Source: Phormidium tenue FACHB-1050 (lineage in GTDB: Bacteria; Cyanobacteriota; Cyanobacteriia; Pseudanabaenales; Pseudanabaenaceae). From it: a stretch of DNA of 64,000 bases. The position numbers and the translations under genes were made by a program. Where the stretch lies: assembly GCF_014696925.1 (NCBI RefSeq), contig NZ_JACJQY010000003.1:1-64000 (forward strand), given 5' to 3'. Below are positions 1 through 64,000 of the stretch, in pieces. Below the pieces are notes generated by a model, which searched no databases, was not told the origin of the DNA, and worked only from the letters and a program-made list of their open reading frames with translations. Within the stretch, counting starts at the first letter, position 1, and each line of letters opens with the position of its first letter.

Positions 1-2
1 GT

Positions 3-143
3 TCTATGGATGGTTTACGCAATACCGCCGCTTTATTGACGGTTATTCAAACTTGTAAAGCTCAAGGTAAATCTGTCATTGATTTTTTTCGTCAAGCTTT
101 AATTGATCCTTCTTCCATCTCTCTCATCCCTATTCTTACCTGA
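3..143 (+). pseudogene. IS66-family transposase, C-terminal end (partial)
   Basis: The open frame enters from the left edge and stops at 141-143. It reads SMDGLRNTAALLTVIQT then DFFRQALIDP, which resembles the C-terminal tail of IS66-type transposases, where a short Met-Asp/Glu-Gly-Leu-Arg-Asn-Thr segment precedes the last helix. Only about 46 residues are visible, so whether the element is intact to the left cannot be judged. No terminal inverted repeat is obvious just downstream. It marks a mobile edge next to the toxin-antitoxin-like genes at 286-1417. Family assignment is from memory of IS66 tails and is moderately sure. Confidence 0.6.
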
Positions 144-285
144 ATTCTTACGGTCTAAGAACTTTCTGTCCATACCTTTTAGCCTCTTTTTGAGCCTATC
201 TTTACTCTACTCTGTTTTCCTTCCACGTAACATCAGTTATTAAGACTAAAAAAATATATCGACTTAAATAAAAAAGAGGAATAAA

Positions 286-480
286 ATGATTAAAGGTAAG
301 GAGTTTTATGTAGTCATCGAAAGAGATGAAGATGGAGTTTGCATTGGTGAAGTTCCACAACTTCGAGCCTGTTATAGTCAAGTAGATACCATTGACGAGC
401 TAATGCTCAATATGCGAGAAGTCATTGAGATGTGTCTTGAAGAGATAGCTCAAGGTAATGAGTTACAATGTAGACATTAA
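286..480 (+). CDS. HicB-like antitoxin (orphan)
   Basis: A 64-residue protein with the compact HicB-like pattern: an N-terminal strand (EFYVVIERDEDGVCIGEVP), a middle strand with conserved Leu/Cys (QLRACYSQ), then a helix (ELMLNMREVIEMCLEE). HicB antitoxins have a partly degraded RNase H-like fold and normally pair with the small double-stranded-RNA-binding toxin HicA. No HicA-like frame (about 60-80 residues with a GSH motif) lies on either side. The next gene, 15 bases downstream, is a Panacea-domain antitoxin instead. The start follows a good AGAGGA ribosome site. Family call is fairly sure; a functional toxin partner is not visible. Confidence 0.65.
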   Translation: MIKGKEFYVVIERDEDGVCIGEVPQLRACYSQVDTIDELMLNMREVIEMCLEEIAQGNELQCRH

Positions 481-495
481 AAAATATCAAAAACT

Positions 496-948
496 ATGCT
501 GTTTTCTTGTTTTGACATAGCAGATTACTTTATAGCCTTAGCCAATGAAACTGGATCTTTTGTAAGCAACTTAAAATTACAAAAATTAGTTTACTACGCC
601 CAAGCATGGCATCTCGCTCTCCATGATGCACCTCTCTTCCCAGAAGACTTTGAAGCATGGGTGCATGGTCCTGTCATCCCCGTACTTTATCAAAAATATA
701 AACCCTTTGGCTGGCAAGCGATCGCTGAAGATGCAAAGGTCAATCTACCCGAAGCAACGCAGGAATTTCTACATGAAGTTGCTGAAGAATACTTTGCCTG
801 TGATGCCTATAAGATGGAACAGATGACCCATATCGAAGCACCTTGGAATTTAGCTAGATCGGGATTACGTGCTGATATGCCCTGCAATGAAATAATCGAT
901 AAAGACTGGATGAAGGAGTATTATCGCTCTCGTGCCAAAGAAGATTAA
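496..948 (+). CDS. Panacea (DUF4065/SocA-like) domain antitoxin
   Basis: 150 residues. The N-terminal half carries the Panacea signature: DIADYFIALANE, then LKLQKLVYYAQAWHLAL, then FEAWVHGPVIPVLYQKYK. The family (DUF4065, GepA, SocA, PanA) is known as a promiscuous antitoxin domain that neutralises many unrelated toxins encoded next to it. Its last 17 bases overlap the next gene, which begins with GTG in another frame. This is typical translational coupling in antitoxin-toxin operons. It starts with ATG 15 bases after the HicB-like gene, so the three genes probably form one operon. The role as antitoxin is inferred from family and arrangement. Confidence 0.8.
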   Translation: MLFSCFDIADYFIALANETGSFVSNLKLQKLVYYAQAWHLALHDAPLFPEDFEAWVHGPVIPVLYQKYKPFGWQAIAEDAKVNLPEATQEFLHEVAEEYFACDAYKMEQMTHIEAPWNLARSGLRADMPCNEIIDKDWMKEYYRSRAKED

Positions 949-1417
949 GAAAATTGAAATAGAGAAGTCGCGTGATTCTAACATCAAGCCGACAAAAAAC
1001 AGAGTAAATCAGGGTGTTAGTTTCTCTTTCAAATATTATCAAAATCGACATGATAAATTTTCTTGCAGCGACAAAGAAATTACTTACTGTCTAGCCTTAC
1101 TAGATAGATTAAAGGATTTATCAACTATGTCTGTACAAGAGCTATTAGTGAATCGCAGCAAAACTTTACGGTGTCATCCGATCGCATGGCAAGATACTAC
1201 TGAAACTGGATTTGGATTGCCCAATGAAGATCAATTAGTGGATACTCCCTATCAATTTTCTCTCTCTTCCAATGAGCATGGCAGAGTACACGGCTTTTTC
1301 ATTGACGACATTTTTTACATTGTTTGGCTAGACCCAAATCACCTGCTGTATTCGTCAGTGTTAAGCTCCTTGCTCAAAGGTTGTATAGACGCAAAGCAAC
1401 CCCGCAAAGCCTTATAA
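932..1417 (+). CDS. Putative toxin paired with Panacea antitoxin
   Basis: 161 residues starting at GTG 932, inside the end of the Panacea gene. The N-terminus is basic (PKKIKKIEIEKSR). The middle contains YYQNRHDKFSCSDKEI and a Ser/Leu-rich helix. The C-terminal third has GRVHGFFIDDIFYIVWLDP followed by NH, a strand-turn pattern seen in small toxin-like and phage-related proteins that read 'FxIVWLDxxHxLY'. I do not recognise a named enzyme family or a clear catalytic set. Toxin identity is inferred from the 17-base overlap with the Panacea gene and the neighbouring HicB-like gene. It could instead be an accessory protein of the antitoxin. Confidence 0.5.
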   Translation: MPKKIKKIEIEKSRDSNIKPTKNRVNQGVSFSFKYYQNRHDKFSCSDKEITYCLALLDRLKDLSTMSVQELLVNRSKTLRCHPIAWQDTTETGFGLPNEDQLVDTPYQFSLSSNEHGRVHGFFIDDIFYIVWLDPNHLLYSSVLSSLLKGCIDAKQPRKAL

Positions 1418-1497
1418 TAGTAAGACACTTAGTAAGAATTGCCGATCGCACGCGGGGCAAGCAATGCCAAGCCATGCAAGGAGAATTTGATTAGCAT

Positions 1498-4176
1498 ATG
1501 ACTGAAATCTTAGAAGATCGCATTATCCCCACAGACCTGCGCGGCGAAATGTCGCGATCGTATCTGGAATATGCCATGAGCGTGATCGTCGGTCGCGCCT
1601 TGCCCGATGCCCGTGATGGACTCAAGCCTGTACATCGTCGCATTCTCTACGCTATGCACGAGTTGGGCATGACCGCCGATCGCCCGTTTCGGAAATGCGC
1701 CCGTGTGGTCGGTGACGTAATCGGTAAATATCACCCCCACGGTGACACCGCCGTATATGAAGCACTGGTACGGATGGCGCAAGACTTTTCAATGCGCGAT
1801 CGCATGGTCGATGGTCACGGTAACTTTGGCTCCGTCGATAACGATCCCGCCGCCGCCATGCGATATACCGAATGTCGGTTGACTCGGATTTCGCAATTCG
1901 GTCTGATTCAAGATATTGAGCGCGATACGGTTAACTTTGGCGATAACTATGACGGTTCACAACAGGAGCCGCTAGTATTACCTGCCAGAATTCCCCAATT
2001 ATTGTTGAATGGTTCTTCAGGGATTGCCGTGGGGATGGCGACCAATATTCCCCCGCATAATTTGGGCGAGTTGGTAGATGGACTGGTCGCTCTAATTGCT
2101 GATCCCAACCTCACAGATTTGGAATTGATGCGATATATTCCAGGTCCTGACTTCCCAACAGGCGCTTTGATCTTAGGAACCGATGGTGCTCGTGAAACCT
2201 ACACAACGGGGCGTGGCTCCGTGACCATGAGAGCAGTGGCAAACTTTGAGACGATTTCTGCATCTGGAAGGCAAGATCGTGAGGCGATTATCGTCACCGA
2301 AATGCCTTACCAAACCAATAAGGCAGCGCTGATCGAACGCATTGCGGAGATGGTCAATGAGAAGAAAATTGATGGCATTTCTGATATTCGTGATGAAAGC
2401 GATCGCGATGGTATGCGTTTAGTTATCGAATTAAAACGCGATGCCTATCCAAAAGTAGTTCTAAATAATCTTTACAAATCTACGCCTCTGCAATCGAACT
2501 TTAGCTGCAATATGCTCGCTCTAGTCGATGGTGAACCAATTACGCTAACCCTGCGTAATGCTCTACAAGTATTTCTCGATTTCCGTTACGAAGTAATTAC
2601 GCGCCGTACTCAGTACGAATTGCGTAAAGCCGAAGAACGCGATCATCTATTACAAGGGCTATTAATTGCTCTGAATCACTTAGATGCAGTCATCGCCCTG
2701 ATTCGTGGAGCTGATGATAGTAGTTCAGCGAAGTTGGGCTTGATTGAGAACTATGGACTATCCGAAGCTCAAGCTGATGCAATTTTAGCGATGCAGTTAC
2801 GTCGTTTGACGGCTCAAGATGCTGATAAGATTCACGATGAGCATAATCAGTTAGTTGAGAAGATTGCTGATTTACAACATATTCTCGCTAATCGCGATCG
2901 CATTCTCACGATTACCCGTGAAGAATTGGAAGCAATCAAAGCTGAATTTACAACACCCCGCCGCTCTCGCATCCTGCCCAATGAAGGTGATATTGATACT
3001 GCTGACTTGATTGCTAATCGCGAAACGATTGTGATGGTGACGGAGCAAGGCTATGTGAAACGAATGCCTGTGGATACTTTCACCGCTCAACATCGCGCCA
3101 CACGGGGCAAAGCTAGCGCCAACGTCAAGGATGATGACGCGATCGCCCATTTCTTTGCCTGTCGCAGTCATGACAAAGTTCTGTTCTTTACCGATCGCGG
3201 TAAGGTCTATGGAGTCAAGGCTTACGAAGTACCTGAGTCAGGTCGCGCCGCCCGTGGTACAGCCGTGGTGCAACTATTACCGATCGCTGCTGACGAAAAA
3301 ATCACCACAGTATTACCCATCAGCGAGTTTAGCGAAGATGAATATCTGGTCATGCTCACGGCTGGCGGCTATATCAAAAAAACCAAGTTACCAGCTTTTG
3401 CGAATATTCGTTCCAATGGGCTGATTGCGATTGCCTTAGAAGAAGGTGATTTACTGCGTTGGGTACGTCGCGCTAAAGCCGATAACACCATTATCGTCGG
3501 TTCGCGCCAAGGCATGTCGATCCGCTTCCGTACTGACCATGAGCAGTTGCGCCCAATGGGTCGTGATACTCGCGGTGTGCGATCGATGCGTCTGACTGGT
3601 GATGATGAAATCGTGAGTATGGATATTCTTCCCGCAGGCTTAGCCGAAATTGAGGAGGTTGAAGGTTCAGAAGAAGAGATTGATTTGACTGTAACTGTCA
3701 ATGAGGATGAGAATCTCGAAACTGAGACGACCGAGGCTGAGAATGAAAAAGCTCAAGGACCTTGGGTGCTAGTCGTCACTAGAGGCGGCTACGGTAAGCG
3801 GGTTCCTGTCAACCAGTTCCGTATCCAAAAACGCGCAGGTAAAGGTTTGCGCGTGACCAAGTTCAAATCTGGTCAAGATCAACTCGCTTCGCTTTGTTTA
3901 GTCGATGAGAATAACGAGCTAATGATTGTCACTAGTCGCGGTATCGTCATGCGTCAAAGTACCGATGCGATCGCCCGTCAATCCCGTACTGCAAGGGGTG
4001 TGCGTCTGCAAAGGCTTGATGCATCCGATGCGATCGTCGGTGCAACTTTAGTTCCTCCTGCCTTGGAAGAAGAGATTGAAGAAGTGGATATCCAAAGTAG
4101 TGATGTGGCGATCGGTGCTACTGAAGTAATTGCTGAAGTAGTTGCTGAAAGTATAGAGCCAGAAACTGAAGAATAG
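1498..4176 (+). CDS. gyrA: DNA gyrase subunit A
   Basis: 892 residues. The type IIA topoisomerase breakage-reunion domain begins at once ([38 protein letters not shown]). The catalytic tyrosine is in AAAMRYTE (Y123). The quinolone-determining segment reads [17 protein letters not shown], so the positions matching E. coli S83 and D87 are T84 and E88. The C-terminal beta-pinwheel repeats follow (about residues 500-870). The first contains a degenerate GyrA box, [11 protein letters not shown], and an acidic Glu/Asp-rich insert lies near residues 715-755. Cyanobacteria carry two GyrA/ParC-like proteins, so a parC-type paralogue assignment cannot be fully excluded. An AAGGAGA ribosome site precedes ATG 1498. 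A terminator hairpin follows at 4192. Confidence 0.93.
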
Positions 4177-4191
4177 AAAGATTCTCTAGAT

Positions 4192-4235
4192 AAAAAATAG
4201 ATTTGATGAGCAAAGCTCATCAAATCTATTTTTTT
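4192..4235. terminator. Bidirectional terminator between gyrA and the pentapeptide gene
   Basis: Perfect 20-base arms (AAAAAATAGATTTGATGAGC and its complement) around an AAA apex, with A-runs on one side and T-runs on the other. It can therefore stop transcription from both convergent genes. The stop codon of the leftward gene lies inside the right arm. Confidence 0.85.
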
Positions 4236-4758
4236 AGTCACTTTCCTGAATTCGCATGTCTGCAATAATGGGGTCAAAACCAACGGGAAAATTTGTGCTG
4301 ATACTATATTTGGCTTGTGTAAATTTGGCTTCTGTGATTACTGCTTCCGATAAGTTTGCACTACTTAGATTTGCATCGCTTAGGTCTGCTTGCCGAAGTC
4401 TTGCCTGTGTTAAATTTGCCCCGATTAGAATCGCTCCATTTAAAGATGCTTTTAATAAAATAGTCTTGTTGAGAATTCCCCCAGTAATTAAGGAACGACT
4501 AAGATTTGCACCAGTTAAATTTGCTTGACTGAGTTCAATTCGATTTAATATTGCTGTTGATAGGTCTACTTGAAACAAAATTGCCTTACTTAAATCTGCA
4601 CCTGTAAGGTCGGCTTTTCTCAGGCTAGATCTACTCAAGTTGATTTCTTTTAAGTCCAATGCACTTAAGTTAGCACCATCTAAGTTGGAGCCTTCAAAGT
4701 TCCGCTCTCCTTGATTGTAATGTTCTAGCAATTGTTCGGCGCTATTTACCTTTGTCAT
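4234..4758 (-). CDS. Pentapeptide-repeat protein
   Basis: About 174 residues from ATG 4758; an upstream TTG at 4788 would add ten residues but is less likely. From about residue 20 to 150 it is an almost unbroken run of A(D/N)LxX pentapeptides (SNLDGANLSALDL, ADLTGADLSKAIL, ANLTGANLSRSLI, ADLSDANLSSANL), predicting a right-handed quadrilateral beta-helix. The short C-terminus has no repeats. Some pentapeptide proteins (Qnr, MfpA, AlbG) mimic DNA and protect gyrase. This gene lies convergent to gyrA, which is suggestive, but cyanobacteria encode many such proteins of unknown role. No signal peptide, so probably cytosolic. Confidence 0.85.
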   Translation of the reverse strand: MTKVNSAEQLLEHYNQGERNFEGSNLDGANLSALDLKEINLSRSSLRKADLTGADLSKAILFQVDLSTAILNRIELSQANLTGANLSRSLITGGILNKTILLKASLNGAILIGANLTQARLRQADLSDANLSSANLSEAVITEAKFTQAKYSISTNFPVGFDPIIADMRIQESD

Positions 4759-4843
4759 GTTGCCAATACCAAGATTATTTATGCTCAAGTAACTCTAGCG
4801 ATCGCCTTGAATTATAGCGGTTTTCTAAGTTTCTTTGTGCTGT

Positions 4844-4882
4844 AAAAAGAAAATGTGGTGCTTTGCGCCACATTTTCTTTTA
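4844..4882. terminator. Terminator-like hairpin downstream of the P450 gene
   Basis: AAAAGAAAATGTGG arms with a GCTTTGC-type apex and A/T runs on both flanks. It sits just after the P450 stop codon (4884, leftward gene) and upstream of the pentapeptide gene. Confidence 0.7.
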
Positions 4883-4883
4883 A

Positions 4884-6221
4884 TTATGTTAATGGCTGAA
4901 ATTTGACTTTGAGTCCATCTTTAGGACGAAGAGTGGGAATTGGGAATGGCTCTAGATTTTGAGAGGGCAAAATTTCCCATTGATAGTTGCGTAATAGATG
5001 GGCAGCAATAATCTTCATCTCTAGTTTGGCAAACGCTATCCCAATACAAATCCTTGCCCCACCACCAAATCCAATCAGACTGAAGGGTTTCTGTTTATGT
5101 TCTTGGCGATCGCTACTAAAGCGATCGGGATCAAACTGGTCAGGATTAGGGTAAATATCTTTTTGTTTGTGGGTAATCATGATCGAATAGAGAACTAGCC
5201 ATCCCTTAGGAACATGATAACCATTAAACTCAAAGGGCTTGACTACGCCTCGAAAGCCACCACCCACGGGAGGACGTAAGCGCTCAATCTCTTGAAAAAT
5301 TTGATCGAGATAGGGCATTTTTCCAATTTGTTCAAGATCTAACTTGCCTGTTTTTGCGAGTGCTATTTGCTCCTGTCGAGCACGTTCTAAAACTTGTGGA
5401 TGACGACCTAATTCTAAACAGAACCAAGTCAACATCGATGTGGTAGTTTCATGCCCAGCAAACAACATCAACATCGCCTGTGCTTTCAATTCTTCTAAAC
5501 TAAAGCGTCCACCATCTTCATCTTGAGCCTGAACTAACATACTCAGCACATCGTTAGTGGGATTTTGTTGACGTTCCTGCACAACTTTGGTGAGATGTTC
5601 TAATAGGCGATCGCGTGCTTTCAGCGCTTTGCCCAAGGTAGTAAATGGTAAATCAAAAGGTGCGATCGCAAATAAACCATTAGTTAAGGTCGCAAATAAT
5701 TTGCTAAATCTCTCCACATCATCGCCAGCATTCGCTCCAATCAAAAGTTGACTAGCAATCTCAAAGGTCAGTTTTTTGAATTCATCGAACCAATTAAATT
5801 CTCCTTTTTCTATCCATTTAGCAAGATATCGCTGCGTGATTACTTCCATTGTCGAGAAGTATCCAGCTAAAGCCTGTCCATGAAAGGCGGGCATCATCAG
5901 GCGACGATTGCGACGATGTTCTTCCCCATCTTGCAAGAATAGCGATTCTCCTAGCAGCATCTTGAAATTATCTGGCCATCCTTCTTTCCATGAAAAAGAG
6001 TCCATATGACTTGATAACACAAATTCCGCAGCCTCAGAGCCAATCATAAATACTGTCGGTCTGCCAAGCAAGCTAGTTTTGGAGATTGCGCCGTACTTAG
6101 CATATTGTTTCTCCGCAAATTTGCGATCAAAGAGAAACTGGAGAGTTTGTCCAAGGATTGGCAATCCTAATTCCCCAGGGGGAAGATTTTGCAAATTGGC
6201 GATATCAGAATCTTGATGCAT
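4884..6221 (-). CDS. Cytochrome P450 (CYP120-like)
   Basis: 445 residues, a complete P450 length. The oxygen-activating I-helix motif is AGHETT (residues 255-260), the K-helix ExxR is E311/R314, and the haem-binding loop FGGGARICIG places the axial thiolate at C392. The proline-rich N-terminus PPGELGLPILGQTLQFL is the membrane-proximal hinge typical of CYP120/CYP26-type enzymes. The closest known family is the cyanobacterial CYP120 group, whose Synechocystis member hydroxylates retinoids. The substrate here is not deducible. No redox partner gene is adjacent. The start ATG is followed by MHQDSDIANLQNLPPGE; no membrane anchor is seen, so the protein is likely soluble. Confidence 0.9.
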   Translation of the reverse strand: MHQDSDIANLQNLPPGELGLPILGQTLQFLFDRKFAEKQYAKYGAISKTSLLGRPTVFMIGSEAAEFVLSSHMDSFSWKEGWPDNFKMLLGESLFLQDGEEHRRNRRLMMPAFHGQALAGYFSTMEVITQRYLAKWIEKGEFNWFDEFKKLTFEIASQLLIGANAGDDVERFSKLFATLTNGLFAIAPFDLPFTTLGKALKARDRLLEHLTKVVQERQQNPTNDVLSMLVQAQDEDGGRFSLEELKAQAMLMLFAGHETTTSMLTWFCLELGRHPQVLERARQEQIALAKTGKLDLEQIGKMPYLDQIFQEIERLRPPVGGGFRGVVKPFEFNGYHVPKGWLVLYSIMITHKQKDIYPNPDQFDPDRFSSDRQEHKQKPFSLIGFGGGARICIGIAFAKLEMKIIAAHLLRNYQWEILPSQNLEPFPIPTLRPKDGLKVKFQPLT

Positions 6222-6292
6222 GATGCTAGAGCGTAGATGGTTTTGGCTATTTCCATTGGATATTGTAGCGCGATCGCTATGATTTTTAGATT

Positions 6293-7861
6293 TTATTTAG
6301 GCTCTAGGCGATCGCGAATTTCTTGGCGCAATAATTTACCAGAAGCTGTTTTGGGGAGGGATTCCCAAATGTAGATTGACTTGGGTAATTTGTACCGAGC
6401 TAAAGATTTCTGCTCACAAAAGTTCCTAATTTCTACCAATGATAATTGGGATTCGGCAACAATTACCGCCACAACTATTTCACCCCATTCGTGATCGCCT
6501 AAGCCCACTATACAAACCTCTGCGATCGCAGGATGGGTTAATAAAATTGCTTCGATTTCGGTAGGATAAATATTTTCACCACCACTAATAATCAAATCAG
6601 AACGACGACTAACCATATAGAGATATCCATCGCCATCAAGATAGCCCAAATCTCCTGTATAAAACCAACCATCTTGCTTTGCCTGATCATCAGATTGATG
6701 GAGATAGCCACTCATCACGCTTAATCCTTGAACTAGAATTTGCCCAATCACCCCAACCTCAAGATCTTGTTGATGTTCATCCACAATTCGCAGACGATTA
6801 CCGAAAAGTGGTAACCCAGAAGAACCTCGCTTTACAGCAACTTCATGGGGTAACAGTGTCGTAATTTGGGAAGCAGTTTCTGTCATGCCATAGGTCGGCA
6901 TTATCGGCAAATTCAATTGCAAACAGCGATCAATTAGTTCTGAACTCGCAGGTGCGCCCCCCAATAAGATTGCTCGTAATTTCTGTAAATTTTGCCTGTT
7001 GGGATGCTGCAATAAACGAGTTAGCATCGTTGGCACAAGGGAAATGATTGTCACCTTCTCACAAGCGATCGCCTCCAGCACTTTCTGTTCATCAAATTTG
7101 GGTAACAATGTAATCGTCGTTCCATTAATTACACTGCGCCATGCGATCGCCAAACCTCCCACATGAAACAGAGGCATACACAGCAACCAGTTATCATCTG
7201 GATTAATACCTAACTGTAAAGCTGAGGCGATCGCGTTATGGAAGTGATTGCTATAAGTTAAGGTCACTCCCTTGGGCTTGCCAGTTGTTCCAGATGTATA
7301 GAAAATACCCTGTATTTTTTCTAGATTAATTAATCCCTCACCCCAGCCCCCTCTCCCAGAGGGAGAGGGGAACATGACTTTTTCTCCCCCTCTCCCAGAG
7401 GGAGAGGGGAACATGACTTTTTCTCCCCCTCTCCCTCTGGGAGAGGGGGTTGGGGGGTGAGGGCAATTCTCAACTACTAACTCCTTAATTTGACTTCCTA
7501 AATGATTAGCAGTGAGTTGGGTAAATTCATCGCAAATTAAATATTTGGTCAGACTATCTTCTATTTGCCAGCGTATTTCTTCAGCAGTGAGGCGAATATT
7601 CAGAAAAACAGCTATGGCTTCACACCTAACTAAGGCATGAACGAGAATGATATACCTTGGATGATTAGTTAATAATAAGCCAATGCGATCGCCTGCCTTT
7701 ATCCCCAAGGTTTGCAAGTAATCTACCCAGTAATTAACATCCTCTTCTAATTGTGAGTAACTCCGATACTCTGATTTTTGGCTAATCGTAGATTTAAAAA
7801 TTAAGGCGATCGCATCTTTTTTCTGTACTGCGCGTTGTGATAGCCAATTGGGAAATTTCAT
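6293..7861 (-). CDS. menE: o-Succinylbenzoate-CoA ligase (phylloquinone synthesis)
   Basis: 522 residues of the acyl-adenylate-forming (ANL) superfamily. The P-loop-like motif is YTSGTTGKPKGV (about residues 188-199). The A5-type motif is PTYGMTETASQ and the hinge/A8 region is YTGDLGYLDGDGYLYMVSRRSDLIISGGENIYP. The C-terminal catalytic lysine lies in LPKTASGKLLRQE. MenE activates o-succinylbenzoate with CoA for 1,4-dihydroxy-2-naphthoyl-CoA formation; the same pathway begins with MenF at 38894. Residues about 133-176 are a low-complexity Pro/Ser/Gly insert encoded by an intragenic repeat (7334-7465), just before the ATP motif. Assignment as MenE rather than another acyl-CoA ligase is likely but rests on overall similarity. 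Confidence 0.82.
   Translation of the reverse strand: MKFPNWLSQRAVQKKDAIALIFKSTISQKSEYRSYSQLEEDVNYWVDYLQTLGIKAGDRIGLLLTNHPRYIILVHALVRCEAIAVFLNIRLTAEEIRWQIEDSLTKYLICDEFTQLTANHLGSQIKELVVENCPHPPTPSPRGRGGEKVMFPSPSGRGGEKVMFPSPSGRGGWGEGLINLEKIQGIFYTSGTTGKPKGVTLTYSNHFHNAIASALQLGINPDDNWLLCMPLFHVGGLAIAWRSVINGTTITLLPKFDEQKVLEAIACEKVTIISLVPTMLTRLLQHPNRQNLQKLRAILLGGAPASSELIDRCLQLNLPIMPTYGMTETASQITTLLPHEVAVKRGSSGLPLFGNRLRIVDEHQQDLEVGVIGQILVQGLSVMSGYLHQSDDQAKQDGWFYTGDLGYLDGDGYLYMVSRRSDLIISGGENIYPTEIEAILLTHPAIAEVCIVGLGDHEWGEIVVAVIVAESQLSLVEIRNFCEQKSLARYKLPKSIYIWESLPKTASGKLLRQEIRDRLEPK
7334..7465. repeat. In-frame palindromic repeat insertion inside menE
   Basis: 132 bases, a multiple of three. They consist of repeated and inverted copies of a CCCTCTCCCAGAGGGAGAGG unit, with CCCTCACCCC and GGGGTGAGGG at the ends. 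On the coding strand it reads CPHPPTPSPRGRGG followed by two near-identical EKVMFPSPSGRGG units. The same unit appears as a remnant at 35521-35550, after selO. The 44-residue peptide has no counterpart in ordinary MenE, yet the frame is maintained. Confidence 0.85.
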
Positions 7862-7914
7862 AATATCGCGATATGATAGTTAGCATAGGCAGCACTTTAC
7901 GCCGTGCGTACTAC

Positions 7915-8008
7915 TACCAAAATGGTTTAGCCATTTTGCATTTTAAAACCCTTACTGGTTTTGATTTTCGATTCATAAAAGTGTCTTCACACTTTTATGA
8001 ATCGATAT
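7915..8008 (+). repeat. Family B palindromic element, diverged copy
   Basis: Reads TACCAAAATGGTTTAGCCATTT, a left hairpin with a GGxxTAGCC core, then AAACCCTTACTGG and a second hairpin AAAAGTGTCTTCACACTTTT. This is the same order as the better copies at 10640 and 15796. The right end has diverged (ATGAATCGATAT rather than GTGAATTGGTAT). The spacer 7862-8137 holds nothing else recognisable apart from an AT-rich hairpin near 8095. Confidence 0.6.
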
Positions 8009-8137
8009 AACTATAGCGTTTTGCCAATGAGTACATACTCATTCTCAAAGCCACAAAACAAGCACAGTAAAGATTTTGAGTTTTAATTTTGCTTACAGCA
8101 AAATTAAAACTTCTACACTATAAAATTTTATGGAGTA

Positions 8138-8518
8138 ATGGCAATGAATCCATTTGGTGGCATCGTCCAAAAAGCATTTTATCTAGGTCTAGGCTTGGCG
8201 ACTGTCGCAGGTGAGAAAGCAGGGGAAACTCTGGGGGAACTCCGCATACAGGCTAGCAAGTTAGCCGATGAGCTAGTTGAGCGCGGTGAAATGACTAGCG
8301 AAGAAGCAAAGAAATTTGTTGATGACCTTGTGCGTAACTCCCAAAAGCCGATCAGTGAATCTCAAAACTCATCAAATCCTAGTGGTAAAGATACCCCTCG
8401 CACGATCTCCATTGATGATGAGGAAGATGATAATTCTAGCCAACCTGTAAACGATGTGGATTCTCTCAAGAGCAAAGTTCAGGCTTTACAGGATGAACTG
8501 AAACGATTGCAGAAATAG
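8138..8518 (+). CDS. Phasin-like small helical protein
   Basis: 126 residues. The N-terminal segment is hydrophobic/amphipathic (GGIVQKAFYLGLGLATVAGEKAGETL), followed by helices (LRIQASKLADELVERGEMTSEEAKKFVDDL), a disordered acidic Ser/Asp/Glu stretch, and a C-terminal coiled coil (VDSLKSKVQALQDELKRLQK). This resembles cyanobacterial proteins annotated as phasin-family or PHA-granule-associated because of the 'GEMT..EAKKFVDDL' helix pair. No PHA synthesis genes are nearby, so a granule role is not supported by context. Two possible starts (8138 and 8144) are six bases apart. Function unknown; family call moderate. Confidence 0.6.
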   Translation: MAMNPFGGIVQKAFYLGLGLATVAGEKAGETLGELRIQASKLADELVERGEMTSEEAKKFVDDLVRNSQKPISESQNSSNPSGKDTPRTISIDDEEDDNSSQPVNDVDSLKSKVQALQDELKRLQK

Positions 8519-8548
8519 CATCTGTAGTAAAGCACTTTACTCTAACTT

Positions 8549-8610
8549 AAAACCCTTGTAATTTTTAAAAAAGTCGCGGAGCCGCCTTTTTCAAAAATTA
8601 CAAGGGTTTT
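8549..8610. repeat. Palindrome, possible terminator after the phasin-like gene
   Basis: AAAACCCTTGTAATTTTT... forms a long stem with its complement around a TCGCGGAGCCGCC centre. It begins 31 bases after the gene stop and ends in GGGTTTT. The architecture matches other solo hairpins in this window (AAACCC start, GC-rich apex, GGGTTT end). Confidence 0.7.
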
Positions 8611-8637
8611 ACAGCCTATTGAGGCTTTGAGTAGTAC

Positions 8638-8686
8638 AGAAAAATTTTTGGAAGCGGCGCGGAGCGCCGCTTCCAAAAATTTTTCT
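8638..8686. repeat. Perfect 23-base-arm palindrome
   Basis: Arms AGAAAAATTTTTGGAAGCGG plus CGC and the exact complement enclose GGA. The GCGC-GGA-GCGC apex is a variant of the GCGC-GAA-GCGC apex found elsewhere. Immediately downstream (8700-8745) is a fragment of family B (CAAAATGGCATAGCCATTTTG, then TTGGTATTA). Together with the 8549 hairpin and the tRNA this accounts for the 8519-9096 spacer. Confidence 0.75.
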
Positions 8687-8860
8687 GGGGTTTAATTAAG
8701 CGCAAAATGGCATAGCCATTTTGTATTTTGGTATTACTCGGTGATAGCTGGAGATAAATTATTCCGAGGGATGGCAAATTTTTAGACTCAGCAAAGTGTG
8801 TGATAATGGTATAATAATTTTCGCAAAAAACTTCTGTTTAACTTGCTGTTTTAATAACTC

Positions 8861-8932
8861 GCCGATGTAGCACAGGGGTAGTGCAGCTGATTCGTAATCA
8901 GCAGGCCGTGAGTTCAAATCTCATCATCGGCT
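8861..8932 (+). tRNA. tRNA-Thr (anticodon CGT)
   Basis: A 72-nucleotide cloverleaf. The acceptor GCCGATG pairs with CATCGGC and the D-stem GCAC with GTGC. The anticodon stem GCTGA/TCAGC encloses loop TTCGTAA with anticodon CGT (reads ACG, threonine). The T-stem is GTGAG/CTCAT with loop TTCAAAT, and the discriminator base is T. CCA is not encoded. A strong hairpin follows at 8942. Confidence 0.95.
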
Positions 8933-8941
8933 TATTTTAAT

Positions 8942-8992
8942 TTTTCACAACTCAAAAAGCCTTGCATTGCAAGGCTTTTTGAGTTGTGAAAA
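8942..8992 (+). terminator. Terminator after tRNA-Thr
   Basis: A near-perfect palindrome (TTTTCACAACTCAAAAAGCC and its complement) begins ten bases after the tRNA end. Bases 8961-8973 form the apex. Both flanks are A/T runs. Confidence 0.75.
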
Positions 8993-9096
8993 CAAATCCG
9001 ATTGCTATCTGTAAAACAAGTTTTTGCAGATGCTCAAATGTCATACTCATCGTTTCCTCTGCGGGAGAGGGGGATGCTTGCCCCCTCAGTTTTTAG

Positions 9097-9552
9097 TTAG
9101 AACGGAATATCGTCATAATCGGGAGCATCAATTGCAGGTGTTGCCACAGGAACATAGGTTGGTGTTGCCGTCGGTACAGAGGCGCTAGATGGAGTGGCTC
9201 TAACATTGCGTATAGTTGTAGGAGCTACATCTGTAACACCTCCAGTACTGCCAGCACCAAAACTATGGACACGCTGAGCAATCAATTCAGTCCGTTTTTC
9301 TTTATAAGTACCGCGATCAACCGTATCCAGACGTAGACGACCTTCAACTACAACTTGGTCGCCTTTGTGATACTTTTCTACCATTTCATCCGCCAAGTTA
9401 TTCCAACCCACAACCTTGATACGATAAGGGGCTTCCTCGGAGCGTCCACCTGCAAACTGGACGAGAAATGAAGCGATCGAGCTTTGATTGTCAGGAGTAC
9501 GGCGTAGCTCAGGATCGGTCAGCACTTCGGCCATTAAGACAATAGAGTTCAT
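9097..9552 (-). CDS. ssb: Single-stranded DNA-binding protein
   Basis: 151 residues. An OB-fold runs from about residue 1 to 105 (MNSIVLMAEVLTDPELRRTP, VVGWNNLADEMVEKYHKGDQVVVEGRL). A Gly/Thr/Pro/Ala-rich flexible linker follows, then the acidic protein-interaction tip DYDDIPF, equivalent to the DDDIPF tail of E. coli SSB. The first residues MNSIVLMAEVL match other cyanobacterial SSBs, supporting ATG 9552. It coats single-stranded DNA and recruits repair and replication partners. It stands alone, with hairpin 9631-9683 upstream. Confidence 0.93.
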   Translation of the reverse strand: MNSIVLMAEVLTDPELRRTPDNQSSIASFLVQFAGGRSEEAPYRIKVVGWNNLADEMVEKYHKGDQVVVEGRLRLDTVDRGTYKEKRTELIAQRVHSFGAGSTGGVTDVAPTTIRNVRATPSSASVPTATPTYVPVATPAIDAPDYDDIPF

Positions 9553-9630
9553 AGGGTTTTATCAAAAGCTTATGGCTTATTTTTTATTAATCACCATAAT
9601 ATCGCGATCGCTAAGGATCGCAAATTAAAT

Positions 9631-9683
9631 AAAACCCAAAACTATTGTGGCGGACTTTGCCCTCCATAATAGTTTTGGGTTTT
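9631..9683. repeat. Palindrome upstream of ssb
   Basis: AAAACCCAAAACTATTGTGG pairs with the complementary CCATAATAGTTTTGGGTTTT, with one mismatched position and an irregular apex. It shares the AAAACCCA/TGGGTTTT ends with family A hairpins. The rest of 9553-9847 shows only HIP1 sites and A/T-rich sequence. Confidence 0.65.
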
Positions 9684-9847
9684 GAATGGTTCAAGTTATT
9701 TAAGTGGCGATCGCTTAGTGATCATCCAAACTTCTGATAGCCCTAGCCGAATTTTAGGCAAAATCTTGATTTCAATAGTCTCATCAGCATGTATACTTTT
9801 GCTGATTATTAAGCTGCTATGCTGCTATTAGGATTAGTCACGCACAT

Positions 9848-10450
9848 ATGCTGACCATCAATGCAATCATCATCAGTACTATCATTCTCGATGTTGGGAT
9901 TCAGTCCGTGATTATCGACAGAATATTTCGAGCAAAACAAAGTAATAGGCGGCGGGAAGAAGTGGAAGAAGAAAATCTTACTCGCTACGAGTCCAACACA
10001 TCTAGCGATCAGCCCAAAGGCTGGGAATTTAAAATCCTGCGTACTAGTAGCGGTGGTTTCCGCAGTCGTAAAGTTTTAAACAAAGTTTGTGCTGAAGAGT
10101 CTCAAGCAGGATGGATTTTATTAGAAAAGCTTGACGATCATCGATTACGGTTTCGTCGTCCCATCACTGCACGCGATCGCGATAATCAGTGCAAAATCGA
10201 TCCCTACCGCACTCGCTATGGCATTGCCGAGATCGTAGAGACTTGGACAACGATTATTGTGTTACTAGCAATTATGAGCGGTGCAGCAGTTTTAGGCTTT
10301 GCAGCAATGAATCGCTTTTTTGGTGATTGGCAAACTCGCTCTGTGCAAAGCGCTCCTCGATCTGGGGACAACAACAATGTTATCCGTCAGCCGCCTAGTC
10401 CTATTGCCAAGCCAACTACAGCCCCACAACCCGCTCCTCCTGCACAATAG
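9848..10450 (+). CDS. Membrane protein of unknown function
   Basis: 200 residues, not recognised as a named family. Order of parts: a hydrophobic N-terminal helix (LTINAIIISTIILDVGIQSVII), a charged linker (RRREEVEEENLTR), a compact domain around residues 55-120 (GWEFKILRTSSGGFRSRKVL, then GWILLEKLDDHRLRFRRP), one strong transmembrane helix (TTIIVLLAIMSGAAVLGFAA), and a Pro/Ala-rich tail. The central 'GWEFKI...GWILLEK.D..RLRF.RP' pattern recurs in cyanobacterial hypothetical proteins. Likely an integral membrane protein with the small domain in the cytosol. An irregular hairpin follows the stop at 10449-10472. Confidence 0.65.
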   Translation: MLTINAIIISTIILDVGIQSVIIDRIFRAKQSNRRREEVEEENLTRYESNTSSDQPKGWEFKILRTSSGGFRSRKVLNKVCAEESQAGWILLEKLDDHRLRFRRPITARDRDNQCKIDPYRTRYGIAEIVETWTTIIVLLAIMSGAAVLGFAAMNRFFGDWQTRSVQSAPRSGDNNNVIRQPPSPIAKPTTAPQPAPPAQ

Positions 10451-10563
10451 TAGCGATGCTTCGCGCCGCTACTCGTCTTCTGGTTTTTAAGTCAGCGCAA
10501 AGCGCTGTAGCTCTGTCATTTTGTGTTTTGGGATATAGCAATGTAAGTTTTACTTAGGACATT

Positions 10564-10616
10564 AAACCCAAAAGATGAGTGGCGGCGCGAAGCGCCGCCA
10601 CTCATCTTTTGGGTTT
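10564..10616. repeat. Family A hairpin core with GCGAAGC apex
   Basis: Perfect 25-base arms starting AAACCCAAAAGATGAGTGGC enclose GAA, so the apex reads GCGC-GAA-GCGC. The flanks AGGACATTAAACCC and GGGTTTTGATTTTTGTCC match the sub-terminal parts of complete family A copies. The outer ends (TATAGCAATG near 10535 and the right side merging into family B at 10640) are diverged. The gap 10451-10786 is filled by this element plus the family B copy. Confidence 0.85.
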
Positions 10617-10639
10617 TGATTTTTGTCCGAGCTATCTCT

Positions 10640-10744
10640 TATACCAAAACACAAAATGGCGTAGCCATTTTGTGTTTTTAAAACCCTTACTGGGTTTGGT
10701 TTTCGATTCACAAAAGTGTTGCCACACTTTCGTGAATTGGTATT
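10640..10744 (+). mobile_element. Family B element, 105 bp reference copy
   Basis: Starts TATACCAAAACAC and ends GTGAATTGGTATT, giving imperfect inverted ends. Inside are a first hairpin around GGCGTAGCC (CACAAAATGGCGTAGCCATT), then TTAAAACCCTTACTGGGTTTG, then a second hairpin around GTGTTGCCACAC. Nearly identical copies lie at 14369 (inverted) and 15796, and an interrupted one at 61499. It is non-coding and MITE-like. Confidence 0.8.
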
Positions 10745-10786
10745 ACATTGCTATAACAGCTAATCTTTTTTATTCAGGAGAAATTT

Positions 10787-11791
10787 ATGAAAGCAATTTT
10801 GATGACCGCAGCAGGTGATCCTAATGTGCTGAAACTTGGGGATGTACCAGAACCAACTATTCAGGCTCCAACCGAGATGTTGGTAAGACTCAAAGCCGCA
10901 GGGATCAATCCGATAGACACTAAACTACGTAGTCGTGGCACATTTCAGCCCGATCGCCTACCATCAATCCTAGGTTGCGATGGGGCAGGTATCGTGGAAG
11001 AGATCGGGGCAGAGGTCACTAAATTTAAAGTGGGCGACCAAGTTTATTTTTGTAACGGTGGTCTTGGGTTTCATCAGGGCAACTATGCTGAACTAACCAC
11101 GATTGACGAAAAATTCGCCGCCCATAAACCAAAATCCCTCAGTTTTGAAGAAGCTGCCGCCGCTCCATTGGTACTAATCACAGCTTGGGAAGCTCTGTAT
11201 GATCGTGGAAATTTGCAACCATTATCAACCAATCACAATGTCTTAATCCATGCAGGTGCAGGCGGTGTTGGACATGTTGCCATTCAACTAGCCAAGCTCA
11301 GAGGCGCAAATGTTTGTACTACTGTTGGCTCCGAAGCTAAGGCAAGATTTGTCCGCGATTTGGGTGCGGATTTACCAATAGCCTATAAACAAACTGATTT
11401 TGTAGAATCAGCGATCGCATGGACAAAGGGTGAAGGTGTAGATCTTGCCTTTGATACAGTTGGGGGCAAATTGATCGAAAAAACTTTTCCCGCCGTCAAA
11501 ATCTATGGCGATATCGTCACTATTCTTGAACCACCCACCGATATTAGTTGGAAAGTTGCCCGTACCCGTAATTTACGATTTAGCTTTGAACTGATGCTGA
11601 CCCCGATGTTGCTGGGAAAAGCCAATCTCCAAATTCAACAGGCTAAAATTCTGAGTGAATGTGCAGCATTATTTGACTCAGGCAAACTAAAAATTCATGT
11701 CAGCGATGTGTTTCAGCTTGCGGATACAGCCAAAGCTCATCAATTATTGGAGACTGGCTCCATGACAGGAAAAATTGCGATCGCCATCTAA
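10787..11791 (+). CDS. Zinc-independent alcohol dehydrogenase / quinone oxidoreductase family enzyme
   Basis: 334 residues of the medium-chain dehydrogenase/reductase superfamily. The N-terminal GroES-like domain shows the usual AAGINPIDTKLRSRG and LGCDGAGIVEEIG motifs. The Rossmann fold begins with VLIHAGAGGVGHVAIQLAKL (about residues 147-166), which binds NADPH. The zinc ligands of true alcohol dehydrogenases are absent. The YdbC/Qor-like members reduce quinones or activated enals using NADPH. It starts at ATG 10787 after AGGAGA and ends in a bidirectional terminator facing a CRP-type regulator. Exact substrate unknown. Confidence 0.85.
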   Translation: MKAILMTAAGDPNVLKLGDVPEPTIQAPTEMLVRLKAAGINPIDTKLRSRGTFQPDRLPSILGCDGAGIVEEIGAEVTKFKVGDQVYFCNGGLGFHQGNYAELTTIDEKFAAHKPKSLSFEEAAAAPLVLITAWEALYDRGNLQPLSTNHNVLIHAGAGGVGHVAIQLAKLRGANVCTTVGSEAKARFVRDLGADLPIAYKQTDFVESAIAWTKGEGVDLAFDTVGGKLIEKTFPAVKIYGDIVTILEPPTDISWKVARTRNLRFSFELMLTPMLLGKANLQIQQAKILSECAALFDSGKLKIHVSDVFQLADTAKAHQLLETGSMTGKIAIAI

Positions 11792-11832
11792 AAAATAAAA
11801 AAGGCTTGCAAAGCAAGCCTTTTTTATTTTTT
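11790..11832. terminator. Bidirectional terminator
   Basis: Perfect arms AAAAAATAAAAAAGGCTTGC and complement around AAA, between two convergent genes, with A-run and T-run on opposite flanks. Confidence 0.9.
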
Positions 11833-12514
11833 AGCGAAATGTTGCTAGTTGCAACATTTGTTTTTCGTTAGCAATACTCATGACTTGACGCTTAGGATCG
11901 ATCACAATCCAACCCTTTTCTTTAAGTTTATCTAATACTTTGGAGGTGTCTTCAGGGCTTACCTCTGATAGATCGGCAATATCCTGCACGGGGATATTAA
12001 AAATATCAATACCTACATCGGTTTTACTACCGTAGGTTTCCGCAAGACTCGTCAAAATCGTGGCAATCCGCACCGCAGGAACTTGTTGACGTAACTGAAT
12101 GCGTTGATTGGTTTTGCGTAGTCGTCTCACCATCAACTGCAACATCCGATGATGCAACTGGGGATCTTTAAATAAAAACTGAATAAATTTTTGGGCAGGA
12201 ATACTCAGAACACGCACTGGTGTAAAAGCCACGACATCTGTAGATCGGGGTGACTCATCTAGAATTGCCATTTCCCCAAAAAAGTCGCCATTTCCTAGTA
12301 CGGCGAGGGTGGTCGCATCCTGACTTCGCAAAAATCTAACTTTTAGCCAACCCGAAAGAATGAAATATACAGCATTGCCCCAAGCATCCTCCATTAGTAC
12401 CGCTCGTCCCGAAGGATAGTCACGTTCTACTGCTTCGGCGAGGAGCCATTCCAAAGTTTCGGCGCTAGCAGCATCAAATAGTGGAAATAGCTCTTTGAAG
12501 ATATCCGTTTGCAT
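11831..12514 (-). CDS. Crp/Fnr-family transcriptional regulator
   Basis: 227 residues. An N-terminal cyclic-nucleotide-binding-like beta-roll covers roughly residues 10-120 (FPLFDAASAETLEWLL, VYFILSGWLKVRFLR, NGDFFGEMAILDESPRSTDVVA). The dimer helix and a C-terminal winged helix follow (IPVQDIADLSEVSPEDTSKVLDKLKEKGWI). The GEMAILDESPRS segment resembles the phosphate-binding cassette of cAMP receptors (GE..LL...PR.A), with Ser after Arg. Ligand binding is therefore possible but uncertain. No Fe-S cysteines, so not an oxygen-sensing FNR. Targets unknown. It is convergent to the oxidoreductase and divergent from nothing obvious. Confidence 0.88.
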   Translation of the reverse strand: MQTDIFKELFPLFDAASAETLEWLLAEAVERDYPSGRAVLMEDAWGNAVYFILSGWLKVRFLRSQDATTLAVLGNGDFFGEMAILDESPRSTDVVAFTPVRVLSIPAQKFIQFLFKDPQLHHRMLQLMVRRLRKTNQRIQLRQQVPAVRIATILTSLAETYGSKTDVGIDIFNIPVQDIADLSEVSPEDTSKVLDKLKEKGWIVIDPKRQVMSIANEKQMLQLATFR

Positions 12515-12651
12515 GGGAATTTTTTTAAAGACTTATCTTGTAAGAACCGTAGCGCAAGCACCTTACCTGCAATTAGCTATGCAGACCAAAGAATTTGCGC
12601 TACACATCAAAGGGCAACTGATTCAGAATTCTGGAATACCAGTCAACCAAA

Positions 12652-13437
12652 CTAAGCACCCATCACTTCGTAACCAGCATCTACATAAATAATTTGCCCA
12701 GTTACAGCACTTGATAGATCGCTTCCCAAGAAAGTCGCCACATTGCCAACATCGTCGGGAGTAACTAAACGACGTAAAGGTGCTGTTTCTTCGTAATGAT
12801 GCAACATTTTATGGAAGTCACCGATCGCTGCCGAAGCAAGAGTCCGAATTGGACCAGCAGAAATTGCATTAATCCGAATATTGTCTGGACCCATGTCGGA
12901 GGCGAGGTAGCGCACATTCATTTCCAATGCAGCCTTGGCGATCCCCATGACATTATAGTTAGGGACAACTTTCGCGCCGCCAATATAGGTAAGAGTAATC
13001 ACACTACCACCATCTTTGAGTAGTGGTCTGGCGGCTCGGCATAAATGGATCAGTGAGTAAGCACTCACGTCGAGGGCGAGTTGAAAGCCTGAGCGGGAAA
13101 TATCCGTAAAGTTACCAGATAAATCTTCTTTATTAGCAAATGCTAAACAATGCACCAAAATATCGATCTTGTCCCATTTCTCGGCAACCGAGGCAAACAA
13201 TGAATCTACTTGGGCATCATCCTGAACATTGCAAGGCAACAAGAAATCTGGTGTTAAGGAATCGGTCAACTCAGCAACCTTGCCTTTGTTGCGATCGCGA
13301 TCATCTGGCAAATAAGTAATACCAAGCTTAGCGCCAGCTTGATGTAACTTTTGGGCAATACCCCAAGCGATCGAACGATTGTTGGCAATTCCAGTCACAA
13401 GAGCAGTTTTCCCGCTCAAATCTAACAAACCCGTCAT
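12652..13437 (-). CDS. fabI: Enoyl-[acyl-carrier-protein] reductase (NADH)
   Basis: 261 residues of the divergent short-chain dehydrogenase family. The nucleotide-binding start is TALVTGIANNRSIAWGIA. The catalytic pair is Y161 and K168 in YNVMGIAKAALE, with Y151 matching the second FabI tyrosine. This enzyme makes the last reduction of each fatty-acid elongation cycle in the cytosol and is the triclosan target. plsX and fabH lie far away at 53-55 kb. Length and motifs match cyanobacterial FabI, so assignment is firm. Confidence 0.95.
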   Translation of the reverse strand: MTGLLDLSGKTALVTGIANNRSIAWGIAQKLHQAGAKLGITYLPDDRDRNKGKVAELTDSLTPDFLLPCNVQDDAQVDSLFASVAEKWDKIDILVHCLAFANKEDLSGNFTDISRSGFQLALDVSAYSLIHLCRAARPLLKDGGSVITLTYIGGAKVVPNYNVMGIAKAALEMNVRYLASDMGPDNIRINAISAGPIRTLASAAIGDFHKMLHHYEETAPLRRLVTPDDVGNVATFLGSDLSSAVTGQIIYVDAGYEVMGA

Positions 13438-13497
13438 GTATATTTCCTAACGTGAACGCAGCGTAATTCGTAATTTGTAATTAGAAATAAGCTTACC

Positions 13498-13779
13498 TTA
13501 AAAGCCCATACTCGCGCTTCCTGCTGATGTAATGGAAGCGAGGGCGCGTTGCAAGAAGCTAAGTGCTAGGAAAGCAAGCATAGGTGAAAAATCCATGCCA
13601 CCTAAAGGGGGAATAATCGAGCGAAATAGATTGAGATAGGGATCGGTGATCTGACCGAGGGCAGCAAAGGGCTGATTGTACCAATCAATATTGGGAAACC
13701 AAGTCAACAGAACTCGAATAAAGAGCAAGCCCAAATAGATCGAGATGAATGAACTGACTGTACCAAGAATAACTTCCAT
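13498..13779 (-). CDS. YggT-family membrane protein
   Basis: 93 residues with two hydrophobic segments (ILGTVSSFISIYLGLLFIRVLLTWFP and MLAFLALSFLQRALASI). Between them is the family signature WFPNIDWYNQPFAALGQITDPYL then FRSIIPPLGGMDFSP. YggT/Ycf19 proteins of cyanobacteria and plastids take part in thylakoid or nucleoid organisation and osmotic response; the biochemical role is unsettled. It lies 60 bases behind fabI on the same strand. Confidence 0.9.
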   Translation of the reverse strand: MEVILGTVSSFISIYLGLLFIRVLLTWFPNIDWYNQPFAALGQITDPYLNLFRSIIPPLGGMDFSPMLAFLALSFLQRALASITSAGSASMGF

Positions 13780-13891
13780 AGGAGATTGGTTAGGTTAAAG
13801 AACAATTAGAGTAAATAGCTACCATCATTCTACTGAATGCAACAGAAATAAGGATTTTTATCATTACTATAGGATCTCACAGTCAAATAAA

Positions 13892-13940
13892 GAACCATTT
13901 TTTATAGCACGACGAAACTGCGCTATAAAAAATGGTTTTC
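13892..13940. terminator. Terminator-like hairpin
   Basis: GAACCATTTTTTATAGC-type arm and its complement separate around ACGACGAAACTGC, immediately downstream of the leftward gene ending at 13945. Runs of T follow on the minus strand. Confidence 0.65.
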
Positions 13941-13944
13941 TTTA

Positions 13945-14274
13945 CTAAATCGTAGAACCTTTATCATCAACTGTCATATCTCGTAATGATTCAATTGATG
14001 TTTGCTTGCGACCATTTTTTCCTTCAGCTGTAGCTAGCTCTTGGCTAACTGAGTCGATCGCTGCATTCAGTTGAGCAATTTTCTTTTCGAGATTACGGCG
14101 GGCAAATTCATTAGAAGTCTGAGTCTTATCAATGATGCGATCGCGATCGGATTGCTGATCGACAAGATCATCTTCTGGCTCACTGAGCTTAATCGCTACT
14201 AATGCGCCAACTACGCCACCGACAGCAGCACCGAAGAGAAAGCCTCCCCAAAAATTACCTGAATTATCTGCCAT
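13945..14274 (-). CDS. YtxH-like small membrane-associated protein
   Basis: 109 residues. The N-terminus is glycine-rich and hydrophobic (NFWGGFLFGAAVGGVVGALVAI), as in YtxH/glycine-zipper proteins. A charged helical region with coiled-coil character follows (NEFARRNLEKKIAQLNAAIDSVSQELATAEG). Such proteins are usually anchored to the membrane by the N-terminal helix. No enzyme motif. Function unknown. It starts at ATG 14274 and is followed by its own hairpin. Confidence 0.6.
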   Translation of the reverse strand: MADNSGNFWGGFLFGAAVGGVVGALVAIKLSEPEDDLVDQQSDRDRIIDKTQTSNEFARRNLEKKIAQLNAAIDSVSQELATAEGKNGRKQTSIESLRDMTVDDKGSTI

Positions 14275-14368
14275 AGCTTTGCCTTAACGATCTCAACAAC
14301 ATTGAATAGTGCTTAAGCATTACTTAAACAGTGAGACTTTTGGCACATCATATCATTTTGGTTTACGT

Positions 14369-14472
14369 TATACCAATTCACGAAAGAGTAGCAACACTTT
14401 TGTGGATTGAAAACCAAACCCAGCAAGGGTTTTAAAAACACAAAATGGCAACACTTTTGTGTTTTTGGTATT
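14369..14472 (-). mobile_element. Family B element, inverted copy
   Basis: Reverse complement of the 10640 copy: begins TATACCAATTCACGAAAG and ends TGTTTTTGGTATT. The left hairpin is damaged (CAAAATGGCAACACTTTTG instead of the palindromic core), which looks like a small replacement by the second hairpin's sequence. Confidence 0.75.
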
Positions 14473-14487
14473 AGGGACACGCAGTAA

Positions 14488-14548
14488 AATAAACAACCGA
14501 TTTTCAGGGGTGCGGCTTTGATGCACCCCTGAAAATCGGTTGTTTATT
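14488..14548. repeat. Perfect palindrome
   Basis: Arms AATAAACAACCGATTTTCAG plus GGGTGC with exact complement, central GGCTTTGAT. Lies in the 14275-14660 spacer between the family B copy and the next palindrome. Confidence 0.75.
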
Positions 14549-14556
14549 AAATCGCA

Positions 14557-14629
14557 TAAGTAAATTACCAAAACCCATAAAGTTGCGCCCCGCAGGGGCG
14601 CAACTTTATGGGTTTTGGTAATTTACTTA
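14557..14629. repeat. 73-base perfect palindrome downstream of the DUF928 gene
   Basis: Arms beginning TAAGTAAATTACCAAAACCC run through AGTTGCGCCCC to a GC centre. It shares the outer AAATTACCAAA sequence with the palindrome at 15961, but the inner arm sequence is different. Confidence 0.8.
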
Positions 14630-14660
14630 GCGTTACAGCATAGCAAATATGAAAAATTAG

Positions 14661-15536
14661 CTACAGTGACGGTCTAGAGCCGATTTTAGGCTGTAACAAA
14701 ATAGATGTAGCACTTTTGCTTTCATCTAGTTTAGTGAGAAAGGTGGATAATTTAGTTGGATCTAGCTCTGTAGGCAGGATCAGTTTACCTTGTTCATTTC
14801 TTTTCAGAAAAACTGAGTTGTTGGTTAAACCTGCTTTGACTAAAGCACTACGCTCAGTGAGGGCTACATTATCCTTAGGATTTTTGGATAGCCAATTAGT
14901 ATAAGCATCGAGTGCATCATACCAATATGCATTTTTTGCATAGATTCTTGCTTTTTCTAAATCATTTTTAGCTGCTGCGATCGCCTTTAAAACCACAAGG
15001 TCATCATCTCGACGAATAGAAGCATAAACATCAACTTGTGATGCACCGCCATTGCCTTGCCAACGAATTTGCCAACGTTGTGCTTTTCCTTTGATTAACT
15101 CAGGCGCATTTTCTGGCAATGTGAATTTGTAGAGTCCTGAATCTTCAGCTTTGCCTTCAGCGACAAAGACTGATTTTGCTGCTCTTTCATGACCATCACG
15201 CAAAAAGAAAGTCACTTTAAAGGAGCCTTTACCACTATCAATTTGAGGAACTGTCGTTGATGTGGTTGTTGCAGTATTTTGAGGAGCAATATACCAATAC
15301 AAGGTTGGTCGAGACGCTAAAGTCTTTGCGCCATCTTCAAGTCCCAGAATCGTAATCAGAGGTAAGTCACCCCTAGTTGCGCCACCTGAACTTGCAGATT
15401 TTGGTAATCCCAAGCCATATTGAGCAAGCGCCTCAGACCCCAAAAACGTTGGACTTGCGACAGATGCTATACAAATGGTGCTGAGAGCGATCGCTTTTTT
15501 GATATTGATTTTAATTTGAGTCTTAGTTGAAGTCAT
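14661..15536 (-). CDS. DUF928-domain secreted protein
   Basis: About 291 residues from ATG 15536. This start gives a clean signal peptide: MTSTKTQIKINIKKA, a hydrophobic core, then GSEALAQ. A longer GTG start at 15590 is possible but lies in a tandem repeat. The mature part has the DUF928 pattern LPLITILGLEDGAKTLASRP then TLYWYIAP, a beta-rich region, then LKAIAAAKNDLEKARIYAKN and YDALDAYTNWLSKNP. This is the usual order in cyanobacterial DUF928 proteins, often found near CHASE2 or TPR sensors. Probably periplasmic. Function unknown. Confidence 0.8.
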   Translation of the reverse strand: MTSTKTQIKINIKKAIALSTICIASVASPTFLGSEALAQYGLGLPKSASSGGATRGDLPLITILGLEDGAKTLASRPTLYWYIAPQNTATTTSTTVPQIDSGKGSFKVTFFLRDGHERAAKSVFVAEGKAEDSGLYKFTLPENAPELIKGKAQRWQIRWQGNGGASQVDVYASIRRDDDLVVLKAIAAAKNDLEKARIYAKNAYWYDALDAYTNWLSKNPKDNVALTERSALVKAGLTNNSVFLKRNEQGKLILPTELDPTKLSTFLTKLDESKSATSILLQPKIGSRPSL

Positions 15537-15539
15537 GGT

Positions 15540-15569
15540 TGTAATCATCCCAGTTGTAATCATCCCAGT
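15540..15569. repeat. Short tandem repeat at the DUF928 start
   Basis: Two copies of the 15-base unit CTGGGATGATTACAA (minus strand) lie just upstream of the chosen start. They create extra in-frame Met codons (MTGMITTGMITTMTSTK). They may alter start choice. Confidence 0.5.
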
Positions 15570-15795
15570 CATTTTTACTAGCTTCAGCACAGGACAACAT
15601 CACTTTACCAAAGTTTAATTAAAAGCTTAACTATAGGTTTTAGGTCGAGAAGTTGTGATGACAAGTTCCCTCGAAATAAAAAGTTTATAAATATTTCTAT
15701 TTTGGAAGGAGAAGAGTCGAAAGACACGAATGCTCTTTTCAAATTTATGGTCAAAGGTAAACTGGAAAGTGTGGCGGCTACCAAAATCTGAAATT

Positions 15796-15899
15796 ATACC
15801 AAAACACAAAATGGCGTAGCCATTTTGTGTTTTTAAAACCCTTACTGGGTTTGGTTTTCAATTCACAAAAGTGTTGTCACACTTTCGTGAATTGGTATT
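15796..15899 (+). mobile_element. Family B element, copy nearly identical to 10640
   Basis: TATACCAAAACACAAAATGG through GTGAATTGGTATT. Only a few bases differ from 10640 (TTCAATTCAC for TTCGATTCAC; GTTGTCACAC for GTTGCCACAC). Such closeness suggests recent spread. Confidence 0.8.
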
Positions 15900-15960
15900 A
15901 GATTAGTACTGATCGCCGAATTGATGCGGATAAACTTGCCCAATCGCTTTTCTATAGCGT

Positions 15961-16024
15961 AAATTACCAAACCCTTAAGGTTGCCCCCCCCCGCGGGGGG
16001 GCAACCTTAAGGGTTTGGTAATTT
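15961..16024. repeat. 64-base perfect palindrome with poly-C/poly-G apex
   Basis: Arms AAATTACCAAACCCTTAAGG then TTGCCCCCCC, centre CCGC, exact complement. Flanks TATAGCGT on the left and TTTGCACAGGTACTTATG on the right recall those of the 43444 palindrome (ATTTTTGCACAGAAACTTATG). Confidence 0.8.
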
Positions 16025-16122
16025 ATTTTGCACAGGTACTTATGGTCTTTAGCAGCATTTCTGTAACAGTCTTAAATTTGATGCCAGCAGACAGATTTTC
16101 CATATTTTCCCGAACAATGTCC

Positions 16123-16235
16123 TATAGCAAAAAAAGAGTCTAGTACAAACCAAACCCCAAGAATTGAGTGGCGACGCTTCGCGCCGCCACTCAATTCTTG
16201 GGGTTTATGTCCTACGCATAACTTGCTTAGCTATA
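16123..16235. mobile_element. Family A element, diverged ends
   Basis: Ends TATAGC and GCTATA. The core at 16152-16206 has 26-base arms (AAACCCCAAGAATTGAGTGG...) around TTC with a single mismatch (GCGACGC against GCGCCGC). The right sub-terminal part, TTTATGTCCTA, matches family A copies. Confidence 0.7.
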
Positions 16236-16275
16236 CCATCAGAGAAATGCTCTTTGTAGCGCTTTTCAATCAAGC

Positions 16276-16330
16276 GAGGTACAAAGGCTTGTTTCCCCGC
16301 CTTCGTCGGGGAAACAAGCCTTTGTACCTC
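16276..16330. repeat. Palindrome
   Basis: Arms GAGGTACAAAGGCTTGTTTC plus CCCG with exact complement around CCTTCGT. It sits downstream of the family A copy. A 70-codon open frame across it is an artefact of the palindrome. Confidence 0.7.
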
Positions 16331-17175
16331 ACTAGACTGATAAAAGCTATATACCCTAGATCGTCATTACAAAATGATTCACAAACAAATTACATCAAAT
16401 CAATTTCATGTCATCTAAAAAATTGGCTTTAGGTTGCTGATTTTGATATATGACCTCACCCAGATGAGTGATTGCATTTTGCAGATTTTCCTTAACAATA
16501 AAAGTTAGTAAACTATGCAATCACCTAAATGAAGCATTTGTCACAATTAATCATCAAGCTAATGACTAGAGTTTACTGACCATCTGATTGGAAGTTATGG
16601 ATAAATTTATATAAGTTTCTTAAGCAAAATTAAAGATAACCTGAGGTGATCGCAGGGAATAATTAATAGGGGGTTTCTGTTATGGAACTTTCCGTCTAGT
16701 AAACGTTATTATGGTTAACTCTCAAATTAGGGCTGTTGGGAACCTGTAGTTTATCCTCTGCGTCCTATGTAGCCTAGCAGTCAGTAAAACCAGTAAAGCA
16801 TTTTTGTCAGTTAAGTCAGTCAGGAATTATCACTCTGAACTTGTGTACATTGCTATGACACATTTCAAGTTTAGATATTCAGAGCTTCAATTTTTCTAAA
16901 TCCCCATACCTGAACAATTACTCTCAACAATTGTATTTCTGCATATTTATTAAATCTAAACAAGTAGTTACATACGTAACTTAAATAGTTATTTGATTTC
17001 TAGATTCAGATTTTTAGTTTGTAACCTCTTCTCATCGTTAAGGCAGCCTGATTCCATTAATAACAGTAGTGAACATTCTCTATCCTATGAAAAATCATAA
17101 AATACCCAAAACAATGAGTGTAAATACTTAGTCGAATTCCAGCTAAATCTTTAGAGGGATAGTGATAGCCGTCCT
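16331..17175. other. Long AT-rich spacer upstream of the sigma factor
   Basis: About 850 bases with no frame that looks coding, no tRNA and no recognised riboswitch, 6S RNA or tmRNA. The HIP1 octamer, common elsewhere, is rare here. The stretch is more A/T-rich than its surroundings. It may hold an unrecognised small RNA or a long regulatory leader for the sigma factor gene. Confidence 0.5.
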
Positions 17176-17205
17176 TTGACTTTTTTAGTTAATTTGTAAT
17201 AATAT
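17176..17205 (+). promoter_or_regulatory. Candidate sigma-70 promoter for the sigma factor gene
   Basis: TTGACT at 17176-17181, an 18-base spacer, then TAATAT at 17200-17205. This would give a leader of about 220 bases before ATG 17435. Good match to consensus, but A/T-rich DNA yields such matches by chance. Confidence 0.4.
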
Positions 17206-17434
17206 GTAACTCCAGACGCAAGAGAAAAAAAGGTTGATCATGTATTATACAAATCAACTTTGGAGCAAATGACACATTATTAGATCAACTTTATAAAACT
17301 TAAAGATTGTGATTTTAAGCTATCAAGCTCATAAATTTAGATTTTAAAGTTATAGGGTCTTCTTTAGTATCAGACTTCTAGTCTTGGAGAAGCACTCTTA
17401 GAAAACGCTTAGTTTAAAAAAAGTAGGAGCGAAT

Positions 17435-18445
17435 ATGTCTGAAGAACCATTGACCCAACCCACGCCAAAGACAGTGGATAGGCAAGCTAACAAGCAGGTC
17501 GGTCTGTCTGCTGACATGGTTCGCACATACTTGCATGAAATCGGGAAAATCCCTCTACTCAGCAATGAAGAGGAGATTATCTATGGCAAGCAAGTGCAGC
17601 AGATGATGGCGCTGTTTGAAGTTCAAGAAAAGATTGCTCAAAATAGCGATCGCCTACCAACTGAGCTAGAGTGGGCGGAAACTGTTGGGCTAGAGCCAGA
17701 GATTTTGCGTAGCCTTATTCGTGTAGGCACACGCGCTAAACGCAAGATGATCGAGGCAAACCTCCGATTAGTAGTCTCTGTCGCTAAGAAATATCAAAAA
17801 CGGAACTTAGAACTTCTGGACTTAGTACAGGAAGGAACTCTGGGGTTAGAGCGAGCCGTAGATAAGTTTGACCCTACTAAAGGCTTTAAGTTTTCGACCT
17901 ATGCCTATTGGTGGATTCGTCAAGCAATTACGAGGGCGATCGCTCAACAAGCACGGACTATTCGCTTACCAGTTCACATTACCGAAAAGCTCAACAAAAT
18001 CAAAAAAGCCCAACGTCAACTTTCCCAAGATCTTGGTCGAGTTGCCACGGTAGCTGAAATTGCTTATGAGCTAAACATCAAAACTGATCAAGTTCGTGAA
18101 TGTCTATCCCTATCGCGTCAGCCAATTTCCCTTGACTTACGCATTGGTGATAATCAAGATACAGAACTTGCTGAGTTATTAGAAGATACAGGACGTTCTC
18201 CTGATAACTATGTAGAGCGCGAGTCTTTGCGGACAGATATTCAAAGCTTGCTTAAGGAGTTACCCGAAAAGCAACGTCAAGTGATGATTTTGCGTTACGG
18301 GCTTGAGGATGGACAGGAAATGTCGTTAGCTAGTATTAGCAAGCGCATGGATCTTAGCCGCGAACAAGTAAGACAATTAGAGCGTCAAGCGATGGATTAT
18401 CTCCGCAAGCGCAAAACCAGAATGCAAGAATATCTTGCTAGTTAA
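17435..18445 (+). CDS. Group 2 RNA polymerase sigma factor (RpoD-like)
   Basis: 336 residues. Region 1.2 is DMVRTYLHEIGKIPLLSNEE. Region 2 has the core-binding and -10 reading segments (MIEANLRLVVSVAKKYQKRN, LDLVQEGTLGLERAVDKFDP, GFKFSTYAYWWIRQAITRAI). Region 3 is RLPVHITEKLNKIKKAQRQL. Region 4.2 is the helix-turn-helix MSLASISKRMDLSREQVRQL. The short N-terminus without the acidic 1.1 region and the length of 336 fit a non-essential cyanobacterial group 2 factor (SigB/C/D/E class). Which one is not certain; SigD-like is my guess. A long A/T-rich leader precedes it. Confidence 0.92.
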   Translation: MSEEPLTQPTPKTVDRQANKQVGLSADMVRTYLHEIGKIPLLSNEEEIIYGKQVQQMMALFEVQEKIAQNSDRLPTELEWAETVGLEPEILRSLIRVGTRAKRKMIEANLRLVVSVAKKYQKRNLELLDLVQEGTLGLERAVDKFDPTKGFKFSTYAYWWIRQAITRAIAQQARTIRLPVHITEKLNKIKKAQRQLSQDLGRVATVAEIAYELNIKTDQVRECLSLSRQPISLDLRIGDNQDTELAELLEDTGRSPDNYVERESLRTDIQSLLKELPEKQRQVMILRYGLEDGQEMSLASISKRMDLSREQVRQLERQAMDYLRKRKTRMQEYLAS

Positions 18446-18482
18446 AAATAAGTGTGGCTCTTAGAGCCACACTTATTTTTTT
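18444..18482 (+). terminator. Terminator after the sigma factor gene
   Basis: Perfect 17-base arms AAAAATAAGTGTGGCTC around TTA, followed by T-run, directly at the stop codon. Confidence 0.9.
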
Positions 18483-18565
18483 ATTGAAAGTTATAAAAGT
18501 TAAGCCTTAAAAATTTGCAATAATCTAGAGTTAGTTCTTCAATATTTACCCAAGTCACAACCTTT

Positions 18566-18916
18566 ATGCCGCTCAAATCTACAACCCGTCATATTCAGAT
18601 TTATGCTGCCATTGTTGAGGAGCAGAATGATGAGCTTATCGATAGCGAAAACATGCTCACCCTAGATGTCGATCCTGATAATGAACTGAACTGGACAGAT
18701 GGCGCTCTGCAAAAGGTATACCGCAAGTTTGATCAACTTGTGGCGGATTATAAAGGCGCAGACCTGTCTGATTACAATTTGCGTCGCATTGGTTCAGATT
18801 TAGAGCATTTTGTCCGATCGCTATTACAAGAGGGCGAAGTTACTTACAATCTCAATCATCGATCGCTTAACTACAGTATGGGTTTACCGCAGATCGTCAA
18901 CACTGAAGCCAAATAG
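18566..18916 (+). CDS. ndhM: NAD(P)H-quinone oxidoreductase subunit M
   Basis: 116 residues. It begins MPLKSTTRHIQIYAAIVEEQ, then LTLDVDPDNELNWTDGALQK, VYRKFDQLV, then LSDYNLRRIGSDLEHFVRSL and NYSMGLPQIV. This is the conserved pattern of NdhM, an oxygenic-photosynthesis-specific subunit of the peripheral arm of the thylakoid NDH-1 complex. That complex drives cyclic electron flow around photosystem I and respiration. It follows the sigma factor gene by about 120 bases with a terminator in between, so it is likely transcribed separately. Confidence 0.9.
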   Translation: MPLKSTTRHIQIYAAIVEEQNDELIDSENMLTLDVDPDNELNWTDGALQKVYRKFDQLVADYKGADLSDYNLRRIGSDLEHFVRSLLQEGEVTYNLNHRSLNYSMGLPQIVNTEAK

Positions 18917-18978
18917 AGATATAGACATCGCTTCACGTTGTTTATTCTCATTATCAAATTTAGCAATACTCAAAAACT

Positions 18979-19389
18979 ATGTCTGAAACCACTGCATCAA
19001 CTTCTGAAGAGCCAAAGGCAAAACCTGCCGCAAAGCCCAAAGCCGAAAAGCCTCCAGCGATCGAAGAGTTACCCTTTGACGAATTTATTAACAAGCATTA
19101 TCTACCTGCCTTAACTAAAGCCTTTGCTAAGCAAGGTGTAGATGATTTGCAATTGGAGTTTGGCAATTCTCAAGTACATGGGATTTGGGCGCAAGGGCTA
19201 CGCCAGTTTACGGTTTATTTTTCTAAAGCAGATCTCAATGCTCAGAAGGCTTTTTCCTGTGCTGATGCTGGGCGATCGCCTAGTACAATTGAGCCATTTT
19301 TGATCGATGAGCGTAAAGCCCCTCTCGATTTACTTGTATTTGGTGTAATTCAACGCTTAAATGCCCAAAAGTGGTTAACAGCCAACTAG
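18979..19389 (+). CDS. DUF2996-family protein
   Basis: 136 residues. A Lys/Pro/Ala-rich N-terminal tail (about 30 residues: KAKPAAKPKAEKPPAIEELP) leads into a compact domain: FDEFINKHYLPALTKAFAKQ, LEFGNSQVHGIWAQGLRQFT, YFSKADLNAQKAFSC, LLVFGVIQRLNAQKWL. This matches the cyanobacteria/plant family DUF2996, whose plant member is linked to NDH complex assembly. It lies 62 bases after ndhM on the same strand, which would fit a shared NDH role. That role is inference. Confidence 0.8.
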   Translation: MSETTASTSEEPKAKPAAKPKAEKPPAIEELPFDEFINKHYLPALTKAFAKQGVDDLQLEFGNSQVHGIWAQGLRQFTVYFSKADLNAQKAFSCADAGRSPSTIEPFLIDERKAPLDLLVFGVIQRLNAQKWLTAN

Positions 19390-19390
19390 A

Positions 19391-19420
19391 AAAAAAGGGG
19401 TGCAACGCACCCCTTTTTTC
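19391..19420. terminator. Bidirectional terminator
   Basis: AAAAAAGGGGTGC-AAC-GCACCCCTTTTTT between two convergent genes. Confidence 0.9.
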
Positions 19421-19430
19421 TGGTTATTTT

Positions 19431-20222
19431 TTATTTCGGAACAATAACTTGTACACCATTTTCTATTTCAATTTTCATTCCCAGTTTATCTAGCTCCTGA
19501 GCAATAATCTCAACAGTTTTTTTATCCGTCGCATTTTGCAAAACTACTGACCAAGCGCCGATCTGGGCTTTCGTCAAATCCCGTTCTTCTTCTAGCCATT
19601 TAGCTGATTGGCGAGATATCTCAGCAGCAAACTTAGGATCTTCGATCAGATCTTTGCCTGACAAGCTAGCTCTCTCAGCCCATGCCGCAGCTTGAAGATA
19701 AGAAAATCTTGCGCCTTTAGCATCACCTAAAAACAATAGCTGATCCGTTGCCTTATAACGCCACACAGTATAAGCACTAGGCTGTTGATCGGGATTTAGA
19801 GATTTTAGACCCTTACTATATATTTCGATCGCTTGGCTAGGAACTCCCGCAAATATTGAGACGCTAGCTGACATATATATGTAGCTTTTAATAAATCTGG
19901 GATCTCGAGCAATAATATTTTCAAAATACAGTGGGCTTAACCCGTATCCCGTTTGCAGGGTGTTTCTCGAAACATCATCGCCAAAGTATTGCAAAAATTG
20001 TAAAAAAGCAAAGTTGGCAATCATGTTATTAAAGCCAAATCCGCGCGATGGCAATTGCCTAATTAGTTTAAGACGCGCTTCTTCATCTCTGACTGCCTTA
20101 CGAGTCTCTTCTGGAGTTTGTCCACTCAGTCGTTGATTAAGTTTAGGAAATTGCAAAGCGAGCGCGATCCCTGCAAAAACAGCGATCGCGCCTAAATTAA
20201 TTGCAAGTTTACGAAGCCGCAT
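19431..20222 (-). CDS. Membrane-anchored TPR-like hypothetical protein
   Basis: 263 residues. One N-terminal transmembrane helix (LAINLGAIAVFAGIALALQF) follows a basic MRLRK start. A charged linker comes next (SGQTPEETRKAVRDEEARLK), then helical hairpins (YIYMSASVSIFAGVPSQAIEIYSKGLKS, FSYLQAAAWAERA) that look like degenerate TPR units. Similar proteins occur in many cyanobacteria without known function. It starts 5 bases downstream of the peptidoglycan-binding protein stop (same strand), so both may share a transcript. Confidence 0.6.
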   Translation of the reverse strand: MRLRKLAINLGAIAVFAGIALALQFPKLNQRLSGQTPEETRKAVRDEEARLKLIRQLPSRGFGFNNMIANFAFLQFLQYFGDDVSRNTLQTGYGLSPLYFENIIARDPRFIKSYIYMSASVSIFAGVPSQAIEIYSKGLKSLNPDQQPSAYTVWRYKATDQLLFLGDAKGARFSYLQAAAWAERASLSGKDLIEDPKFAAEISRQSAKWLEEERDLTKAQIGAWSVVLQNATDKKTVEIIAQELDKLGMKIEIENGVQVIVPK

Positions 20223-20227
20223 TTGAC

Positions 20228-22003
20228 TTAATTGCCTTCGGAAATGAATGTATCTTTACTGAGACTATCAATCAGTTTATTGCTTGGTGCGCCATCAGCA
20301 GGGCTAATCGTGTAAAAATTTTGTGCTCTGACGATCGCATTACGAGTTTCGCCACTTAATACCCCATCCACTTTACCTGTGTAGAAGCCTCTCTGAGCCA
20401 GTAATCTTTGCAATTCTGAGACTTGAGTATTTGCAGTTGTAGCAGGTGTCGTGGGCTGAGCCACGGGGGCGGGGGTGGGCTGGACTGCTGGAGCAGGTTT
20501 AGGAGTTGCTTGAACTGTAGGTTGAGGGGTAGCAACTGCTTGCGGTTGAGTCGTTGGTTGAGGTGTTACCTGTGGTTTGGGTTCTACCCGAATAGTTGGT
20601 GTGACCGTTGGTGTGACATTAGTTACCGCAATCTGTTGCTTGGGTGCACCTGCTTCTAGAGCCGCGATCGTTCTTGCCCCAGCTACGCCATCCGCAGTCA
20701 AACCATAGGCTTTTTGAGCAGCAATAATTGCTTCTCTAGTACGTGTACCTAGAAAACCTGTGATTGGACCATTGTAAAATCCGCGATCGGTCAGCAAGTT
20801 TTGTAAATTGGCAACTCCACCGTCATTAGCCGTAGCCACATTACTAGCAGCAGCTTGATTACCCGTAACTGGCGTAGCGGCGGCGGATGGTCTTACATCT
20901 GCTTGCAATGCAGCGATCGTCTGACGACCTGCAATACCATCAGTTGTTAAGCCATAGGCTTTCTGAGCAGTAGTGATCGCCGCATTAGTCTGCGCTCCCT
21001 TAACTCCATCGATCGCCCCATTATAAAAACCACGCTTGGCTAGCAACTGCTGGAGTTCTACAACATTTTTATCTCCAGCCACCGCAGTGGTGGTTGAGGA
21101 TGTTGGCGCGTTTTTGCTGGCAATACTAACAGTGCTTGCTCCTGATTCAAGAGCAGCCATAGTTTGAACACCTGCAATCCCATCGGTGACTAAGCCATAG
21201 TTTTTCTGAGCCGCAATGATTGCCGAGCGAGTTTGTGGTCCCATGATGCCGTCAACAGCACCGTTATAAAAACCACGTTTGCTGAGCAATTCTTGCAGCT
21301 TGGAAACTTCTATACTTTTAGTAGTTGCAGTGGTGATAATGGGCGTAGCTTTAGGTTTACCACCATCTGACTCTAGCGCTGCTAAGGTTTGTGGACCTGC
21401 AACACCATCGGCTGTGAGGTTATAAGCTTTCTGAGCAGCAATGATCGCCGAGCGAGTCTGAGATCCCATGATGCCGTCAACAGCACCGTTATAAAAACCA
21501 CGATCTGCTAGCAGTTTCTGAAGATTCATCACAGTCGATGAGACGCTAGTAGTAGTTTCAACTACGGCAATAGGCTCAACAGTATTGGCTTTTGTGGCGA
21601 TCGCATCTGAGGCTTTACCATTTTCGAGGGCGGAGATCGTTTGACTACCCACAATCCCATCAGGAGTAAGCCCAAAAGCTTTTTGGGCGCGGAGGATAGC
21701 ATTTTTAGTTGAAGCTCCTGAAACCCCATCGATCGCTCCTGGGTCAAAGCCATTTTTGGCTAGTAGCGATTGCACATATTTCACATCCGATGATGGGGTT
21801 TCAGCAGCTAAAGCATTTAGGGTAGAGCCTAAGCCAATCATGAGAGTAGTACCTGTCAGGAGTACACTCAAACTGAGTTTTGCAGATTTGGTAGTTAATT
21901 TCTTGAGCCATGTTTGGAAAGATTCAGTACTTTCAATACTTTCATTGGCGATCGCATCATCAGTGTAGATAGATTCTTCTTGGATATATGCTAGGAGTTC
22001 CAT
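20228..22003 (-). CDS. Protein with six peptidoglycan-binding repeats
   Basis: 591 residues. The N-terminal cytoplasmic segment is MELLAYIQEES; a transmembrane helix follows at about residues 42-65 (LSVLLTGTTLMIGLGSTLNA). Then come six PG_binding_1 repeats (pattern LQxLLxxRGFYxGxxDGxxGxxT), the first five separated by Ser/Thr/Ala linkers. A Pro/Thr/Gln-rich stretch precedes the sixth. No catalytic domain is visible, so it may tether the cell wall or anchor surface structures. Next to it lies a shorter paralogue (22087-23247) with the same MEL-AYI start. Repeats 2 and 3 are nearly identical, showing recent duplication. Confidence 0.87.
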   Translation of the reverse strand: MELLAYIQEESIYTDDAIANESIESTESFQTWLKKLTTKSAKLSLSVLLTGTTLMIGLGSTLNALAAETPSSDVKYVQSLLAKNGFDPGAIDGVSGASTKNAILRAQKAFGLTPDGIVGSQTISALENGKASDAIATKANTVEPIAVVETTTSVSSTVMNLQKLLADRGFYNGAVDGIMGSQTRSAIIAAQKAYNLTADGVAGPQTLAALESDGGKPKATPIITTATTKSIEVSKLQELLSKRGFYNGAVDGIMGPQTRSAIIAAQKNYGLVTDGIAGVQTMAALESGASTVSIASKNAPTSSTTTAVAGDKNVVELQQLLAKRGFYNGAIDGVKGAQTNAAITTAQKAYGLTTDGIAGRQTIAALQADVRPSAAATPVTGNQAAASNVATANDGGVANLQNLLTDRGFYNGPITGFLGTRTREAIIAAQKAYGLTADGVAGARTIAALEAGAPKQQIAVTNVTPTVTPTIRVEPKPQVTPQPTTQPQAVATPQPTVQATPKPAPAVQPTPAPVAQPTTPATTANTQVSELQRLLAQRGFYTGKVDGVLSGETRNAIVRAQNFYTISPADGAPSNKLIDSLSKDTFISEGN

Positions 22004-22086
22004 AATTAGACCTTTTAGAGATTAAAAATTAAGATTTGCGATTGGAAAAAATTCAATTTGATTGGCGAGATTTGATCAGCATTTAT

Positions 22087-23247
22087 TTAGGAAGAATTGG
22101 CATTTTTGGCTGCTGGTGCATTTTGACTAGAGGTGGGGACTTGAGTTCCATTTCCTAACGGAGTGTTGCTAGGACTTGGAATTGGCTGAACAGTTTGATT
22201 TGCATTACTGGAAGTGATTTGAGCAATAGTCTGAGCAGGATTTTGAGATTTAAGAGCTGTCAGTATATCTGCGGACAAATCACCCGTGGCGACTTGTCCA
22301 TAAGCAAGTTGAGCCTTCAAAATACCTGCCTTGGTCTGCATATCGTATAAACCATTAAGATCTGCATCATAAAAGCCTCGTTCCTTAAGTAACGTTTGGA
22401 TTGCCAAGACATCCTGATTAGCTGGCAATCTGGGAAAAGCAGGCTGAGTGAGGGGAAGATTGTTGCCACCAGCTAACAATGCCCGAATAGTTAAGGGCCC
22501 TACAAAGCCATCCTGAGATAAGGCATAAGCTTTTTGCGCTTTCAATATGGCGTTAGTTGTAGTTTGCCCTAACTGTCCATCGATTTCACCTTGATAAAAT
22601 CCCCTTTGTTTCAGTAGCATTTGCAAATTGCCAATCTCACTTATCGCTGGCTGTTGAAAGTTACTGGCTGGAGGGTTATTTGACCGCACAATCACAATTG
22701 TCTGGTTTGGGGACTGGCTACTAGTCGGGTTACCTGTAGGTTGATTTGGTTGCTGAGGTACTAAAGGCGTTCTCACTAATGAGTTTCGCAACAATGCCAA
22801 GGTTTTCTCCCCAGGAATACCATCGGCAACTAGATTGGCTTGAGTTCTTTGAAAGTCAATCACGGCTTGCTTGGTATAGCGACCATAGACCCCATCAATT
22901 GCACCTACCGCAAACCCACGCTGAGCCAGCAATGTCTGGACTTCCAACATATAGCTGGTATTGCAAAGATACAAATTGTTACACCAAGGTGCAACATTCA
23001 CCGATGGCTCTAGTACATGAGCTGCCATAGCTGGGGCTAAATTCCAGCCCAATCCACTAAGGCTAGTAAAAGCGATCGCGGATAGTAAAGAGGCTTGCTG
23101 TTTAATCGTGATGAAATTCCAGTCAAACTTATTTACCAGATCTTCGTCAGCACAAAGCTCGTCACAAGTAATCAGATGCTGATCTGTCGCCTCTTGATTG
23201 GCTTGTTCATATGCCCATGCATCATATATGTATGCTGCAAGTTCCAT
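22087..23247 (-). CDS. Protein with three peptidoglycan-binding repeats
   Basis: 386 residues from ATG 23247; a TTG four codons earlier is less likely. It starts MELAAYIYDAWAYEQ, like its neighbour, then has a hydrophobic segment (ASLLSAIAFTSLSGLGWNLA). Three PG_binding_1 repeats follow: VQTLLAQRGFAVGAIDGVYG, LQMLLKQRGFYQGEIDGQLG and IQTLLKERGFYDADLNGLYD. The C-terminal tail is Ser/Asn/Pro-rich. No hydrolase domain. It lies 84 bases upstream of the six-repeat paralogue on the same strand, so the pair probably arose by tandem duplication and may be co-transcribed. Confidence 0.85.
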   Translation of the reverse strand: MELAAYIYDAWAYEQANQEATDQHLITCDELCADEDLVNKFDWNFITIKQQASLLSAIAFTSLSGLGWNLAPAMAAHVLEPSVNVAPWCNNLYLCNTSYMLEVQTLLAQRGFAVGAIDGVYGRYTKQAVIDFQRTQANLVADGIPGEKTLALLRNSLVRTPLVPQQPNQPTGNPTSSQSPNQTIVIVRSNNPPASNFQQPAISEIGNLQMLLKQRGFYQGEIDGQLGQTTTNAILKAQKAYALSQDGFVGPLTIRALLAGGNNLPLTQPAFPRLPANQDVLAIQTLLKERGFYDADLNGLYDMQTKAGILKAQLAYGQVATGDLSADILTALKSQNPAQTIAQITSSNANQTVQPIPSPSNTPLGNGTQVPTSSQNAPAAKNANSS

Positions 23248-23357
23248 AACGGCTACCAAATGATTGCGGTCTAACTTATTTTAAACGATTTTTTCTGGTT
23301 TCTTACGTCAAAAAATGTATACATTTTTTTTATAGCGCTTTGCGATCAAAACCAAAT

Positions 23358-23410
23358 CAAGAAAAAAATTTAAAAGCGTTGAGAAGCAACGCTTTTAAAT
23401 TTTTTTCTTG
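23358..23410. repeat. Palindrome in the spacer after the helicase gene
   Basis: CAAGAAAAAAATTTAAAAGC plus GTTG pairs with its exact complement around AGAAG. It precedes hairpin 23427 and follows a TATAGCGCTTTGCGATCAAA segment seen at other spacer sites. Confidence 0.7.
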
Positions 23411-23426
23411 TAGCTCGTTAGCAAAC

Positions 23427-23468
23427 AAAAAAATAGAATGGGGCGTGAAGCGCCCCATTCTATTTTTT
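23427..23468 (-). terminator. Terminator of the helicase gene
   Basis: AAAAAAATAGAATGGGGCG arms around TGAAG. The right arm contains the helicase stop codon (23460), and T-runs follow on the minus strand. Confidence 0.8.
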
Positions 23469-24947
23469 ATCGTAATCATTGGAAATTTCCGCAGCGATTG
23501 TTTGTTTTTTATGGATATCTGCATCGTACTTAATTCCTATTTGCACCACATTGTCCTGTTTTGGTTCTGGATGCGATCGCTCAATTCCCCTGCGCCTTTC
23601 TGAAGTCCTTACTTCACTGGTATCTTCAGTCACTACTTCATAGAGAATTGCTTGTTTATTTGTCTCAGTGCCGCGCCGCAACACCCGCCCCAAACGCTGA
23701 ATATACTCTCTGGCTGAACCTGTACCCGATAGGAGGATGGCAATTCGCGCATCAGGCACATCAACACCTTCATTTAAAACATGGGAAGCAACTAGAGACC
23801 TATATTTACCCTCGCGAAAGAACGTTAGAATTTCGTGGCGTTCTTTTACAGGAGTTTGGTGTGTAAGGGCGGGAATTAGTAAATCCTGTGAGATGCGATA
23901 AACCGTAGCGTTGTCATTGGTAAAAATCAATATTCTTTCGCCGAAATGTTGAGCCAGTAAATCTGATAAGACTCGTAATTTTGATTCTGTTCCTAAAGAT
24001 AATTCCTTCGATTCACGGTGAGCGAGCATTGCTCTTCGACCTGCCTGCGATCGCGCACTTGCTTGGACAAATCTTTGCCAACCTTCGAGACTACCGAGGG
24101 AAATTTTTGATTCCTTTAAAAACTGGTTCCGACTTTGAATTAAAGAATCATAGCGATCGCGTTCTTTTTCTGAAAGAGAAACTTTGATCTGGACGATTTT
24201 ATGTTCGGCTAAAGCTTGCCCCGCTAAGTCTTCAGCAGATTTGCGATAGACTTCTTCACCGATGAGAAGTTCTAAATCGGCATGTTTGCCATCACTGCGT
24301 TCAGGTGTGGCAGTTAATCCGAGGCGATAGGGCGCGATCGCATATTCCGCAATCACGCGATTAAAATCAGTGGGTAAATGGTGGCATTCATCAAACACGA
24401 TCAAGCCGTATAGATTGCCTAAAGCTTCCGCTTGAATCGCGGCGCTGTCATAGGTTGAAACGAGAATTGCTGTGCGATCGCGTGAACCACCGCCCAATAA
24501 ACCAATCTCCACATCAGGAAACGCTGCTAATAAATGGGCATACCACTGATGCATCAAATCAAGGGTCGGCACAATCACTAAGGTGCTGCGATTGGTGACT
24601 TGCATCGCCAACTGCGCTAGATAAGTTTTGCCTGCGGCTGTCGGTAAAACAACTACACCACATTTCCCGACTCGCTGCCATGCGGTCAGCGCTTCACTCT
24701 GATGTGGATAGGGTTCCATTTTAGAGTGAGAAATCAAGTTGATTTCTTGATATCCCCGTGACTTATCTTCGATGGCAATTCCTTCTGAGCGTAGAGTCAG
24801 AATCAACTCACGATAACGATTAGCAGGAATGCGAAACTTCTCAATGCGATCATCCCATGTAGCAAATTCAATCCATGATTTACCTTTAGGTGGTGGATGG
24901 AGAATTAAGGTTCCGCGATCGTAGGTTAGCTGGGAAATACGGGGCAT
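23460..24947 (-). CDS. DEAD/DEAH-box helicase, XPB/Ssl2-like
   Basis: 495 residues of superfamily 2. Before the motor is a damage-recognition-like N-terminus (TLILHPPPKGKSW). Motif I is LPTAAGKTYLAQLA, motif Ia is VPTLDLMHQWY and motif II is VFDECHH (DECH). Motif III follows as LGLTATPERSDGKH. The C-terminal lobe has LIFTNDNATVY, VLNEGVDVPDARIAILLSGTGS then REYIQRLGRVLRRG (motif VI). The arrangement resembles archaeal/bacterial XPB-type helicases. It is probably a DNA repair helicase; the precise role is unknown. No nuclease partner (Bax1-like) is adjacent. Confidence 0.85.
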   Translation of the reverse strand: MPRISQLTYDRGTLILHPPPKGKSWIEFATWDDRIEKFRIPANRYRELILTLRSEGIAIEDKSRGYQEINLISHSKMEPYPHQSEALTAWQRVGKCGVVVLPTAAGKTYLAQLAMQVTNRSTLVIVPTLDLMHQWYAHLLAAFPDVEIGLLGGGSRDRTAILVSTYDSAAIQAEALGNLYGLIVFDECHHLPTDFNRVIAEYAIAPYRLGLTATPERSDGKHADLELLIGEEVYRKSAEDLAGQALAEHKIVQIKVSLSEKERDRYDSLIQSRNQFLKESKISLGSLEGWQRFVQASARSQAGRRAMLAHRESKELSLGTESKLRVLSDLLAQHFGERILIFTNDNATVYRISQDLLIPALTHQTPVKERHEILTFFREGKYRSLVASHVLNEGVDVPDARIAILLSGTGSAREYIQRLGRVLRRGTETNKQAILYEVVTEDTSEVRTSERRRGIERSHPEPKQDNVVQIGIKYDADIHKKQTIAAEISNDYDKK

Positions 24948-24996
24948 ATCTAGTACAAATCAAGTAATTTTATATACAGACCTTGCAAAAATTCAC

Positions 24997-25038
24997 AAAA
25001 ATCTTTTCAATAGTTAAGGAACTATTGAAAAGATTTTT
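24997..25038. repeat. Hairpin between divergent helicase and porin genes
   Basis: AAAAATCTTTTCAATAGTT-AAGG-complement, 19-base perfect arms. Both genes read away from it, so it is not a normal terminator. It could be a leader attenuator for the porin or a stray palindrome. Confidence 0.6.
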
Positions 25039-25096
25039 CGTCTTTCGTAGAAGTGTGCCTTTGTACCTAAATACAGTGATCATGTGAGGATTGTAA

Positions 25097-26962
25097 ATGT
25101 TTATGCTCAAACCCAGATCTAGTAACTCGATCAATTTAGTTGCACTTACAGCAACAACGATCGCATCAACATTGATGGCTAGCGCTTTGCATCCCAACTA
25201 TGCTCAAGCTGAAGTTCAAAAGGAATCCGCGATCGCTACAAATGAATCTGAACTAGTTCGATCAATTGGTCGTGATCCAATGATCATACCTGCCACCACA
25301 GCCAATCAATCACAGACATTACCAGTTTCCAACAATCCTAGTACTGATTCAGAAATTATTCGGGCAATCAATTCTGGATTAGGTCAATCAAAACTAGTCA
25401 AAACCAGCGATCGTACTAAACCAAATCTTAATGCTCAGGGGGTTACATCAGTTTCGCAACTAAGTGATGTTAAACCTACAGACTGGGCTTTCACAGCATT
25501 ACAATCCCTCGTTGAGCGCTACGGTTGCATCGCAGGCTATCCAGACAGCACCTTTCGCGGTAGACAAGCTACTAGTCGTTATGAATTTGCCGCAGGTGTA
25601 AATGCTTGTCTCGACAAAATCAACGAAATCATCTCCGCTGGGCTAGCAGACAAAGTTGGACAAGAAGATCTCGCTACCTTGAAAAAACTGCAAGAGGAAT
25701 TTGCGGCTGAGCTTGCGACTTTGCGTGGTCGAGTTGATGCTCTCGAAGCAAAAACCACCAAACTTGAAGCACAGCAATTTTCGACAACAACCAAGCTATT
25801 TGGGCAAGCTATTTTTGGACTTCAAAGCCGTTTGCCAAACACTGGTAGCCTCACTCCTAGAGATGGGACACGCAACACCGTTGATGATGCCACGAATCTT
25901 ACCTTTGGCTATAACCTGCAACTCAGCTTGGTCACCCAGTTTGACAACCGCAGTCTTTTGTTAACAGGTATTCAAGCGGGGAACGCTTCCACCGCTTCGA
26001 CACTTTTTGCAAACAATAACTTTCTAACCAATTCTTATACTCGCCTCGGATACGAGCTGGATACAGCTAATTCAATCCAATTGAGCGATTTGTCCTATCG
26101 CTTTTTAGTGGGCGATAATCTTGCAGTGATTGTAGGTGCAGCAGGGGTTGCTCCATCAAGTGTATTTCGCGGACCTAACCGTTATGAAAGTGCAGGTCAA
26201 GGTGCGCTCTCAGCCTTTGCTCAACGCAACCCCATCCTCAACTTTCCAGGGCAAGCTGGTATTGGCTTTGACTGGCAAATCAGCGATAACATTAGCTTGC
26301 AAGGCGTTTATGCGGCAGCATTAGCTTCAGACCCCAACAATGGTTTAACAGGTGGTCCCTTTACCGCAGGTGTACAACTTGCTCTCACACCCAGTGAAGC
26401 AGTCGATCTTGCACTGTATTACCTTAATTCCTACACCACTAATGCCAGCCTAAATACAGGCGTTGGTGATAACTTGCTTGGTCCGATCGCAGGACGTTTC
26501 TCAACCAATGCCTTTGGTGGTACGGCGACATGGAGAATCTCTCCTCAAATTACTCTGGGTGGATGGGCTGGTTATACTACATCGGCTACTAGAGATGCAG
26601 GACTTGGCGGTTCAGTTGACACATTTAATTGGATGGCGTTTTTAAACTTCCCCGACTTATTTGCTGAAGGCAACTTGGGCGGTATCTACGTGGGACAACC
26701 TCCCAAAATTACCAGCAGTAACCTTACTCAAAATGGCGTACCTGCGTTTAACATTCCTAGTGCGATCGGTTTGTCTGGTGTTGCCCCAGGAGACTTTGGT
26801 GGTCAGCCTGCCTCAACCACTCATTTAGAGTTGTTTTATCGGATGCGTCTAAATGACAATATTAGTATCACCCCTGGCTTACTATTCATTTTCAACCCTG
26901 TACAAACGGCAGGCAGTGACACCATTACTGTTGGTGCTATCCGCACAACTTTTACGTTCTAG
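25097..26962 (+). CDS. Iron-uptake-type outer-membrane porin (SLH + OprB)
   Basis: 621 residues. A signal peptide ends near HPNYAQAE. One S-layer homology domain at about residues 118-175 (VSQLSDVKPTDWAFTALQSL, VERYGCIAGYPDSTFRG) would bind secondary cell-wall polymers. A short coiled coil follows (LRGRVDALEAKTTKLEAQ), then a beta-barrel with OprB/carbohydrate-porin features and a final Phe (RTTFTF). This is the cyanobacterial Som/iron-uptake porin type. It is the main outer-membrane diffusion channel class in this phylum. The start ATG 25097 gives MFMLKPRSSNS before the hydrophobic core. Confidence 0.9.
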   Translation: MFMLKPRSSNSINLVALTATTIASTLMASALHPNYAQAEVQKESAIATNESELVRSIGRDPMIIPATTANQSQTLPVSNNPSTDSEIIRAINSGLGQSKLVKTSDRTKPNLNAQGVTSVSQLSDVKPTDWAFTALQSLVERYGCIAGYPDSTFRGRQATSRYEFAAGVNACLDKINEIISAGLADKVGQEDLATLKKLQEEFAAELATLRGRVDALEAKTTKLEAQQFSTTTKLFGQAIFGLQSRLPNTGSLTPRDGTRNTVDDATNLTFGYNLQLSLVTQFDNRSLLLTGIQAGNASTASTLFANNNFLTNSYTRLGYELDTANSIQLSDLSYRFLVGDNLAVIVGAAGVAPSSVFRGPNRYESAGQGALSAFAQRNPILNFPGQAGIGFDWQISDNISLQGVYAAALASDPNNGLTGGPFTAGVQLALTPSEAVDLALYYLNSYTTNASLNTGVGDNLLGPIAGRFSTNAFGGTATWRISPQITLGGWAGYTTSATRDAGLGGSVDTFNWMAFLNFPDLFAEGNLGGIYVGQPPKITSSNLTQNGVPAFNIPSAIGLSGVAPGDFGGQPASTTHLELFYRMRLNDNISITPGLLFIFNPVQTAGSDTITVGAIRTTFTF

Positions 26963-26967
26963 TGCAA

Positions 26968-27048
26968 AATCACAAAATGGCGTAGCCATTTTGTGATTGC
27001 AAAAGCTTTACTGAGTTTGTTTTTAATTCGTAAAAGTGTCTTCACACA
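26968..27048 (+). repeat. Family B remnant
   Basis: CACAAAATGGCGTAGCCATT hairpin, then a TTACTGAGTTTG segment and AAAAGTGTCTTCACAC. The outer ends are lost. With the hairpin at 27055 and the one at 27219 this fills the 26963-27299 spacer. Confidence 0.65.
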
Positions 27049-27054
27049 CAAATC

Positions 27055-27093
27055 TAAAATTAAGGGTGGCGCTTTATGCCACCCTTAATTTTA
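27055..27093 (+). terminator. Hairpin downstream of the porin gene
   Basis: TAAAATTAAGGGTGGC arms around a GCTTTAT-containing apex. No strong T-run, so a terminator function is moderate. Confidence 0.55.
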
Positions 27094-27218
27094 GGAGGAT
27101 TTAATTTTCAGGTTTTATGAAGAAAAAATTTTTTGAAATTTGGGGAACCATAGAAATAGCCTAGTCGTCTTGGGTGAAATCAGTTCTGATATGGAACTAC
27201 TTCCGAGCTATTTACGTC

Positions 27219-27252
27219 GAACTGAAGCTTTTAGCTAGCAAAGCTTTAGTTC
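27219..27252 (+). promoter_or_regulatory. Leader hairpin before the repeat-rich surface protein
   Basis: GAACTGAAGCTTTT pairs with AAAGCTTTAGTTC around AGCTAGC, ending 48 bases before ATG 27300. It lies in the likely 5' leader; a regulatory role is only a guess. Confidence 0.35.
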
Positions 27253-27299
27253 CAAGATTACTCAGGTACGCGCACAAAATATCAAGAAGGACAATAAAA

Positions 27300-28817
27300 A
27301 TGTTAACTCGGATCAAGAATTACACATTTAATTTGGGGGCGATCGCAATTACACTTGGTGCAACAGCGATCGCAGCATCTCCATCACTAGCTCAAACAAC
27401 CTCCGTACCAATTACTGGTGGTAGTTTTACAGTAAACGTGACTAATGCAGCCACAAACAACGTTAATAGCACAGCTGTAACTGTACTAACACCAGTTGGA
27501 ACTGCTCAAATTTCTGCTCTTTCAGGAACTACTGCTGGGACTACTAACCTAGCTGTTGGCAATAATTTTGACATTGTTGGTAAATCCACTGGCTCTGTCA
27601 ACTTTGACACTGGGACAACTGCTAACTTTACAAATGCTGATACCACCATCAAAGGTAAAGTTGTTACTACAACGACTCCTGGGAATGTCTCCGCTTTAGC
27701 AGCGCCAGCCACAGTAACTGGTTCTATTCAAAAAGACTCTTTTATCCAAGTTCCTACAGCGAACATCTCTGCATTACCATCTAACACAGTCGTTATTCCT
27801 ATTACAAGTGGGAAGTTTGATGTCACTCGCTTTAATGATGGCACAACAGTTGGTAATAGCATTCCTACAGTGCTTACTCCCTTTGGAACTGCTCAACTCA
27901 CCAAGTTTACATTTAAAACTCTTGAAAATTTGAATGGATCATCACTATTTGCTGTTGATGATGAAGTGCGTACTACTGGTTTAGCTTCTGGTTCTATTCC
28001 CAGCAAGGTTAGCACTTTTACTGATGCGAAGACTGCTATGGTTGGGAAGCTTACAACTGCGACAGCTAACCCAAACGCTTCATTCACTCTCAAGGGCGAT
28101 ATCACTGGTGGCAATCTGATTGTTCCATCTAGTGCAACCACTATACCAAACACCAGCACTGAGACAATTCTCATTCTTGTCAATAATCCCAAGTTGCTGA
28201 AGTTGGTTGGTCTGAGTCCAAGTTTCTTAGCTCCTGGTAAAAGCAAATTCCTGCTTGTACTAGTCAACAACCAAAGCTTGCTAAACTATATAGAATCAAA
28301 GTCTTCCGAATTTGATTCTAGCGATCCAGTATCTTTTGGTAATAGCAATGCTGTAGATAAGATCGTTTTCGTCAATTTCCAGAAGAAGAATCTCTACTAT
28401 TTTAGCGAGGTATCTTATCAAGCTTTGTTGACAGCGATCGCTAATTCTAGCAATACCTCCAACAATAGTTCTAACAACACCTCCAACAATAGTTCTAACA
28501 ATACCTCCAACAACAGTTCTAACAACACCTCCACTAATACCTCCAACAATAGTTCTAACAACACCTCCAACAACAGTTCTAACAACACTTCTAACAACAC
28601 CTCCACTAATACCTCCAACAACACTTCTAACAACACCTCCACTAATACTTCTACTCAAGTTGTGAGAGTGGTTTTTGTTGGTCTACCTAGTCGCCTTATC
28701 CCTGGTTTTGGCACAGTCGCAAAATTTGAACGCCGCGATCGCAATGATGATGATGACCGCCGTGGTGATGATCGTCGTGGTGATGATCGTCGTGGCGATG
28801 ACAATGATGATGACTAA
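27300..28817 (+). CDS. Secreted protein with Asn/Ser/Thr repeats and Arg-Gly-Asp-Asp tail
   Basis: 505 residues from ATG 27300, chosen because AGAAGGA precedes it and a signal peptide follows (LGAIAITLGATAIAASPSLAQ). Two homologous beta-rich units follow: VPITGGSFTVN...VLTPVGTAQIS and IPITSGKFDVTRF...VLTPFGTAQLTKF. A third domain follows (ILILVNNPKLLKLVGLSPSF). A stalk of about 65 residues consists of SNNTSNNSSNNTS repeats. The end is highly charged (DRRGDDRRGDD). No known family. The architecture suggests an extracellular or surface protein with a flexible, possibly glycosylated stalk. Confidence 0.75.
   Translation: MLTRIKNYTFNLGAIAITLGATAIAASPSLAQTTSVPITGGSFTVNVTNAATNNVNSTAVTVLTPVGTAQISALSGTTAGTTNLAVGNNFDIVGKSTGSVNFDTGTTANFTNADTTIKGKVVTTTTPGNVSALAAPATVTGSIQKDSFIQVPTANISALPSNTVVIPITSGKFDVTRFNDGTTVGNSIPTVLTPFGTAQLTKFTFKTLENLNGSSLFAVDDEVRTTGLASGSIPSKVSTFTDAKTAMVGKLTTATANPNASFTLKGDITGGNLIVPSSATTIPNTSTETILILVNNPKLLKLVGLSPSFLAPGKSKFLLVLVNNQSLLNYIESKSSEFDSSDPVSFGNSNAVDKIVFVNFQKKNLYYFSEVSYQALLTAIANSSNTSNNSSNNTSNNSSNNTSNNSSNNTSTNTSNNSSNNTSNNSSNNTSNNTSTNTSNNTSNNTSTNTSTQVVRVVFVGLPSRLIPGFGTVAKFERRDRNDDDDRRGDDRRGDDRRGDDNDDD
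28447..28647. repeat. Intragenic ACCTCCAACAATAGTTCTAA-type tandem repeat
   Basis: Units of 21-24 bases alternate ACCTCCAACAA(C/T)AGTTCTAACA and ACCTCCACTAAT. Repeat number probably varies by slippage, changing stalk length without breaking the frame because all units are multiples of three. Confidence 0.85.
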
Positions 28818-28859
28818 ATCTTAAGCTATAGCAAGGCTTAAGCTAGTTAGAAAAATTCA

Positions 28860-28912
28860 AAAACCAAAAGAGTAATGGCGGCGCTTCGCGCCGCCATTAC
28901 TCTTTTGGTTTT
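28860..28912. repeat. Family A-type hairpin with GCTTCGC apex
   Basis: Perfect 25-base arms starting AAAACCAAAAGAGTAATGGC around TTC. The flanks do not clearly keep the TATAGC ends. It may serve as terminator for the preceding gene. Confidence 0.8.
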
Positions 28913-28935
28913 GAGTGCAAAGTACGTTAAATAAT

Positions 28936-28978
28936 ACAAAAGCACAAAATGGCGTAGCCATTTTGTGCTTTTGTATTA
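28936..28978. repeat. Solo family B left hairpin
   Basis: AATACAAAAGCACAAAATGG then CGTAGCC and full complement: the first hairpin of family B extended into a perfect palindrome, without the second half. Confidence 0.7.
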
Positions 28979-28992
28979 CATCCGAATCTTTT

Positions 28993-30525
28993 TTAGAGTT
29001 TACATATTTGGCGCGATCGCGAAAGTGCTACTTCTTCTACTTGCCAACCAAAGGCAAAATGACTAATAGAATTAACCGCAGGTACAGCTGCCCGAATGGC
29101 TTGCATTTGTACTTCTAAGGATGGACGATTTGTAAAGGGTTCGTTCCATTGACCAACTAAAATTGGCGCGATCTTGGTTCCGCTCGGAGCATAGTTTGCA
29201 ATCCTAAGAACTTGCGCCACGATGCAGTCTGGCTTACCACAAACTGCATATGCCATCGGTTGCCACTCATAAGCATTGGTAAACAAATGCCAAGGTTGCA
29301 TTCGCGAGTCAAATCCAGCACCTACGGGTTGATTACCATCGGAGAAAAAAGCAATACTAGCAGGAAGCCCTTGCTGGAAAACAGGTTTAGAAACGGTGTC
29401 AAGATAATAGGTCACACCAATAAAAGCATGACCAACAGCTAATCGCCAGAGTTCACTTTGCCAATAGGCGATCGCAGGATTATTTTGCTCAGATGGTTGG
29501 CGACCTTGCCAGAGAGGTTCTGTTTCTTGTGGGTAGAGCTTTTTGACAGCTTGCAGATCTGTTGGTGTGATATAACCCTGTTTGAGAAAGCGATTGATAA
29601 TTTCTCGACCCTGAAAATTCTCAGCGCGATCGCGAAAAGCTTGCAAAGAAGCTTGTCCATAAATCCATAGATAGCGAACATTACTCACCACCGAAGACGC
29701 ACCCGCGCCGCGCTTGTAACGCACATAATCAAACACTACCCCGTCAGGTTTGCGCTTAACGACCTCATTCACTGCTAAATACAAATCACTCTGGGCTTGA
29801 TAATTGTAGGGATCGATAAATAGCTGATCTTTAGTAGGAACTTCACCTTCACCATTTTTTCCTAAGTTCTCAACTATGGAAATTGTACTATCACCATTAG
29901 CATTGCGAGCGATCGCATTTTGACGGGCTACGGTTAATTTTGATAGTCCATTAAGATCTATGCCTCTACCATAGCCAGTTCCCACATTCATCGTAAAGAT
30001 CCACGCATGAACCTTGATTCCCCGTTCTCGTCCTTTAGCGATCGCTAGTTTTAATAAGTCTGCATTTTTATGCTTCTCAGATTGCACAAGGGAATTCCAA
30101 GCTGTCGTATTCTCTGATTGTGGTAATAGAATCTTGCCATCGGACAGCACCTCTATAAATACTTGGTTATAGCCCTTATTCACAATCCGATCCATCACTT
30201 CGTCAAGTTTGCCAGACTGTAAATCACAGGGATATAAACGCAGCCAGATCCCTTGAGTTTTCAGCCAAGATTTTTGACGGCAGGTGGTGAGAGATTGACT
30301 ATGCTCTTTCATAATCGCTTGATATTCTCTAGTTGCTGCTAAATTTGCACTTTTAGTTGTGTCTTGAAAAGCAGCAATTCGCAAATTTTCTTTGGTAGCG
30401 ATCGCCTCACTCTCAAATTGACAATATTCACCAACTTGAGCCAAGGCTGGTTGTGAAACAATGGCTACTAAAAAGTTAGTACAGACAATAAGGGAAAAGA
30501 ATTGAGTAGCGATGTTTACTGACAT
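28993..30525 (-). CDS. GHL10-type (DUF187) glycoside-hydrolase-like secreted protein
   Basis: 510 residues with a signal peptide (FFSLIVCTNFLVAIVSQPALAQ). The catalytic-type barrel starts near WLRLYPCDLQSGKLDEVMDR, then VFIEVLSDGKILLP and GIKVHAWIFTMNVGTGYGRG. The conserved FIDPYNYQAQSDLYLAVNEV and DGVVFDYVRYKRG match GHL10/DUF187 proteins ('family 10 glycosylhydrolase'). Relatives act on polysaccharides or glycosaminoglycan-like material at the cell surface. The substrate here is unknown. Periplasmic or outer location is inferred from the signal peptide. Confidence 0.82.
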   Translation of the reverse strand: MSVNIATQFFSLIVCTNFLVAIVSQPALAQVGEYCQFESEAIATKENLRIAAFQDTTKSANLAATREYQAIMKEHSQSLTTCRQKSWLKTQGIWLRLYPCDLQSGKLDEVMDRIVNKGYNQVFIEVLSDGKILLPQSENTTAWNSLVQSEKHKNADLLKLAIAKGRERGIKVHAWIFTMNVGTGYGRGIDLNGLSKLTVARQNAIARNANGDSTISIVENLGKNGEGEVPTKDQLFIDPYNYQAQSDLYLAVNEVVKRKPDGVVFDYVRYKRGAGASSVVSNVRYLWIYGQASLQAFRDRAENFQGREIINRFLKQGYITPTDLQAVKKLYPQETEPLWQGRQPSEQNNPAIAYWQSELWRLAVGHAFIGVTYYLDTVSKPVFQQGLPASIAFFSDGNQPVGAGFDSRMQPWHLFTNAYEWQPMAYAVCGKPDCIVAQVLRIANYAPSGTKIAPILVGQWNEPFTNRPSLEVQMQAIRAAVPAVNSISHFAFGWQVEEVALSRSRQICKL

Positions 30526-30651
30526 AGGAGAACCGCAATATTGATGGGCGATGAAATTGCTGTAATGTTTTGGGGAAATATGTTATTAAATTTTTGACAT
30601 AGCGCCAAGCACTGTAACAGAAATCGAACACCATAGCAGACTTTAATCGCC

Positions 30652-31602
30652 ATGACTGATGTTATTAATCCATCAACCGTTGAATCACCTGAGACTTATT
30701 TACAGTTTGGCGATCGCTATTACCAGTCTGGTAACATTCCTCTTGCACTAAAAAATTATCAACGCGCCTTAGCCATTAAGCCAGAATTTGCCCCAGCCCA
30801 TGAGCGGATTGGGACAATCTATCAACAGCAAGGGAATTTGATGGAAGCGATCGCCAGTTTTAGTCAAGCAGTGCAGCTCGATCCACAATTTTTAGCGGCA
30901 CAATTAGGATTAGGTAATGCTTATCAACAGATGGGATGGGCGGAGCTAGCGATTACACATTTTCAACAAGCACTGGAACTACATCCTGATCGTTTTTTAG
31001 CAGAATACCATTGCAAACTGGGGGATAGCCTCAAGGAGAGGGGCAGAATTACAGAAGCATTAGCTAGCTATGAAAGAGCGATTGCCACAAATCCTGATGA
31101 TGTTGATGGCTATCGAGCGATCGCTCAAACGTATTTTCAACAGAATGAGCCAGAATTAGTCAAGGCTATCTATGAAAGAGCGGAAGACCATAATTCAGAA
31201 ATTCTACAAGCTAAGGACTACAACGCTCTAGGAATAGCATATTTACAAAAAATTACGGTGATTGACTCGGATCAGCAATCTCTAAAAGAGGATTTAGAAA
31301 GTAACGCGATCGCCTGTTTTGAAAAAGCAATTCAAATCAATCCTACCTATGCTGATGCTCATTGCAATCTTGGTAGTACCTTCATTCGCAAAAATCAACT
31401 TAAAGATGCGATTCTTGCCTATAAAGAAGCGATCGATATTGACCCTAATTTTGCCCAACCCTACTTCAATCTTGGCATTATCTTCAACAATATTGGCAAA
31501 ACTGACGAAGCGATCGCCTGTTTCCAATCCGCAGTTGATCTTGTTCCCAATTGGGTCGAAGCAAAACAATATCTCGGTAAGCTTCTAGAACGTCAGCTAT
31601 AA
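30652..31602 (+). CDS. Tetratricopeptide-repeat protein
   Basis: 316 residues made almost wholly of TPR units with the usual W/Y-L-G-Y-A-F-A-P spacing, for example GDRYYQSGNIPLALKNYQRA, PAHERIGTIYQQQGNLMEAI and AQLGLGNAYQQMGWAELAI. About seven to eight units are visible. No signal peptide and no catalytic domain, so it is a cytosolic scaffold of unknown partner. It is divergent from the glycosidase-like gene. Confidence 0.85.
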   Translation: MTDVINPSTVESPETYLQFGDRYYQSGNIPLALKNYQRALAIKPEFAPAHERIGTIYQQQGNLMEAIASFSQAVQLDPQFLAAQLGLGNAYQQMGWAELAITHFQQALELHPDRFLAEYHCKLGDSLKERGRITEALASYERAIATNPDDVDGYRAIAQTYFQQNEPELVKAIYERAEDHNSEILQAKDYNALGIAYLQKITVIDSDQQSLKEDLESNAIACFEKAIQINPTYADAHCNLGSTFIRKNQLKDAILAYKEAIDIDPNFAQPYFNLGIIFNNIGKTDEAIACFQSAVDLVPNWVEAKQYLGKLLERQL

Positions 31603-31718
31603 ACGCAAATGTTGCTAGGTAATGCGTTTGCTATACTCAAAGCACAGTCTAACTTTAATCCTTACCGAAGATGGCAGGATCAATTAACTAAAGACGAAAA
31701 TCATGTAAGTAAAAAACC

Positions 31719-31976
31719 ATGCAAAAAACAATAACTATCAGTCTAACCCCCGAAGGAAACTTACAACTTCCTCTAGAAATTCGTGAACAGTTTTCCAATG
31801 GCGAACAGTACTTGGTTATTACAAGCGAAAATACAATTACATTTAAAAAAGCTACTAAATTAAGTTGGCAAGAAATCAGAGAAAAAAGACAGTTGCTTGG
31901 TAGTGATCCTAATCCTCTCACTAATGAGGAAATTTGTGAAATTGTGAAAGAAGTACGTAAAGAAGCAGCCATATGA
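31719..31976 (+). CDS. AbrB/VapB-like antitoxin
   Basis: 85 residues. The N-terminal half is a swapped-hairpin AbrB-like DNA-binding domain (ITISLTPEGNLQLPLEIREQ, EQYLVITSENTITFKK). The C-terminal half is helical and charged (WQEIREKRQLLGSDPNPLTNEEICEIVKEVRKEA), suited to bind the toxin. Its stop overlaps the start of the PIN-domain gene by four bases. The pair is probably autoregulated through this protein, as in other VapBC modules. Confidence 0.8.
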   Translation: MQKTITISLTPEGNLQLPLEIREQFSNGEQYLVITSENTITFKKATKLSWQEIREKRQLLGSDPNPLTNEEICEIVKEVRKEAAI

Positions 31977-32392
31977 TAGTGGTTTTAGATACAAACATTT
32001 GGTTGTCTGCAACTATTTGGGGCGGCATCCCTGATGAGATTATCTCTCTACAAGAGCAAAGGAAAATAGAAATAGCTTCTTCGCGAAAATTGTTAAGTGA
32101 GTTAGAAAATACATTTAACAAGAAGAAAATTCAGACCAAATTAGAGGCATTACAATTAACGACTTCTTCTGCAATCAGTCTTGTCTATGAGTCTGTAAAT
32201 ATTTATCCAATTGAAGAATTAATTGTTCCAGAGCTCCGAGATCCAGACGATACTATTGTTTTAGCTACAGCGATCGCTGCTAATGCTGAAGTCATTATTA
32301 CAGGCGATCGCGATTTGTTGATTTTGCAAGAATATCAAAACATGCAGATTATGACTGCTACGGATTTTTTGGAGCAGTATTTTAATTTGTAG
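31973..32392 (+). CDS. PIN-domain toxin (VapC-like ribonuclease)
   Basis: 139 residues of the 'putative toxin component, PIN family' group. The acidic active-site residues expected for a Mg2+-dependent RNase are present: D6 (VVLDTNIW), E44 (LLSELENTF), D93 (DPDDTIVLATA) and D112/D114 (ITGDRDLL). It overlaps the antitoxin by four bases (ATGA). Cleavage target (tRNA, rRNA or mRNA) unknown. All key residues are kept, so the toxin appears functional. Confidence 0.85.
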   Translation: MIVVLDTNIWLSATIWGGIPDEIISLQEQRKIEIASSRKLLSELENTFNKKKIQTKLEALQLTTSSAISLVYESVNIYPIEELIVPELRDPDDTIVLATAIAANAEVIITGDRDLLILQEYQNMQIMTATDFLEQYFNL

Positions 32393-32412
32393 AGATATTG
32401 ATCGCTAGCTGC

Positions 32413-34092
32413 TTAAAAAGGAACAGGTATTTGCAAATGGACATACTCTTGCGATCGCGGATGCCTGAAAGTTAAATCCCGCGCATGGAGATGTAGGCGC
32501 GTAGTTGCAGTCTGACAACCATAAAGGCGATCGCCTAAAATTGGTATTCCTAAACCTTGAGGATCAGCAGAGTGAACTCGCAATTGATGAGTTCTTCCTG
32601 TTAAAGGAATAAATTCTATCCGTGAATAATTCCCGACCTGTCCTAGTAAGCGGAACTCCGTCACGCTGGGCTTCCCACGTGGTAAGTCTACTTGTTGATA
32701 GGGGCGATTTTCGGGATTGCCCCATAGTGGCAAATCAATTATCCCCTGCTCACGTTCAATCTTACTCGATAGCAATGCTTCGTAAATTTTGTGGATTTCT
32801 CGCTTTTGAAACTGTTCACTCAAACAGCGAAGAGATTCTAAATCACGGGCAAATAATAGAATCCCTGAAGTTTGGCGATCAAGACGATGTACTGGATAAA
32901 TAGGAACGTCTGCCCCGAAAGATTGACGTAATCGGCTTAGCACACTGTCTTGAGTATCTAGATATCGTCCAGGAATAGAGAGAAGTTCTGGAGGTTTAGC
33001 GATCGCAATCAAACAATCATCTTCATAGATGATTGACAAAGGTTGCGAAGCAACCTTTGTCAAAGGTATGGCTGGGGAGTTTTTTCTTCCTGACAATAAA
33101 AATCCCATTAATGGCTGACAGCGTTCTACACAAGCACCATAAAACTCTCCCTGAATTTTATAACCATCGGGTGAAGGATTTCCCCACCAAAACTCTGCCA
33201 TTGCTAGAGGTATAAAGTTATGAGTTGCTGCATAGTGCAGTAACTTTGGAGCGCAACAATCACCAATTCCCGTAGGCATCGCTCCTTCCGTAATTAACTC
33301 CCTCAGCGATCGCGTTTCTCCAGCGAAATTAGTTAACACATAAGCATTATGCAATTGCGCTTGCAAAGTGCGCGATAACTCTCGCCGTTGTTGTTTGAGA
33401 ATGAGCATTTTGCTGTCAGCCAGCGTAATTATTTCTTTTAAGGGCAACAGAACCTGATCACGATCGCGTTTAAAATCACGTCTTGCCATCTTTTCTTGTT
33501 GGCTTTCCCTATCCAAGTTCTTGAGTGCGATTTCCAATTCTTTTCCTGTTAAGGATGCTAATAATTGCAATCGCGTAGCATGTCTTGCTTGTTTAGAAAC
33601 TTGATGTCGATCGCTTAAAGCTTGAAACTGAGCTTCATATTCTTGAGATAGACTCTTATATTGCAGCCTCTCAGGAATCTCGCTTAACTCGATTAATTCC
33701 TGTTTAATGGTCGCTAATTTGCTTAATGTAATTGATTCCTCAATCGCCACCTTCTCTCGACCTGCAATTGGGGGAACCCATCCTTCAAGATCACTTTGAC
33801 CATTTAATAATCCAGAAAAGGCTTTGAGCACTAATCTTTCTCCCGTTGGTGATTTTGCTAGCAATACCCCATACATTTTCCCTTCTGCATTTTCAGGATA
33901 GCTACGTTTGAGTTCCTGCATCATATTTTGAGCGATCGCCTCAACCTGCAAAGTTCTTGGCAATCGCAACAATTCACCACTATAGGGACAAATCCCTTCA
34001 TACCAATAGGTAACAGCTTGATCTTCCTCTGAAACAAGTATCATGGCAGAAGCATCTAATATTTCGCCGCCTATTTCTTCGATATGAGTCAC
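32413..34092 (-). CDS. RluA-family pseudouridine synthase with long N-terminal extension
   Basis: 559 residues, about twice the usual RluA length. The catalytic domain is C-terminal: IPVHRLDRQTSGIL with the nucleophilic Asp in HRLDR, then IDLPLWGNPENRPYQQVD and LTGRTHQLRVHSADPQGLGI. The first 300 residues include a coiled-coil stretch (about 140-250). They also include a segment with Cys (DCCAPKLLHYA, GACVERCQPLMGF) found in the large RluA-like proteins of several bacteria. It isomerises uridine in rRNA or tRNA; target unknown. The start is GTG 34092, overlapping the divergent selO start by nine bases. Confidence 0.85.
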   Translation of the reverse strand: MTHIEEIGGEILDASAMILVSEEDQAVTYWYEGICPYSGELLRLPRTLQVEAIAQNMMQELKRSYPENAEGKMYGVLLAKSPTGERLVLKAFSGLLNGQSDLEGWVPPIAGREKVAIEESITLSKLATIKQELIELSEIPERLQYKSLSQEYEAQFQALSDRHQVSKQARHATRLQLLASLTGKELEIALKNLDRESQQEKMARRDFKRDRDQVLLPLKEIITLADSKMLILKQQRRELSRTLQAQLHNAYVLTNFAGETRSLRELITEGAMPTGIGDCCAPKLLHYAATHNFIPLAMAEFWWGNPSPDGYKIQGEFYGACVERCQPLMGFLLSGRKNSPAIPLTKVASQPLSIIYEDDCLIAIAKPPELLSIPGRYLDTQDSVLSRLRQSFGADVPIYPVHRLDRQTSGILLFARDLESLRCLSEQFQKREIHKIYEALLSSKIEREQGIIDLPLWGNPENRPYQQVDLPRGKPSVTEFRLLGQVGNYSRIEFIPLTGRTHQLRVHSADPQGLGIPILGDRLYGCQTATTRLHLHARDLTFRHPRSQEYVHLQIPVPF

Positions 34093-35511
34093 CCTAGCAA
34101 CCCCTTCCTTAATCTCAACTACGAACCCGCGATCGAATCCCTAGCAGACTATCACGATGTTGTTACTGCTGCCGAATTTCCAATGCACAAGTTACGGTGG
34201 CGTAATGATGACATTTTGCCGATACTAGGGCTTGACTCCTCACAGGTAAGCGATGATGACTTTATCGAAGCCTTTGGACATTTTCGTGCTGTGCGTCCAT
34301 TCTTAGCGCTGCGCTATCACGGCTATCAATTTGGTGAATATAACCCCCAACTCGGTGATGGACGTGGCTTTATCTATGGACAAGTACTCGGCATCGATAA
34401 CGAGCTTTATGATTTTGGAACAAAAGGCTCAGGCAGAACTCCTTATTCAAGAACTGCGGATGGTCGGCTTACTCTCAAGGGCGGCGTGCGCGAAATCATT
34501 GCTTCAGAAGCATTGCATCGTATGGGTGTTAAAACTTCCCGTTGTCTCAGTCTTGTCGAAACAGGCGAAGACCTATGGCGCGGTGATGAACCATCGCCAA
34601 CACGCTCATCAGTAATGGTGCGCTTTTCGCGATCGCATATTCGCTTCGGTACATTCGAGCGATTGCGTTGGATTGGACGCGCCGATCTCACTCGCAAATT
34701 ACTAGACCATGTTCTCCAAATTTACTATCCGCAATTTTGGGGGAAAGAGAATCAAGATGGCATTTTTTATTTGGAACTCGTACAAAGAGTAGCCACTCTC
34801 TGCGCTCAATGGATGACAGCAGGCTTTTGTCATGCAGTTCTTAATACTGACAACATGTCAATTACTGGTGAAAGCTTTGATTACGGACCTTTTGCCTTTA
34901 TTCCTAACTATGATCCTAGATTTACGGCGGCTTACTTTGATCATGCAGGACGCTATAGCTATGCCAATCAACCTGCCGCTTGCTATTGGAACTTAGAAAA
35001 GCTGCAAGATCCTCTGAGCATGGTGATGGACAAGGACGATATGCAAGCGTCACTGTTGAAGTTTAAAGACTTCTATCGGGTTGCCTATTGTGAAATGATG
35101 CTGAAGCGTTTGGGCTTTGCTACGCTTTCCGAGCCTGAAACTGAGGATTTAATCGGTGCAACTTTGGAATTATTGTCAGGTGTACAAGCGATCGGCTATA
35201 ACCAGTTCTTCGTGAATTTGCGTCAATCTTTTCAATCTAATTGGCGCGAAGATGCAGGTAATATTTTTGCTGATCACGATTGGCAATTCACCGATGAGCA
35301 ATTACCTCTATTAGAAAAATGGCGCGTTGTTTATCATCAGTTGCTGATCCGCCAACCGATCGCTGAATTAGAAAATATTGCTCAACAACTCCAGCAATCC
35401 AATCCCACCATTATTTTCTTGCGTCCCAAAATCGAAGAAATTTGGGAACGGATTACCGTTGATGATGATTGGCAGCCTCTGTATGATGCGATCGCAAAAT
35501 TAAAAGAATAA
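34084..35511 (+). CDS. selO: Protein adenylyltransferase SelO (YdiU/UPF0061)
   Basis: 475 residues, the usual length for bacterial SelO (E. coli about 478). Motifs: ALRYHGYQFGEYNPQLGDGR, LYDFGTKGSGRTPYSRTADG, LTLKGGVREIIASEALH, SVMVRFSRSHIRFGTFERL, and the metal-binding GFCHAVLNTDNMSITGESFD then YGPFAF. SelO is a pseudokinase-fold enzyme that transfers AMP to Ser/Thr/Tyr of other proteins and is linked to redox stress. No terminal selenocysteine. Its start overlaps the RluA start on the other strand, so the two genes share a tiny divergent promoter region inside each other. Confidence 0.93.
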   Translation: MSHPSNPFLNLNYEPAIESLADYHDVVTAAEFPMHKLRWRNDDILPILGLDSSQVSDDDFIEAFGHFRAVRPFLALRYHGYQFGEYNPQLGDGRGFIYGQVLGIDNELYDFGTKGSGRTPYSRTADGRLTLKGGVREIIASEALHRMGVKTSRCLSLVETGEDLWRGDEPSPTRSSVMVRFSRSHIRFGTFERLRWIGRADLTRKLLDHVLQIYYPQFWGKENQDGIFYLELVQRVATLCAQWMTAGFCHAVLNTDNMSITGESFDYGPFAFIPNYDPRFTAAYFDHAGRYSYANQPAACYWNLEKLQDPLSMVMDKDDMQASLLKFKDFYRVAYCEMMLKRLGFATLSEPETEDLIGATLELLSGVQAIGYNQFFVNLRQSFQSNWREDAGNIFADHDWQFTDEQLPLLEKWRVVYHQLLIRQPIAELENIAQQLQQSNPTIIFLRPKIEEIWERITVDDDWQPLYDAIAKLKE

Positions 35512-35520
35512 TCCCTCACA

Positions 35521-35550
35521 CCTAGCCTCTCTCCCAGTGGGAGAGGGGAA
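35521..35550. repeat. Remnant of the menE-type CCTCTCCCAGTGGGAGAGG repeat
   Basis: CCTAGCCTCTCTCCCAGTGG then GAGAGGGGAACAAG, the same unit as in menE (7334-7465), lies just after the selO stop. It forms a short hairpin that could end the transcript. Confidence 0.7.
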
Positions 35551-35556
35551 CAAGAA

Positions 35557-36279
35557 TTAATAAGACAATCTCTGCTTGAGACTTTCTGCAATCTTTGTTC
35601 CCAAATATTCAGGGATCAAATTTTCGTTTGGTCCCAACAAATACAAAATTAACCTTGTACGCCCGCGCCAAACTAATAAATTGGCATTCACCACCAACAA
35701 ATCCTCCTGCCAAATCGCATTCATCACTTTATAAAATAATCCTGGTTGGCTATCTGCCTCAACTAACAACGCTGGCAAATGAAATACGCGATCGACATAA
35801 AAGTTTGTTTCTACTTTCTTAAGCCCACTGTCGAGATTAAACTCTAGCGCCAACATTTCCTCCACCTCAAAGCGCCCCAGTAGAGTCTCTTTGATCGCTT
35901 TTCGTACATTTTCGGCAGTTTTTTGAGGCAGAGATTTGCCCCCACGCGAAATCACCAGCTTAATAAACACCAGCATCGGCGAATGAATCTGCCCATACAA
36001 ACTGAGGCTATGAATCGTTAAGCCATAAGCCGCTAATACACCAAAAATATCGTTTAACAAAAAAGATTGATTGCGATATGCAAAGTACAGCACACTTTTG
36101 CTGCTTTCAGACTTTAGTTCAATTACAGCTTCCTTCGTTTGATATAGCTGATAAGCCAAACGCAAATTTTGCAGTTGAATGTCACTACTCACAAACTGCT
36201 CGTAAAACTGAGGAAAGCTCATATTGAAGCGTTTCAGTAATTCGATCGTTGAGGTTTTTAGCCCAAACGTCATTGCCAA
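35557..36279 (-). CDS. ACT-domain-like protein
   Basis: 240 residues. Two ACT-like units are suggested, resembling the C-terminal regulatory part of GlnD-type proteins. The first is around residues 60-110 (VLYFAYRNQSFLLNDIFGVLAAYGLTIHSL). The second is around 160-225 (VFHLPALLVEADSQPGLFYKVMNAIWQEDL, NANLLVWRGRTRLILYLLGP). No nucleotidyltransferase or HD domain. Likely a cytosolic ligand-sensing protein; ligand unknown. It may begin at either of two Met codons (36279 or 36273). Confidence 0.65.
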   Translation of the reverse strand: MAMTFGLKTSTIELLKRFNMSFPQFYEQFVSSDIQLQNLRLAYQLYQTKEAVIELKSESSKSVLYFAYRNQSFLLNDIFGVLAAYGLTIHSLSLYGQIHSPMLVFIKLVISRGGKSLPQKTAENVRKAIKETLLGRFEVEEMLALEFNLDSGLKKVETNFYVDRVFHLPALLVEADSQPGLFYKVMNAIWQEDLLVVNANLLVWRGRTRLILYLLGPNENLIPEYLGTKIAESLKQRLSY

Positions 36280-36527
36280 CCTCCCGATCGCTTACAATCG
36301 CCTGTCATTGTCCAGAATATTTCCCAAGATATCAACACACCTATTGATTTTGGTGCAGTTACCAATATTAGAGCCCTATAACTGTGAAATAGCGCGATCA
36401 GATTTAACATTGCTTGGTTCAGGAGTTAAAAAAGTAAAAGCTAATATTGGTGGCTCAGTTACAAGGCAGCAATGATGGCATAATTCTACCAATATAGAGA
36501 CAAGACTGGATAAAAGCTCCTAGCATT

Positions 36528-36642
36528 TATAGCTGTCGCCAGTCTTGTTAGGATACAAACCCAAGGAGTGAGTTGCGGCGCTTCGCGCCGCAACTCACTC
36601 CTTGGGTTTTGATTTGTCCTAATACAAATGGCGACAGCTATA
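36528..36642. mobile_element. Family A element, complete copy, unique stem
   Basis: Ends TATAGCTGTCGCC and GGCGACAGCTATA. The core 36557-36609 has perfect 25-base arms (AAACCCAAGGAGTGAGTTGC...) around TTC. The arms differ at many positions from the copies at 52773 and 61538, yet pair perfectly. The flanks leave a TA on each side, as expected for a TA target duplication. The rest of 36280-36779 has only short broken frames I cannot assign. Confidence 0.85.
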
Positions 36643-36779
36643 AATAACAGCATTTTAGTATTTGCGACAGCATTTTAGTATTTGCGATCGCGTGATTTCA
36701 ACAAAAGCAGATACAATACAAAAGCGTTTAGTATGTCTGTAACAAGTAGGGCGATCGCTGCTATATAAAAATTAGGCAA

Positions 36780-37277
36780 ATGGGGTTCTGGAAAAGCTTA
36801 TTTGGTTCTGACACCCTAGAACCGACAAAAAAAACAAAACTTCGCCAAGTGCCAAACCAAAGCGGACAGATTTTCTTTAGCACCGAAAAAGATCTTGATC
36901 TCTACGAACTAGAAGAATTATGCGACTCTGTAGGTTGGGCGAGGCGACCGATTCGTAAAGTCCGCATTGCCTTACAGCATAGCTTTGTCGTTCTCTCCAT
37001 GTGGGAACATCGTGGCGGCTTTCGGCGTTTAATTGGCTTTGCTCGCGCTACTTCTGACCATGCTTTTAATGCGACATTGTGGGATGTGGTAATTCACCCC
37101 GATTTTCAGGGAAAGGGTTTGGGTAAAGCAATGATGGAAGAAATGATCCGCGAGTTACGCAAATCCGACATTAGTAATATCAGTCTGTTTGCCGATGCCC
37201 ATGTGGTCGAGTTTTACAATCAGCTAGGTTTCAACGCCGATCCCGAAGGCATTAAAGGTATGTTTTGGTATCCATAA
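36780..37277 (+). CDS. GNAT-family N-acetyltransferase (Ycf52-like)
   Basis: 165 residues. GNAT fold with the acetyl-CoA pyrophosphate loop in [20 protein letters not shown] (Q/R-x-x-G-x-G/A pattern QGKGLG). It is followed by [18 protein letters not shown], the usual last strand and helix. The N-terminal [16 protein letters not shown] segment is typical of plastid Ycf52/NSI-like and cyanobacterial relatives. In plants the homologues acetylate lysines and N-termini of chloroplast proteins. The substrate here is unknown. Confidence 0.87.
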
Positions 37278-37278
37278 G

Positions 37279-37313
37279 AAACAAGATATAGAGCAAAGCT
37301 CTATATCTTGTTT
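37279..37313 (+). terminator. Terminator after the GNAT gene
   Basis: AAACAAGATATAGAGC-AAA-complement starting at the stop codon, ending in TTTT. Confidence 0.85.
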
Positions 37314-37376
37314 TAGATTGCCTAATTCTGTGCTAGTCTAGAAAAGCTTAATTTTTGATTTTTTATAGCTAAGACT

Positions 37377-37613
37377 ATGCCTAAAGCTGGAATTCACCCA
37401 ACGTGGTATCCCGAAGCAAAAGTAATTTGCAACGGTGAAGTGGTAGCAACCATTGGTTCTACACATCCTGAGATTAATGTTGATGTATGGTCGGGCAATC
37501 ACCCCTTCTACACAGGCACACAAAAGATTATCGATACCGAAGGTCGCGTAGAACGCTTCTTACGTAAGTACGGCATGTTTGACGAAAACGCTGCTGTGGA
37601 AAATCAGGTATAG
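37377..37613 (+). CDS. rpmE: 50S ribosomal protein L31
   Basis: 78 residues: MPKAGIHPTWYPEAKVICNG, then TIGSTHPEINVDVWSGNHPF and YTGTQKIIDTEGRVERFLRK. The CxxC zinc ligands of the C+ form are missing (only one Cys remains), so this is the zinc-free form. It is followed by a small hairpin (37616) and prfA, the usual rpmE-prfA order in cyanobacteria. Confidence 0.95.
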   Translation: MPKAGIHPTWYPEAKVICNGEVVATIGSTHPEINVDVWSGNHPFYTGTQKIIDTEGRVERFLRKYGMFDENAAVENQV

Positions 37614-37615
37614 CC

Positions 37616-37640
37616 AACCTTGAATTAATTCAAGGTTTCT
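37616..37640 (+). terminator. Small hairpin between rpmE and prfA
   Basis: AACCTTGAATTAATTCAAGG followed by a T-rich TTTCTTTCT run. Probably a weak terminator or attenuator. Confidence 0.6.
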
Positions 37641-37689
37641 TTCTGGCTTACTATAACTTTTCACTTTCTTTTGCGGTAACTCAAATTCC

Positions 37690-38796
37690 ATGCCTGCTGC
37701 TTACTTAATCAAAAAGCTCGAATCTGTTGAACAAACCTTCAATGAACTGACTCGTCGGATGGGTGATCCTGACGTGGCGACCGATCACGGCGAGTTTCAG
37801 CGCATTGCTAAGGTGCGGGCTTCGTTGGAAGAGACAGTGCTGACTTACGAGACTTTTCGTAAGGCGGAGCAAGATTATAAAGAGTCGCAAGAAATCCTGA
37901 AGGAGTCTAACGACCCTGATCTCAAGGAAATGGCGGCTCTAGAGGTCGAAGAATTATCGACAAAGCTAGAAGATCTTGAAAAGAAGTTACAGGTTCTACT
38001 GCTGCCCCAAGATCCTAATGATGACAAGAACATCATGTTGGAAATTCGTGCGGGTACAGGTGGCGATGAGGCTGGAATCTGGGCTGGAGACTTGGTGCGG
38101 CTATATACGCGCTATGCCGAGCGTCAAGGCTGGCGGGTGAAGATGGTCAGTGAGACTTTGGCAGAAATGGGTGGCTTTAAGGAAGCAATCATTGAAGTTC
38201 AGGGCGATCGCGTTTATAGCAAACTCAAATTTGAGTCAGGAGTGCATCGCGTGCAGCGTGTTCCTGCTACCGAATCACAGGGGCGAGTGCATACATCAAC
38301 GGCGACAGTGGCAATTATGCCTGAAGTTGATGAAGTGGAAATTCACATCGACCCCAAGGATATTGAAATGTCCACCGCAAGATCAGGCGGTGCTGGTGGT
38401 CAAAACGTTAACAAGGTTGAGACTGCTGCTGACTTATTTCACAAACCGACGGGGATCAGAATTTTTTGTACAGAGGAGCGTTCGCAGCTCCAAAACAAAG
38501 AGCGAGCCATGCAGATCTTACGGGCTAAGCTCTATGAAATAAAGTTGCGCGAACAGCAAGCTGAGATTACGTCGATGCGGCGATCTCAGGTGGGTACTGG
38601 TTCGCGATCTGAAAAAATTCGGACTTATAATTACAAAGACAGTCGCCTCACCGAGCATCGTTTGGGTCAGAACTTTACTTTGCCACCAATTTTAGAAGGG
38701 GATCTAGAGGAAGTAATCCAAAGCTGCATTTCTAAGGATCAACAAGAACGTTTACAGGAATTAGCGATCGCCACTGGGGATGATCTCGTCTCATAA
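37690..38796 (+). CDS. prfA: Peptide chain release factor 1
   Basis: 368 residues. The stop-codon-reading tripeptide is PAT (residues 192-194, in [12 protein letters not shown]), which marks RF1 (UAA/UAG) rather than RF2 (SPF). The peptidyl-tRNA hydrolysis loop GGQ is at residues 236-238 ([11 protein letters not shown]). No frameshift site, consistent with RF1. The GGQ glutamine would be methylated by PrmC. Located right after rpmE. Confidence 0.96.
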
Positions 38797-38813
38797 AATT
38801 AGAATAATTTAGG

Positions 38814-38848
38814 TAAGTAAAGGGGGCGCGAAGCGCCCCCTTTACTTA
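38814..38848 (+). terminator. Terminator-like hairpin with GCGAAGC apex
   Basis: TAAGTAAAGGGGGCGC-GAA-complement, 18 bases after the prfA stop. The apex is the same as in family A hairpins, but the element lacks the AAACCC stem and the TATAGC ends. Confidence 0.75.
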
Positions 38849-38893
38849 ATTGTTTTTGTAGGCTGAACGACCTTGTATAGCTAAAATATAATC

Positions 38894-40393
38894 ATGCAAG
38901 TTCGTCAGAGTGTCACCTATAGCAGCATCGATTCTAAATCTCTGCACGATTGGATTGTTAAAGCGATCGCTAAAGCACAGATCACAGGATCACCGATCTT
39001 ATTGAGTTACTCTCAAAATTGGGAGTGCTTTAATCCTTTATTGTTGTTGGCGAGTAAATCCGAAGCTCAGCAACCCAAATTTTACTGGGAACAACCAAAT
39101 GCAGACTTAGTACTAGCGGCGGCAGGTTCAGTTGCCGAGGTGTCAGTTCCCAACCATGACTTGAGCGATCGCTTTGATTGTGCCAAAAAATTTATCAAAG
39201 CCCATTTAACTAACGCGATCATCGCCAAGAATTCCAATTTTGCAACTACAGAATCTCCGATTTCCATACATATTTTTGGGGCTTTTTCGTTTTATCGCAA
39301 TGGAAGTGATGCGAGTGACTATCTGGATTTAGCAGAAACCAATGATTATCAACCAGTGATCGAGTTTCCGACTTTACTCTTTTTTATTCCGCGTTGGATG
39401 GTGCGTCACAAGGAGCAAAATTGTACCTTAACCCTCAATCATTACATCCAGCCTTGGGATAAGCCCGATGAAGTACTAGAAAGCATTGAGGTTTTGAGAT
39501 CGCATTTACAAGAAAGCTCTCATTACGAAGCCCCAACAGTCCATGAGGTGAGCAAAATTGTCGAGGTTCAAGGTCAACAAATCTGGACAGAGATCGTCGA
39601 ACGCGCCTTGGCTTTAATTCATCAAGGACATTTTGAGAAAGTAGTATTGGCTAGAGCGTTGGATGTGTTAGCCGATCGCAATTTTGATCCGTTTCAGGTA
39701 CTGCATGTTTTACGGTGTGAATATCCTGAATGCATTTCCTTTTTATTAGATTATGGCGTGGGCAAGACCTTTTTGGGTGCGACTCCTGAAGTGGTGTTGC
39801 AATTTAAAGCTCAAAGCGATCGCCTTTGGTTACGCAGTGATGCAGTGGCAGGTTCGATCGAGCGTGGCAAAACTGTTCAAGAGGATCTGATGCTGGGCGA
39901 TCGCTTGCTCAATAGCGAGAAAGATATGCGCGAGCATCAGATTGTAATTCGTTCGATCTGCGATCGCTTGCAAAGTATGGGCGCAGCGATCGATCCCCAA
40001 TCAGAGACTAGTTTGCTAAGGCTTTCTAATGTGCAGCATTTATATACGCCGATTACTGCTCAAATTGACGATCCTGATTGGTTGATTGCCCTTGATATTT
40101 TGCAGCAGTTACATCCAACCGCCGCAGTTGGTGGCGAGCCAAGGGATCGTGCAGTTTGTTTCATGCAGCAATGGGAAGCCTGCGATCGCGGTTGGTATGC
40201 TGCGCCCATCGGTTGGCTAAATGGTGATGGCGAAGGGACTTTTGGTGTGGGGATTAGGGCTGGATATATTCAAGGCGATCGGGCGAGGATTTTTGCTGGT
40301 GCAGGGATTGTGGCAAATTCTCAGGTTGAAAATGAACAAAGCGAAACCACGATTAAGTTTGCGGCTCTGTTAAAAGCTTTAGGCGCAATGTAA
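38894..40393 (+). CDS. menF: Isochorismate synthase
   Basis: 499 residues of the chorismate-binding family. The C-terminal catalytic domain contains VVLARALDVLADRNFDPF, FLGATPEVVLQF, SDAVAGSIERGKTVQEDLML, LQQLHPTAAVGGEPRDRA, EGTFGVGIRAGYI and FAGAGIVANSQVENEQSETT. The GAGIVANS...E..ET pattern is that of isochorismate synthase and related enzymes. It converts chorismate to isochorismate, the first step to phylloquinone, the cofactor of photosystem I. MenE, two steps further on, is encoded at 6293-7861. Confidence 0.9.
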   Translation: MQVRQSVTYSSIDSKSLHDWIVKAIAKAQITGSPILLSYSQNWECFNPLLLLASKSEAQQPKFYWEQPNADLVLAAAGSVAEVSVPNHDLSDRFDCAKKFIKAHLTNAIIAKNSNFATTESPISIHIFGAFSFYRNGSDASDYLDLAETNDYQPVIEFPTLLFFIPRWMVRHKEQNCTLTLNHYIQPWDKPDEVLESIEVLRSHLQESSHYEAPTVHEVSKIVEVQGQQIWTEIVERALALIHQGHFEKVVLARALDVLADRNFDPFQVLHVLRCEYPECISFLLDYGVGKTFLGATPEVVLQFKAQSDRLWLRSDAVAGSIERGKTVQEDLMLGDRLLNSEKDMREHQIVIRSICDRLQSMGAAIDPQSETSLLRLSNVQHLYTPITAQIDDPDWLIALDILQQLHPTAAVGGEPRDRAVCFMQQWEACDRGWYAAPIGWLNGDGEGTFGVGIRAGYIQGDRARIFAGAGIVANSQVENEQSETTIKFAALLKALGAM

Positions 40394-40489
40394 TTTACAT
40401 TCTGACTTATGGCGATTGGGCTATATCATCGACCGTTTTCCATGCTGGATGGAGTTACTATTGTCGCGTTGTTTTCATTCTCTCACGCT

Positions 40490-40552
40490 TTAACTGACCA
40501 GTGCCACATAGCGCTTACTAAGATTTTCGACCCGAATTGCAGGATCCGTCAT
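40490..40552 (-). pseudogene. 5' remnant of an ABC-transporter ATP-binding gene
   Basis: On the minus strand, ATG 40552 reads MTDPAIRVENLSKRYV and then stops at 40490. This is the characteristic N-terminus of polysaccharide-export type ABC ATPases ('...IRVENLSKRY'). Nearby in another frame is GTGQLKRERMKTTRQ, which could be the frame-shifted continuation. No Walker A follows, so only a stub remains. It lies in the 340-base gap between menF and the HTH gene. The assignment is by sequence memory and moderate. Confidence 0.45.
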
Positions 40553-40735
40553 ATTTTAACTCTACCCAGAATGGAATATCTAGTTTACTAGGCTTGAAAT
40601 TTTAATTTACTTTGTGGATTTACACTTTCACCAAATAGTTTTGCAAATAGTTTACTTATTAAAACTCTAACGCCTACGCTCAAGCGTTAAGATATTGATT
40701 GGTTCGTAGATGCGGTTTCGGGGTATCCCAAATCA

Positions 40736-41596
40736 ATGGCTGTTAAACTTGCGCTGGATGATAAACAAGAAATACTTCGCCTCTATCGTGAGTCTGATGC
40801 GACCACGACCCAGTTGGCGAAGCAGTTTGGCATTAGTACGAGTACGGTCTTGCGACTGCTACAAGAGCTAATTCCTACTGAGGAGTATCGACAATTGGTA
40901 GGTCAAAAAAAGGCTGAAGGAAAAAGAGGATCGCGGATCAATTATGATATAGGCGGTTTTCAGGTAAATCAGCTTGCTTTGATTCCTGACGATTTGCCAC
41001 TAACTCCTGAAGCTAGTAACCATGATTGTGAACCAAATTTTGACCAAGGTGATGAAACGGCGATCGCGATGGATGAAAATCTAGATGAAACCCTGAATAT
41101 TGAAGGAAGCGACCTTGATGACGAAGATCTAGAGGACGATGAAGACGAAGATGAAGATGACTTGGTTGATGAAGATAATCTTGATCTAGATGAAGATGAG
41201 CTAGATCAAGACTTCACCGATGAAGATGATGCTGATTCTGGCTTACCAATGTTTGCCGACCTCAGTGGTGGTCATAGTATTGGCGATCGCCTTGAAATCT
41301 TGCCCTTAGACAGAGCTGATTTACCTTTAATTTGCTATATCGTCGTCGATCGCATTGCCGAAATTATTACTCGCCCCCTCAAGGACTTTAAAGACCTCGG
41401 TGCAATTCCACCTGAGGAGTCACTGTCAAAAACAATTCCAATTTTTGATAATCATCGGGTAGCAAGACGGTTTTCTCATCACAATCAGCGTGTGATTAAG
41501 TTTCCTAGCGATTTGATTCATATTACCCGTCCTAAACTTGTCCAAAAGGGTATTACCCGCATTCTGTTTAGCGGACAGGTATACACATTAAATTAG
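40736..41596 (+). CDS. Helix-turn-helix protein with acidic linker
   Basis: 286 residues. The N-terminal helix-turn-helix (KQEILRLYRESDATTTQLAK, QFGISTSTVLRLLQELI) resembles resolvase/transposase-type or Sigma70 region 4-like HTHs. The central region, about residues 105-170, is extremely acidic (Asp/Glu runs). The C-terminal domain is compact and unknown (LEILPLDRADLPLICYIVVD, VIKFPSDLIHITRPKLVQKG). Such proteins are conserved in cyanobacteria, but the function is not known to me. DNA binding is inferred from the HTH only. Confidence 0.65.
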   Translation: MAVKLALDDKQEILRLYRESDATTTQLAKQFGISTSTVLRLLQELIPTEEYRQLVGQKKAEGKRGSRINYDIGGFQVNQLALIPDDLPLTPEASNHDCEPNFDQGDETAIAMDENLDETLNIEGSDLDDEDLEDDEDEDEDDLVDEDNLDLDEDELDQDFTDEDDADSGLPMFADLSGGHSIGDRLEILPLDRADLPLICYIVVDRIAEIITRPLKDFKDLGAIPPEESLSKTIPIFDNHRVARRFSHHNQRVIKFPSDLIHITRPKLVQKGITRILFSGQVYTLN

Positions 41597-41606
41597 AAGA
41601 TATAAC

Positions 41607-41633
41607 TATGCACCGCGCTTTGCGCGGTGCATA
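41607..41633 (+). terminator. Short hairpin after the HTH gene
   Basis: TATGCACCGCGC-TTT-GCGCGGTGCATA begins 11 bases after the stop codon. There is no T-run. It lies 29 bases before the next gene's GTG start, so it could also affect translation of that gene. Confidence 0.5.
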
Positions 41634-41661
41634 ATTCCCAGTTGAGCAAAAGACAAATATT

Positions 41662-42501
41662 GTGTTGACTCTTTCCCCAGCGCGGCAAAAGTTTTGGCAA
41701 ATTGCCCATACACCAGATCAGGACATGTCGATTGACCATTTGCTCGAAGGAGCATTGGCGATCGCATGGGAAGAATATCCGCGTATGGATCTCGGACATT
41801 ATCGAGAAATTTTTGATCGCATGGTTGCGGATCTGCAACCACGAATTGCCAAAATGCATTACCCACTCAAGGTGGTGCAGGAAATTAATCAATATTTATT
41901 TGCCGAACAAGGTTTCTGCGGCAATGACAGCGATTATTACAATCCCCGTAATAGTTTCATCACTGATGTTTTAGAGCGTCGTTTAGGTATTCCTCTGTCG
42001 CTATCACTGGTTTATATGGTGATTTGCGATCGCCTTGGATTTCCGATGGATGGAATTAGTTTCCCAGCCCATTTTATTATTCGTCCTCGTCATCCTGATC
42101 TAGAGATTTTCATTGATCCCTACAATAAGGGCGAAATTTTATTTCCTGAAGACTGTGCCGCTAAGTTGACACAGCTATATGGCTATGAGATCCCGCTTCA
42201 GCCTGAATATCTCGAACCTGTTAGTATGCGGCGCATTTTAGATCGGTTACTCACCAATCTCAAACTGATCTACCTCCGCCGCCGTGAGCCAGACAAAGCC
42301 TTAGCTGCCATTGAGCGATCGCTGATGCTCAATCCTGATGTACCAACCCAATGGCGCGATCGCGGTTTAATTTGCTATCAACTTGATCGCTATACCGAAG
42401 CAAGGATTGATCTGGAAAACTATTTGCAAAGTGTCCCCTATGCAGAGGATGGTCGGGTGATTTTACAATTAATTGAAGAAATCAAACCTAAGACTTTGTG
42501 A
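41662..42501 (+). CDS. SirB1-family protein (transglutaminase-like plus TPR)
   Basis: 279 residues starting at GTG 41662. The SirB1 N-terminal domain is clear (EINQYLFAEQGFCGNDSDYY, NPRNSFITDVLERRLGIPLS, LVYMVICDRLGFPMDGISFP, AHFIIRP). Two C-terminal helical repeats (PDKALAAIERSLMLNPDVPT) are TPR-like. The family has a transglutaminase-like fold. Its role is not settled. Located 65 bases after the HTH gene, same strand, possibly co-transcribed. Confidence 0.82.
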   Translation: MLTLSPARQKFWQIAHTPDQDMSIDHLLEGALAIAWEEYPRMDLGHYREIFDRMVADLQPRIAKMHYPLKVVQEINQYLFAEQGFCGNDSDYYNPRNSFITDVLERRLGIPLSLSLVYMVICDRLGFPMDGISFPAHFIIRPRHPDLEIFIDPYNKGEILFPEDCAAKLTQLYGYEIPLQPEYLEPVSMRRILDRLLTNLKLIYLRRREPDKALAAIERSLMLNPDVPTQWRDRGLICYQLDRYTEARIDLENYLQSVPYAEDGRVILQLIEEIKPKTL

Positions 42502-42518
42502 TGTGAATAAATCTCGCC

Positions 42519-43415
42519 TCATAAAGTTTTGAGCATTATGGCTAGTTTTTCTTTGGCTTGCCAACTAGCGTAAGCACTATAAACACAGCGATCACCCACA
42601 CTGACAAACACATGCATAACCTGCAAAGCATTTGTCCAAACCCAGAGTTTTGTCCCTTCTAAACCAGTTTGAATTAACTTCGCCTTGGCAAAATTTTGAT
42701 TGTCAGTTTCGGTGAGATCAAGCGATCGCAGTTTAGAAATTAACTGTGATGTAGGGTCAGTTGAGTTCGGTGCAATTATAGGATTTTCCCAAAACTGACG
42801 TACAGCATCAGCAACTCTCGGATGATTTTTCAGAGGGGCATGGCGAATATTTTCTAAACGCACAAAACTAGCATGGGCAAACTGGGAACACCCCACAGGC
42901 ACTGTGCCATCGGTATGATGACCAATATCACCAACAATAGAAAGCGTCGGAATTTTTGAGGCGATCGCTTCGGCATTGGGGCGACGATTTGTACCAAGGT
43001 CACGCGCCATCAAGGGAAACCAACGGAATGGATCAAATAATCTGCCGAGATCGGAGCCGCCGATGGGTGATGCGACTAGACATAGGCTATGGACTTTGGG
43101 CAACCATTCAGGATGGCGATCTAAAACCTCTAGCCAAATTAGCCCACCCATCGAATGGGCGACAATGCGCCATGGTAATTGTGGATGTGTGGAGATCGCC
43201 TCTAGGGCGACTTTTTCAACCTTATTAATTAATGGGGCGATCTCTAGCCAAGTATTGATCCAGCCTAGATCTGGGGTATAGGTAACGGTGTTTGCGTTTG
43301 CAAGCGATCGGGCTAATTGAGCAATGTCATGGTAAGTATCCGCCCAGCCATGCTGTGCAAACAAGATAAAGTCTTTCTCTTCCTGTGAGTTTTGCGGCGG
43401 TAAATTGCTAGGCAT
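42519..43415 (-). CDS. Alpha/beta hydrolase
   Basis: 298 residues from ATG 43415. The frame stays open upstream to 43469 only because it runs toward palindrome 43444. The nucleophile elbow is VAHSMGGLIW (Ser in HSMGG). The N-terminal segment IDLFAQHGWADTY-like (FILFAQHGWADTYHDIAQLA) forms the oxyanion side. The acid and His are probably in LSIVGDIGHHTDG and IRHAPLKNHPRV. Similar to PGAP1-like or lipase-type hydrolases. Substrate unknown. Confidence 0.75.
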   Translation of the reverse strand: MPSNLPPQNSQEEKDFILFAQHGWADTYHDIAQLARSLANANTVTYTPDLGWINTWLEIAPLINKVEKVALEAISTHPQLPWRIVAHSMGGLIWLEVLDRHPEWLPKVHSLCLVASPIGGSDLGRLFDPFRWFPLMARDLGTNRRPNAEAIASKIPTLSIVGDIGHHTDGTVPVGCSQFAHASFVRLENIRHAPLKNHPRVADAVRQFWENPIIAPNSTDPTSQLISKLRSLDLTETDNQNFAKAKLIQTGLEGTKLWVWTNALQVMHVFVSVGDRCVYSAYASWQAKEKLAIMLKTL

Positions 43416-43443
43416 AGGTAGATCAACATAGTGAATTACAAAA

Positions 43444-43494
43444 CCCAAAACCGTAAAATTGAGACCCAACGGGTCTCAATTTTACGGTTTTGGG
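43444..43494. repeat. Perfect palindrome upstream of the hydrolase
   Basis: CCCAAAACCGTAAAATTGAG plus ACCC with exact complement around AAC. The flanks ATTACAAAA and TAATTTTTGCACAG resemble those of the 15961 copy. Confidence 0.75.
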
Positions 43495-43523
43495 TAATTT
43501 TTGCACAGAAACTTATGATAATT

Positions 43524-44147
43524 CTATCGCCTAATTCTTACTCCCCGATACATAACTACTTCCCCAGCATCCGATTTTTGATTAGCTTTAGAACTATTTT
43601 TAGTTTCAGATTTTGAACTTGGTTTTAGAGCCTCAACTTCTGACTTAACTGCTAACTCACTCGCTCTAGGTTGCGTAGATGCAGTGTTAGCTCCTAAGCT
43701 TTTAGCAATTTTTTCCAAGGGCTGAGAAATCAATGAACAGCCAATCAAAGCTGTCACTCTGGCAACTTCAGCCATTAGATTTTCGGGCGATAGGCGTGGT
43801 AACACATCAGATGCCCCTCGCCTCAACGCCCAACTATGTTCGATATCTTTAATTCTTTCTTGTCTAGGATTAAATAACACAACTTTGGTTGGAGCCTGTT
43901 GCTTAGATATCCATTGACAAACCGATGATGATTGCAATGTCTCCGAAGTAGGGCTTTTGATCGCCATGTCCATAATCAATAGATCTGGTAGCTGTTGGCG
44001 ATCGCATTTTTCTAAATACTGCACTAAATCTAAGGAAATGTTTTCCCAAATCACTTCTAATTGCTGAGTTGCCAAAGCTGTCTGCCACAATTCCCCTTGT
44101 GCTTGATCGGTGTGCATCATTAAAACAGCTTTTTTTTGTTCAGCCAT
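43524..44147 (-). CDS. Response-regulator receiver-like protein
   Basis: 207 residues. The N-terminal 125 residues follow the receiver pattern: KKAVLMMHTDQAQGELWQTA, a central LPDLLIMDMAI (phospho-acceptor Asp in LIMDM), VVLFNPRQ for the T/S strand, and RRGASDVLPR in place of the K-loop. The conserved lysine is replaced, so phosphotransfer may be altered. A Ser/Lys-rich linker and a short basic C-terminus (VMYRGVRIRR) recall DUF4278 tails. No DNA-binding domain. A stand-alone signalling protein; partner unknown. Confidence 0.6.
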   Translation of the reverse strand: MAEQKKAVLMMHTDQAQGELWQTALATQQLEVIWENISLDLVQYLEKCDRQQLPDLLIMDMAIKSPTSETLQSSSVCQWISKQQAPTKVVLFNPRQERIKDIEHSWALRRGASDVLPRLSPENLMAEVARVTALIGCSLISQPLEKIAKSLGANTASTQPRASELAVKSEVEALKPSSKSETKNSSKANQKSDAGEVVMYRGVRIRR

Positions 44148-44246
44148 TGCTTATTCGGTTCCCCCATGGAGATGAGTTGTGCAATTTAAGTTTTGATTAA
44201 GGAAAACTTAACCGATTTTACAATGATATTTTGTACTGTAGTTAAC

Positions 44247-44299
44247 CAAAGTCAAATAATAGAGATAGCGCAGAGCGCTATCTCTATTATTTGACTTTG
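44247..44299 (-). terminator. Terminator stem built partly from the peroxiredoxin coding end
   Basis: 25-base perfect arms (CAAAGTCAAATAATAGAGAT...) around AGA. The right arm contains the stop codon at 44287 and the last codons of the peroxiredoxin gene, so the stem forms only if the 3' end of the CDS is included. Confidence 0.8.
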
Positions 44300-44862
44300 A
44301 TGGTTGCCATACCTTGCTGCCAATCCACAGGACAAACTTCATCATCATGGATCTGAGTATGTTGAATCGCTTTAAGAGTACGCAGGGTTTCGTCAATACT
44401 ACGTCCAAAGGCAAGATTATTAATAGTGGCATGTTGCACAATACCTGCTTTATCAATGATAAACAAACCACGTAAAGCTATACCTGCTATAGGATCAAGC
44501 ACATTAAAAGATGTGGCGATCGCCTTGGTCAAATCCGAAACAAGCGGACACTTAATATCACCACCCAGTCCACCATCCGCTAGGGGTGTTTGAATCCAAG
44601 CTAAATGCGCGTATTGACTATCCACAGAAATGCCGATTACTTCCGTGTTCAGGTTGGCAAATTCTTCATAGCGATCGCTAAAGGCAATTACTTCTGTAGG
44701 GCAAACAAAAGTGAAGTCTAGGGGATAAAAGAAGAGAACAACATATTTGTTTTTTTGATTTTTTTGGTAACTAGAAAGCTTAATTTTTGTAAATTCCTGA
44801 TCAACTACAGCATCAGCCTCAAAATCTGGAGCAGGACAACCCACGCGCAAGAATTCTGACAT
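44287..44862 (-). CDS. 2-Cys peroxiredoxin
   Basis: 191 residues. Peroxidatic Cys C54 is in [10 protein letters not shown], and resolving Cys C177 is in [12 protein letters not shown]. The AhpC/TSA fold shows the conserved FFYPLDFTF and [18 protein letters not shown]. It reduces H2O2 and alkyl peroxides in the cytosol using thioredoxin, protecting photosynthesis. Closest to the cyanobacterial/plastid 2-Cys (BAS1) group. It is divergent from the mannose-6-phosphate isomerase cupin gene. Confidence 0.93.
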
Positions 44863-44946
44863 AACTCATCTATCCTAATAAAATTCAATCGCGATTCTTG
44901 GGCTTAATGTTATCCTAATAACCAACCAGCTTTCTAAATTGCAGTT

Positions 44947-45375
44947 ATGTCACCAGTAAAAGAAGCTCCTTCGGCGATTGCCAGCATTACGAGTTTAAAT
45001 GGGGAAGCGATCCATGGACACCATGGCCCAACTGTAGAACGTCCGTGGGGTTCTTTTACCACACTCGAAGAAGGACGAGGTTACAAAATCAAGCGCATCG
45101 AAGTGAAATCAGGGCATCGCCTGAGTTTACAAATGCACCATCATCGTAGTGAACATTGGATTGTAGTTTCAGGTACGGCAAAAGTGACCTGTGGCGAAGA
45201 AGAAACGATGATTAGCACTAATCAATCGACCTATGTACCCAAATGTACAGCGCACCGCCTAGAAAATCCTGGGGTAATCCCTTTGATCTTGATCGAGGTA
45301 CAGAATGGTGAATACTTGGGTGAGGACGACATTATTCGCTTCCAAGATGACTACGCACGTCACGAAAAGAAATAA
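44947..45375 (+). CDS. Mannose-6-phosphate isomerase type II (cupin domain)
   Basis: 142 residues. A single cupin: RPWGSFTTLEEGRGYKIKRI, LSLQMHHHRSEHWIVVSGTA, YVPKCTAHRLENPGVIPLIL, EYLGEDDIIRFQDDY. The HHHRSEHW set supplies the metal ligands. In bifunctional enzymes this domain follows a GDP-mannose pyrophosphorylase domain; here it stands alone. It interconverts fructose-6-phosphate and mannose-6-phosphate for GDP-mannose and surface sugar synthesis. The next gene, a sugar aminotransferase, supports a polysaccharide context. Confidence 0.9.
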   Translation: MSPVKEAPSAIASITSLNGEAIHGHHGPTVERPWGSFTTLEEGRGYKIKRIEVKSGHRLSLQMHHHRSEHWIVVSGTAKVTCGEEETMISTNQSTYVPKCTAHRLENPGVIPLILIEVQNGEYLGEDDIIRFQDDYARHEKK

Positions 45376-45380
45376 TTAAA

Positions 45381-45411
45381 ACAAGGGGCTTAAGCCCCTT
45401 GTCTTTTTTTT
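45381..45411 (+). terminator. Terminator after the isomerase gene
   Basis: ACAAGGGGCTTAAGCCCCTT then GTC and eight T residues. Confidence 0.9.
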
Positions 45412-45470
45412 GATAACAAGCAATGGCGATCGCGTTTAAAATAGTTGAGGCAATCTAGAATCGTTTCAAC

Positions 45471-46583
45471 GTGAATAAAATTCCTCCCTTTGATGTATCG
45501 CAGCAGTATCAACAAATTGGCGATCGCCTCAACAAAGCTGCCTTAGAAGTACTCGCATCAGGGCAATACATTGGCGGACAGACCGTAAGTCAGTTTGAGA
45601 CTGAGTTTGCCAGCTATATTGGCTCTGATTATGGTATTGCTTGCAACTCAGGTACTGATGCTCTGTATTTAGCAATGCGAGCCTTGGATATTGGGGAGGG
45701 CGATGAAGTAATTACTTCACCATTTACTTTTTTTGCGAGTGCGGAAACGATCAGCATGACTGGGGCAAAAACAGTATTTGTTGATATAGAAGCACATAGT
45801 TTCAATATCAATATGGATCTCATCGAAGCCGCCATCACCGATCGCACCAAAGCAATCATGCCTGTACATTTGTTTGGGCGATCGGTTGATATGACGAGTT
45901 TGATGGCGATCGCCCAAAAGCATAATCTTTATGTGATCGAAGACTGCGCCCAAGCAACAGGCGCAACTTTCAACGGTCAGAAAGTAGGAAATATTGGGGA
46001 TGTCGGTTGTTTTAGTTTTTATCCAACCAAAAATCTCGGTGGCTGTGGTGATGGTGGCATAATGACCACCAAAAGTGCGGAAGTTGCTGAGAAATTAAAA
46101 ATTTTGCGTGAACATGGTAGTCCTAAACGCTATTACCACGAATATATCGGCATGAACTCGCGTCTGGATTCGTTACAGGCGGCTCTCTTGCAAGTGAAAT
46201 TACCCTATCTCGACAAGTGGAACGATCAACGTCGCGAAATTAGCGATCGCTATACAGATTTGCTCAAGGAGGCAAATATTCCTCACCTTGTAACTCCTCA
46301 CCATTGCACAGGCAGTGTCTGGAATCAATATACAGTTTGTATTGGATCAGGAAAGCGAGATTATGTACAGACACAACTGCGAGAGCAAAATATCATCACG
46401 ATGATTTACTATCCTTTGCCCTTGCATTTACAATCGGTCTACAAACATCTTGGCTATAAAAAAGGTGATTTCCCTGTTACCGAAGATATCTGCGATCGCG
46501 TACTGTCTTTACCGATGTTTCCTGAACTAAGCACAGAGCAACAGGAGCGAGTCGTCAGTACCTTAAAAGACATTCTCAAATAA
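45471..46583 (+). CDS. DegT/DnrJ/EryC1/StrS-family sugar aminotransferase
   Basis: 370 residues starting at GTG 45471. PLP enzyme of the sugar aminotransferase family. The schiff-base lysine is K187 in SFYPTKNLGGCGDGG. Other conserved parts are SGTDALYLAMRAL, VITSPFTFFASAETI, VIEDCAQATGATFNGQKVG and YHEYIGMNSRLDSLQAALLQ. Such enzymes transfer an amino group from glutamate to a nucleotide-linked keto-sugar for surface polysaccharides. The acceptor sugar is unknown. It lies behind the mannose isomerase but has its own terminator upstream. Confidence 0.9.
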   Translation: MNKIPPFDVSQQYQQIGDRLNKAALEVLASGQYIGGQTVSQFETEFASYIGSDYGIACNSGTDALYLAMRALDIGEGDEVITSPFTFFASAETISMTGAKTVFVDIEAHSFNINMDLIEAAITDRTKAIMPVHLFGRSVDMTSLMAIAQKHNLYVIEDCAQATGATFNGQKVGNIGDVGCFSFYPTKNLGGCGDGGIMTTKSAEVAEKLKILREHGSPKRYYHEYIGMNSRLDSLQAALLQVKLPYLDKWNDQRREISDRYTDLLKEANIPHLVTPHHCTGSVWNQYTVCIGSGKRDYVQTQLREQNIITMIYYPLPLHLQSVYKHLGYKKGDFPVTEDICDRVLSLPMFPELSTEQQERVVSTLKDILK

Positions 46584-46594
46584 CCTCAAGTCAT

Positions 46595-46623
46595 AAAAAA
46601 GCGGTGCAATACACTGCTTTTTT
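46595..46623. terminator. Bidirectional terminator
   Basis: AAAAAGCGGTGCAATACACT then GCTTTTT, with one G-T pair, between convergent genes. Confidence 0.75.
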
Positions 46624-47209
46624 ATGCTCCAAACGCTAAAACTTGCTCGACAGTTAGAGCAAAGCCATCAACTACTGTTGATGAAATTTGCATTTCACCT
46701 GTATAAATCTTGTCCTCATATTGCCCTTCCACCCATAGGCATATGGTAATTTGGCGCATTTCAGGATCGATAATCCAATATTCGTTAATGCCTCTAGCTG
46801 CATACTCTGTACGCTTATAGCGATAGTCGCGATCTCGATTCTCCTGCCCAGGAGAAACAACTTCGACCACCAAAACAGGCGGTGGTATCACCATTGAAAC
46901 AAAATTACGTGACGATGCTTGTAAATATGCTGCCGATTCTTCAGTCACTATCATGAGATCTGGTATACGACAGGTTGATCTTTTTCCTGACACTGCAATT
47001 TCAGTATTGTAAAGAATCAAGGCAAGCGGTATATATTTAGCAAATTCAAACAGTAAAAACTTAGCAATACTAATGTTCCCAAAGGATTCTGTGGGCATTT
47101 TGACTAATTCTCCGTTGACTAGCTCATAGCGTGTATCTGTCCCATCGTCATAGTTGAGATACCCTTCTATGGTCATTAGGGTAGAGGGGCTAGCTGTAGC
47201 TAAAGTCAT
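46622..47209 (-). CDS. Uma2-family (DUF820) nuclease-like protein
   Basis: 195 residues. The restriction-endonuclease-like fold of the Uma2 family is shown by YELVNGELVKMP, RIPDLMIVTEESA, PPVLVVEVVSPGQENRDRDY, RYKRTEYAARGINEYWIIDP. The catalytic pattern D...ExV is present (PDLMIV and VEVVSP). The family is very abundant in cyanobacteria, with unproven function. A second copy lies at 51062 and a remnant at 49545. Confidence 0.85.
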   Translation of the reverse strand: MTLATASPSTLMTIEGYLNYDDGTDTRYELVNGELVKMPTESFGNISIAKFLLFEFAKYIPLALILYNTEIAVSGKRSTCRIPDLMIVTEESAAYLQASSRNFVSMVIPPPVLVVEVVSPGQENRDRDYRYKRTEYAARGINEYWIIDPEMRQITICLWVEGQYEDKIYTGEMQISSTVVDGFALTVEQVLAFGA

Positions 47210-47315
47210 AATTTAAGTCCTCTATTACGCATGACAAAATTGTAGCAAAGTCTAATGGTGGAAAGATGTTTATCGCATTTGCCATCTACAGAGCTTTTCG
47301 CTGACTTAAAAAACT

Positions 47316-47364
47316 AGAAATAATTTTGAAAGCACGGATTAGTGCCGCTTTCAAAATTATTTCT
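47316..47364. repeat. Palindrome
   Basis: AGAAATAATTTTGAAAGC and exact complement around a 13-base centre. With a second weaker hairpin at 47436-47475 (AGTTTAGGATGGGTG...) it makes up most of the 47210-47574 spacer. Confidence 0.65.
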
Positions 47365-47574
47365 GTACTACTTAAAGCCTCAATAAACTGTAAGTATTGT
47401 GTAATTCTAGTATTACTAAAGATGGTGGAATTTTAAGTTTAGGATGGGTGGCGCTTCACGCTACACACCCTAAACTCCAGAAGCGATATATCGTGATTGC
47501 TAGCAAATTTTAAAAACTCAAATCTCCGCTCTATAATAGCCACATCTAGATTAAGGAAGCCCCAAAATCAAACT

Positions 47575-49536
47575 ATGACAAAATTTGACTTTCTATCAGA
47601 TATTCAAAAACCTTGGCACTACATGGACGTAGAGCAAGTATTGGCAGCTTTGGAATCTTCGATAGAAGGTTTATCATATGTTAATGCGCGGCAAAGATTG
47701 CGGCATTTGGGAGCCAATAAACTACCGCGATCGCGTCCCATCGGCAAGGTTCTCTTACAACCTTTAATCAATCCTTTAACTTATCTTTTATTAGGATCAG
47801 CAATTTATTTGCAATGGAATGGAGCTGAAGGATGGGCGCTAATTTCTGTAGGGGTATTGCATAGCATAACTGGGCTTGGAATTTCATTATGGTCAATTAA
47901 GACCAAAGAGAAGGTCAGTCGTGATCGCCCTCAGCGTCGTCAAAATGCTCCATCCAATTCAGTGATTGTATTGCGCGATTGTGAAGAGATGGAACTGCCA
48001 TCGCGGGATTTGGTATTAGGTGATATTTTAGTGCTGCGCGAAGGCGATCGCCCGAATGTGGATTTGCGCGTACTAGAGACATCAGAGGATTTACTAGTAA
48101 ATCAAACTAATTTAGGCGGTGAAGCAATTTGCGCTAAGCGAGCTGAGCTTACTTTTGAAGAAAAAACTCCACCCCTTGAATGCAGCAATATGATCTATGC
48201 GGGAACAGAAATTTCCACAGGAACCGTGAAAGGTATTGTGATTGCAACAAGTCGTTTCACCCAAGAACAAGCAGCTCTAATCAAAGAGAAGCCATTTTCA
48301 GTTATCCATTCTGAATTGCGTCAACTACGTCAAGTCTGGATTGGGATGTTGCTGTTAGTGACAACTACGGCGGTCGGCTTTGCATGGCAACGCGGAATTA
48401 CGATCAATGCGATGACTGCTGCCGCTTTAATTGTGAGTACCTATCCTCAAAATTTATTACGCATTGCAACACAAGTCCAATTATTGGGGATGTGCGATCT
48501 TGCCAAACAGAGAATATGGGTGCGGTTTCCTTCTGTCTTAGATGCGATCGCCAGAGTAACTAAAATTGTGCCAATAGTCGAGTCGGATGTGGTGTTGAGC
48601 TTTGATGATTTGAGTCGGGCTGGCATTGAGTGGAGAGGACTGATCAGAGCTTCTGAAGATGATGCAGCCGCATTTAGTGAAGTAATTGGTATTGAAACCC
48701 ATAGTTATTTTGATGCACCTCAAGAGCGGATTCGCCAATGGCAAAGAGAATCCTCCCAATTTAGCCAAAAGCCTTTAAAAGCAGTTGCTGTAATTGGGAA
48801 TGATATTGAAGATATTCCTCTGTTCAGATCCGCCGATGTCGGAATCTGCGATCGCACTTGTCGCAAAGAATTACAAGATAGTTCAGCACTAATTTTACCG
48901 AAGGAAGACTTCCATTATTTACCGATCGCGATTCTTGAAGGAAGAGCTACCTTTGATCGGTTGCAACGGATCGCCTTACTTACAGCTACAAGTTCCTTTA
49001 CGCTAGCTGTACTAACCCTAATGGATACCGCCGCAGGGTTTTCTATACCACCATTGCAATTAATCTGGGTCGGTGCAATCGCTACCCCACTTGTTGCTTT
49101 TCCTCTCGCTCTTGAACCTACCCATGAGAGTCTGCTATCTCAACCAGCACATCGTTTTCAAACCATGTTGCGTCCAAGTAATTACCTCCGCATTTTGCTA
49201 ACTGTAACCGCGACGATTACTGCCATTTCCCTAGTCTTCTGGCTAAAGTATCAAGGTCAACCCTCGCTATTTTCTCAAGCGCGATCTATGGCTTTTGTCA
49301 CCCTTGGTTTCAGTCAGATTTTTCATGCCTGTGCGATCGCTCGTCAAAGTGTATTTAGCAACTTGCCACTGATTCTTGGCATATCCTTTATTACTATTTG
49401 TCAAATAGCCTTTGTGCAAGTTCCTTGGTTTGGCGATCTGATGTCAACGGTTCCCTTAAATGGTGTTGAATGGGCGATCGCAGTTCTCAGTGCTACTGCT
49501 GTTTTTTGGGTGCAAGAACTAATCAAAACGAGCTAG
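47575..49536 (+). CDS. P-type ATPase-like protein lacking the catalytic core (pseudo-ATPase)
   Basis: 653 residues from ATG 47575 (AAGGAAG upstream). It has the layout of P2-type cation ATPases with ten predicted membrane helices. The cation ATPase N-domain (VEQVLAALESSIEGLSYVNA) and the actuator domain (LPSRDLVLGDILVLREGDRP) are recognisable. The TGES loop is GGEA (near 48115). M4 keeps a PQNLL motif for PEGL (near 48443). The phosphorylation motif DKTGT is absent: where it should be (near 48575) the sequence is IVPIVESDVV. Only about 90 residues remain between there and VIGNDIEDIP (near 48793), so the nucleotide-binding domain is missing. The frame is intact over the full length, arguing for a retained non-enzymatic protein rather than decay. 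Confidence 0.75.
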   Translation: MTKFDFLSDIQKPWHYMDVEQVLAALESSIEGLSYVNARQRLRHLGANKLPRSRPIGKVLLQPLINPLTYLLLGSAIYLQWNGAEGWALISVGVLHSITGLGISLWSIKTKEKVSRDRPQRRQNAPSNSVIVLRDCEEMELPSRDLVLGDILVLREGDRPNVDLRVLETSEDLLVNQTNLGGEAICAKRAELTFEEKTPPLECSNMIYAGTEISTGTVKGIVIATSRFTQEQAALIKEKPFSVIHSELRQLRQVWIGMLLLVTTTAVGFAWQRGITINAMTAAALIVSTYPQNLLRIATQVQLLGMCDLAKQRIWVRFPSVLDAIARVTKIVPIVESDVVLSFDDLSRAGIEWRGLIRASEDDAAAFSEVIGIETHSYFDAPQERIRQWQRESSQFSQKPLKAVAVIGNDIEDIPLFRSADVGICDRTCRKELQDSSALILPKEDFHYLPIAILEGRATFDRLQRIALLTATSSFTLAVLTLMDTAAGFSIPPLQLIWVGAIATPLVAFPLALEPTHESLLSQPAHRFQTMLRPSNYLRILLTVTATITAISLVFWLKYQGQPSLFSQARSMAFVTLGFSQIFHACAIARQSVFSNLPLILGISFITICQIAFVQVPWFGDLMSTVPLNGVEWAIAVLSATAVFWVQELIKTS

Positions 49537-49544
49537 TGATTGTG

Positions 49545-49622
49545 CTTGCTAAAAAGGCTGAAAAACTTGCTAGTTAAGAACGTCAACAGAAAGAGAAATT
49601 AGCAACTTATTTAAGGTTTTAA
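49545..49622 (+). pseudogene. Uma2 C-terminal remnant
   Basis: In one frame: LAKKAEKLAS, stop, then ERQQKEKLATYLRF and a stop. This matches the charged coiled-coil tail at the end of many Uma2 proteins (A.KLA...ERQ.KEKLA..L). Only this end is left, directly after the pseudo-ATPase. Confidence 0.45.
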
Positions 49623-49715
49623 GGTCACTGGTTATAAATCCTGATGAGATTTAATCGAATCAAGGTAAGCTGCAAATAGACCATTGATCGAATCTCGCTA
49701 GAAATTAGTAAACCC

Positions 49716-51035
49716 ATGAGCTTAATGCCTAAGCATTTACCGAAAACTGCTGCCTTTTTAGAACGTAACGCCCAAATGCCCTCTAGAAAAACATCTCTAA
49801 GGCAATGGTGTTTTTTTTCATGCTTGACGATCGCTTTGCTGTCAGGATGCCAACCAGCACCAACTCCAAGCACCACAGTCACACCAACTGCGACGGCGAC
49901 CCCAACGGCAACGACCACCATCAAAGATAAAGCTCCAGAGGGGATTTTAGAACGGGTGAAAGCTCGCGGTAAGCTAATCTGTGGTGTAAATGGTAAGTTA
50001 TCTGGTTTTAGCTACGTTGACGAAAAAGGGGTATGGAGTGGCTTAGATGTAGACTATTGCCAAGCGATCGCGGCGGCAGTCTTGGGGGATGCCAAAGCGG
50101 TTGAGTTTAAACCATTGCTAGCCAAGGATCGCTTTGCAGCGATCCAAAGTGGGGAAATCGATGTCTTGATGCGAAATACGACCCGCACTCTAACCCGTGA
50201 TGTCGCTACGAATATTTCCTTTGCGCCTACAACTTTTTTTGATGGTCAGGGTGTAATGCTCAGAATTGGGGCAAAACCAACAGCTTCTCCGACGAGTTCG
50301 CCCAGTTCCGCAACTTCTGTGTCGCCTTCACCAACCGCCTCGGCTTCTCCCACTCCTAGTCCTACTAGTACACCTTCCGCCGACAAAGAGAGGAACAAAA
50401 CGGAGCAACAAACACCTAAAACCACTGAAGAATTGGCGATCTCGCTCAAAGAACTGACAGACAAAAAAATCTGTGTGGAAACAGGTATCAACGCCACCAA
50501 TCTGGAATCTACATTCAAAGAAGCAAATATAGCGATCGAGTCCATTATTTTGCCTGATCTCGATGAAGTCTTGAATGCTTATTCAAAAGGTGATTGCGAA
50601 GCAATTTCTTCGGAAAAATCACAACTTGCAGCATGGAGAAGTAAGTTACCTCGTCCTGCCGATCACAAAATTCTCGATCTGAGTTTATCGAGGGAACCCC
50701 TTAGCCCAGCCCTAGTTGGTAATGATGATCGCTGGCGGGATGTGGTGACATGGATAATCTATGCCACCTTCTACGCCGATGAATTGGGTATTAATATGAA
50801 TAATTACACGATTTTTAAGGATACTAAAAATCCTGAGGTGGCGAGATTTCTTGGCACATCTGACTCTTTGGGGATTGAGCTGGGACTTGCTCCTGATTGG
50901 ACTACCCAAATTCTTAAGCAAGTGGGAAATTACAGTGATATCTACAATCGCAATCTTGCGCCCCTAGATATTCCCCGTGGTCTAAATCGCACTTGGAAGC
51001 AAGGTGGTTTGCTCTATTCGATGCCATTTCGTTAA
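49716..51035 (+). CDS. Amino-acid ABC transporter substrate-binding lipoprotein with hinge insert
   Basis: 439 residues. A lipobox LLSGC predicts a lipid-anchored mature protein. A Thr/Pro/Ala-rich tether follows, then an SBP_bac_3-type domain: GILERVKARGKLICGVNGKL, FDGQGVML, then after an insert KICVETGINATNLESTF, and LSREPLSPALVGNDDRWRDV. It resembles AapJ/BztA-type general amino-acid binding proteins. Between the two lobes (about residues 188-250) is a Pro/Ser/Thr-rich insert of about 60 residues. No permease or ATPase gene is adjacent. The ligand is unknown. Confidence 0.85.
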   Translation: MSLMPKHLPKTAAFLERNAQMPSRKTSLRQWCFFSCLTIALLSGCQPAPTPSTTVTPTATATPTATTTIKDKAPEGILERVKARGKLICGVNGKLSGFSYVDEKGVWSGLDVDYCQAIAAAVLGDAKAVEFKPLLAKDRFAAIQSGEIDVLMRNTTRTLTRDVATNISFAPTTFFDGQGVMLRIGAKPTASPTSSPSSATSVSPSPTASASPTPSPTSTPSADKERNKTEQQTPKTTEELAISLKELTDKKICVETGINATNLESTFKEANIAIESIILPDLDEVLNAYSKGDCEAISSEKSQLAAWRSKLPRPADHKILDLSLSREPLSPALVGNDDRWRDVVTWIIYATFYADELGINMNNYTIFKDTKNPEVARFLGTSDSLGIELGLAPDWTTQILKQVGNYSDIYNRNLAPLDIPRGLNRTWKQGGLLYSMPFR

Positions 51036-51061
51036 ATGCGGCAGTAAATGCAGAGGTATTT

Positions 51062-51682
51062 ATGTTTCAAACTGCGACTAGGGAAATTACCTTTGAAGAG
51101 TTTCTCGATTGGTATCCCGATGGCTATGGCCGTTATGAACTTTATGATGGAGCGATCGTCGAAATGCAGCCAACAGGAACCCATGAACAAGTAGGCGGTT
51201 TTACGGCGACAAAATTAGCAGTAGAAATTGATCGCTACTCCATGGATTGCTTCATTCCCCGTCAAGCATTTGTGAAACCGATGAATTCTCATCGATCGGG
51301 TTATATTCCTGATGTGATCGTCCTCAATCAAGCAGCCTTAGAATTTGAACCCCTGTGGAAAAAACGTTCCACCATTACTAAAGGCGAAACAATTAGGTTG
51401 GCGATTGAGGTAGTTAGTACCAACTGGCAAGATGACTATTTAACGAAGTTGAGAGACTATGAAGCTTTAAGTATCCCTGAATATTGGATTATTGATTATC
51501 TTGGCTTGGGTGGGCGGCGCTATATCGGTTTTCCAAAACAGCCAACCTTATCGATTTATAGTCTTGTCGATGGGGAATATGAAGTACAACAATTTCGAGG
51601 TGGCGATCGCTTGATATCGAACGCTTTCCCACAGCTAACGTTAACCGCAGAGCAAATTTTTAATTCGGGTAAAGATTTTTGA
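51062..51682 (+). CDS. Uma2-family (DUF820) nuclease-like protein
   Basis: 206 residues from ATG 51062. The frame is open further upstream, but that part overlaps the end of the binding protein gene. Motifs: YELYDGAIVEMQPTGTHEQV, GYIPDVIVLNQAAL, LAIEVVSTNWQDDYLTKLRD, YEALSIPEYWIIDYLGLG. It starts 26 bases after the previous stop. A second member lies at 46622, divergent in sequence. Confidence 0.85.
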   Translation: MFQTATREITFEEFLDWYPDGYGRYELYDGAIVEMQPTGTHEQVGGFTATKLAVEIDRYSMDCFIPRQAFVKPMNSHRSGYIPDVIVLNQAALEFEPLWKKRSTITKGETIRLAIEVVSTNWQDDYLTKLRDYEALSIPEYWIIDYLGLGGRRYIGFPKQPTLSIYSLVDGEYEVQQFRGGDRLISNAFPQLTLTAEQIFNSGKDF

Positions 51683-51719
51683 TTTTTGATGGCGCGGCTT
51701 TGCCGCGCCATCAAAAATC
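51681..51719 (+). terminator. Terminator after the Uma2 gene
   Basis: GATTTTTGATGGCGCGGC-TTT-complement, overlapping the stop codon. Confidence 0.75.
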
Positions 51720-51768
51720 TTATGGTAAAAATAAAATATCTGTGTGGTGATTTTGAAGGTATACACAA

Positions 51769-52680
51769 ATGTCATTTATCGTTTCCGCGATTGCCTCACT
51801 CATCTCGATATTGGTATTTTTTAATAACAAAAAAATTGTTGATAATCGTATTGCCCAACTGGTGATTCAGATAATCGCAGGATTAATTGCTTTAGTCACT
51901 ACGATCAATGCCTTGAGTCGATTGATAATTGTGATTCCTGCGGGAAATGTTGGCGTAGAAGATTTTCAGGGGAAGGTCAGCGATCGCAGCTTAACCGCAG
52001 GGCTGCATGTGATTAATCCCTTTGCGGATGTAGTGCAGTTTTCTGTGCGATTACGCGATCTCAAAGAAGAAATTGGCGCAACCTCTAAGGAAGGTTTAGC
52101 TTTGGGGATTGATGTCAGCATTCAATATCGAATTGATCCTGCTAAAGCACCAAGTATTTACCTAAATATCGGCACTGAAGAAAGCGAAATTGTGATTTCG
52201 CGATTTCGGTCGATTTCTCGCGAAATTGTAGCTGGATATTCTGCCGAAGAAGTTTATGCCACTAAGCGCGAAGAAGTTAGTCAAAAACTTTCCGAAAAAT
52301 TGCGATCGCAACTTGCACCGATCGGATTCATTGTTGATGAGGCTCTATTGCGAAACGTGAAAGTGCCTGAGACTTTGCAAGCAGCCATTCAGCAACGCCT
52401 CAAAGCTGAGCAGGAAAACTTGCAAATGAAATTTGTCTTAGAAAAAGAGAAGCAAGAAGCCGATCGCAAACGAATCGAGGCAAAGGGTAGCGCTGATGCT
52501 CAAAAAATCTTGGCGGAAGGGCTTACTCCCGCAGTGTTGCAACTAAGACAAATTGAAGCGACTGAAAAACTAGCGCAATCTCAAAACTCTAAACTAGTAA
52601 TTCTTGGCAATAGTCAAAATACACCTTTAATTTTGCCTGTTGATCGTGAAGCTGCTAGAGCTATTGCGCCAGCACCATAA
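51769..52680 (+). CDS. SPFH/prohibitin-family membrane protein
   Basis: 303 residues. Two hydrophobic N-terminal segments (FIVSAIASLISILVFF and LVIQIIAGLIALVTTINALS) lead into the SPFH domain (VIPAGNVGVEDFQGKVSDRS, LHVINPFADVVQFSVRLRDL, IDVSIQYRIDP). A coiled coil with KAEQENLQMKFVLEKEKQEA and ADRKRIEAKGSADAQKILAE follows. Such proteins form ring-shaped membrane scaffolds near proteases and stress systems. Synechocystis has several prohibitin-like members. Which one this matches is uncertain. Confidence 0.87.
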   Translation: MSFIVSAIASLISILVFFNNKKIVDNRIAQLVIQIIAGLIALVTTINALSRLIIVIPAGNVGVEDFQGKVSDRSLTAGLHVINPFADVVQFSVRLRDLKEEIGATSKEGLALGIDVSIQYRIDPAKAPSIYLNIGTEESEIVISRFRSISREIVAGYSAEEVYATKREEVSQKLSEKLRSQLAPIGFIVDEALLRNVKVPETLQAAIQQRLKAEQENLQMKFVLEKEKQEADRKRIEAKGSADAQKILAEGLTPAVLQLRQIEATEKLAQSQNSKLVILGNSQNTPLILPVDREAARAIAPAP

Positions 52681-52770
52681 TCCCAAAGCAAAAAATGGCG
52701 CAGCCATTTTTTGCTTTTAAAACCCAAGAATTGGTGGTGCGCCGCGAAGCGCCGCACCACCAATTCTTGG
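52681..52770. repeat. Family B left half joined to a second hairpin
   Basis: CAAAAAATGGCGCAGCCATT (left family B hairpin) runs into AAAACCC. A hairpin follows with arms CCAAGAATTGGTGGTGC around CGCGAAGCG (52724-52770). The right part of family B is missing. A complete family A copy follows directly. Confidence 0.6.
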
Positions 52771-52772
52771 CA

Positions 52773-52888
52773 TATAGCTATCGCCATTCTTGTGAGGACA
52801 TAAAACCCAAATAGTGTGAGGCGGCGCGAAGCGCCGCCTCACACTATTTGGGTTTTGATTTGTTCTGATACAGGTGGCGATAGCTATA
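52773..52888. mobile_element. Family A element, complete copy
   Basis: 116 bases from TATAGCTATCGCC to GGCGATAGCTATA. The core 52802-52856 has perfect 26-base arms (AAAACCCAAATAGTGTGAGG...) around GAA, giving GCGC-GAA-GCGC. The core is identical to the copy nested in family B at 61538. TA dinucleotides flank both ends. Confidence 0.88.
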
Positions 52889-52900
52889 TAACGCCCAAAA

Positions 52901-52967
52901 GCAAGCCATAAGAGATTTTTTAAAAGTGTTGCAAAGCAACACTTTTAAAAAATCTCTTATGGCTTGC
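52901..52967. repeat. Perfect palindrome with 32-base arms
   Basis: GCAAGCCATAAGAGATTTTT then TAAAAGTGTTGC, apex AAA, exact complement. The longest uninterrupted stem in the window. It completes the 400-base gene-free stretch 52681-53083. Confidence 0.85.
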
Positions 52968-53083
52968 TTGAGATTGCTGATGGTTGAGGTGACTCAAACT
53001 GTTAAAATTTTTGCTAGGTTTAATAAAATTCTTTACAGTTTCTTTACAGTTTTAGTCAGAAAACGCAGACAGGATCGCAAAAC

Positions 53084-54127
53084 GTGAGAATTGCAGTAGA
53101 TGCGATGGGTGGGGACTTTGCCCCACGCGAAATAATCGAAGGAGCAATATTAGCTCAAGCCCAATTGGGTGTAGATATCGCGCTAGTGGGAGATCGCGAC
53201 ATTCTCGCTAATTACCTCAAGCAACATAACTATCAAGAAAGCGATCACCTTGAGATCGTGCCGTCAGAAGGGATCATCGAAATGGATGATGAGCCTCTCG
53301 AAGGGTTGCGCCGCAAGCCCAACTCCTCGATCGCCGTTGCCATGAACTTAGTTAAGCGCAAGCAAGCTGACGCTGTAGTTTCGGCAGGACATTCGGGTGC
53401 AGCTATGGCAGCCGCTCTATTGCGTTTAGGACGCTTATCGGGTGTAGATCGACCAGCGATCGGCGCACTATTTCCTACACAAGTCGCACATAAACCCGTA
53501 TTACTGCTCGATGTCGGAGCAAATGTGGACTGTCGCCCCAAGTTTTTAGAGCAGTTTGCCATCATGGGATCGCTCTATAGCCAATATGCGATCGGGATTA
53601 AAGAGCCTAAAGTTGGTTTGCTCAATATCGGCGAAGAAGCTTGTAAGGGCAACGAACTCGCGATTCGCGTTCACCAAGCGCTCCAAGATAATCCCCAAAT
53701 TACCTTCGCAGGAAATGCTGAAGGGCGTGACATTCTTAAAGGTCAGTTTGATGTCATTGTTTGTGACGGTTTTGCAGGCAATATTGTCCTCAAATTTGCT
53801 GAAGGTGTTGGTAATGCCGTCATGCAAATTCTGAAGGAAGAATTGCCTAAAGGTTGGCGGGGCAAGCTGGGCGCATTAATCTTGAAACCTAATCTCAAAA
53901 AGGTGAAAGAGCGCATTGATGCCGATGAGTATGGTGGAGCTTTATTGCTCGGTGTGGCAGGTATCTGTGTGATTAGTCATGGTAGCTCTAACGCTGTAAG
54001 TATTCGTAACGCTATCCGTGTTGCCAAGGATGCAGTCGATAACGGTGTACTCGATCGCATTCGCGGTCAAATCAAGCCCAAAGTATCTGTCCCTGCGGAC
54101 GACACTCCTGATGACCCACCAACTTAG
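53084..54127 (+). CDS. plsX: Phosphate acyltransferase PlsX
   Basis: 347 residues from GTG 53084. It starts with the PlsX signature RIAVDAMGGDFAPREIIEGA. Then come EIVPSEGIIEMDDEPLEGLR, SAGHSGAAMAAALLRLGRL, LLDVGANVDCRPKFLEQFAI and SNAVSIRNAIRVAKDAV. PlsX converts acyl-ACP to acyl-phosphate for PlsY, starting phospholipid synthesis. fabH follows on the same strand, the usual bacterial plsX-fabH order. Confidence 0.95.
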   Translation: MRIAVDAMGGDFAPREIIEGAILAQAQLGVDIALVGDRDILANYLKQHNYQESDHLEIVPSEGIIEMDDEPLEGLRRKPNSSIAVAMNLVKRKQADAVVSAGHSGAAMAAALLRLGRLSGVDRPAIGALFPTQVAHKPVLLLDVGANVDCRPKFLEQFAIMGSLYSQYAIGIKEPKVGLLNIGEEACKGNELAIRVHQALQDNPQITFAGNAEGRDILKGQFDVIVCDGFAGNIVLKFAEGVGNAVMQILKEELPKGWRGKLGALILKPNLKKVKERIDADEYGGALLLGVAGICVISHGSSNAVSIRNAIRVAKDAVDNGVLDRIRGQIKPKVSVPADDTPDDPPT

Positions 54128-54154
54128 CCTACTTTCGAGATCGGCTAAATTTCT

Positions 54155-54201
54155 CTATTTTTATGGAAACGGTTTCTCGGCAAATATTTCCATAAAAATA
54201 G
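54155..54201 (+). terminator. Hairpin between plsX and fabH
   Basis: CTATTTTTATGGAAA pairs with TTTCCATAAAAATAG around a 17-base loop. It may be an attenuator rather than a full stop because fabH follows closely. Confidence 0.5.
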
Positions 54202-54277
54202 AAGTTTTATTTCAGTGCAAAGCGCTGTAACACTTTTTATTCAGCCTTTATTCAGCTATTCAGACTAAATACAGCCA

Positions 54278-55261
54278 ATGACTAATATTGAATCTTCTCT
54301 CGTCGGAGTGCGTTTTGTCGGAAGCGGTTCCGCAGTACCAGATCGCGTACTTAGCAATCACGATCTCGCCCAGATGGTAGATACCACTGACGAGTGGATT
54401 GCCTCACGTACAGGCATCAGAGAGCGTCACATTGCTGATGGCGAGAATGATTCGGTAGCAAATTTGGCAGCACAAGCAGGGAGAAAGGCGATCGCTGCCG
54501 CAGGGCTTACACCCGAAGATATTGACCTGATTATTCTGTCCACCTCAACCAGTGATGACTTGTTTGGCACAGCAGCCAGAGTTCAAAAAATCTTGGGAGC
54601 CGAACGAGCCGTTGCTTTTGATCTGGTGGCGGCATGTTCAGGATTTGTATTTGGCGTAGTCACGGCTTCGCAATATATCCGCACAGGGGTTTATAAAAAT
54701 GTCCTGTTGATTGGCGCAGATGTGCTTTCGCGTTGGGTAGATTGGCAAGATCGTCGCACTTGTATTTTGTTTGGTGATGGCGCAGGAGCTGTCGTTTTGC
54801 AAGCTAGCAGTGAAAGTAAGCCCCAAGATCATCTCTTAGGTTTCGAGATGCGAAGTGATGGCAAGGGTAATGATTTACTCAATATCAATTATTTGGGACG
54901 TAGCACCTTTGAACCCATCAGTATGAATGGTCAGGAAGTCTATCGGTTTGCAGTAAGGCGCGTTCCTGAAGTGATCGAAAAATCCTTGCACTATGCTCAT
55001 CTGGAAGTTCATGATCTCGATTGGCTAATTCTGCACCAAGCCAATCAGCGCATTATTGATGCTGTAGTCAACCGTTTTGGCATCGATCCCGCGAAGGCTG
55101 TCAGCAATATGGGTAAATATGGCAATACTTCTGCCGCCTCCATCCCGATCGCCCTTGATGAGTGGGTACAGGCTGGCAAAATTCAACCCGATCATTTAAT
55201 TGCGATCGCAGGTTTTGGTGCAGGCTTAAGCTGGGGTTCAGCAGTCTTGCGTTGGGGATAA
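54278..55261 (+). CDS. fabH: 3-Oxoacyl-ACP synthase III
   Basis: 327 residues. The catalytic triad is complete: C120 (LVAACSGFVFG), H253 (LILHQANQRI) and N283 (KYGNTSAAS). The N-terminal ATDEW-like segment is DTTDEWIASRTGIRERHIAD. FabH condenses acetyl-CoA with malonyl-ACP to start fatty-acid synthesis. Downstream of plsX; fabI lies apart at 12652. Confidence 0.95.
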   Translation: MTNIESSLVGVRFVGSGSAVPDRVLSNHDLAQMVDTTDEWIASRTGIRERHIADGENDSVANLAAQAGRKAIAAAGLTPEDIDLIILSTSTSDDLFGTAARVQKILGAERAVAFDLVAACSGFVFGVVTASQYIRTGVYKNVLLIGADVLSRWVDWQDRRTCILFGDGAGAVVLQASSESKPQDHLLGFEMRSDGKGNDLLNINYLGRSTFEPISMNGQEVYRFAVRRVPEVIEKSLHYAHLEVHDLDWLILHQANQRIIDAVVNRFGIDPAKAVSNMGKYGNTSAASIPIALDEWVQAGKIQPDHLIAIAGFGAGLSWGSAVLRWG

Positions 55262-55292
55262 ACAAAAGGATTGCTTTGCAATCCTTTTGTTT
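55260..55292. terminator. Bidirectional terminator
   Basis: AAACAAAAGGATTGC-TTT-complement between convergent fabH and the dioxygenase-like gene. Confidence 0.88.
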
Positions 55293-56304
55293 ATACTCTT
55301 AGTCGATTTTTGGGAATCCATTTACTTAACCCTGTCAAGCGATCACGCCAAGTCACGGAGTCTCGAACCTCTTCAGGCAGAAGGCTTGCCATATATCGCA
55401 GTTCTGCATCAGAGAGAGGCGATCGCCCACAAAAAAATGGATGTCTAGGCTTGCGACTGCAATAGCCAAAAAAGATCGCCGATCGATCAAATTTAGTAGG
55501 AGGCTTGCCTCGATGGTAGTATCGCGCTGTATCTACAAAAATCACCGTGCCTGCTTTACCCGTACAGGTTTTATACCAATTTTCCTGCATATGTTCGGGT
55601 AGCATCTCCTGAATTTCATGATGAAAAGCAGTTTTATAACGGCGTATAGATTTAGTTCTTAAGTTTCTACATAGAAATTCATTTGCGTCAGGAGTGGCAC
55701 ATTCAAAGGGGCCACCATCTTCGGTTACATCATTGATATAAACGCCTATTTTGATCATTTGCCAGTCTTCTTTGTCCCGATGCCATTTACGAGGGCCAGA
55801 TTCTCTCCCGTCTGGAAGACTGTAGTAGTAAGACAAGCCATCATAAGCAACGGGTAACTTGAGATAGTTTTCAATAATGCGTAGAAGCTTGGCATCTGCG
55901 CCCCACAAGAATAACTCTGGGTAACGAATGATCTGCTCTGCATTAATGTTTAAGGTGTGTTTACCTCTATATAGAGGATTTTGGGCATTGGATTTGAACT
56001 CTTGTGAGATATTTTTGGCAGCCAGAAAAAAGCGATCGCTACCTGCAATTGCCAAATCCTCCAAAGTTGCCAGCGCAACCCCATATTTTTCTAGATCTTG
56101 GACAATTTTTTGCTCTTCAGGTGTTGGTCGATGGAGTAATGGTTGATAGTCTTGGATAAATCTTTGATAGCGTGGATACAACAACCTTTGCTCAATCACG
56201 TCCAGATTGCTAATAAATAAGGCGATGTCCGATGGAGCGCTGACTGCTCGCTGCCGTAGTTTATCAAGGGTTTGATAAGCCTGAGATATGATTTTTTGAT
56301 ACAT
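55291..56304 (-). CDS. 2-Oxoglutarate/Fe(II) dioxygenase-like (phytanoyl-CoA dioxygenase family)
   Basis: 337 residues. The likely iron ligands are H and D of WHRDKEDW and a distal H in DTARYYHRGKPP, followed by R of the 2-oxoglutarate site in FDRSAIFFGYCSRKP. Other parts: YYSLPDGRESGPRKW, VYINDVTEDGGPFECATPD. This matches the PhyH fold (HxD...H). The N-terminal 100 residues are helical. The substrate is unknown; relatives hydroxylate diverse small molecules. No pathway neighbours are evident. Confidence 0.75.
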   Translation of the reverse strand: MYQKIISQAYQTLDKLRQRAVSAPSDIALFISNLDVIEQRLLYPRYQRFIQDYQPLLHRPTPEEQKIVQDLEKYGVALATLEDLAIAGSDRFFLAAKNISQEFKSNAQNPLYRGKHTLNINAEQIIRYPELFLWGADAKLLRIIENYLKLPVAYDGLSYYYSLPDGRESGPRKWHRDKEDWQMIKIGVYINDVTEDGGPFECATPDANEFLCRNLRTKSIRRYKTAFHHEIQEMLPEHMQENWYKTCTGKAGTVIFVDTARYYHRGKPPTKFDRSAIFFGYCSRKPRHPFFCGRSPLSDAELRYMASLLPEEVRDSVTWRDRLTGLSKWIPKNRLRV

Positions 56305-56360
56305 CCGAGTAAACCTTAAAAATGCTCATATTTAATTCATATGTCTCAGATGTTTAAGCA

Positions 56361-56406
56361 AGACTGCCTAAGTCATAAGGAAGCTTTCTTATGATTTAGG
56401 CAGTCT
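56361..56406. repeat. Palindrome
   Basis: AGACTGCCTAAGTCATAAGG and A, apex AGCTT, exact complement except one base. Upstream of the dioxygenase-like gene start. Confidence 0.65.
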
Positions 56407-56511
56407 TTCACTCTATTGATTGATTTCTTGATTGAATTGTTTGATCACTTTACATAACGTAATCAAACATGAGCAATAAATAAAAAATAGAGGTAATTCT
56501 TATGTCTGTTC

Positions 56512-56566
56512 AAAACCAAAAAGATGAGTGGCGGCGCTTCGCGCCGCCACTCATCTTTTTGGTTTT
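56512..56566. repeat. Family A-type hairpin with GCTTCGC apex
   Basis: Perfect 26-base arms starting AAAACCAAAAAGATGAGTGG around TTC. The stem resembles, with shifts, the one at 10564 (GATGAGTGGCGGCGC). Confidence 0.85.
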
Positions 56567-56616
56567 ATACATCCATACAACAAGTGTTTGTTTATAAAAT
56601 CGCGTAACTTTGAAAT

Positions 56617-56717
56617 AAGGAATGAAAATTAATTAAAACCAAAATTTGTAGTGGCGGGCGAAGCCCGCCACTACAAATTTTGGTTTTAATTGCACAAGTT
56701 AATTAATTTTCATTCCT
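56617..56717. repeat. Nested double palindrome with GCGAAGC apex
   Basis: Outer inverted repeats GGAATGAAAATTAATTA and TAATTAATTTTCATTCC enclose an inner palindrome (AAAACCAAAATTTGTAGTGG, then CGGGCGAAGCCCG, then complement). The outer pair is separated from the inner stem by a few bases on the left and about 11 on the right. Together with 56361 and 56512 this accounts for the 56305-56767 spacer. Confidence 0.8.
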
Positions 56718-56767
56718 AACCAGAAACGCCCCTTTGCATCTCGCTAAGGGACATTTCTGGTTTTTAA

Positions 56768-57652
56768 TTATGCCGAGGTACTTAGCCAAGTTAAAATTTC
56801 ATGATTGACGCGCTCAGGATGATCGTCGTGAGCGCAATGCCCCAGTCCTTCCAAATACATTAAAGTCGCATTAGGTGCATACTTCACTAATCGCTTACCT
56901 TCAGACGGAGGAATTAAACGATCGCAACTTCCCCATAGAATTAACAATGGAACTCGTAATTGAGAAAGAGCTTGAGTTAAGCTGGGCGAATAATTGGGTT
57001 GATTAATGCTCCGATTGAGACGGAGAAAAGCTTCAGCAGCTTGGCGATCGCGGGCAGGTTTAGCGATAATTTCTACTAACTGATCATCCACCCGACGGCG
57101 ATTGCAATAGACAATTCCCTTAAGAACTAAACGAATCGTAAAGGGTTGACGCACTAAATGGAATAGCGGTTTAACCAGAAATGCCGAAACGATTGCCTTA
57201 ACCGTGCGTTCAATTGGCTGTAATGCTTTGGGAACCATATCGTTAAAAGCAGCGATATCAGGCAAACTGATGACGACTACTCCTGAGGCAATTTCGGGAT
57301 GATGACTCGACGCGATCGCTGCAACGAGAGAACCAATTGAGTTACCAATAATCACCATTGGCACATTAATAAATTTTTGCCAAAACTGAAAAACCTGCTC
57401 TACCCATAGATGGATCGAATAGTGTGTTGGCGGTTTCTCTGAGCCGCCAAAGCCCATTAAATCAATTGCATAGACCGTATGATTTTCTGCTAAGGCAGGA
57501 ATATTGCCACGCCAATGATCGATCGCTGCCCCAAATCCATGAATTAGTAGAATTGGTGGCTTAGTGCGATCGGAACTCTGTGATCGACAAAAGCCATAAC
57601 GCAATCGCCATCCTCGAAAATACCAGTCGCGATATTGCATTCCATTAGTCAT
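56768..57652 (-). CDS. Alpha/beta hydrolase
   Basis: About 294 residues from ATG 57652; an upstream TTG is less likely. The oxyanion/HG pattern is ILLIHGFGAAIDHWRGNIPA. The nucleophile elbow is VIGNSIGSLVAA (Ser in GNSIGS). The acid is in LLILWGSCDRLIPPSEGKRL, and the final His in LEGLGHCAHDDHPERVNHEI. Typical of the cyanobacterial/plastid hydrolases near pheophytinase and other esterases. Substrate unknown. It lies 71 bases beyond cysH on the same strand, with a hairpin between. Confidence 0.87.
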   Translation of the reverse strand: MTNGMQYRDWYFRGWRLRYGFCRSQSSDRTKPPILLIHGFGAAIDHWRGNIPALAENHTVYAIDLMGFGGSEKPPTHYSIHLWVEQVFQFWQKFINVPMVIIGNSIGSLVAAIASSHHPEIASGVVVISLPDIAAFNDMVPKALQPIERTVKAIVSAFLVKPLFHLVRQPFTIRLVLKGIVYCNRRRVDDQLVEIIAKPARDRQAAEAFLRLNRSINQPNYSPSLTQALSQLRVPLLILWGSCDRLIPPSEGKRLVKYAPNATLMYLEGLGHCAHDDHPERVNHEILTWLSTSA

Positions 57653-57688
57653 GTTGATCACTGTAAATATTTTTGCGAACAATACTTA

Positions 57689-57723
57689 AATGACAAAGGC
57701 TCGCAAAGCGAGCCTTTGTCATT
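57689..57723 (-). terminator. Terminator after cysH
   Basis: AATGACAAAGGCTCGC-AAA-complement, overlapping the cysH stop at 57723. Confidence 0.85.
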
Positions 57724-58460
57724 TATTCGCCTTTTGCACGAACTAAACGACCGTCACTGGTGACATGCAATCCGCATTCTTGGTTACTCATCTCCCACCA
57801 CCAACGACCAGCACGAAGATCTTCACCCGCTTGGACGGCTCTCGTACAAGGCGCACAACCAATGCTAGGGAAGTTCTGATCATGGAGGGCATTATAGGGA
57901 ACCTCATTGGCATGAATGTATTCCCAAACTTGATCATTTGTCCAATCAATCAAAGGATTAATCTTGGCAATGTTGCGATCGCCATCTAGCTCAACAGTCT
58001 CCATTGTGGAACGGTTAGCGGTTTGGTCGCGACGTAACCCTGTAATCCAAGCATCTAGCCCTTTAGTCGCACGACCAAGAGGCTCTACCTTGCGAATGTA
58101 ACAACATTGCTTGCGATTTTCTACGCTGTCATAAAACAGATTAATTCCCTTAGCACTAACCATCTTCTCCACGTCTTCAGCCTGTGGAAACATGATTCGC
58201 AATTGGAGTTGAGGATATTTTTGTTGGACTTTGGCAATTACTTCATAGGTTTCAGCATTCAATCGACCTGTATCAAGGGTGAACACATCGGCATCGGGCT
58301 TGATTTTGGCGATCATATCGATCAAGGCGACATCTTCGGCTCCAAAGCTCGAAGCTAGTGAGATCTTTTTATAGTTACCGAGCGCCCATGTGAGTACTTC
58401 TTGAGGGGTTTTGCCCTTGAGTTGAGCGGCGGCGCTGTCAATGTCTGTTTGTAAGGTCAT
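57723..58460 (-). CDS. cysH: Phosphoadenylyl/adenylyl-sulfate reductase
   Basis: 245 residues. The PP-loop ATP-pyrophosphatase-like start is SLASSFGAEDVALIDMIAKI. The sulfur-active cysteine is C229 in QECGLH. Four further cysteines are arranged as the [4Fe-4S] ligand set: C119-C120 (KQCCYIRK) and C202/C205 (GCAPCTR). The cluster is characteristic of enzymes that use adenylyl-sulfate (APS), while cluster-free enzymes use PAPS. The enzyme makes sulfite for cysteine synthesis, taking electrons from thioredoxin or glutaredoxin. Confidence 0.9.
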   Translation of the reverse strand: MTLQTDIDSAAAQLKGKTPQEVLTWALGNYKKISLASSFGAEDVALIDMIAKIKPDADVFTLDTGRLNAETYEVIAKVQQKYPQLQLRIMFPQAEDVEKMVSAKGINLFYDSVENRKQCCYIRKVEPLGRATKGLDAWITGLRRDQTANRSTMETVELDGDRNIAKINPLIDWTNDQVWEYIHANEVPYNALHDQNFPSIGCAPCTRAVQAGEDLRAGRWWWEMSNQECGLHVTSDGRLVRAKGE

Positions 58461-58493
58461 TAGTTACTTGGTGAATGCGCTGACTTAAAATTA

Positions 58494-58587
58494 TTAGAAC
58501 TTACGCAAAACGCTTTGAAAGTCTCATTTCACGGTAAAGGCAATTCATGCATTGCCTTTACATTTAGTCTTTTCGCGTAAGTCCTAA
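58494..58587. mobile_element. MITE-like element with TTAG-ACTTACGC ends
   Basis: Ends TTAGAACTTACGC and GCGTAAGTCCTAA. The inside holds a hairpin GGTAAAGGCAATTCATGCATTG then CCTTTAC. The length is 94 bases with no coding capacity. Similar ACTTACGC-ended elements occur in many cyanobacteria, typically derived from IS5- or IS630-like parents. The parent is not in the window. Confidence 0.65.
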
Positions 58588-58603
58588 CCATAATTTTACT
58601 ATA

Positions 58604-58640
58604 GTGGTTTTCATTTTACCTAAGGCAAAATGAAAACCGC
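58604..58640 (-). terminator. Hairpin downstream of the NrtR-like gene
   Basis: GTGGTTTTCATTTTACC pairs with GGCAAAATGAAAACCGC around TAA with G-T pairs, just after the leftward gene stop at 58657. Confidence 0.6.
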
Positions 58641-58656
58641 AAATCCTTGCTGTAGT

Positions 58657-59388
58657 TTAAATAAAAACCATTGGCTTATTCTTAAATGGCGCAAAAGCTT
58701 CCGCATCAAAGCGGTAGAGACTGGCGGGACGACCTGCTCCCCTTGAGGTTTTGATACCAGTATCGCTGAGGAACCCTAGCTTGAGTAAGCGAGTGCGAAA
58801 GTTAGAATAATCAGAAAAATTTTCTCCAAGCACAGTTGTATAGAGTTGATAGAGATCGCTGAGCGTAAAGGCTTCGGGCAAGACATCAAAAGCGACAGGA
58901 CTGTATTCGAGCTTGTTACGAAGGCGGCGATGTCCGTATTCGAGAATGCGATTGTGATCGAAGGCGAGTTCGGGAACCTGCTTGACGGGATACCACGCAA
59001 TACCACTGACTCCATCGGCAATTAGTTCCGCTTGAGAGAATGGAACTAAAGCAAAATAACTAACGGATAGATAACGCACTGCATAGCTATCAGGAGCTTC
59101 GCGAGGATCCCGTCCAATGTCGCCAAAGGTGAAAAGCTGTTCTAGATAAAGATTTTTAGCGCGAATTTTTTCGGAGAGGATGCGATAAGCCGATTCTTCG
59201 AGAGATTCACCTTGACGCACGAGAGTCCCTGGTAAGCACCAGCGATCGCGGTATGGTTCATGTTGGCGCATCACCAGTAGCACCAATAGACGATTCTGCT
59301 CGGTATCTACGGAAAAAATCACGTTGTCAACACCGACCTTAAAATCTGCTAAGGGTTTGGGGGCTATGGGGCGGGACTTTTCGGCCAT
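58657..59388 (-). CDS. NrtR-like NUDIX-winged-helix regulator
   Basis: 243 residues. The N-terminal Nudix fold (residues 17-150) contains DRWCLPGTLVRQGESLEESA then YRILSEKIRAKNL. The Nudix box G-x5-E-x7-REUxEExGU is broken: T55 for G, R69-I70 for RE, and K74 for the second Glu. The C-terminal winged helix is TLSDLYQLYTTVLGENFSDY, SNFRTRLLKLGFLSDTG and GRPASLYRFD. This is the architecture of NrtR, a repressor of NAD metabolism genes that senses ADP-ribose. It overlaps nadD by 25 bases, so a role in NAD control is well supported by context, though not proven. Confidence 0.82.
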   Translation of the reverse strand: MAEKSRPIAPKPLADFKVGVDNVIFSVDTEQNRLLVLLVMRQHEPYRDRWCLPGTLVRQGESLEESAYRILSEKIRAKNLYLEQLFTFGDIGRDPREAPDSYAVRYLSVSYFALVPFSQAELIADGVSGIAWYPVKQVPELAFDHNRILEYGHRRLRNKLEYSPVAFDVLPEAFTLSDLYQLYTTVLGENFSDYSNFRTRLLKLGFLSDTGIKTSRGAGRPASLYRFDAEAFAPFKNKPMVFI

Positions 59389-59951
59389 GCGTAAAGCGAC
59401 TCTCGTTGGATATATGCTGCGACTGTGGGTATTATGACTGAACTGTTGCCATTGTTGCGATAGTCTGACGAAGAAACGTTAGGTATTGAGGTGGATTCAG
59501 GGGCGATCGCAACTTCAGTACCCATATTCACAAGTCGCTCGATATCCGACTCTGTAATGGTCACACCTTGACGGGGAACGACTAGCAGTTTGACTTGTTG
59601 TAACAAATCTGGGGCGCGATACCATGTGGTTAGTTGGGTCACAAGGTCGCCGCCGATGACAAGGGTAAAATTTGCATGGGGCAAAAGTTCTTTGGCTTTC
59701 TCGACGGTGTTAATCGTGCGCGGATCACTCAGTTCGGGATGCAAGCCAATCGTTTGTGCTGGTGGTTGGATCGCGGCGATGGTTAGCTCCATCATGGTAA
59801 GGCGATCGCTGAGGCTTGCCTGATGGGTTTTAAAGGGGTTATCGGATACCCAAACTAATACGCGATCGTAATGATTGTCGAGCCATTGCAATATCTGTTG
59901 ATGTCCAATGCTTGGTGGATCGGCGCTAGTTCCAAAGAGAGCGATGTTCAT
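59364..59951 (-). CDS. nadD: Nicotinate-nucleotide adenylyltransferase
   Basis: 195 residues from ATG 59951. The frame stays open upstream to 60146 only because it runs through a family A element. The nucleotidyltransferase HxGH-type motif is ALFGTSADPPSIGHQQIL, with SDNPFKTHQASLSDRLTMME, FTLVIGGDLVTQLTTWYRA, and the ISSTxxR-like IPNVSSSDYR. It makes deamido-NAD from nicotinate mononucleotide. The end overlaps the NrtR-like gene by 25 bases. Confidence 0.88.
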   Translation of the reverse strand: MNIALFGTSADPPSIGHQQILQWLDNHYDRVLVWVSDNPFKTHQASLSDRLTMMELTIAAIQPPAQTIGLHPELSDPRTINTVEKAKELLPHANFTLVIGGDLVTQLTTWYRAPDLLQQVKLLVVPRQGVTITESDIERLVNMGTEVAIAPESTSIPNVSSSDYRNNGNSSVIIPTVAAYIQRESLYAWPKSPAP

Positions 59952-60073
59952 TTGCGTGTTAAAAGAGAAACTCTGGATCGAGGATTTGGGCGATCGTATA
60001 TGGGCATTTAGTGGAAAATGTTTGTAGGGATTTTTGTGTTTCCTTTGCCACATCTCTCCGCGCCCGTCGATAG

Positions 60074-60189
60074 TATAGCTATAGCCACCTGTATCAGGAC
60101 AAATCAAAACCCAAATAGTGTGAAGCGGTGCTTCGCGCCGCCTCACACTATTTGGGTTTTATGTCCTAACAAGAATGGCGACAGCTATA
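60074..60189. mobile_element. Family A element upstream of nadD, imperfect stem
   Basis: 116 bases, TATAGCTATAGCCAC to GGCGACAGCTATA, opposite orientation to the copies at 52773 and 61538. The core 60106-60160 has the same arm sequence as those copies, but two positions are no longer paired (GAAGCGGTGC against GCGCCGCCTC). This shows what an unrepaired stem looks like. Confidence 0.85.
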
Positions 60190-60273
60190 TTTCTCTATCC
60201 TTGTTAAGAAGTCTTGTTCATAACTTGCTGCTTTTTCCATAGTCTAGTTTGCTTGGTTGGCTATCTGAAAAGC

Positions 60274-60370
60274 TATATATATCAGTCCTAAATCATTTGT
60301 AGATTTTTGGGGTTTGTGGAAGCGCCCCCCTTCGGGGTACGCTTCCACAAACCATTTAGGATTGCTATAT
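60274..60370. mobile_element. MITE-like element with hairpin
   Basis: Ends TATATATCAGTCCTAAAT and ATTTAGGATTGCTATAT are imperfect inverted repeats. The inside has a stem GGTTTGTGGAAGCG around a C/G-rich apex with TTCGGGG. No coding capacity. It lies between the family A copy and the VapC remnant. Confidence 0.6.
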
Positions 60371-60419
60371 GTATGTTAAAGCATTTTTTGAGGCGATCGC
60401 TTTTTCTCGAAGCTAAAAA

Positions 60420-60561
60420 TCAATGCGATACAAAACCTTCCTTTTCAAAATGATGATCTGTAGTTAGAGCATATGTTATACCTTTGGCGTATCAAAATAG
60501 AGATTACTGCATCACACAATAAATAGGTTTTATCCATGCGATTCAATAAGCGATCGCATCT
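60420..60561 (-). pseudogene. Frameshifted PIN-domain (VapC-like) toxin remnant
   Basis: The minus strand reads RLLNRMDKTYLLCDAVISIL in one frame and then, after a one-base shift, YAKGITYALTTDHHFEKEGF VSH with a stop at 60420. This is the C-terminal half of VapC-type toxins (DK.YSLTDC.S...MR..GI.EALT.D.HFEQ.GF). The N-terminal half is absent. It is therefore a decayed toxin. Confidence 0.65.
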
Positions 60562-60620
60562 TCATGTTAGTGATCGTAGATTAAAATAGTGTTGATGATG
60601 CTTGCTTTAGCCTTAAATCT

Positions 60621-60956
60621 ATGATTACAACTCTTAAGAACAAGCAAATATTTGTTTTATTGAACGAGCTAAAGGCTGCTCTGAAAACACTCTATGAAGA
60701 TAGATTGTTTTCGGTGATTCTTTTTGGTTCTCATGCAAGAGAAGAGGCAACTTCCGAATCAGATATTGATGTGATGATAGTTTTGGCAGATCCTGTTAAC
60801 GCAGTTGAGGAGAGAGCAAGAATGTCTAGTCTTTTTTGGTATTTCTTGAGAGAATATGATGAATTAATCTCAATTATCCCAATGTCAAAATCTCGATTTA
60901 TAGCAGGCGAGATTTCTTTTTTGAGAGTGGTTAAGCGTGAAGGTATTGAGATATGA
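60621..60956 (+). CDS. Minimal nucleotidyltransferase (MNT-type antitoxin)
   Basis: 111 residues. The polymerase-beta nucleotidyltransferase motif is complete: G36-S37 in VILFGSHAREEATSESDIDVM, with D48 and D50 binding metal. In HEPN-MNT modules this enzyme adds AMP to the HEPN toxin and silences it. Its stop overlaps the HEPN gene start by four bases. A decayed PIN-domain toxin lies just upstream. Confidence 0.88.
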   Translation: MITTLKNKQIFVLLNELKAALKTLYEDRLFSVILFGSHAREEATSESDIDVMIVLADPVNAVEERARMSSLFWYFLREYDELISIIPMSKSRFIAGEISFLRVVKREGIEI

Positions 60957-61324
60957 ATGAATTAGCAAAGTTCTTGCTATTGTCTAATGACGATCTGGAA
61001 ACTGCTCAATTGCTATGTGACTGCGGGCGCTACCGTTCTGCTATATCACGTGCTTACTATGCGATGTTCTATATGACTCAATATTTACTTCTCTCTGAAG
61101 GATTGGATACTTCTACTCACAAAGGAGTTCTCAAGATGCTTAGTCTTCATTTTGTGAAAACAGGGAAAATAACTCCAAGTGTTGCTGACTTACTGAGAGA
61201 GGCTTACGATGCGAGACAAGCTTGTGATTATGAATCCGATATGGCTGAAGATGAAGCTATGGCTAAAAATGCGATCGCTAACGCCCAAATTTTTATTTCT
61301 GAAGTTAAAATATTACATTCTTAA
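60953..61324 (+). CDS. HEPN-domain protein (toxin partner)
   Basis: 123 residues. HEPN four-helix fold: FLLLSNDDLETAQLLCDCGR, YRSAISRAYYAMFYMTQYLL, HKGVLKMLSLHFV, and a C-terminal YDARQACDY (R88 to D92-Y93). The classical RX4-6H ribonuclease motif of HepT-type toxins is not evident. Instead there is the R-x3-DY arrangement of another HEPN class, so RNase activity cannot be assumed. It overlaps the MNT gene, forming a two-gene module. Confidence 0.85.
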   Translation: MNELAKFLLLSNDDLETAQLLCDCGRYRSAISRAYYAMFYMTQYLLLSEGLDTSTHKGVLKMLSLHFVKTGKITPSVADLLREAYDARQACDYESDMAEDEAMAKNAIANAQIFISEVKILHS

Positions 61325-61355
61325 AATTAATGATCGCAAATTCCCAAAATTAAAT

Positions 61356-61452
61356 AGCGATCGCCATTCATCACCCATAAACTTAATCGCCTATTTCCCA
61401 CTTCAAACAGCGATCGCACTTTATCACCTATAAACCTGATCGCCTATTTTTT
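61356..61452. repeat. Imperfect tandem repeat, period 53
   Basis: Two units start AGCGATCGC at 61356 and 61409. Both then contain CATCACCCATAAAC or TATCACCTATAAAC, followed by TGATCGCCTATTT or TTAATCGCCTATTT. It follows the HEPN stop codon and has no coding role. It contains HIP1 sites. Confidence 0.6.
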
Positions 61453-61498
61453 CTTTGCATCAGTCACAGGGGAACTATTCAGCCGCCGAACTGCTTTT

Positions 61499-61718
61499 TA
61501 TACCAAAGCACAAAATAGCGTAGCCATTTTGCGCTTTTATAGCTGTCGCCATTCTTGTTAGGACATAAAACCCAAATAGTGTGAGGCGGCGCGAAGCGCC
61601 GCCTCACACTATTTGGGTTTTGATTTGTCCTGATACAGGTGGCTATAGCTATAAAACCTTTGTTAGGTTTGGTTTTTAACTCACAAAAGTGTTGCCACAC
61701 TTTCGTGAATTGGTATTA
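61499..61718 (+). mobile_element. Family B element interrupted by a family A element
   Basis: The left part TATACCAAAGCACAAAATAGCG and GCGCTTTTA end at 61539. The right part TAAAACCTTTGTTAGGTTTG to GTGAATTGGTATT continues from 61652. Without the 114-base insertion (element plus TA) the B copy would be about 106 bases, as long as the uninterrupted copies. Confidence 0.85.
61538..61653. mobile_element. Family A element, complete copy nested in family B
   Basis: 116 bases from TATAGCTGTCGCC to GGCTATAGCTATA. The core 61567-61621 has perfect 26-base arms around GAA. The outer TA on each side fits duplication of a TA target in the host TTTTAAAACC. Confidence 0.88.
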
Positions 61719-61761
61719 AACGTTCTATTGCTATCTATCCAACAAAAATGAGAATTGCTAT

Positions 61762-61801
61762 AAACACACAGAAGGGACACATTGCGTTCCTTCTGTGTTT
61801 A
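61762..61801 (-). terminator. Terminator after the leftward membrane protein gene
   Basis: AAACACACAGAAGG pairs with CCTTCTGTGTTT (one bulge) around a nine- to thirteen-base centre, at the stop codon of the gene ending at 61799. Confidence 0.65.
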
Positions 61802-62401
61802 TGTGAAAGCAAGCAAACCGAAGTATAGAAATATTCCCAATACGGGTACAAAAGTCAGCAAACCATAAAGCGATGATTTGCCGAGATTGACAGGCATAGC
61901 AAATAAAATAATCAAAGCAATGACAATATTAACGAAGGGAATAAACAGTAAGATTAGCCACCATCCTGGTTTTCCAGCAGCGCGAACTATTACCCAAGCT
62001 TGTGCGAGCGGAATCCATGCCAGCCAACTATTGGGAATACTAAGCTTGTCAGCAATTTTCATCAGACAGAAGCTAGTGAAAACATAAACTACTAAGCCAA
62101 AAATACTAGCAAAAAGTATGATTTTGTTAATAATTGCTTTCTCGTCTTCAGCCAGAGAGCCGAAATTTCTAAGAATAGGTGAATCCACATTACTATCTTG
62201 AGCAATGAGCCGATCGCTATTGTTTTTGGTAATTAGAGAAGACGTAGCGATCGCATTAGACAACGAACTAGAAGCAGAAAAACTAGGCTTCACAATAAAA
62301 TGCTGTAATCCAATGACAGCAAACATAGTAATCAAAACCAGAGCCAATCTACGCCAAATTATCCCTAGGTGAATAAAGCGTATATATTTAGGAAAATTCA
62401 C
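61799..62401 (-). CDS. Membrane protein with C-terminal DUF5684-like region
   Basis: 200 residues. A first hydrophobic helix (LALVLITMFAVIGLQHFIV) may be a signal anchor. Three or four helices follow (IINKIILFASIFGLVVYVFT, LILLFIPFVNIVIALIILFA, LYGLLTFVPVLGIFLYFGLL). The segment SIPNSWLAWIPLAQAWVIVR then GKPGWWLILL resembles DUF5684 membrane proteins, seen next to signal peptidase or of unknown use. Not recognised beyond that. Confidence 0.6.
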   Translation of the reverse strand: MNFPKYIRFIHLGIIWRRLALVLITMFAVIGLQHFIVKPSFSASSSLSNAIATSSLITKNNSDRLIAQDSNVDSPILRNFGSLAEDEKAIINKIILFASIFGLVVYVFTSFCLMKIADKLSIPNSWLAWIPLAQAWVIVRAAGKPGWWLILLFIPFVNIVIALIILFAMPVNLGKSSLYGLLTFVPVLGIFLYFGLLAFT

Positions 62402-62524
62402 TTTTTATACTCCTAAAACCAGAGCAAGATCAGTATTACTTCTGGCAATAATGTAAGCCTATAGGAATACCTATCTTGTTAATTCAAGGGCTTCAGATTT
62501 CTTAATTCTTGAGCTTAATTATTA

Positions 62525-63010
62525 TTACGGTAGTTTCCCAATGTAATCGCGAATTACGGGCGTAAAGATTTTCACTACCTGTTGATAAACTTCTCTTTTA
62601 AATCTCACAATCGAATCAAGAGTCTTATCGATCGCCATAAATTGAACCACCCGAAACTCGCGATCGTGGATATCTAATTGGCAATCAGAGGCAGGATGAT
62701 CCCAATAAAAAGCAAACCAACGCTGTCTTTGACCGCAATAGTTAGCCCATTTTCCTGATAGTTTTAGGGTTGCCGGAAAATCATAATAGAGCCACTCAGG
62801 ATGCACATAGGCTAAGACAGCATCATTAATGCCAACTTCTTCATACAGTTCACGCAAAGCAGCCGCTTGAGGATCTTCACCATCATCAATTCCACCCTGT
62901 GGAAATTGCCATGAATCAGGTACGCCGATACGTTCACCGACCAGCACCTCACCTTTGCGATTAAAAACAATAATCCCCACATTTGGGCGATAGGATTTTT
63001 CTGGTGTCAT
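62525..63010 (-). CDS. rppH: RNA pyrophosphohydrolase
   Basis: 161 residues. An intact Nudix box at residues 39-61 (GGIDDGEDPQAAALRELYEE then VGI) has both R53-E54 and the two Glu of EE. The start YRPNVGIIVFNRKGEVLVGE and the later KWANYCGQRQRWFAFYW fit the RppH/NudH group. It removes pyrophosphate from 5'-triphosphate RNA ends and starts mRNA decay; it may also act on diadenosine polyphosphates. Confidence 0.9.
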   Translation of the reverse strand: MTPEKSYRPNVGIIVFNRKGEVLVGERIGVPDSWQFPQGGIDDGEDPQAAALRELYEEVGINDAVLAYVHPEWLYYDFPATLKLSGKWANYCGQRQRWFAFYWDHPASDCQLDIHDREFRVVQFMAIDKTLDSIVRFKREVYQQVVKIFTPVIRDYIGKLP

Positions 63011-63069
63011 AGATTTTCACGTAAACAAAGCAAAAGCATAGCACCGTCATTAATTATCATCAAAAAGAG

Positions 63070-63102
63070 AAAATCCTCACACTGAGCGCGAGGATTTTTT
63101 TC
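63070..63102. terminator. Hairpin with T-run
   Basis: AAAATCCTC...GAGGATTTTTTT on the plus strand around an ACACTGAGCGC centre. It lies between the starts/ends of rppH and ilvB. Confidence 0.5.
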
Positions 63103-63132
63103 TTACAGCGCTTTGCGCTCAAACCTATAAAT

Positions 63133-63169
63133 GAGCTAGCAAGTGCAGCAAAGCAGCTCTTGCTAGCTC
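63133..63169 (-). terminator. Hairpin downstream of ilvB
   Basis: GAGCTAGCAAG pairs with CTTGCTAGCTC around a 15-base centre, about 20 bases after the ilvB stop codon (63187). Confidence 0.55.
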
Positions 63170-63186
63170 ATCTGCGAGTCGTATCC

Positions 63187-64000
63187 CTAGACTAAGACTC
63201 GTTCCAACTGGGCTACAGGTTCTGATATTTCTGCGCTTAGCGGCGATCTCTTAGGAGTTTGCAAACCCACCATTTCCGCATTGCTTGCTCCTGGGGGAAC
63301 CATTGGATAACAGTTTTCATCACGCTTGACACGGAAATCCGCAAACACAGGACCATCATAGGCAAGAATCTCTGCAACCGCAGATTGCAAATCACTTGGT
63401 TCAATTACCTTGATCCCCTTAATCCCAAAGGCTTCGGCAAGCTTCACAAAGTCAGGCATACCCACTTCCATATTAGAAGAAGAGTAACGCTCATCATAAA
63501 AGCTTTCTTGCCACTGGCGTACCATGCCTTGCCAACCATTATTGATAATGATCACTTTGACGTTAATGCCATACTGCGCCAGAGTGCCAAGTTCTTGAAT
63601 ATTCATCTGAATACTGGCATCACCACTAATACAGATCACTTGATCATCTGGTAAAGCTACCTTTGCGCCCATCGCCGCAGGCATCCCATAGCCCATCGTG
63701 CCAAGCCCTGCGCTGGAAATCCACTTGCGAGGACCAGTTTTGATTAACTGAGCCGCCCACATTTGATGCTGACCAACATCAGTGGTGAAATAGGCTTTTG
63801 GCGCTTGCTTACCAAATTCGTAGATTACTTGCTGGGGTGACAAAACATTGTCATAGGCAGGCACTTCCAGAGGGTAATCCTCTTTCCACTCATCGAGTTG
63901 AGCAAACCAATCTTTGGTTTGAATATTTTCTTCGTAGCTAGTTGCTTCAAGTAGAGCCTGTAAGACTTCCTTCACATCGCCGACGATTGGCACATCGGGT
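63187..64000 (-). CDS. ilvB: Acetolactate synthase large subunit, C-terminal part (cut by window edge)
   Basis: About 271 residues visible, running off the right edge (starts ..PDVPIVGDVKEVL). The thiamine-diphosphate motif is GDASIQMNIQELGTLAQYGINVK (GD...N, with QELGTL). Before it is WISSAGLGTMGYGMPAAMGA. The C-terminal end has EAFGIKGIKVIEPSDLQ and VPPGASNAEMV. The enzyme makes acetolactate for valine and leucine synthesis. A regulatory small subunit (IlvH) is not in this window. Confidence 0.93.
   Translation of the reverse strand, partial: PDVPIVGDVKEVLQALLEATSYEENIQTKDWFAQLDEWKEDYPLEVPAYDNVLSPQQVIYEFGKQAPKAYFTTDVGQHQMWAAQLIKTGPRKWISSAGLGTMGYGMPAAMGAKVALPDDQVICISGDASIQMNIQELGTLAQYGINVKVIIINNGWQGMVRQWQESFYDERYSSSNMEVGMPDFVKLAEAFGIKGIKVIEPSDLQSAVAEILAYDGPVFADFRVKRDENCYPMVPPGASNAEMVGLQTPKRSPLSAEISEPVAQLERVLV

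Follow-up and report, generated by a model that had tools for sequence, protein, structure and literature searches.

P-type pumps are a textbook example of a machine that couples ion movement tightly to ATP binding and to the phosphorylation of an aspartate. A gene of Phormidium tenue FACHB-1050, at 47575–49536 (+) of the 64,000-nucleotide stretch analysed here (the window, from a genome of 5.6 Mb), raises the question of what such a machine is kept for once its ATP-binding engine has gone. An initial annotation, made from the letters alone, had read the gene as an intact P-type ATPase relative without the phosphorylation motif DKTGT or the nucleotide-binding (N) domain, and had proposed a maintained pseudoenzyme such as a membrane sensor, chaperone or inhibitor of a true ATPase.

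Domain layout and loss of catalytic and cation-site residues

The frame runs from an ATG at 47575 to a stop codon at 49534–49536 and encodes 653 amino acids uninterrupted by a stop or frameshift; the upstream limit of the open frame is a TTG at 47497. Pfam models for Cation_ATPase_N (PF00690, residues 14–77), E1-E2_ATPase (PF00122, residues 128–312) and Cation_ATPase_C (PF00689, residues 493–651) each matched above their curated cut-offs, and an actuator (A) domain together with P2-type membrane domains places the protein in the P-type ATPase superfamily by descent, as had been claimed. The same search of the 653-residue protein returned no further family, leaving residues 312–493 without a match and no N-domain family anywhere. 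P2A and P3 ATPase models of NCBIfam matched far under their cut-offs (best, PMR1-type, 103.7 bits against a cut-off of 798.3; SERCA-type, 91.0 against 703.4), scores that fall short of a P2A Ca2+ ATPase equivalog. The nearest solved sequence was human SPCA1.

All parts of the gene lie on the forward strand. The N-terminal domain (47575–47739, residues 1–55), located by its Pfam match and conservation, carries WH and GLSYVxARQRLR motifs, with 14 of its 55 positions invariant. Alignment columns and the E1-E2_ATPase match define the A domain (47899–48303, residues 109–243), in which GGEA replaces the TGES loop, and columns also define M4 (48400–48474, residues 276–300), where YPQNLLRIAT, including an invariant Arg296, replaces the PEGLP region. 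The P domain follows as a HAD core without an N domain (48496–48990, residues 308–472), delimited by a separate model, an overlay on CopA, alignment columns and a profile search, and M5–M10 (48937–49536, residues 455–653) complete the protein, with the cation-site residues replaced. A ten-helix layout had been proposed for the membrane part. Helices of a full-length AlphaFold model fit M1–M10 at low confidence, with a break at Tyr290–Pro291 in M4, and a simple hydropathy scan found nine regions, missing M4 at its threshold. M4, M6, M8 and M10 were among the better conserved parts of the protein (mean 0.85–0.87).

Motif counts were made on 30 aligned full-length sequences of similar length, the window's included, and columns were compared with true enzymes using 10 representatives (8 non-g3 and 2 from g3, a diverged clade described below) and 14 true ATPases. 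A fragment from genome G035 and a split copy from G002 were left out of the main alignment and tree, and C-terminal codons of the G010 copy were trimmed from a TAG onward. We take the labels E309, D351, D703, D707, N768, E771, N796 and D800 to follow SERCA numbering. DKTGT occurred in none of the 30 sequences, which therefore lack the phosphorylation motif of an ATPase enzyme, and its K-T-G-T columns were gapped in all 10 representatives. The D351 column was a gap in 8 of these 10 and Asp in both g3 sequences; read by eye without the gap, the D351 place in the main family is residue 334, which was Ile, Leu or Val in 30/30. The N domain of the enzyme was likewise gone, as seen from the missing Pfam family, a gap in the alignment and a HAD core model without an insert. 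No sequence had TGES; the loop read GGE in 23, GGD in 5, SGG in 1 and GSM in 1, so its Glu was kept in 23/30 and was Asp in 5/30. Of the remaining catalytic positions, the TGD columns were gapped in the representative alignment, the motif Lys column was not conserved but held a basic residue in 26/30 (Arg in 19, Lys in 7), the D707 column was Asp in 27 and Glu in 3, and the D703 column varied freely (Asn in 20/30, seven other residues in the remaining 10). GNDIEDIP, the GDGxND-like remnant that was one of the features from which the family had been recognized, was present and varied among the aligned sequences.

The M4 Glu of PEGL, noted as Gln in the window, was Gln in 29/30 and Lys in the other. 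Cation ligands were replaced in all 10 representatives, none of which retained the P2A ligand set of M4, M5 and M6. In the eight non-g3 representatives, E309 was Gln (one Lys), N768 was Ser or Ala (one Leu), E771 was Leu (Ile and Thr once each), N796 was Gly and D800 was Thr. Across the 10, the M4 Glu became Gln, Lys or Trp, the M5 Asn and Glu became small, aliphatic or Thr residues, and the M6 Asn and Asp became Gly and Thr in non-g3 sequences and Ser/Ala and Pro in g3. A different set of positions was fixed: Tyr290, Pro291, Arg296, Thr299, Ser337, Arg358, Glu384 and Arg387 were invariant in 30/30, Glu336 and Asp338 were conserved in 29/30, Asp410 in 28/30 and Asp413 in 27/30, and in M6 Thr504 and Pro505 were each present in 29/30. 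By sequence, descent from P2 ATPases combined with loss of the enzyme's defining features makes the protein a pseudo-ATPase. We infer that it is catalytically inactive, with no ATP binding of the known mode, no phosphorylation of a motif aspartate and no pump cycle, and that it would no longer hold the usual Ca2+-type membrane ligands.

The fold of the P domain

The full-length AlphaFold model was weak (mean pLDDT 58.7, pTM 0.43) and showed strands at the place of the A domain, a HAD-like P domain and no N domain, in line with what structure prediction had been expected to give. Foldseek placed this model closest to SPCA1 and a Listeria Ca2+ ATPase at low query TM-scores (around 0.4), and its VIA-align comparison with SPCA1a gave a Z of 15.6 but an r.m.s.d. 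of 12.1. Residues 308–472 modelled alone were better defined (pLDDT 74.9, pTM 0.70) and formed a HAD core. This isolated model overlaid the CopA P/N-domain structure with a Z of 12.2 and an r.m.s.d. of 2.6 over 127 aligned residues, which were spread over chain residues 401–670, the pattern to be expected when the alignment skips the N domain. Profile–profile alignment of the P remnant with true P2 ATPases was significant only locally, from residue 381 on; the stretch 335–380 could not be aligned by sequence, so it is the model that assigns its position within the HAD core. The initial annotation had described the P domain as a GDGxND-like remnant; the remnant motif stands, but with residues 308–472 predicted to be a HAD core, the domain appears to be more than a remnant and the main loss to be that of the N domain and DKTGT. 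A HAD fold is thus predicted for the P domain of the family, and the models are most simply read as reflecting excision of the N domain, with the P domain persisting in capless HAD form. In the predicted structure Ser337 and Arg358 come after strands, Arg358 directly after strand 352–357 on the side that bears a HAD active site, and Glu384 and Arg387 lie in helix 382–395; together these four residues may form one pocket.

Such a core invites the alternative that it still carries out phosphate chemistry or phosphate binding, with the membrane part as its anchor or sensor. HAD phosphatases came next after CopA in the overlay search (Z up to 11.0), and with Foldseek the isolated P domain matched KdsC/YrbI-type HAD phosphatases first (best E 2.8e-5, TM 0.54). 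These enzymes, which we take to be capless, are soluble and have a catalytic Asp, whereas here the domain is part of a membrane protein, and no Asp stands at that place in the main family. The basic residue at the motif Lys column and the Asp at the D707 column favour retained chemistry in the main family, as do Asp residues at the D351, D703 and D707 columns in both intact g3 copies (LDLDH and SDTLD stand at the aligned places of the split g3 copy in G002). Against this, the main-family D351 column is gapped, with an aliphatic residue at position 334 when read by eye, the D703 column is free to vary, and g3 is gapped at the motif Lys column. We therefore regard phosphate chemistry as distinctly unlikely for the family as a whole; the persisting catalytic-type residues and the g3 aspartates make residual chemistry possible, most so in g3.

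Distribution, selection and genomic context

A gene of this kind could be a peculiarity of one strain or a fault of one assembly. Searches of 38 Pseudanabaenales genomes (E≤1e-60) found a match in 31, one per genome, comprising 25 of 26 genomes of Pseudanabaena, taken here as the window's genus, and 6 of 12 others, and the same N-less joint was common to 30 genomes. Identity of the aligned members to the protein of the window ranged from 42 to 97%. The seven genomes without a match at this threshold were G028 (82% complete, and the sole Pseudanabaena genome among them), three of g3, two of g5 and one of g7 (77% complete). Re-searching the seven with a profile revealed short frames in g3: G003 and G004 encode diverged versions of 579 and 587 amino acids, and in G002 the copy is divided between two frames; with a g3 protein as the query, the two best Pseudanabaena matches were near full length at 29–30% identity. 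Outside g3, the G035 copy is truncated at the end of its contig and contains a change of frame.

Across an evenly sampled set of 386 cyanobacterial genomes, a full-length profile (E≤1e-50) found the family in 4, all of the window's genus, and a P-domain profile (A3, E≤1e-14) found the same 4; these searches scored no more than 3 and 9 candidates per genome, respectively, and may have missed very diverged copies. A wide cyanobacterial spread, also considered, was not seen in this sample, and matches of the g3 query outside the window's genus covered the A-domain part of frames of 842–999 amino acids. In a 24-sequence tree built on shared columns and rooted at its midpoint by assumption, a long branch with 100% support separated the 10 N-less proteins from the 14 true ATPases; the g3 node was weak (77%) and the g3 branch long. 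The family resembles P2A (PMR1/SPCA- and SERCA-type) Ca2+ ATPases in its N-terminal, A and membrane domains, with SPCA1 the best match among solved sequences and folds, but differs from them in having no N domain, DKTGT, TGES or usual cation ligands and in this fully supported split.

Selection was estimated as Nei–Gojobori dN/dS from pairs with dS of 0.05–1.5 only. Among the 25 Pseudanabaena sequences the median was 0.081 and the maximum 0.115 (143 of 300 pairs usable), close to the 0.069 obtained for a control, a full-length P2 ATPase in 20 genomes of the same genus (104 of 190 pairs). Loss of the catalytic motif under such purifying selection is the signature of a pseudoenzyme, and the orthologues share the deletion, as the initial annotation had anticipated for a maintained one. 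Of the three g3 pairs, G003/G004 gave 0.134 at a dS of 1.5; saturation made the remaining two unusable. A decaying pseudogene or an assembly error, for which the split G002 copy and the contig end and frame change of the G035 copy might speak, is hardly credible for the main family given 30 full-length sequences of similar length and a dN/dS near 0.08; the gene is neither unique to this strain nor under relaxed selection, and an assembly fault would not recur as the same joint in 30 genomes. These results define a family of P2-type ATPase descendants without N domain or DKTGT, found as one match per genome and kept under selection. Without the ATP-binding engine the protein probably cannot pump and, as the gene is nevertheless kept, must do another job.

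Constraint was not confined to one part of the protein: regional dN/dS medians ranged from 0.073 to 0.13, with 0.085 for the P remnant and 0.081 for M5–M10. These values bear on the main rival to a sensor or regulatory role, namely transport without ATP, in which the membrane part would be a passive channel, carrier or lipid-handling or lipid-binding protein, with the A and P domains serving only as its scaffold or gate. In favour of transport, ten membrane helices are predicted and M4, M6, M8 and M10 are better conserved than most parts. The M4 proline kept together with the invariant Arg296, and Thr504 and Pro505 in M6, look more like a new specificity than like decay, and TMEM94, another degenerate P-type relative, holds lipid near M4 (PMC12134183). 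A fixed Arg in M4 and the loss of the acidic ligands argue against cations, however, and a P remnant constrained as tightly as M5–M10 is needless for a plain channel. We consider passive transport rather unlikely.

The N domain and phosphorylation motif might instead be supplied in trans, by a separate protein forming the nucleotide-binding and phosphorylation half of a split enzyme. Such an arrangement would account for the conserved A and P surfaces, and no positive evidence for it was found: all four PF13246 (N-domain) matches in the window's genome lay inside ATPase frames of 730–983 amino acids, and of its 13 DKTGT-coding DNA sites 12 were in frames that also hold GDGxND, the other being in a frame that is presumably a histidine kinase. 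With no separate catalytic half among the PF13246 matches and DKTGT frames of this genome, a split enzyme is very improbable. Full-length paralogues, which the initial annotation had proposed looking for, were found throughout the order, with a P2 ATPase match in 38/38 genomes (E≤1e-60). Two P-type ATPase loci appeared interrupted. Matches to a P-type ATPase at about 2675–4867 of contig C73 in the window's genome (locus L070) fall in two frames of 730 and 896 amino acids, with one TGA inside a match, which suggests a broken gene, and a P2 ATPase of G006 (L067, 1156–3867 (+)) is present as frames of 544 and 342 amino acids with an in-frame TAG between them.

No gene neighbour was constant beside the pseudo-ATPase across the genomes compared. 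A gene of about 450 amino acids with one predicted membrane helix lay directly upstream in 14 of 25 Pseudanabaena genomes (for example L050, 8530–9921 (+)). Every Pseudanabaena genome with a strong match to it (14/14) had this arrangement, and three other genera have the gene elsewhere; a neighbourhood scan gave 12 loci and match coordinates gave the 14 genomes. Neither Pfam (at 0.01) nor NCBIfam (below 0.05) gave a match to its product, and a search of the window's genome found no counterpart of the gene. In the window, two Uma2-family genes closely flank the pseudo-ATPase (46622–47209 (−) and 50993–51682 (+)); in several other genomes the 450-residue gene, missing here, sits between the upstream Uma2 gene and the pseudo-ATPase. 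Also downstream in the window, 49716–51035 (+) encodes a family 3 solute-binding protein of 439 amino acids, whose matched binding domain contains a long stretch rich in Ser, Thr and Pro.

The gene cysH (phosphoadenylyl-sulfate reductase) lies directly upstream of the N-less gene in four order genomes, three of g3 (G002 included) and G035, and in the two intact g3 cases the N-less gene starts 3 nucleotides after it. A pentapeptide-repeat gene precedes cysH in g3. The cysH of the window (57723–58460 (−)) is about 8 kb downstream of the pseudo-ATPase on the opposite strand. Because the adjacency is found in four genomes but in none of the Pseudanabaena loci covered, a tie to sulfate assimilation is a lead only. 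At two g3 loci (L061, 5903–8149 (−), and L062, 1297–3537 (+)), the 3′ end of the pseudo-ATPase overlaps that of a convergent gene of 746–748 amino acids by 50 nucleotides.

A proposed role and the nearest described relative

We propose, at about an even chance, that the protein is a maintained pseudo-P-type ATPase that works in the membrane as a sensor or regulatory partner, independently of ATP, a role suggested by the even constraint over its A, P and membrane parts and by the new invariant polar residues of its P domain. In this view a small ligand or a partner protein would bind the P domain on what was its active-site face, now lined by Ser337, Arg358, Glu384 and Arg387, and the retained linkage of A domain, P domain and membrane would relay that binding to the membrane part, or act in the reverse direction. 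A possible partner is one of the true P2 ATPases of the order genomes. A bolder version is tentative, and we would not expect it to hold in full: the family may be a motorless bacterial class of P-type proteins, with the N domain excised, a capless HAD P domain bearing a re-lined ligand-binding region, and an ATP-free switch from sensor to membrane, g3 being an intermediate in which the N domain was lost before the catalytic aspartate.

The literature search, which covered titles and abstract openings with subscription journals mostly outside its reach, found no bacterial family of pseudo, inactive or degenerate P-type ATPases, and the passages covered of a 2023 review of P-type ATPases do not mention N-less or pseudo members (PMC10654040). 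The nearest described case that we found, likened by its described features, is TMEM94 (ERMA), a human ER protein with a degenerate P-type fold in which TGES is absent and GDGxND is replaced (PMC12134183; PMC13322241). One group saw no ATPase activity or Mg2+ binding (PMC12134183), and another reported ATP-dependent Mg2+ uptake requiring Asp427 (PMC13322241). TMEM94 has retained an N-domain-like part as well as the aspartate, in a DKQGI loop, whereas the present family has no N domain and its main clade no DKTGT, which sets it apart from TMEM94.

Together, these data point to a strongly selected, N-less, pump-like membrane protein that is kept by a group of filamentous cyanobacteria and that probably cannot pump. 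With the engine lost and the rest kept under selection, the family is a natural experiment on the P-type chassis acting alone, and it bears on the dispute over whether TMEM94, with its degenerate P-type fold, is an ATPase. Its aligned members, which span 42 to 97% identity to the protein studied here, and the diverged g3 clade with aspartates in the catalytic columns make it useful for mapping.
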